This document shows positions 1 to 22,066 of a stretch of 22,066 nt of DNA, piece by piece. Origin of the DNA: a virus; the IMG/VR virus record IMGVR_UViG_3300017717_000100, positions 1 through 22,066 of that record; one strand, written 5' to 3'. The notes beneath the pieces were generated by a model. It made no database searches and had not been told where the DNA came from. It saw only the letters and a list, made by a program, of their open reading frames with translations. The first letter of the stretch is position 1; each line of letters opens with the position of its first letter. The translations under genes were made by a program, and so were the position numbers.

Positions 1-2
1 GC

Positions 3-1997
3 TACTATGAAGGTAATCCAGACGCTATAAGATTTGATGCCTCAAGCAACTTAATGAGTGGAACTCCAGATTTTGAGGTAACACCAAATACTGCAAAAGT
101 AAATGGTAATCTTGTATGGCATGTGGGCAACGACGGTCCGAACTCAGGATTAAATGCTGACTTACTTGATGGTGTCAATGGAGCTTCGTACTTGAGAAGT
201 GATGCCAATGATGTTTATAATGGCACCTTAACCATAAACGGAATGGATTTCAAAGTCTCAAACGCCGTTAGAAACTTAAAAATACAAGCAAGCACAGGTG
301 GCTCAGATGTTGGTATCAGTGGCTTTAGGGCAGATGGAACTCATGGTTTTCAAGTATATGGTGATGGCAGTAACTATGGTTTCTTAGATGGAAACTGGGC
401 TAATTGGGATCTTAAAAAGGCTAAAAATGGTCAATTACAAGTTGATGAAGGGTCAGGGTTGGTTAAAGTTTGGACTGCTGGCAACGACGGTCCGAACTCA
501 GGATTAAATGCTGACTTACTTGATAATTTACATGGCTCAAGTTATATGAGACTAGATGCGGCGCAAGATGTAACAAACTATACTCATGTACACAGTTTTT
601 ATACTAACGGAAATATAGCTACATCAAGTGGAAGTCAGTCAAGTTTACAATGTTATAATAACACACAAGGTAACGATGCATTTATGACTTTTCATATTGG
701 AAGTGATTTTGCTTGTTATTTTGGACTTGATGGAGGTACGAATAAATTATCAGTTGGTGGTTGGTCAATGGGAGCAAACTCTTACGAGATTTACCACTCA
801 GGAAATAAACCTTCATTAGCAACTCTTGGATTTACAGGAGCTTCAAATGCCAACTATATTACAAATAATAATCAGTTAACAAATGGTGCTGGTTATATTA
901 CTGATGGTAATACAAACTGGAATAATACATACGGATTTATTACAACATCAGCTATTGGTACTTACATAGGTAAGAATAGACCAAATAACTATGTTGCATC
1001 TAGTACATCTACTTCAAATAGAGGAAACTTTGGAGAAGGTATATGGGCGTATAGTGGATATTCTACTGGTACAAATAGACCTTTTACATATGATGCTACT
1101 TTACAAGTTATGCCTGATAGTTCTTTAGGATTTGAACTTTCTATTGATTGGGTATCACAAGGTACGACTCCATTAAAAATTAGAAGTTTAAGAGATTGCT
1201 GTCAAGGTTGGTCAAGTTATTCGACCGTTTGGACTTCGAGCACAGATGGCCCAAATTCAGGTTTAGATGCTGATTTACTTGATGGATTAAATGCAAAAGG
1301 TGTAGGAAGTGCTACAGGAGCAAGTCAAGTTCTTACTTCAAATACAAATAGCTATTTTGTACATCAAAATTGGATAGACATAGGTGCAAGTGGTATCTAT
1401 TCAACAAGTACAAACGGTGCTCACTTTAAACCTAATAATGTAACAAGTTATGGTACGTGGGCAACAAGTGGTGGAAAAGGTGGTTATGATGGTATTGTAT
1501 TTGATGGTGGTGGTGACGTTGCACTTATGTTTGACACCGGGGGTAATGGAGGGCATTATCGTCAAAGTGGCGTTGGCTGGATGACATATTTTCATCAGGG
1601 CAATGATTGCTTAGGAGTCTGTGATTCTACTACATCGTCAAGCTACAGTTTATATGTAACAGGAGGAATCTATGCAACAGGAGATGTTGTAGCATACTCA
1701 GACAGAAGAGCAAAAGAAAATATAATTACTATAGACTCCGCTCTAGAAAAAGTAAATCAACTAAGAGGAGTATACTATAATAAGATAGATAATGAAGACA
1801 AAGAACGAGAAATAGGTTTCATTGCGCAAGAAGTAAATGAAGTTGCACCTGAATTAGTAACATATGCAGAAGACATTGATCAGTATGGAGTCAAGTATGG
1901 AAATACTACTGCATTACTAGTAGAAGCAGTAAAAGAATTAACACAACAAGTCAAAGACTTAAAACAAGAAATAGAGGAGATAAAAAATGTCAAGTAA
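3..1997 (+). CDS. Tail fibre with C-terminal S74 self-cleaving chaperone (5' partial)
   Basis: Long host-recognition tail fibre or spike. The frame stays open to the window edge, so the internal ATG at 54 is not the true start; residues here are numbered from that ATG. The body is rich in Gly, Ser, Asn and Thr, as in trimeric beta-structured fibres. It carries three copies of a motif of the form GNDGPNSGLNADLLD, at about residues 25-39, 143-157 and 396-410. The last ~99 residues form an intramolecular chaperone domain (Peptidase_S74): SDRRAKENI at 549, then GFIAQEV, then a coiled-coil-like Lys/Glu tail. In this family the chaperone trimer cleaves itself off just before the Ser of the S-D-R-x-x-K motif, here Ser549, after folding the fibre. 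The end overlaps the next small gene by 11 bases. The family is clear; the receptor specificity is not visible. Confidence 0.9.
   Translation, partial: YYEGNPDAIRFDASSNLMSGTPDFEVTPNTAKVNGNLVWHVGNDGPNSGLNADLLDGVNGASYLRSDANDVYNGTLTINGMDFKVSNAVRNLKIQASTGGSDVGISGFRADGTHGFQVYGDGSNYGFLDGNWANWDLKKAKNGQLQVDEGSGLVKVWTAGNDGPNSGLNADLLDNLHGSSYMRLDAAQDVTNYTHVHSFYTNGNIATSSGSQSSLQCYNNTQGNDAFMTFHIGSDFACYFGLDGGTNKLSVGGWSMGANSYEIYHSGNKPSLATLGFTGASNANYITNNNQLTNGAGYITDGNTNWNNTYGFITTSAIGTYIGKNRPNNYVASSTSTSNRGNFGEGIWAYSGYSTGTNRPFTYDATLQVMPDSSLGFELSIDWVSQGTTPLKIRSLRDCCQGWSSYSTVWTSSTDGPNSGLDADLLDGLNAKGVGSATGASQVLTSNTNSYFVHQNWIDIGASGIYSTSTNGAHFKPNNVTSYGTWATSGGKGGYDGIVFDGGGDVALMFDTGGNGGHYRQSGVGWMTYFHQGNDCLGVCDSTTSSSYSLYVTGGIYATGDVVAYSDRRAKENIITIDSALEKVNQLRGVYYNKIDNEDKEREIGFIAQEVNEVAPELVTYAEDIDQYGVKYGNTTALLVEAVKELTQQVKDLKQEIEEIKNVK
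126..170 (+). repeat. 45-bp direct repeat in the tail fibre gene, copy 1
   Basis: A 45-base stretch beginning ggcaacgacggtccg is repeated without mismatch at 480-524, in the same reading frame. It encodes G-N-D-G-P-N-S-G-L-N-A-D-L-L-D. Nucleotide identity, including wobble positions, suggests a recent duplication or gene conversion, since the protein motif alone would tolerate synonymous change. Confidence 0.93.
480..524 (+). repeat. 45-bp direct repeat in the tail fibre gene, copy 2
   Basis: Perfect copy of 126-170, offset by 354 bases (118 codons). A third copy at about 1240-1283 encodes nearly the same peptide (TDGPNSGLDADLLDG) but differs at many synonymous sites, so it is older. Similar GLDADLLDG motifs are frequent in marine phage fibres, where they mark joints between exchangeable segments. 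Confidence 0.93.
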
Positions 1998-2163
1998 GAC
2001 AGTAACATTTATAACATGGCACCCTGCGAGAGCAGAACCAACCGAAGCACCTGCTACTATGCAAGTAGATTATAGTGATGGATCACAGGATATACTAGTT
2101 GCAGGAGCAGATGTTTCAAGTAAACTACAATTAGTACAAGATGCATATAATGCATTATTTTAA
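1987..2163 (+). CDS. Small tail-associated protein, 58 aa, function unknown
   Basis: A 58-residue ORF starting MSSKTVTFITWHPARAEPTE and ending YNALF. The start is supported by an AGAGGAG Shine-Dalgarno sequence about 6 bases upstream, and it overlaps the fibre gene end by 11 bases. It has no signal peptide, membrane segment or cysteines, and the composition is that of a small soluble domain. Position right after the fibre suggests a small tail accessory or fibre-cap protein, but this is context only. I do not recognise the family. Confidence 0.72.
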   Translation: MSSKTVTFITWHPARAEPTEAPATMQVDYSDGSQDILVAGADVSSKLQLVQDAYNALF

Positions 2164-2177
2164 AAAGGAGAATAAAA

Positions 2178-2456
2178 ATGGCAGTAACATATAAATTACT
2201 AGAAACTTTCGATGGGACAAGAACTAATGAGAGGGCTGATCCAGATAATCCAGGAAAAACGATATCAGAAACTATATCTAATGTAAGAGATATTGAAGTT
2301 TAATTTAAAAGCGACGACCCCGAGATAACATACGTAAGGCTTGTAAATGTTGTATTTGATAAAGATGGAGAATATGACGATGCAGCTACGAAAGAAATAT
2401 GCGCGCAACATGCAGAAGGCGTTAGACAAAAAATAATTTTAGGCGTAATACAATAG
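2178..2456 (+). pseudogene. Small tail-region ORF interrupted by an in-frame TAA at 2301-2303
   Basis: An AAGGAG ribosome site precedes ATG 2178. Translation gives 41 residues starting MAVTYKLLETFDGTRTNERA and then TAA. The same frame continues without another stop for 50 codons to TAG at 2454-2456, reading FKSDDPEITYVRLVNVVFD and onward, which looks like ordinary protein. The second part has no ATG, GTG or TTG start in this frame before about codon 60, and no ribosome site of its own. The next gene's Shine-Dalgarno lies directly after the TAG. The simplest reading is one 92-codon gene carrying a nonsense substitution or a base-calling error; stop-codon readthrough is the alternative. TAA, TAG and TGA all end other genes here, so a changed genetic code is unlikely. 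The N-terminal 41 residues may still be made. Confidence 0.7.
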
Positions 2457-2465
2457 GAGAGTTAA

Positions 2466-3776
2466 ATGGCAGTACCAGCAGCTACAACAGCAATATCTTT
2501 AGCAAAGATAAGAGATGAGATAGAAAATAATAACTATAATCATAGTCTTTATGGCTATACATCTTCGTCTACAAGTTTAAAAGATATAAGTGATGGTAGT
2601 ATAGACACTATTAATACGGCAAATGCTAGTGCTGATAGACCAGATGGCTCGGCTCCTCATGCAATGAGTGAGTTTTTTAGTTACGATCACGATAAAGTTT
2701 CTACTAATCCTGTATTATCATATGTTGGTGGAAAAAGATCATTCTACATCGTTGAAGCAGTTGAAGGAAGTGACTCAGAGGCAAGAATTTATATATGGTG
2801 TTATAGAACAGGTACAACTATTAAAGTGTATGCAAGAATGCAAGGTAATGGAGATAGTGGAGGTGACAGTGCAGATGCTGGTTATTTCACCGGCTTAAAT
2901 TCAGGAACTGAAACTACATTGACGGGTGAAACTGATTTTCATAATGTCAATTTTCAATTTGCTCAAATTACAAATGTAGATTCAGGTTATAAAGTTGGAT
3001 TTAGTGACGCGGCCGTTTCTGGACAAGGAAACCAACATTCTGGAACTGGCTCAGTACATACAATTAATATGGATGCAGGTACAAACCCAACTACCGCAGT
3101 GCGAACAACATTCTGGACTGCTTCCGCAGGAAATACTACTCAAAATACTCCTCCCACTACAATTAATGCAGTAAGATATACAAGTGAGGCACTTACAGAT
3201 GATAGTGATTATGGATATGATAGAGTAACATTACATTTTAAACATGCTACACTCGCAGATTTTGATGTTGTAGTAGATGTAAGCACAGAGGCTGAAGGAG
3301 TACTTGTCGATGAAGGTGAAGAGGATTGTCCACAATGCTGTATCCATGAAAGTATGCTAATTGCTACTGAGGAAGATATGAAATCAATACACGATATTAA
3401 AATAGGGGATAAAGTAATATCCTATAATTTTGAAACAGAATCAAATGAATTAGTTGAAGTTGAAGATTTAATTACAATTGAAAGAGATGTAGACTATAAA
3501 GTAAATAATTTAATACTTACCGAAGATCACCCTGTTTATTTAAATACTGGTAAAAAGGCTTCTATAAATCCTGAAGCTACATTATTAAACTATAAACAAG
3601 AAGTTGATCAAATTCAAATAGGTGATATTATGGTCAAGCTTGATGGAACTGAAGAAGTAATTCAATCAATTGAAAAATATGAAGGAACTCATTTAAACTA
3701 TGCTATTAAAACAAAACATAATAATTTTTATGCAGACGGAATATTAGTTGATTCTGTAATACTGGAGAAAAAATGA
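2466..3776 (+). CDS. Tail-associated protein with C-terminal Hint (intein/hedgehog-like) domain
   Basis: 436 residues, with AGGAG eight bases before the start. Residues 1-285 are a Gly/Ser/Thr/Asp-rich, beta-looking structural segment that I cannot assign to a family. Residues 288-436 resemble a Hint domain. The entry is D-C-P-Q-C-C-I-H-E-S-M-L-I-A-T, with Cys291 fitting position 1 of intein block A (Ser at 6, Leu at 8). Block B is L-T-E-D-H-P-V-Y, with Thr352 and His355. There is a paired IKIGDKV / IQIGDIM motif and a C-terminal NNFYADGILV. Inteins end in His-Asn followed by Cys, Ser or Thr; here the matching place reads Asp-Ser and only a short tail follows. Full splicing is therefore unlikely, and N-terminal cleavage or cross-linking at Cys291/292 is the expected chemistry. 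Its TGA overlaps the next ATG (ATGA). Confidence 0.82.
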   Translation: MAVPAATTAISLAKIRDEIENNNYNHSLYGYTSSSTSLKDISDGSIDTINTANASADRPDGSAPHAMSEFFSYDHDKVSTNPVLSYVGGKRSFYIVEAVEGSDSEARIYIWCYRTGTTIKVYARMQGNGDSGGDSADAGYFTGLNSGTETTLTGETDFHNVNFQFAQITNVDSGYKVGFSDAAVSGQGNQHSGTGSVHTINMDAGTNPTTAVRTTFWTASAGNTTQNTPPTTINAVRYTSEALTDDSDYGYDRVTLHFKHATLADFDVVVDVSTEAEGVLVDEGEEDCPQCCIHESMLIATEEDMKSIHDIKIGDKVISYNFETESNELVEVEDLITIERDVDYKVNNLILTEDHPVYLNTGKKASINPEATLLNYKQEVDQIQIGDIMVKLDGTEEVIQSIEKYEGTHLNYAIKTKHNNFYADGILVDSVILEKK

Positions 3777-4594
3777 GTAAATTAATTATTACAGGTAGAG
3801 GAACAGATTTAGGAGTTAGACATAATCATAACTTTATTGTGTATAATGATTCTTATGAATTAGAATATACATCTGATTATGAATCAGAATTAAAAGATAT
3901 ATCTATTAGAGATCAAAGAGATTGGAGTGGTAAACCTAGACCTGCGTTTAGACCTTTTGGAATTACTTTTGATAATGATAAAATATATATTGCAAATCAT
4001 ACTAAAATAGGTATATTTAATAAAACTACTTATGCGTATGAAGGATTATTAGGAACTCCTGGATTTTTTAATACACATCAAATCCTTAAAAAGAATAATA
4101 TAATGTACACTGCAAACACAAGACACGACACAATAGGTGTACATAATTTAGATACTGATGAAAGTACATATATTAATTTGCCTGAAAGATCACATGTTAA
4201 CTCCTTATTTTGGTCTGAAGATAATAAACTATGTTATGTTTTGCATAATAGAGGAACAAAATTATCACAGTTTTTTAAAGATGAAGTTAAGATAAAAGAA
4301 ATAGGTAAATGTTGTCATGATTTAATTTTAGAAGGAGACAATTTTTATACATTAGATACATATAATAAAAAACTTCGTATTAATGATAATGAGTATGAAG
4401 TACCTGATGGGGGTTTCATTAGAGGGTTAGCTAAGTTAGGAAACGAATTAGTAATAGGACAAAGCTTAACAAGCGATATACCAAAGACACCTGCAGACTG
4501 CTTTTTACATATTTTTAACCTAACATCAAACACTTTTACAGGAAAAATATCAATACCTGAAGTGAGGGAGATAACAGATATTAAATGGATTTAG
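3773..4594 (+). CDS. Six-bladed beta-propeller protein
   Basis: 273 residues with six spaced repeats of an inner-strand pattern, each roughly 'hydrophobic, G/N-D/N-N, K/N, IY/MY/CYV'. They lie at about 61-76 (PFGITFDNDKIYIANH), 102-116 (HQILKKNNIMYTANT), 141-159, 181-196 (CHDLILEGDNFYTLDT) and 216-231 (IRGLAKLGNELVIGQS), with a closing strand EITDIKWI at 266-273. The ~40-residue period is typical of NHL- or SMP-30-like propellers. Several repeats begin or end with His (76, 102, 141, 158, 182). No signal peptide is present. The gene starts in an ATGA overlap with the Hint gene and overlaps the oxygenase gene by 10 bases, so the three are probably translated together. A role in tail assembly, glycan binding or enzymatic modification is possible; the sequence does not decide. 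Confidence 0.72.
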   Translation: MSKLIITGRGTDLGVRHNHNFIVYNDSYELEYTSDYESELKDISIRDQRDWSGKPRPAFRPFGITFDNDKIYIANHTKIGIFNKTTYAYEGLLGTPGFFNTHQILKKNNIMYTANTRHDTIGVHNLDTDESTYINLPERSHVNSLFWSEDNKLCYVLHNRGTKLSQFFKDEVKIKEIGKCCHDLILEGDNFYTLDTYNKKLRINDNEYEVPDGGFIRGLAKLGNELVIGQSLTSDIPKTPADCFLHIFNLTSNTFTGKISIPEVREITDIKWI

Positions 4595-5280
4595 AAAAAT
4601 TATTTTTTTGCCCTGTCTACTATAAAAATTTCGGAAATAAAGTAAGAGATTTAAATAAAAGACTGATAGCTGACATTGATAAAGAAATGTCAGAATGTGA
4701 AACAGATCATAATAGAAGTTTTGTTAAAAATGGCCATACATGGCAATCAAAACATAAAATGGAAAACAGGCATGATAGCTTTCGTGAGTTTGCGGATTTA
4801 ATAGAAAGTGTTTATGATTGTAGTTGTCGTTCAGTATGGGCGAATGTCATTTTTGGAGCTGGAGGATTTTCAAGACCGCACAATCATGGAGCTCGAGTAA
4901 ATATACCTAAAACAGTAAAAGGCAGAGACGGTAATAGATTACATATGCCTACTCAAAAACAATTAAGTAGGAGAGAAGATTTAGGAAGATATTCACAAAC
5001 AAGTACTGGAGTATACTATCCTAAAGGTTTAACAGAAATTGATAATTTAGATGATTTAGATGAATCTAAGTTGTTTATGCCTAGATGGAGCGGCAACGAT
5101 GAAGGAGTGTTAGTACTATTTGATCCCACATCTTATTTAAGAGGTACTAATGATGTGGTTACAGTAAAACCAAGAGAGTCATTATTATTACTGTTTCCGG
5201 CATGGTTAACACACATGGTTGCACCGATGGCTACAAATAAAAAAAGATACTCAATGTCTTTTACACTGAAACCATTATGA
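4585..5280 (+). CDS. 2OG-Fe(II) oxygenase-like protein
   Basis: 231 residues. Resembles the small phage and bacterial 2-oxoglutarate/Fe(II) dioxygenases that carry an H-N-H motif on one strand and a distal His followed by Arg. Visible here: VWANVIFGAGGFSRPHNHG with His99 and His101, then LLLLFPAWLTHMV with His210, then R221 before YSMSFTL, where Arg would hold the 2-oxoglutarate carboxylate. In the usual family the histidine motif runs straight into an S-G-V-Y-Y strand. Here about 40 mostly charged residues (102-140) are inserted before TGVYY at 141-145, which is unusual. These enzymes hydroxylate protein or other substrates. Being coupled to tail genes, the target could be a tail protein, but that is inference. 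Confidence 0.75.
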   Translation: MDLEKLFFCPVYYKNFGNKVRDLNKRLIADIDKEMSECETDHNRSFVKNGHTWQSKHKMENRHDSFREFADLIESVYDCSCRSVWANVIFGAGGFSRPHNHGARVNIPKTVKGRDGNRLHMPTQKQLSRREDLGRYSQTSTGVYYPKGLTEIDNLDDLDESKLFMPRWSGNDEGVLVLFDPTSYLRGTNDVVTVKPRESLLLLFPAWLTHMVAPMATNKKRYSMSFTLKPL

Positions 5281-5423
5281 TGTTACCTGATCAATGGATT
5301 GAATATTTTTTACATAAGATTGGAATTAAAAAAGATTCATTATTAGAAGCTTTAATCATGGTATCATTATTTTTTTTAATAATAATATTAATGTTAAGTT
5401 TCTTTTTAGATACTTACAAATAA
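5277..5423 (+). CDS. 48-aa single-helix membrane peptide
   Basis: Starts at an ATG overlapping the oxygenase TGA (ATGA); a second ATG follows immediately, so the product is 47 or 48 residues. It has an amphipathic N-terminus (PDQWIEYFLHKIGIKKDS) and one strongly hydrophobic helix at about residues 24-44, rich in Ile, Leu, Phe and Met, then a short polar tail, DTYK. It is the last gene of the rightward unit and its TAA touches the terminator hairpin. Size and topology would allow a small holin- or spanin-like role, but with one helix and no recognisable family this is only a possibility. Confidence 0.65.
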   Translation: MMLPDQWIEYFLHKIGIKKDSLLEALIMVSLFFLIIILMLSFFLDTYK

Positions 5424-5449
5424 AAAAGGGGCTTATCGCCCCTTTCTTT
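5424..5449. terminator. Bidirectional intrinsic terminator between converging units
   Basis: A perfect 8-bp stem pairs 5425-5432 (aaaggggc) with 5438-5445 (gcccctttt-side) around a TTATC loop. On the plus strand it is followed by a T-rich tract, and on the minus strand by six Ts. It sits exactly between the rightward tail genes and the leftward replication genes and contains the stop codon of the leftward unit's last gene (5448-5450). Confidence 0.93.
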
Positions 5450-5699
5450 ATTCTGCGTTCTCTTCCTCAGGTGGATTCTCAACAGCCTCTTTGAGTCTGT
5501 CTGTAAATCCTTGAGAAGCAACTTGTACTTGGTCTAATTCCATTTGCAAATTAGTTCTTTTTTGCGTTAGGCTGTTTAGACAAGCAACTATATATTTTGC
5601 TTCATCACTAAGTTCAGAAATCACATATTTTTTATCGTCAAGTACTAAAACAGGTTCTTCCTGTTGTCCTACTTCTGGATTTATATTTTCTGTCGACAT
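5448..5699 (-). CDS. Small acidic coiled-coil protein, DUF6447-like
   Basis: 83 residues with AAGGAG before its ATG. The centre, PVLVLDDKKYVISELSDEAK, followed by a helix with regular hydrophobic spacing (LNSLTQKRTNLQMELDQVQV), looks like the small phage and bacterial DUF6447 group: a short beta segment 'V-D-x-K-x-Y', then 'LSDEAK', then a coiled coil. Both ends are acidic and probably disordered. Function of the group is unknown. It is the last gene of the leftward unit, nine bases after nrdB, and its stop lies in the terminator. The DUF name is from memory of the pattern, not a search. Confidence 0.75.
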   Translation of the reverse strand: MSTENINPEVGQQEEPVLVLDDKKYVISELSDEAKYIVACLNSLTQKRTNLQMELDQVQVASQGFTDRLKEAVENPPEEENAE

Positions 5700-5708
5700 A
5701 ATTTCTCC

Positions 5709-6668
5709 TTATTTAAAAATATCTTGCCAATTTCCTTGTGTACTAGCCTTAGCATACTCGGTAGCACGGTTTTCGAAAAAGTTGGTATGCTCAACGGCAT
5801 TTACTTGCATATCTATCCATGGAAGTGGATTATCAGTACTATGGAATATATTTTTCATTCCTAGCCCGAGTAATCTTCTATCTGCAATATAACGAATATA
5901 TTCTTTAACTTCTTTTGCTGTCAAACCAGGTATATCTGCTTTATTAAAACAAACATCTATAAATTTATCTTCTAATTCAACAACGCGTTCAGCTGCGCAA
6001 TATATTTCATATTTCAGTTTATCTGTCCATATAGACGGATTTTCTGCAATAAAAGTTCTAAAAAGTTTAGATAGACCTTCAACATGAAGAGACTCGTCTC
6101 TTATTGACCATGTTACTATCTGACCCATACCTTTCATTAAATTGTGTCTAGGGTAATTCAATAATATAGCAAAACTACTAAATAATTGAACGCCCTCTGT
6201 AAAACCACTGTATACTGCCATTGTTTTAGCAATTTCATGTGGTGTACTCATGTTAAAATCTGTTAGATACTCATGTTTCTCTACCATCTCTTGAATTTCA
6301 AAAAACTCTTGATACTGGTCATCAGATTTACCCAATGTTTCCAAAAGTAAAGAATATGCTTCTTGATGTACTGCTTCCATTGCAGCATAGCTAACAAGCA
6401 TCATTCTTACTTCAGGTTGTTTAAATGTAGGTAGATAATGCTTTGCATAACCACAACACACATCAACATCCGCTTGAGTAAAAAACTTAAATATATTATC
6501 TAACAGTAGCCTATTATCAGGACTTAACTTTTCTTTATAGTCTTTTATATCATCTTGGAGAGGTACTTCGTCTGGAAGCCAATGCATTTGTTGTTGCTTT
6601 TTGTAAAACTCAAATGCCCAAGGATAATTAAAAGGTTTATAAAAATCTCTTTCTTCTAGTAAATTCAT
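5709..6668 (-). CDS. nrdB: Class Ia ribonucleotide reductase, beta (radical) subunit
   Basis: 319 residues. Holds the diiron-tyrosyl radical cofactor that starts ribonucleotide reduction in NrdA. All metal ligands are visible with E. coli spacing: Asp67, Glu98 and His101 (MEAVHQEAY), Glu158 (FTEGVQLF), Glu192 and His195 (RDESLHVEG). The radical tyrosine is Tyr105, seven residues after Glu98, as in E. coli (E115 to Y122). Tyr is retained, so this is a standard tyrosyl-radical enzyme and not a Phe-type Mn/Fe variant. The protein is a little shorter than bacterial NrdB (~375), mostly between Glu98 and Glu158 and at the ends. The ATG follows the nrdA stop directly (TAAATG), with GAGGGA in the nrdA end as ribosome site. 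Catalytically complete as far as can be seen. Confidence 0.97.
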   Translation of the reverse strand: MNLLEERDFYKPFNYPWAFEFYKKQQQMHWLPDEVPLQDDIKDYKEKLSPDNRLLLDNIFKFFTQADVDVCCGYAKHYLPTFKQPEVRMMLVSYAAMEAVHQEAYSLLLETLGKSDDQYQEFFEIQEMVEKHEYLTDFNMSTPHEIAKTMAVYSGFTEGVQLFSSFAILLNYPRHNLMKGMGQIVTWSIRDESLHVEGLSKLFRTFIAENPSIWTDKLKYEIYCAAERVVELEDKFIDVCFNKADIPGLTAKEVKEYIRYIADRRLLGLGMKNIFHSTDNPLPWIDMQVNAVEHTNFFENRATEYAKASTQGNWQDIFK

Positions 6669-8432
6669 TTATCCCTCACAACTTAGACAATCTGATTGTT
6701 CAAAGATTATCTCTCTTTTTATCTTATTTGATACATTATCTGCTCTTGAAATTGCCTCACTTCTTAGATAGTACAATGTTTTCATATTCTTTGCCCAAGC
6801 TAACATATGTATATTATGTAGCTCTCCCTTATTTACATCAGGTGGAAAGAATAGATTTACACTTTGCGACTGACAAATAAATTCTTGTCTTTGTGCCGCG
6901 TGTTCTACTACCCATGACTGATTAATTTCTACAGCAGTCTTAAATACTTCTTTCTCGGTGTCAGTTAAAAACTCAAGATGTTGACAACTTCCTTTGTTTG
7001 TAACTATGCTTTTCCAAGTATTATCATCATTACAACCATACTTTTCTAGAACGCTTTCTAGATATTTGTTTTTCTGTAAATGAGAACCACTTTTAGTCTT
7101 TTGCGTGTACGCATTAGCTCTATAAGGTTCTATACTTGGTGAAGTATTACCACATATGATAGAAGAACTTGCATTAGGTGCTATTGCCAATAGATGAGTA
7201 TTTCTTACTGAACATGTATCATCATCAGGACAAGCGCCCCTTTCTACTGCAAGTCTTTCTGTTTCTATTTGTGCGTCTGTTTTTATATGTTTGAACATCT
7301 CATAATTTATACTACTTGCAAATACACTTTCAAAAGGCATATTATTTTTCTGTAAGTAGGCATGAAATCCCATAGCACCAAGACCTAAACTTCTTTCACG
7401 CATAGCGCTGAATTTAGCTCTTTCTAGTTGACTAGGTGCATTTTCTATAAAATATGTAAGCACATTATCGAGCATACGAATTAAATCTGGAATAAAGGCT
7501 GGAACCTTTTTCCATTCATCATAGTACTCTAAGTTTACACTCGATAAACAACATACCGCTGTTCTCTCTTCATTTGTTGCTAGTGTTATTTCTGAACACA
7601 AATTACTGTGGTGTACACGTAACCCTTTGTTCTTTTGAAATTGCGGTAAGTCTGCATTTACTGCATCTTCAAACATAAGGTAAGGCTCTCCAGTCTCCAT
7701 TCGATTTTGGAGTAATTTTACCCATAATGTTCTTGCACTAACAACATTTTTTACTTCTCCACTATGTGGATCAATTAGCTCCCAAGAATCATCAAAGCCT
7801 TCTTCTTTGGTAGCTCTATGTATAATTTCCATAAATTTATCACTAATGACAATTCCATGGTGTAGGTTTAGACATTTACGATTTGTGTCTCCACCTGTTG
7901 GTTTTCTCATATCAAGAAACTCCTGTATCTCAGGGTGAGAGATATGCAGATACCCTGCATAACTACCCCTTCTTGTAATTCCTTGTGAAAAAGCAAGCAT
8001 TTCTGCATCTACTACTTTCACAAAAGGAAGAACACCTGTGCTTTCAGAGCCTTTTGATGTTTTTGTACCTTGTGAACGAACATCACTCCAACTGCCACCA
8101 ATTCCTCCACCGAATGATGAAAGAAAGGCATTTTCTGTATAGTGTTCTGTTATTCCTTCTCTCGAATCTTCCACATGATTTAGGAAGCATGAGATTGGAA
8201 GACCCCGCTTAGTCCCTCCATTGGAGAGAACAGGAGTCGAAAACATAAACCATAAGTTACTAGCGTAATCGTACAGTCTTTGTGCATGTGCTTCGTCATC
8301 TGCAAAAGCTGAAGCAGCCCTTGCAAAGCCTTCTTGAGGTGACTTTTCATCTCCCACAAGATAGCGATCTTCAAGAGTTTTATGACTAAACTCTGTCAAA
8401 AGTTTGTCTTTGCTATAATCTATTTGTATCAT
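6669..8432 (-). CDS. nrdA: Class Ia ribonucleotide reductase, alpha (catalytic) subunit, no ATP-cone
   Basis: 587 residues. Reduces ribonucleoside diphosphates to deoxy forms for phage DNA synthesis. Visible: Ser-Cys82 (PISCFL), first of the redox pair; N277-L-C279-S-E281, the active-site loop with thiyl-radical Cys279; Cys294/Cys295 as the second redox cysteine region; YY at 554-555, the radical-transfer tyrosines; and a C-terminal CLSC (582, 585) that would pass electrons from thioredoxin or glutaredoxin. E. coli NrdA is about 760 residues. The ~90-residue ATP-cone that senses dATP is absent at the N-terminus, so dATP shut-off is probably missing. The start is in an ATGA overlap with the exonuclease gene, with GAAGG upstream. 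No glutaredoxin or thioredoxin is in the window, so host donors are presumably used. Confidence 0.96.
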   Translation of the reverse strand: MIQIDYSKDKLLTEFSHKTLEDRYLVGDEKSPQEGFARAASAFADDEAHAQRLYDYASNLWFMFSTPVLSNGGTKRGLPISCFLNHVEDSREGITEHYTENAFLSSFGGGIGGSWSDVRSQGTKTSKGSESTGVLPFVKVVDAEMLAFSQGITRRGSYAGYLHISHPEIQEFLDMRKPTGGDTNRKCLNLHHGIVISDKFMEIIHRATKEEGFDDSWELIDPHSGEVKNVVSARTLWVKLLQNRMETGEPYLMFEDAVNADLPQFQKNKGLRVHHSNLCSEITLATNEERTAVCCLSSVNLEYYDEWKKVPAFIPDLIRMLDNVLTYFIENAPSQLERAKFSAMRERSLGLGAMGFHAYLQKNNMPFESVFASSINYEMFKHIKTDAQIETERLAVERGACPDDDTCSVRNTHLLAIAPNASSSIICGNTSPSIEPYRANAYTQKTKSGSHLQKNKYLESVLEKYGCNDDNTWKSIVTNKGSCQHLEFLTDTEKEVFKTAVEINQSWVVEHAAQRQEFICQSQSVNLFFPPDVNKGELHNIHMLAWAKNMKTLYYLRSEAISRADNVSNKIKREIIFEQSDCLSCEG

Positions 8433-9259
8433 ATTATTCCTTCTAAAGTTTTGTGTATAACTTCCGTGTTTTCTTTTCCAATCGCTTCAGCTGAGTAAGT
8501 AATTAAGTCCATTAGCTCAACATTTGTCAGAAGTTGTTCTGCATTTTCATTAAGAGCTTGTATATACTTATATTTTCCTTCTATCGGACATGCATCATAG
8601 ATATCGAAAACTGTTCCATATTGTTCCATTAACTGTACTGCGCGTTTTGGACCAACACCAGGTACTCCTGGTACGTTGTCCCCCTTATCGCCAGTTAGAC
8701 ACTTGAAAGTGATATAATCTTCTATTTCAAAATCATAGTGTTCGTCCCAGTTATGTACCGTTGTTTCCTTTCTAGTAACAGTACTAAACCTAGAAACTTT
8801 TTCATTAATAAGTAAGTCCCAGTCTTTATCCGAAGATACTAACCAACACTCATCAAAATCAATGTTGTTTGCTATGTAGGCAGCAATATCATCAGCCTCT
8901 ACACCACGAAAGTGAAAGACTGGATGTTTTTGTTTAATAAGAGTAAGAGTGTCTTGAAATTCTGCCATAAACATTTCAAATTCTTTTGCCTCTTGCTCAG
9001 TTTGTTCTGCATATCGTTCCTTACGATTTGCTTTATATTGAGGGTCTATCTCTTTTCTGTAAGAGCTACCTCCATCTGCACATACGATAATCGTACCTGC
9101 ATTATAAGACTTTGCTAGACTTTCGATTGTTCTAACGTAGTCATACTTAAAATCAAGTATATTCTGATGTTTCCACCTGAAAGCTACGTTTAAACCATCA
9201 ACTATCAGCAAGTTCCCAGTCGGAGCCGGGGCTCCAAGGTTTGCAATTGTAGTCGCCAT
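8429..9259 (-). CDS. FEN-type 5'-3' exonuclease (PIN + H3TH)
   Basis: 276 residues, like the T5 D15 / T7 gp6 / PolI N-terminal flap nucleases that remove RNA primers and degrade DNA from 5' ends. Acidic metal ligands in order: Asp21 (LLIVDGLN), Glu121/Asp123/Asp124 (EADD), Asp144/Asp146 (SSDKD), Asp191/Asp194 (TGDKGDN). A helix-3-turn-helix DNA clamp follows, PGVPGVGPKRA at 197-207. The basic arch is around 65-85 (YRKEIDPQYKANRKERY). The ATG at 9259 gives a 62-base overlap with the preceding nuclease gene, but GAGGAG lies 13 bases upstream. A TTG 16 codons later, right before the first beta strand, is an alternative start and would shorten the overlap. Confidence 0.93.
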   Translation of the reverse strand: MATTIANLGAPAPTGNLLIVDGLNVAFRWKHQNILDFKYDYVRTIESLAKSYNAGTIIVCADGGSSYRKEIDPQYKANRKERYAEQTEQEAKEFEMFMAEFQDTLTLIKQKHPVFHFRGVEADDIAAYIANNIDFDECWLVSSDKDWDLLINEKVSRFSTVTRKETTVHNWDEHYDFEIEDYITFKCLTGDKGDNVPGVPGVGPKRAVQLMEQYGTVFDIYDACPIEGKYKYIQALNENAEQLLTNVELMDLITYSAEAIGKENTEVIHKTLEGII

Positions 9260-9689
9260 TTGTAAATTTTATCTCCTCATTTTCTAGCCAGTGTTCTGCG
9301 ATAAGAATATACATACCTAGCCATGCAATATATGTATATCTTAGTGTATTTTCAGGTTTTCTTACAGTCGCTACAAAAAACTTGCCATAATTTTCTCTAA
9401 AAATAAGTAATGGTTCTTGTTCCATGTCTTGCGCTTGTTTACATAATTTACTCCACCACTTAAACAAATTGTTTGTTTTTGCAGTGTATATCTTTGAGTT
9501 AAAGCCACTATCTTTATAGAACTTTACTTCGACACAAAATAAATTATGTTTTCCAGGAACTCTTAAATCTCCCTTGATTTTACCACTACCTGATCCAGGA
9601 GTTTGTTCCCATTTTTCTTCTGTCATTCTGCCGAGAAGAGACATAACTTGTTGCTCTCCTCTATTTCCTTTTTGTCTTGAATTAACCAT
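9198..9689 (-). CDS. PD-(D/E)XK nuclease, Hjc/Holliday-junction-resolvase-like
   Basis: 163 residues. N-terminal pattern of Hjc-type archaeal and phage resolvases: KGNRGEQQV with Glu12, then PGSGSGKIKGD with Asp41, then FCVEVKFYK with Glu54 and Lys56, which is the E-x-K catalytic motif. Residues ~60-163 are less conserved in appearance and include a Trp-rich C-terminal part. The neighbours are recombination nucleases (gp46/47 upstream, flap exonuclease downstream), which fits resolution of branched replication intermediates. A restriction-like or mismatch nuclease role is the main alternative. It overlaps the end of the SbcC gene by 8 bases. Confidence 0.82.
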   Translation of the reverse strand: MVNSRQKGNRGEQQVMSLLGRMTEEKWEQTPGSGSGKIKGDLRVPGKHNLFCVEVKFYKDSGFNSKIYTAKTNNLFKWWSKLCKQAQDMEQEPLLIFRENYGKFFVATVRKPENTLRYTYIAWLGMYILIAEHWLENEEIKFTNGDYNCKPWSPGSDWELADS

Positions 9690-11499
9690 TTAATGTACTC
9701 ATTTCGTTTTCTTTAATTACTTCTATTTTTTCTAGTAACGGATGTGTCCACCCATGTGATACTATATAAGTGTTTAAATTTTCTTCTTTTAATAATATCT
9801 CTACTAGTCTTTCTTTACCGAGCTCATCAAGAACATTGGTAACTTCGTCTAAAAATAAAATGTTTATTTGAGATTTGGAAATGCTACTCATAAGTTTTCT
9901 TATTGCGAGTAGAGTAGCTGTATTTACTCTTGCAAGCTCCCCTGCACTGAGTGATAATATATCTACTGATTTTCCATTATCTTCTATTATTACATTTAAT
10001 TTATCATTAAGAACTACAAATTCTAAACTAAATCTACCATCACTAAGTTCTGCTAGATATTCATTTGTAAGTTCTTCTAAATCTTTTACAAGATTTTCTA
10101 TTTTATATGCAAGTAGTCCGTTTGTACTAAATGCTTTTTTCAATATTTCGACACTTGCTAGTTTATCACTAAGATTATCTAATCCTTCGATAAGTTCTGC
10201 AAGTTCAGCCTCAAAATCATTTTCTTGTTCTTGAATTATGCTAATACGAGTATTGTGTCTTTCAACATTATTGTTGTGGTCAATCGCTTGTCTTAAGTCT
10301 GATTGATATTTTTTGTACTCGTTACTTAGCTCAGCTATTCTTGATTTAAGTTGCTCTGCGTCAGGGATTTCACTGGGCAAGTTTTGGTCAATGGATCTAT
10401 AGTATTCTTCCCATTGTTGTACTCCTCTACTTGCTTTTGTGTGTGTTGTATTCTTCTCCTTGACTGTTGCAAGTTTTTCAACTTGTTTTTGTATCTCCGT
10501 TTCACAATATTCCACCGTATTTTTATGCTCTGCCAGTTGTCTTTGTATGAAGTCAACATCTATGTCTTCTCCACAAGTAGGACACTCATGCGTTTCTGTT
10601 GCTAGTAATTTTTCATACTTATCAATCATTGCTTGTTCTTGAGACTGCTCACTTTTCCAAGTAGCGGTGCTCTCAATATATTGAGTTGTATCAAGTTTTT
10701 CTGGGTTTTCTGCCAATAGTCTTCTATGTTCATGAATATCTATTGACTCTAACTCCTTTCTGTAATAATTATTTTGATTAATTTTTTTAATATTTTCACT
10801 GATATTTTCAAATTCTATTTGTAATGAACGTAAAGTTTTTCCATCTTCTTCCGAATAATTTGGTAAATCCATTTTTGAAAGTAGTGATGTATCTTCCAAT
10901 TTATTGTCTTTTAACCATTTTTCAATAGTTGCAATTTTCCCATCTACTCGTGAAACTTCTGACCCAAGGGTTCTAGATAGCTCACGAAATACATCAAAAT
11001 AAGATACATACTTATCAAGCTGTAATAAATCAATCAAAAACTTCTTACGGTTTGTGTCGGTGGCCGTAAGAAATTGTAAACTAGCATTGGTATTTTGATA
11101 GACAATCTGTGAAAAAGTTTTAAAGTCTATACCAATAATTTCTTCTAATGTTTTGTAAGTATTCGTTGCTGTATGGCTTGATATATCTTCACCATTTTTA
11201 AGCAACTTTGCTTTTATGTTTGCACGACGCACTACATCAATTAAATATGAGTCATCGTTGGCTCTAAATTCAAGACTAATATCATAGCCTTTATTTACTT
11301 GTCTGTTTGCGATATCAGCTTTCTTGATACCTTTGGAGTTTTTGTTAAAAAGAACTTCCTCTAAAATTAAAGGTATAGAAGACTTACCAGCACCATTGGT
11401 ACCGATTAATTGTGTCAAAGTGTCTCCGTTTAGATCTATTTCGTTGTCTGAGCCGTAACTAAAACAATTACTCCATTTCAGCTTTTCTAGCGTTATCAC
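9682..11499 (-). CDS. SbcC/Rad50-like ATPase, T4 gp46 type
   Basis: 605 residues. SMC-like subunit of the end-resection nuclease, paired with the gene just upstream. Walker A is GTNGAGKSS at about 33-41; the Q-loop region is IVYQNTN at 132-138. The zinc hook is C306-P-T-C309, flanked by coiled-coil arms at ~180-300 and ~320-455. The ABC signature LSLSAGE is at 515-521, Walker B INILFLDE at 545-552, and the H-loop His582. The arms are much shorter than in E. coli SbcC (~1048 residues) and close to T4 gp46. The start is GTG, not ATG, with AGGAG six bases upstream. It overlaps the sbcD-like gene by 32 bases, so subunit levels are likely coupled. Confidence 0.95.
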   Translation of the reverse strand: MITLEKLKWSNCFSYGSDNEIDLNGDTLTQLIGTNGAGKSSIPLILEEVLFNKNSKGIKKADIANRQVNKGYDISLEFRANDDSYLIDVVRRANIKAKLLKNGEDISSHTATNTYKTLEEIIGIDFKTFSQIVYQNTNASLQFLTATDTNRKKFLIDLLQLDKYVSYFDVFRELSRTLGSEVSRVDGKIATIEKWLKDNKLEDTSLLSKMDLPNYSEEDGKTLRSLQIEFENISENIKKINQNNYYRKELESIDIHEHRRLLAENPEKLDTTQYIESTATWKSEQSQEQAMIDKYEKLLATETHECPTCGEDIDVDFIQRQLAEHKNTVEYCETEIQKQVEKLATVKEKNTTHTKASRGVQQWEEYYRSIDQNLPSEIPDAEQLKSRIAELSNEYKKYQSDLRQAIDHNNNVERHNTRISIIQEQENDFEAELAELIEGLDNLSDKLASVEILKKAFSTNGLLAYKIENLVKDLEELTNEYLAELSDGRFSLEFVVLNDKLNVIIEDNGKSVDILSLSAGELARVNTATLLAIRKLMSSISKSQINILFLDEVTNVLDELGKERLVEILLKEENLNTYIVSHGWTHPLLEKIEVIKENEMSTLNG

Positions 11500-12427
11500 T
11501 GAATACTCCTATAATTTTTTTAACTTTTGTTTCATCGAGTTCAAGAATGTAAGAGAGGTATTCTCCTAATTCTTCCTCAATCGTCATATCTTTGTCAAGT
11601 ATGAGAGTTGCTTCTGTCTTTCTTTTAATAACTTTTTTATCAAGTAGGTCAGAATTTTTGACCCCGCTCAAGTCCGAAACATCTCCTTCTACTTCGTATA
11701 TTGTATGGTGCCATTCTGTTTGCACCATTTCATCTGTACTTGTAACTGTTTTACGAATTAGTTGTGGCAATTTAAATTCATGCCATGTCCATTCCCAATC
11801 CTCAGGATTTATTACTAAATAACCAGTTTTAACTTCGTTTCTATGAAATGATGTAGTCATAGGACTTCCAGGGTATACAATATTTCTTTGAGTATTCTCG
11901 TGAGCATGTAAATCTCCTGCAAAAACCGTTTTGAATTTATCAAATCTAGTTAAGTCTACTTCTGGAGTAACATGTGGTGGTATTTCTCCACGAACATGTG
12001 TAAAAAGTACTTCTGAATTTATGTCTTCTATGCTATGCTTTTTATGTAAATCCGCATAAGGAAGTATAGCATAATTACTAAATTCTCCTGTAGTTTCTGT
12101 AATCACTTCTACTAGAGGGTTCAATTCATTTGTTACTCTTATTAGATTATCAAAGAATGTTTTATGTTTTCTAGTAGCTTCGTGATTTCCATCATATATT
12201 ATTGTTTTTACTTTTGTATTCTTTACGAAATCAAAATACAAAGTAAGTTCGTCCATAGAAGGGACTCGATCAAACAAGTCCCCGCCTATGATGTGAAGTG
12301 TAATATCATGTTTTTGTACAGCTTCTTCCACTTGTTGAAAGAATAGTTCATATCTTGAGCATGCCCAAGCTGCTGGAACATTTTTCTGTCCCAACTTAAT
12401 ATGCCAATCTGCTGTAAATAAAATCAT
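11468..12427 (-). CDS. SbcD/Mre11-like nuclease, T4 gp47 type
   Basis: 319 residues, Mre11/SbcD calcineurin-like phosphoesterase partner of the SbcC-like ATPase. Phosphodiesterase motifs in order: D7-x-H9 (TADWHI), GGD50LFDR, GN81H82E, H144 (LFTHV), and GDLHAH at 171-176 with His174 and His176. All five motifs for the two-metal site are present. The capping segment (~190-319) is short, as in phage versions. In T4 the pair resects ends for recombination-dependent replication; here it sits between DNA metabolism genes. Start is in an ATGA overlap with the two-helix membrane protein gene. Confidence 0.94.
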   Translation of the reverse strand: MILFTADWHIKLGQKNVPAAWACSRYELFFQQVEEAVQKHDITLHIIGGDLFDRVPSMDELTLYFDFVKNTKVKTIIYDGNHEATRKHKTFFDNLIRVTNELNPLVEVITETTGEFSNYAILPYADLHKKHSIEDINSEVLFTHVRGEIPPHVTPEVDLTRFDKFKTVFAGDLHAHENTQRNIVYPGSPMTTSFHRNEVKTGYLVINPEDWEWTWHEFKLPQLIRKTVTSTDEMVQTEWHHTIYEVEGDVSDLSGVKNSDLLDKKVIKRKTEATLILDKDMTIEEELGEYLSYILELDETKVKKIIGVFSDNARKAEME

Positions 12428-12741
12428 TTATTTTCCTTTTGTTGCTTTCTCCACTCGATTAACCATGGAGCATTATCTCTTTCTGCATCTAAAAAGACTG
12501 CATTTGTAAAAGATAGTGGCAGTAATACAGCAATGTGTACTATAATACTAGTTATTGTGGAATAGCCAAGCCACCCCATATAGTAAGAAGTCATAAATCC
12601 AAAATATACTGACCACATAGTAAACAATACTAACATAAAGTAAGTCTGTAAACTAGGATCAGGTATATACTTTAATGGATTATATCTAGCGTCCATAACT
12701 AAGCGCCAATTATCAACTACCCATAAAATAAACTTTTTCAT
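12424..12741 (-). CDS. Two-helix membrane protein, function unknown
   Basis: 105 residues from the ATG at 12741, chosen because it overlaps the peroxiredoxin stop as ATGA; a longer reading from 12774 would run through the peroxiredoxin end. Basic N-terminus MKKFILWVVDNWRLVMDARY, hydrophobic helices at about 34-55 and 61-84, then a charged C-terminal tail ending QQKENK. Both termini are probably on the same side of the inner membrane. No recognised family; no lipobox or cleavable signal. It lies between peroxiredoxin and SbcD, both cytosolic, and two genes from the DUF805 membrane protein, so a shared membrane role with that gene is possible but unproven. Confidence 0.8.
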   Translation of the reverse strand: MKKFILWVVDNWRLVMDARYNPLKYIPDPSLQTYFMLVLFTMWSVYFGFMTSYYMGWLGYSTITSIIVHIAVLLPLSFTNAVFLDAERDNAPWLIEWRKQQKENK

Positions 12742-13259
12742 ACTACAAATTCTTCCCCCGGTTGCCACTCGCAACCTGTTAACCCACCAGCTTTAATGCC
12801 TTGCAAAGTTCTAAGAACTTCATTAGCATTTCTACCTGTGTCTAATGCGTTTACACTTACGTGCTGTACTACATCATTTCTATCAATGATATAGGTTGCT
12901 CTGTAACAAACACCTGCATCTTCATCAACTATTCCTAGTTCATCAGCAAGTCTTAGTCCACAATCAGCTGCAAGTGAGTGATTGATATTTCCTATAAGCT
13001 CATTGTCTTTTTTCCAAGCTAACTTACAGAATTCATTATCACCACTAATACCAATTACATTTGCCTCATCTACTAAGACGTCCATGCCCGCTATTTCAGT
13101 CGGGCATATAAACGTAAAATCTTTTGGATAAAAGTAGATTACAGTATAATCGTGTTTTAACGGATCATAGTGTTCTGTGACAGAAACTTCTACAAACTCG
13201 TTATCTTTGTTAACTCCCTGCAAAGTAAAAGCAGGAAATGTATCTCCTACACCTATCAT
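12738..13259 (-). CDS. 2-Cys peroxiredoxin (AhpC/TSA family)
   Basis: 173 residues. Reduces H2O2, organic peroxides or peroxynitrite with cysteine thiols. Peroxidatic site FYPKDFTFICPTE with Pro45, Thr49 and Cys52, and the matching Arg120 in the strand VCYRATYIID. The C-terminal GCEWQPG with Cys163 corresponds to the resolving cysteine of typical 2-Cys peroxiredoxins (VCPANW-like), so a disulfide-linked dimer is expected. Length is slightly under bacterial AhpC (~187). A peroxiredoxin is an unusual auxiliary metabolic gene for a phage. Its electron donor (AhpF or thioredoxin) is not in the window and must come from the host. It begins two bases after the DUF805 stop, with GGAAGGAG as ribosome site. 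Confidence 0.95.
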   Translation of the reverse strand: MIGVGDTFPAFTLQGVNKDNEFVEVSVTEHYDPLKHDYTVIYFYPKDFTFICPTEIAGMDVLVDEANVIGISGDNEFCKLAWKKDNELIGNINHSLAADCGLRLADELGIVDEDAGVCYRATYIIDRNDVVQHVSVNALDTGRNANEVLRTLQGIKAGGLTGCEWQPGEEFVV

Positions 13260-13261
13260 AA

Positions 13262-13672
13262 TTACTCCTTCCCGTAAGGGTTCTCGTATGAGAGAGCTTC
13301 AGGTGTGTCCTTAGCACCTCTCAAACACCAATATAATGGTACAAAGTTTAATACAGGTATAAATATACCGAACATCCACCATCCTGAATGTCCTCTATCC
13401 TGTATTCTTCTGAAAGTCACAGAAAAACTCTGTACTAATGTTAATAATAAAAATGCTGTTCCTAATACCCCAGTATTAGTTGTCTCAGACCACGGGTCTA
13501 ACCAATTCCAAAAGGTATAACCAATTAGAAAGTGATCGATTACCATCAGTAATATCATTACTAATACGGCATAGAGAGTGAAAAACCAGTACTCTGGTCT
13601 ATCACTTCTGCCTTTAAAATCAAAGGCTCTATCCACTAACACGGTCTTCATTACATTTTTAAAATGGTTCAT
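13262..13672 (-). CDS. DUF805 inner-membrane protein
   Basis: 136 residues with the DUF805 hallmarks: F-K-G-R-S-D-R-P-E-Y-W at 19-29, R-R-I-Q-D-R-G-H-S-G-W-W at 88-99, and N-P-Y-G at 131-134. Three or so membrane helices are visible at about 29-51, 69-86 and 98-117. The family is widespread in bacterial inner membranes (YhaH/YhaI type) and its function is unknown. The gene starts in an ATGA overlap with the SSB gene, an odd place for a membrane protein, and was probably acquired from a bacterium. With the peroxiredoxin and the two-helix protein it forms a three-gene non-replication insert. Confidence 0.92.
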   Translation of the reverse strand: MNHFKNVMKTVLVDRAFDFKGRSDRPEYWFFTLYAVLVMILLMVIDHFLIGYTFWNWLDPWSETTNTGVLGTAFLLLTLVQSFSVTFRRIQDRGHSGWWMFGIFIPVLNFVPLYWCLRGAKDTPEALSYENPYGKE

Positions 13673-14298
13673 GTTAAGTCAAACTCCTCGTTTATACTAT
13701 CATCTGCATTAGAATTTGCAGAACCACTTCTGATTCTGTCTAATAATTCTTTTTGTGCATCCGCAGTAGGTCTTGGTAGGACTTCATCCATTGATTTAAG
13801 ATCGACAATGAGTTCTTTCTCTTCATCTGTAAGTGGTCTTGGTTTACACTTAAGTGGCTGTAATTGATACTCCACATTGTAAGCCATTGGGCCAGTCTTA
13901 ATTCTTTTGAAATAAACATCCCAACCTGTTTCTGGGTCGGCAGGATCGCCTAAGTCTTCAGCTGCTAATATGATTTGCTCTAAAAGTTTCTTTTTTAGAT
14001 TAAGAACTTTTATTTTGCCACCATGTATACATTGTATAGCATATGACCATGTGCATTTCATATCTGGGTGGTATTCTCTTACCCAGTCTTTTTCGATATT
14101 AGTGAACGCTTCTTTCTGTCTATCAAATGATAAGCACTCGAAAGGAACATTCTTATCGTTCTCTCCTTTTAGCCAGTAAACGTATCTTGCACATACGTCA
14201 CCGACCATTCTTACTGTATTATCTCCTTCTACATAAGTGTAGGATTCGATTTTACCTTTTTGGGCTTCGCCCTTTAATTTATTAAATGTTAATGCCAT
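13669..14298 (-). CDS. Putative single-stranded DNA-binding protein
   Basis: 209 residues with AAAGGAG before the ATG. The N-terminal 110 residues look like an OB-fold of phage SSBs: a positively charged start (FNKLKGEAQKGKIESYTY), then RMVGDVCARYVYWLKG, then aromatic-rich strands. The C-terminus is an acidic tail (NADDSINEEFDLT, ~197-209), the usual protein-interaction tip of SSBs. It has Cys36, Cys55, Cys82 and Cys90, but I see no clear zinc-finger spacing. Position at the head of the recombination block next to gp46/47 fits a gp32 or gp2.5 role. The fold call rests on pattern and context, so treat it as likely rather than certain. Confidence 0.72.
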   Translation of the reverse strand: MALTFNKLKGEAQKGKIESYTYVEGDNTVRMVGDVCARYVYWLKGENDKNVPFECLSFDRQKEAFTNIEKDWVREYHPDMKCTWSYAIQCIHGGKIKVLNLKKKLLEQIILAAEDLGDPADPETGWDVYFKRIKTGPMAYNVEYQLQPLKCKPRPLTDEEKELIVDLKSMDEVLPRPTADAQKELLDRIRSGSANSNADDSINEEFDLT

Positions 14299-14699
14299 TG
14301 CATTTCTCCTTTAGTAACTTCTTCAAATTTAAAATGTATTCTACCATTTTCTACTCGAAGTAGTCTGTTTTTTATTAATATATCTTGCTTTCCTGTATAG
14401 ACCAGCAAGTCCAGTGTGGTATCTTTTTTACTACGATATTCAAATACATTGCGGAGTGAAGCGATACCTGCATACTGCGCAATCTCCACGTCTGAATATC
14501 TGTTTCGTTGGATAAGTAAAGGCTCAGGATTAGCCAAAAAGCTATCGCCATGAAAGCTCTTTTGCCAAAACTTGAACCGTCTATCCTTTCTATTGATTGG
14601 AGGTTCTTTTTTATAAGTCAAAATGTAAAGAACAGCAACTATGTCACCGACCTTTCCATTCGTCTCTTTTAGTATCTTTTTCCAATTATAGAGTATCAT
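14289..14699 (-). CDS. Uncharacterised protein upstream of SSB
   Basis: 136 residues if the ATG at 14697-14699 is used; soluble, basic N-terminal half (KKEPPINRKDRRFKFWQK), more mixed C-terminal half, no membrane segment. I do not recognise it. The segment YSDVEIAQYAGIASLRNVFE (helix-turn-helix-like spacing, ~68-88) may be a small DNA-binding element, but that is weak. It overlaps SSB by 10 bases. Its ATG lies inside the -10 box of the promoter at 14698-14726, so it is not present in mRNA started there; either readthrough mRNA is used or a non-ATG start downstream. Confidence 0.72.
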   Translation of the reverse strand: MILYNWKKILKETNGKVGDIVAVLYILTYKKEPPINRKDRRFKFWQKSFHGDSFLANPEPLLIQRNRYSDVEIAQYAGIASLRNVFEYRSKKDTTLDLLVYTGKQDILIKNRLLRVENGRIHFKFEEVTKGEMQWH

Positions 14700-14726
14700 T
14701 ATATCAAATATTTAACCATATGTCAA
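14698..14726 (-). promoter_or_regulatory. Perfect sigma-70 promoter before the SSB block
   Basis: Minus strand reads TTGACA (14726-14721), a 17-base spacer, and TATAAT (14703-14698). Both boxes match consensus exactly and the spacing is optimal. It lies in one of only two gaps in the leftward unit, between the SF2 helicase stop and the next gene. Transcription should start near 14691. The box sequences and the GGTTAAA in the spacer match the polymerase promoter at 18780-18808. Confidence 0.93.
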
Positions 14727-14743
14727 GAAGTATTTTTCCATGC

Positions 14744-16024
14744 TCATATCGTCTCAACTTCATAGCCTTGTTTCATGTAATACCCCATTCTCGCATTTGC
14801 CTGACGACTTGCTGTTTTACCGACTAAGTGGATATCTACAATAATCGGTTGAGGTTTATTTTCATTTAATCTAATTATACGTCCTATGAGCTGAGTAAGT
14901 AAAGGTTCATTATTGATTGGAGTTGCTAATATTATACAGCTTAAACAATCCAATGATATTCCTTCAGAAAATATACTTTGTGTTCCAAACAATACATCTT
15001 TGTCTCCAAAGATTTGTTTTATTATGTCAGGTCTTTGTTCGTGTGGAATATCTCCAGTAACACATATAGAATTTTCTCCCACAAGTCTGTTACATTGCTT
15101 TAGAAAATCAACTCTATCACTAACAACTAAGACCTTATGACCTGTAGCCGCATATTTTGCCGCTAACATTGCCATCATGTTTTGGTACTCCCAGTTGTAT
15201 GCTATTGCATTTATACGAGAAGCCCATGGTGTATTCGCACCATCTGGGAATCTTATTCCCGACTTGAGAACATGTACTTTTGGTACTAAGTAATTCTCTT
15301 TTGGTGGTTTATACACATTTGTATTAAAGTAATCACGAAAGACAACATGACGTCCGTCCTTTCGTTCCATTGTACCTGTTAATCCAATTTTATACCTTGC
15401 TTTACTAGCATCTACAATACGAGTAAATGTAGGACTAGATACATGGTGCATTTCATCAAGTATAACAGTTCCAAAAACGGAACCTATATCCGACATTCTA
15501 CGATAAAGAGTCTGTACATTACCTACTACAATTGGAGCGTCAATATCATACTGACCACTACCTATTATACCAGGCGTAATTCCAAAGACTTTCTGTACTT
15601 CTTTTTCCCACTGCGATCGTAACGCTAACGTATGTGTTACTATAAGCGTTTTCTGTTTTAGCTTATTTGCGATAGCTAAAGCCGTAAATGTCTTTCCCCA
15701 ACTGACCCACGCGTTAATTATACAACTGTCAGTGACATCGTCATATACCGTTTGTTGCGAAGGTCGTAACTTAAACTTAAAGTCAAAAGCTTCTATTGGT
15801 GAGTCAACACGCTTATCGACTATTTCGTAATCCTCTGGTATCAAATCCGTTCTTCCGCTAGGTATGGTAATCAAACCTTTACGAACTATGCCCATATTCT
15901 TTATTATGAAAGGTGGGTCTAGCGGATTTCTTGGAGGTATAGAATATGTTAACTCATCATCGAGTTTAGACTGGAGAGTAGAATTTACTTCCATGAATAT
16001 TCTGTTACTCAATACTGCTTTCAT
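14744..16024 (-). CDS. SF2 DNA/RNA helicase, UvsW/RadD-like
   Basis: 426 residues. Motifs: LRPSQQTVYD (Q-like, ~87-96), NAWVSWGKTFTA with the P-loop at about 105-112, a TH region at ~130, DEMH at 190-193 (motif II), GLTGTMERKDG at 214-224 (motif III), and QLIGRIIRLNE at 378-388 (motif VI, arginine fingers). This is the layout of UvsW/UvrB-type SF2 translocases that remodel branched DNA. The P-loop reads A-W-V-S-W-G-K-T instead of A-x-T-G-x-G-K-T; an aromatic before G-K-T is unusual but the G-K-T itself is intact. N-terminal ~85 residues are a beta-rich accessory region. The start is in an ATGA overlap with the preceding gene. Confidence 0.92.
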   Translation of the reverse strand: MKAVLSNRIFMEVNSTLQSKLDDELTYSIPPRNPLDPPFIIKNMGIVRKGLITIPSGRTDLIPEDYEIVDKRVDSPIEAFDFKFKLRPSQQTVYDDVTDSCIINAWVSWGKTFTALAIANKLKQKTLIVTHTLALRSQWEKEVQKVFGITPGIIGSGQYDIDAPIVVGNVQTLYRRMSDIGSVFGTVILDEMHHVSSPTFTRIVDASKARYKIGLTGTMERKDGRHVVFRDYFNTNVYKPPKENYLVPKVHVLKSGIRFPDGANTPWASRINAIAYNWEYQNMMAMLAAKYAATGHKVLVVSDRVDFLKQCNRLVGENSICVTGDIPHEQRPDIIKQIFGDKDVLFGTQSIFSEGISLDCLSCIILATPINNEPLLTQLIGRIIRLNENKPQPIIVDIHLVGKTASRQANARMGYYMKQGYEVETI

Positions 16025-16500
16025 ACTTTACGCCAAGTTTTCTTTTGTTTTGTTTCTGATAATGAATATAAAATAGCAGGTTGATTATCCATATAAAGTA
16101 TATTCGCATATCTCATTAATGCACTAGGTGGTCTCTTTGCCACAAAAGGAAACGGAATATTTTTACACCATAAAAGTGTAGCAATATCCCGTTTCTCGGT
16201 TTTCTCAATTTTATGACTAATTACACTACATGATTTCTTCTTTACCCAGCGGAAAAATTTGCCATTACTATCAATATAAAATTGACCTTTGTGATGAACA
16301 AACTCAGTAAAGCTTTCTATCATCACTTTTAATCTGTAAAGATTCTTATGTGGTGTTTGTAATCTGCGTAGTCCTAGACTATCGCCAGTCATGTTTTTAT
16401 CATCTACGATTTGAGTGTCGCAGAAAAGTAACCCGTCTTTGTTCTCTACTTCATCAGAATGGAGAACATATACAGGCCATCGTATGTCATTCAGATTCAT
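16021..16500 (-). CDS. Uncharacterised protein between polymerase and helicase
   Basis: 159 residues from ATG 16500 (MNLNDIRWPVYVLHSDEVEN); a TTG at 16521 could add seven residues but is less likely. It overlaps the end of the polymerase gene by 14 bases and its stop overlaps the helicase ATG (ATGA). Features include LLFCDTQIVDDKNMTGDSLG (30-50), a basic middle (WVKKKSCSVISHKIEKTEKR) and a Tyr/Leu-rich end. I recall similar unnamed proteins beside phage polymerases, but no function is known to me. No membrane segment or signal peptide. Confidence 0.8.
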   Translation of the reverse strand: MNLNDIRWPVYVLHSDEVENKDGLLFCDTQIVDDKNMTGDSLGLRRLQTPHKNLYRLKVMIESFTEFVHHKGQFYIDSNGKFFRWVKKKSCSVISHKIEKTEKRDIATLLWCKNIPFPFVAKRPPSALMRYANILYMDNQPAILYSLSETKQKKTWRKV

Positions 16501-18772
16501 ACTTCTTTTTAAACTTTCCAAGAGAGTAGTCTTCGTCTACGTCGAAGTCACAACCTATTGGGCAGCCCGGTATGGAAAGTCCTCTATCTTTCTGAACATT
16601 TCTTAAAAGTATATCACTATACTCTTGAACATAGTCATCATCGACTTCAGCAAGAATTGAGTCATGTACTAGAGCAAATATTTTCATATTCTTCTTGTAC
16701 CCTCTTTCACATATCTCTTTGTGAGCATCAACAGCGCCTAATAAATTAACATCAGACGCCACTGATTGAACGAGAGAATTGATACCTGATCGAACTTCAT
16801 GGGCAGCAATTGCTTTGTCTGTAGAACGAACATTTGGTAATCTTCTCTTTCTACCAAAGAAAGAGTAAACATAAGTTTGTTTTTCGATAATTTTCTTACA
16901 ATCATCTAACCACTTTTTCAATTTATGAAACTGCTTGAAGTAATCCTCGATAACTTCTTTAGCTTGGCTAGTACTGAAGTAAGCACCACTATCTTTGGTA
17001 ACTTGTTCACTAATTTTCTTTGGGCCAGCACCATACATAATTCCGAAAGTAACAGCTTTTGCCATTTGTCTTTCTGTAGAATAGTACTTAGCAACATCAT
17101 CAACATCACAATCTAGATTAAAAACTAACTTAGCAATATTACTATGGAAGTTACCGCCATCTTGAAATACTTTTTGCAAAGCTGTATCTCCTGCGATAAC
17201 AGCGGCACAATATACCTCAGCGGTTGTTAAGTCCATAGCAACAATTTTCTTGCCTGGCTTAGCTTTGATACAACCTTTTACAATTGGATTGTCTCTTGGA
17301 ATCTGTTGCATATTCATTTTACCACTAGACGAGAGACGGCCAGACGTTGTTCCGTGTAAATTAAACCCAGTTCTCAGTCTTTCGTCTCTGTCCAGAGCAG
17401 GAATAATCTTATCTAGGTAAGTAGATTTGATCTTAACCTTTTGTCTAATGTCAAGAATATGTTGTGGTACGGGGTGTTCTTCCGCTAGTTTACCGAGGAC
17501 TTCCGCATCAGTACTATCAGCACCAGTACCTGTTTTCTTGCCAGTAGGTTTCAATCCAATGTAATCAAACAACAATGAACGAAGTTGCATTGTACTATTT
17601 GGATTAAAGTCTTTACCTTGTGCTTTTTCAAATAGTTTTACTTCTGTATATTCATAGAGTTTAGATACTGCACTGTCGATTTCTTCTTGCATCAGCACCG
17701 AAGATTTCACTAATCTGTCCCTATCGAAAGGAACTCCATTACTCTCTACATCGAGAAGAAACTCGGTTGCAGGCAGTAGAATATTATAGTAAACATTGCC
17801 AAGTCTTTTGTTCTTGGTAACATAGGGTAAAAATTCTTCATAAATGAGATAAGTACATACAGCATCATAGGCTGCGTACTCTTGCATGATATCGAAAGGA
17901 ATCATGTCCCAAGTGAAGTCTGCTTTGAGTAATCCGTTACGCTTACGGTAAGCTTCTATCCAATCGTACATTGGTTTCTCATAGTCTCCAAAAGGAGTAA
18001 ATTTGAGAGCGAGTTGCTTTAGGCCGTGAGTGCCTGGATTCTCGTTAAGTGTGTAGTGCATCAACATGGTATCATCAAAGTTTGGAAACTTAAATCCAAA
18101 GTGATACCTGAAGAAAGCAATATCGAACTTACTGTTATGAAAGACTACTCTTTTCTTATTAAAGAGTTCTTGAAGCATATTTTCAGCTTTTTCATCAATA
18201 CAGTCTGTGTCAATATACGCACCGTGATTTTTCTTATAGGCTAAACTGATACCTAGCATATAAGCATCTCGAGGGTATAAACCTGTAGTCTCTGAGTCAA
18301 GTGCTACGAAACCATTCTCATGGTCGATTGCATCTTGCAAAAACGAATGAAGTTTATCAGTCTCGGTAATACCAAAAATATCTTTATTCCCAAGTTTTTC
18401 TTGTTTTAACTCTCCAGCTATATATGCTATGATATTATTTTTGGAGTCTTCCCAGCTCTTCTTAGCTTCAGGTTTGAAAGCTAACATAGCTGGATTTATT
18501 ACAGGAAGAAACTTATCTTCCACTACACGACCTGAATATTCAGTAATTGAATTCAGTTTGGTGTAGTACTTCAAAGGCTCTGACCCAACGAGTATAACCC
18601 AGTCATAATCATCAGGATTGAAAACTATGTCTACGTCTCTCTTGAGTACCTTCTTTACTTGTGGGTTTGAACAAAGCACAAACGAATCAAATTCAAACTT
18701 GTTATTAAACAGTTCAAAAAACTTGTTTCTGCTTGGCTTGCTTTCTATTAATGCTATTCTTTTCTTATTCAT
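16487..18772 (-). CDS. Family A DNA polymerase with 3'-5' exonuclease
   Basis: 761 residues; replicative polymerase. Exonuclease (DEDDy): D159-S-E161 (ALDSETTG), D217 (NSKFDIAF), Y299 and D303 (YAAYD), so proofreading looks intact. Polymerase: motif A VAMDLTTAEV with Asp514; motif B R568-Q-M-A-K572-A-V-T-F576-G with Tyr580; motif C V-H703-D704-S705. The residue equivalent to E. coli Phe762 is Phe576. Motif C has HDS in place of the common HDE, so the Glu883 equivalent is missing. Residues 1-125 precede the exonuclease and look like a worn uracil-glycosylase-like domain (VILVGSEPLKYY, then VINPAMLAF). No 5' nuclease domain; that job is in the separate gene at 8429-9259. The ATG lies about where transcription from the promoter at 18780-18808 should start. 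Confidence 0.96.
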   Translation of the reverse strand: MNKKRIALIESKPSRNKFFELFNNKFEFDSFVLCSNPQVKKVLKRDVDIVFNPDDYDWVILVGSEPLKYYTKLNSITEYSGRVVEDKFLPVINPAMLAFKPEAKKSWEDSKNNIIAYIAGELKQEKLGNKDIFGITETDKLHSFLQDAIDHENGFVALDSETTGLYPRDAYMLGISLAYKKNHGAYIDTDCIDEKAENMLQELFNKKRVVFHNSKFDIAFFRYHFGFKFPNFDDTMLMHYTLNENPGTHGLKQLALKFTPFGDYEKPMYDWIEAYRKRNGLLKADFTWDMIPFDIMQEYAAYDAVCTYLIYEEFLPYVTKNKRLGNVYYNILLPATEFLLDVESNGVPFDRDRLVKSSVLMQEEIDSAVSKLYEYTEVKLFEKAQGKDFNPNSTMQLRSLLFDYIGLKPTGKKTGTGADSTDAEVLGKLAEEHPVPQHILDIRQKVKIKSTYLDKIIPALDRDERLRTGFNLHGTTSGRLSSSGKMNMQQIPRDNPIVKGCIKAKPGKKIVAMDLTTAEVYCAAVIAGDTALQKVFQDGGNFHSNIAKLVFNLDCDVDDVAKYYSTERQMAKAVTFGIMYGAGPKKISEQVTKDSGAYFSTSQAKEVIEDYFKQFHKLKKWLDDCKKIIEKQTYVYSFFGRKRRLPNVRSTDKAIAAHEVRSGINSLVQSVASDVNLLGAVDAHKEICERGYKKNMKIFALVHDSILAEVDDDYVQEYSDILLRNVQKDRGLSIPGCPIGCDFDVDEDYSLGKFKKKYESE

Positions 18773-18779
18773 AATGTAT

Positions 18780-18808
18780 ATTATACTCTAATTTTAACCT
18801 TTTGTCAA
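18780..18808 (-). promoter_or_regulatory. Perfect sigma-70 promoter for the DNA polymerase gene
   Basis: Minus strand reads TTGACA (18808-18803), a 17-base spacer, and TATAAT (18785-18780), followed after seven bases by the polymerase ATG at 18772. The -35 box overlaps the stop codon of the HNH gene. The expected start site is about 18773, at the ATG itself, so the mRNA would be leaderless or almost so. The flanks match the promoter at 14698-14726: AAAAATA(G/C)TTC before the -35 and GGTTAAA in the spacer. Confidence 0.93.
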
Positions 18809-19521
18809 GAACTATTTTTTAATGCGTCTGGTCTTAGATTCTTTAATAATTTTTCACAAGCATTTAAAGTTTCTTCTATAGTCCAGGCATTTTTCATTTG
18901 ATTATATTGTTCTAAAGTTAATCCACAGTTTTCTACATTATTACCGCCTTGTGGGTCAATGTGGTCTAACTGCCATGAATCCTCTGTTAAATTGATGATT
19001 TCTCTTGTGTAGTAATCTTCAATAGTGTTAGTTTCTAAATTTAGATTTTGTGTTTTTTCTAAGTGATTTATTAATGTTGTTAAATTTGACACTTTTCCTT
19101 CTCCTTTTCTTACGTTAAATGAATTCCTTCTCGAATTTAAACTTGCCCGTACATTAACTACTTTTGGACGTTTGTATAAAGAAGGGCTTTTAGTTTTAAA
19201 TTTTGAAAATCGTTTACTAAGTCTTCCTCGACTAGATTGACGATAAGCTTTATGTTTTTCTGGAGTAGAGGCTGTTGTTGTAGAATTCTTACCAAACTTA
19301 TTCCATAAAGTTTTTCTAAAACTTCTTTGTATCTCATCTTCTGTTTTACCCCAGTTATCAAGACACCATTTTTTCATATGTGGGGATAGGTAATAATGAT
19401 CTGGGTCTTCTTCTTCCATTTCTTTTTTAAAAGCTTCCCACTCATATATTGGAGGTCTGCCTCCAAGTATGCCAAATTCTGCTCCATCATTATTTCTTTT
19501 TTTGCTATTAATTGTTGCCAT
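18805..19521 (-). CDS. HNH endonuclease
   Basis: 238 residues with GAGAGG before the ATG, overlapping the primase end by 14 bases. The C-terminal HNH fold: WQLDHIDPQGGNNVENCGLT at ~183-202 with Asp186-His187 and the N-x-x-N pair (Asn195, Asn198), then LEQYNQMKNAWT. The N-terminal half is basic, Ser/Arg-rich and probably disordered (around 95-140), with GGRPPIYEWEAFKKEME near the start, as in free-standing homing or DNA-packaging-type HNH proteins. It sits between primase and polymerase, a common insertion site for mobile HNH genes, and its 3' end touches the polymerase promoter. A homing endonuclease is the likeliest reading; a recombination nuclease is possible. Confidence 0.9.
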   Translation of the reverse strand: MATINSKKRNNDGAEFGILGGRPPIYEWEAFKKEMEEEDPDHYYLSPHMKKWCLDNWGKTEDEIQRSFRKTLWNKFGKNSTTTASTPEKHKAYRQSSRGRLSKRFSKFKTKSPSLYKRPKVVNVRASLNSRRNSFNVRKGEGKVSNLTTLINHLEKTQNLNLETNTIEDYYTREIINLTEDSWQLDHIDPQGGNNVENCGLTLEQYNQMKNAWTIEETLNACEKLLKNLRPDALKNSS

Positions 19522-20362
19522 ACAACCTCTCTTTTAATTTTTGAACTGAAGACTTACTAAGTGCTCCAGCATCCCCCAATTGTGGAGGTATTTTAATGTG
19601 ATAAGATTTCATTCCTTCTTTTTCACACATTTCTATAACTTTTTCTGTGGCAACTTGTCCTGCTTCGTCAGGATCAAAAAATATGTCTATCTGTTCTACT
19701 CCCTTCATTTTTAGAAGTTGAAGTTTTTCTGGAGTTACATTGTTAACACCAAAACAACACATAGTATTTGTTAATCCTTTGTCATGTAAGTTTATTACAT
19801 CATATATTCCTTCAGTTATTATTACTCTACCTTTTATTGGTTTAGCGTTTATAGGAAACAATGGAAGCTTAACTTTCGGAGGGTGAAAAATATACTTTGG
19901 TTGATCTTTTATATGGGTATTCATTTTTAATCTACCATTAAAGGCGACTACTTTTCCTGTAATATCTCTTATTGGAAAATTTATTCTGTCTTTGAATGGT
20001 GTATTTATATTTAAAAATGCTTCAAACTGTTTATAAGTTTCAGGTTTAATATTTCTTTCATTTCCTACATAAGGCATTATGTCTGAAGGTATCTGTAAAC
20101 CTACTGTTTCAGACCTTTTTAGGTCAATTCTTTGTTTTACTTTCTCTCTTAGAATATCCATTCTATTACTTGGTTTATCAAAAAGTTTAAATATATTACC
20201 CTTATAGCCACAAGCAAAACAATTATAAACTCCTGTAATCCTATCTATTCTCATACTAGGGTTTGAGTCGTCATGCTCTGGGTTAAGACACTTCACTATA
20301 AAATCTGCTGGTGAGACCTTAAAGGGTATTTGTTCTTCTGCTAATAATTCTTCTACTGTCAT
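19508..20362 (-). CDS. DnaG-type primase (CHC2 zinc finger + TOPRIM)
   Basis: 284 residues. Makes RNA primers for the replication fork. The N-terminal zinc ribbon: Cys25, His30 (KCLNPEHDD), Cys48 and Cys51 (YNCFACGYKG). The TOPRIM domain: Glu184 in VIITEGIYDV, then Asp230/Asp232 in IFFDPDEAG, the metal site. It is far shorter than bacterial DnaG (~580), lacking the helicase-binding C-domain, as in small phage primases. The start is in an ATGA overlap with a tiny membrane-peptide ORF upstream. The partner is the helicase at the right edge; the two are split here, while T7 gp4 fuses them. Confidence 0.93.
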   Translation of the reverse strand: MTVEELLAEEQIPFKVSPADFIVKCLNPEHDDSNPSMRIDRITGVYNCFACGYKGNIFKLFDKPSNRMDILREKVKQRIDLKRSETVGLQIPSDIMPYVGNERNIKPETYKQFEAFLNINTPFKDRINFPIRDITGKVVAFNGRLKMNTHIKDQPKYIFHPPKVKLPLFPINAKPIKGRVIITEGIYDVINLHDKGLTNTMCCFGVNNVTPEKLQLLKMKGVEQIDIFFDPDEAGQVATEKVIEMCEKEGMKSYHIKIPPQLGDAGALSKSSVQKLKERLYGNN

Positions 20363-20436
20363 TTTAAATTCTGATATAATGCAAAGATAATGTATGCCAT
20401 AAAGGGTGTGATAACTCCTAATAAATACTCTATCAT
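20359..20436 (-). CDS. 25-aa hydrophobic micro-ORF before primase
   Basis: ATG at 20436, four bases after the preceding stop, giving MIEYLLGVITPFMAYIIFAL and five more residues to QNLK, then TGA overlapping the primase ATG (ATGA). The product would be a single membrane helix. GAGG lies about 12 bases upstream. The ORF exactly fills the gap between two genes and follows the coupling pattern of this unit, but it is too short to be sure it is translated for its product and not only to carry ribosomes to primase. Confidence 0.52.
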   Translation of the reverse strand: MIEYLLGVITPFMAYIIFALYQNLK

Positions 20437-20440
20437 ATTG

Positions 20441-20635
20441 TTAATGCCTCAAGCCACTATCGTCAGAATAAAAGTCATCTTCTAATATATCTTCCCATAC
20501 TGCTTCATAAATTTTTCTGAAATCTTCCCTATCTGGAATAAAAATTTCAATTCCTTGTTCTACTTTAATTTTAGTGAGTTGTACTACATAGGCTGCAAAT
20601 GCTAAATCTAACTGTCTTTCTGTATACATAACCAT
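20441..20635 (-). CDS. Small acidic protein, 64 aa, function unknown
   Basis: MVMYTERQLDLAFAAYVVQL start and a very acidic C-terminus (WEDILEDDFYSDDSGLRH). The ATG overlaps the preceding stop as TAATG, with GGAAG a few bases upstream; a second ATG two codons later is possible. Mostly helical by eye, no membrane segment. Part of the helicase-primase block, so a small replication accessory is possible; I do not recognise a family. Confidence 0.75.
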   Translation of the reverse strand: MVMYTERQLDLAFAAYVVQLTKIKVEQGIEIFIPDREDFRKIYEAVWEDILEDDFYSDDSGLRH

Positions 20636-20802
20636 TATAGTCTTCCTTCCACTACTAAATTAACTACTTGTTTTAAACTGTACCATACACTACTAAATAT
20701 ATGTAAGGTACCATCTTCGCTTTCAACTACAAATCTTTTGTAGCCAAAAGGTCTTTCGGAGAGTATTCTTGTATCTCCATAACTATATTCTAATAATCTC
20801 AT
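20635..20802 (-). CDS. Small protein, 55 aa, function unknown
   Basis: ATG at 20802 overlaps the helicase stop (ATGA); GAGG lies about ten bases upstream inside the helicase end. The sequence starts MRLLEYSYGDTRILSERPFG and alternates aromatic, charged and hydrophobic residues in a pattern suggesting a small beta-sheet domain (YKRFVVESEDG, TLHIFSSVWYSL). The stop overlaps the next ATG (TAATG). Both junctions fit the coupling pattern, so the gene is probably real although short. No function can be given. Confidence 0.7.
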   Translation of the reverse strand: MRLLEYSYGDTRILSERPFGYKRFVVESEDGTLHIFSSVWYSLKQVVNLVVEGRL

Positions 20803-22066
20803 ATTTCTTGTGCCTCTTCTTCGTTATCGCCCAGTCCCATTTCTTCTCTCATTTTTTCTTTTTCAGGTGGGGATAGAGCCTTCTCTGGGCCAATTTTCAT
20901 TGAAGGCCAATCCATCACACTAGTAAAACTTAATTGTTCGTTGTTTCTCATTTTTGTACAGTTAAATGTCATACAGTTATCAGACGGCTCCCATTTCTCC
21001 ATGGAGTAAGCAGCATCAGCCGCATCTAATATACCTTTTGCAAACCTAGCTTCGCCTGTTGCATCTGTTTGATATGGAGTAAATACTAATGTTTCGTACT
21101 CTTGGGCAAATGTTTTTAGTTTTTTACTAATTTCTATTTGTTCTGTCCAATCGTATTGTCCGTTTTTTCCTGGTGCATTGTGGCGGCGAACTTGGTTCAA
21201 GTAATCAACTATAACGATTCCCACGTCTTGTCGACTTACCCTTTTATCGAGTTCGCTTTGAATTTTTGAGAGAGTTAGGGAGGGATCGTATATTACGTCT
21301 AACTGCTTATCTTTGTTAAGTTCTTTCTTTACTAGTTTCTTGTGAAAATCATCAAAGTCTCGATTTAATTCAAACTCTTGAAGAAGTTCGTGTCCACCTT
21401 CGAAACGTCCAGCCCACCAACCTGCTACTAAATTCCATTGTTCGGAGGTTAAATCCTTATCCCGAATCTTTGAGTATGGAACTTTAGTAGAGATAGCGCA
21501 CATTCTTTGTAGAATGGAACGACTTTCCATTTCGATAGTAAAGTAGAGAGCAGTTCTACCTGCCTCATAAACATTAACAGCAAGATTACAGGCTGTAATA
21601 GATTTTCCTGAGCCTCGTCTGCCGCCAACCATCACCAAATCTGTAGGCGAAAATTTTACTTTCGCATCATAATCTGTTTGAAGTCCTAAAGGTAAATACT
21701 TCGATCTTTGTTCATCGTTCTCAAAAAGAGTAATAGTTTGCATACTCTCTGAAGGTGGAACAATATCAACCTTATCACTTACGTTTAGAACTATTTCTTG
21801 TAGTTGTTCTATATTTTCTTCTGCACTCGCCATTGTAATTGTTTTGTCGACATACTTGTCTAACTCATCTAGTATTTCTACTTGTGTGAACTCATTCTTG
21901 AGATAATCCAAAAGCATGTAGGCATCTACTTCTACTTCTACGGATTCAATGGCTGAGATTTTCTCAAGAACTTTAGCGTCTCTTTGTCCTGCTTTAAGTT
22001 CTTCTAAGGTTGGGAGAGATTGATAATTATCTACGTGCTTTTCCAAGACAGCATGAATTCCTCGGA
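20799..22066 (-). CDS. Replicative DnaB-type helicase (5' partial)
   Basis: The frame is open to the window edge (…RGIHAVLEKHVD…), so the apparent TTG start at 22046 is internal and the true start is outside; residues here count from that TTG. Walker A GGRRGSGKS at 141-149, IEMESRSILQRM at 171-182 (RecA-core motif 1a), Walker B VGIVIVDYLNQVRR at 275-288, and FTPYQTD at 322-328 (sensor). This is the hexameric 5'-3' fork helicase of the T4 gp41 / DnaB family. The N-terminal domain (primase-binding helical bundle) is partly visible at ~10-90. The C-terminus is acidic (GLGDNEEEAQEI). It begins the block followed by primase, which it should recruit. Confidence 0.94.
   Translation of the reverse strand, partial: RGIHAVLEKHVDNYQSLPTLEELKAGQRDAKVLEKISAIESVEVEVDAYMLLDYLKNEFTQVEILDELDKYVDKTITMASAEENIEQLQEIVLNVSDKVDIVPPSESMQTITLFENDEQRSKYLPLGLQTDYDAKVKFSPTDLVMVGGRRGSGKSITACNLAVNVYEAGRTALYFTIEMESRSILQRMCAISTKVPYSKIRDKDLTSEQWNLVAGWWAGRFEGGHELLQEFELNRDFDDFHKKLVKKELNKDKQLDVIYDPSLTLSKIQSELDKRVSRQDVGIVIVDYLNQVRRHNAPGKNGQYDWTEQIEISKKLKTFAQEYETLVFTPYQTDATGEARFAKGILDAADAAYSMEKWEPSDNCMTFNCTKMRNNEQLSFTSVMDWPSMKIGPEKALSPPEKEKMREEMGLGDNEEEAQEI

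Follow-up and report, generated by a model that had tools for sequence, protein, structure and literature searches.

Does a Hint domain that forms the very end of a viral protein, and has lost the terminal asparagine of inteins, still act on the polypeptide in front of it? The question is raised by a gene in a 22,066-nucleotide stretch of viral DNA (IMG/VR record IMGVR_UViG_3300017717_000100, hereafter the window), for which an original prediction from the sequence alone had proposed a tail protein ending in a Hint domain that lacks the C-terminal splice residues and acts only on its N-terminal partner, which may be released or attached to a nucleophile. The features concerned are as follows.

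2466..3776, + strand: Hint-module gene, a 436-aa ORF consisting of a front part (1-287) and a C-terminal Hint module
2466..3326, + strand: front part, residues 1-287, no known family
3327..3341, + strand: C288-P-Q-C291-C292 (CxxCC), from the alignment
3339..3755, + strand: Hint domain, residues 292-430, from the AlphaFold model and structure alignments
3339..3341, + strand: Cys292, predicted nucleophile (intein Cys1), from the structural register; invariant in 44/44
3519..3530, + strand: block B Thr352-Glu-Asp-His355, from the profile match; Thr-x-x-His in 44/44
3702..3704, + strand: Ala413 at the block F:4 position (Asp in many inteins)
3750..3755, + strand: Asp429-Ser430 replacing the penultimate His and terminal Asn, from the structural register and alignment
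3756..3773, + strand: VILEKK tail, no C-extein

The reading frame is genuine: an AGGAG ribosome site (2455-2459) precedes its ATG, and its end overlaps the following gene at ATGA. CCIHESMLI (291-299), LTEDH (351-355) and NNFYADGILVDS (419-430) all sit where the original prediction had placed them, and the last is followed by the six residues VILEKK and a stop codon, in agreement with the claimed absence of a C-extein.

Fold and residue register

Structure prediction, which had been proposed as a check, was run on residues 276-436 with 20 relatives and gave a Hint fold over the whole domain (mean pLDDT 88.7, pTM 0.82). The closest solved fold is BIL2 of Tetrahymena thermophila (Z 22.1, rmsd 1.7 over 143 residues, 21% identity), followed by inteins at Z about 14-19 and Hedgehog at Z 16.2. 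A chance match is excluded by these scores taken together, since Foldseek returned an E of 2.3e-11 and a profile of 20 sequences matched the NrdJ-1 intein at E 1.6e-7. The whole-domain fold, a Cys at domain position 1 and T352/H355, all features of the Hint superfamily, are present. Seven Hint-type or related Pfam models match the window domain, each below its curated cut-off, and the relatives L136 and L146 lie above the cut-offs of Hint and Intein_splicing.

The alignment ranges fix the residue register and thereby identify Cys292 as the candidate nucleophile and Asp-Ser as the replacement of His-Asn. In the Mtu RecA intein, the first residue is matched by model residue 17 (Cys292) and the last (440) by model residue 155 (Ser430); Cys292 also pairs with residue 258 (Cys258) of Hedgehog, and Ser430 with the final residue of other inteins, which leaves Asp429 on the penultimate His. 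The block A cysteine of the original prediction is thus present, but Cys1 is Cys292; Cys291 lies one residue off and was dropped as the nucleophile. A split intein was also rejected, the domain being complete from block A through block F/G.

This register bears directly on whether the protein could splice after all, with Asp429 as the terminal intein residue, Ser430 as the +1 nucleophile and a short C-terminal peptide added to the front part. Inteins with terminal Asp or Gln exist (PMC4031507) and a Ser does follow Asp429, but it is Ser430 that falls on the terminal Asn, and relatives carry His-Ser, Asn-Ser, Ser-Ser or Asp-Gly at the two positions; we regard such splicing as scarcely credible. 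A class 1 intein combines a terminal Asn, Gln or Asp with a +1 Cys, Ser or Thr and a C-extein completing the host protein, and the window domain has Ser430 at the terminal position and a six-residue tail before the stop.

As a separate observation, the Pfam AXH model (ataxin-1 module) matches Hint domains in the window (3327-3773), in L136 (500-607 aa) and in L146 (619-723 aa), above cut-off in the latter two (1e-12 and 4e-19), which suggests either that AXH and Hint may be related or that the AXH model is contaminated.

Relatives without the terminal asparagine

Relatives were sought in IMG/VR with several patterns, each built on a different part of the Hint module. At least 99 were confirmed by a profile-derived scan and 80 were retained. 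In a maximum-likelihood tree built without the columns of the C-terminal trait, and with relatives ending in HN, of which some have Hint domains in tandem, as outgroup, 44 distinct sequences lacking the terminal Asn form one clade with support of 100/99. Within it, at identities down to about 35%, Thr-x-x-His is kept in 44/44, the terminal Asn in 0/44, and Cys1 in 44/44, a count that is partly a selection effect because some patterns and the sequence extraction required Cys1. Block B was absent from the recovering patterns, and single-end scans control for the remaining effect: where long enough, ORFs recovered by the C-terminal motif alone start Cys-x-His, Hint ORFs recovered by the N-terminal motif alone end in LVDS or LVHS, and a block-B-only pattern gave 11 matches, all on contigs already in the Hint family. 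Domain ends are mostly Asp-Ser or His-Ser, and a change in the direction HN to HS to DS holds only under that outgroup rooting. On this sequence evidence the window Hint belongs to a clade of uncultured marine phages that share the one-sided residue pattern throughout, rather than being an isolated degenerate copy.

Purifying selection acts on the module, with pairwise dN/dS of about 0.05-0.2 for closer pairs, and a search of 8 member contigs found one copy per contig. These figures, the monophyly of the 44 and the persistence of the Hint while its neighbours are exchanged (see below) all speak against a functionless, decaying intein remnant, which we judge very improbable even though the terminal Asn has gone and the domain ends of L071 and L086 are altered further. 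A more serious contender, though still a doubtful one, is a catalytically silent Hint that persists because it helps the adhesin to fold or oligomerise, or caps it, and structural demands alone could indeed preserve the fold. The loss of the block F:4 Asp, which is Thr or Ala in 43/44, fits that explanation, as does the presence of another C-terminal structural module (S74) at the locus. S74 itself, however, is a self-cleaving module, and a structural role alone gives no reason for keeping just the N-side catalytic residues: Cys1, Thr and His are invariant while the C-side residues vary. A Hint type acting only on its N-terminal partner, as originally claimed, is the best-supported reading because the clade keeps the N-side residues and loses the C-side residue throughout. 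The original interpretation is supported in part: the type of domain is well supported, and release or attachment of the front part is a prediction.

More distant C-terminal Hint domains (L126, L129, L124, L127) end in LVY or LVYDEQK, a second route to the loss of His-Asn. Other phage proteins (L135, L137, L140, L146, L148) contain at least two tandem Hint domains, each ending in His-Asn with the next Cys1 immediately after, an arrangement in which serial self-processing is possible.

Locus, front part and module exchange

Two further features describe the surroundings of the gene.

3..1997, + strand: upstream tail-fibre gene ending in a Peptidase_S74 self-cleaving chaperone, a conserved neighbour
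2753..5395, + strand: cassette of Hint gene part, propeller-like gene and 2OG oxygenase gene, 87.7% DNA identity to L001

A Peptidase_S74-ending gene lies directly upstream of the Hint gene at all six loci checked (the window and five others). The "tail protein" label of the original prediction comes from this neighbourhood, residues 1-287 having no match among Pfam or PHROG families. The first 75 or so residues are similar to those of other locus-family proteins (ISL..I..E ... SLRGLS ... PxGxAPxxMSEFxGY), and the region thereafter is variable and probably beta-rich; in a full-length model the front part is poor (pLDDT about 35). Gene position and the shared N-terminal motif therefore suggest a tail protein or tail adhesin, presumably located on the virion.

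The Hint module is joined to different front parts across relatives. Between the window and L001 the synonymous divergence is 0.10 in the Hint domain and 0.52 in the front part, and the flanks of the 2753-5395 cassette do not match. L020, L047 and L066 share the replication module of the window and carry, at the same position, a Hint gene that belongs to another subtype; the Hint protein is therefore retained while its partners and cassettes are exchanged.

The gene overlapping the Hint gene (window 3773-5280) is weakly DUF4915-like and is followed by a 2OG-Fe(II) oxygenase gene, both of which travel with the Hint cassette. At other loci a phage lysozyme and a phage curli-type cluster lie downstream, the latter consisting of CsgF, CsgG, curlin repeats, FecR and a CHASE2 adenylate/guanylate cyclase (L017 3650-9441; also L019, L005, L022, L023, L026, L029, L040 and L050). 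At L002 4867-7331, L007 2-1848 and L028 7475-9432, both the Hint protein and the product of the gene that follows it are made of PYIANAQQPFTYQNR-like tandem repeats.

A proposed one-sided reaction and its known counterparts

The first step in Hint domains is an N-S acyl shift, made by Cys1 and helped by the block B Thr and His, and Hedgehog performs this step only (PMC7664689, PMC4031507); BILs have no +1 nucleophile and mostly cleave (PMC4031507). By analogy with these systems, and from the residues retained, we lean somewhat towards a one-sided Hint in which residues 1-291 are shed or transferred by an N-S acyl shift at Cys292, with no splicing. After folding, Cys292 would attack the Cys291-Cys292 peptide bond with the aid of Thr352 and His355, so that the Hint domain would carry residues 1-291 as a thioester. 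Splicing would be blocked by the loss of the terminal Asn and the missing C-extein, and the thioester would be resolved by a nucleophile, with water taken as the default because no acceptor is visible; the Hint module would then be shed and the front part would gain a free C-terminus. The main sequence evidence against this N-side reaction is the missing block F:4 Asp. Many inteins use this residue in the reaction at their N-terminal splice site (PMC4031507), and its replacement by Thr or Ala could slow or abolish the step.

In the window subclade the three cysteines of CxxCC (C288, C291 and C292, at positions -4, -1 and 1) are kept in all aligned sequences. C288 and C291 beside the predicted nucleophile may restrain the reaction until the redox state permits it. 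A redox gate is plausible because disulfides at the active-site Cys of inteins make their activity redox-sensitive (PMC4031507), and the motif as such would be compatible with a redox or metal gate. The clade differs at this junction, Cys-Cys in the window subclade and aromatic -1 residues elsewhere.

Neither kind of junction is, to our knowledge, known to favour cleavage. N-side-only Hint domains are best known from animal Hedgehog proteins. The Hog domain (1at0) shares with the window protein the order of N-terminal part, Hint and C-terminus, in which only an N-side reaction is possible; the window protein differs in coming from a prokaryotic virus, in having no known acceptor and in lacking the sterol-recognition region, its stop codon lying six residues past the Hint domain. 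BIL2 (BUBL1 locus; PDB 6y75, 6tmm) resembles the window Hint in its Cys1 and block B residues and in having no classical +1 nucleophile, but retains its terminal Asn and a C-terminal partner, and its host is a ciliate ubiquitin-like polyprotein rather than a phage protein.

An alternative is transfer instead of hydrolysis, whereby residues 1-291 would pass to an amine, hydroxyl or lipid and the adhesin would become covalently anchored on the virion, a partner protein or the host surface, as Hedgehog is to cholesterol and the partner of Tetrahymena BIL2 to lysine. The best structural match is the domain for which isopeptide transfer to lysine is published (PMC8616854), and Gly-rich linkers ahead of Cys1 in 34/44 clade members would suit a mobile activated tail. 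The published BIL2 transfer, however, involves a domain whose C-terminal half is intact, and with no identifiable acceptor in a protein whose Hint reaches the stop codon we consider transfer unlikely. The fuller proposal that this marine phage clade uses one-sided Hints, with CxxCC as a redox gate in one of its subclades, to link an adhesin covalently via a thioester to the virion or host surface is more speculative again, and we rate it a long shot.

Other Hint types differ from the window domain on the C-terminal side. The NrdJ-1 and gp41-1 inteins (8ubs, 6qaz; Z about 17-18), nearest by sequence profile, are true inteins inside replication genes with a C-extein and terminal Asn, whereas the window Hint is C-terminal, lacks the Asn and belongs to a tail-region gene. 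BIL types A and B (e.g., 2lwy) occur in variable surface-type proteins, have no +1 nucleophile and cleave rather than splice (PMC4031507, PMC7765530). Type A keeps the C-terminal His-Asn, unlike the Asp-Ser of the window domain; type B has no block G similarity, whereas block F/G is recognisable here, with the preceding strand conserved and the block G Asn absent. PT-HINT of polymorphic toxins (PF07591) is an autoproteolytic Hint in long surface proteins that releases the part C-terminal to it, whereas nothing follows the window Hint. Peptidase_S74 (PF13884) of the neighbouring gene is a C-terminal phage-fibre module, unrelated in fold and chemistry.

If the preferred reading of an N-side-only Hint is correct, the clade offers a natural test case of splicing domains turning into maturation or conjugation domains, one in which domains that have lost the Asn and kept Cys1/Thr/His sit next to S74 fibres on adhesin-like proteins that are exchanged. 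Compact tags for cleavage or ligation, one-sided by nature, may also come out of it, and a gene that recurs as "hypothetical" in uncultured marine phages would be accounted for.

Searches of the open-access literature gave no account of a phage adhesin with a Hint domain at its C-terminus, and many phage proteins bear the name Hint in BFVD. Among cultured phages, tblastn with the whole protein and with the Hint alone found no member of the family, a search with the front-part motif found no match, and a profile search of the whole HTVC008M and Melnitz-2 genomes found no Hint of this family; cultured HTVC008M and Melnitz carry the same curli-type cluster without the Hint. A scan of genome contigs found no relative. 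The weak tblastn matches were discarded, those in a Campylobacter phage being ribonucleotide reductase or unannotated genes and those in LR756508 true inteins. The latter (L016 3500-4600, LR756508.1) are two closely spaced inteins in a gene of an uncultured jumbo phage that looks like a portal protein gene.
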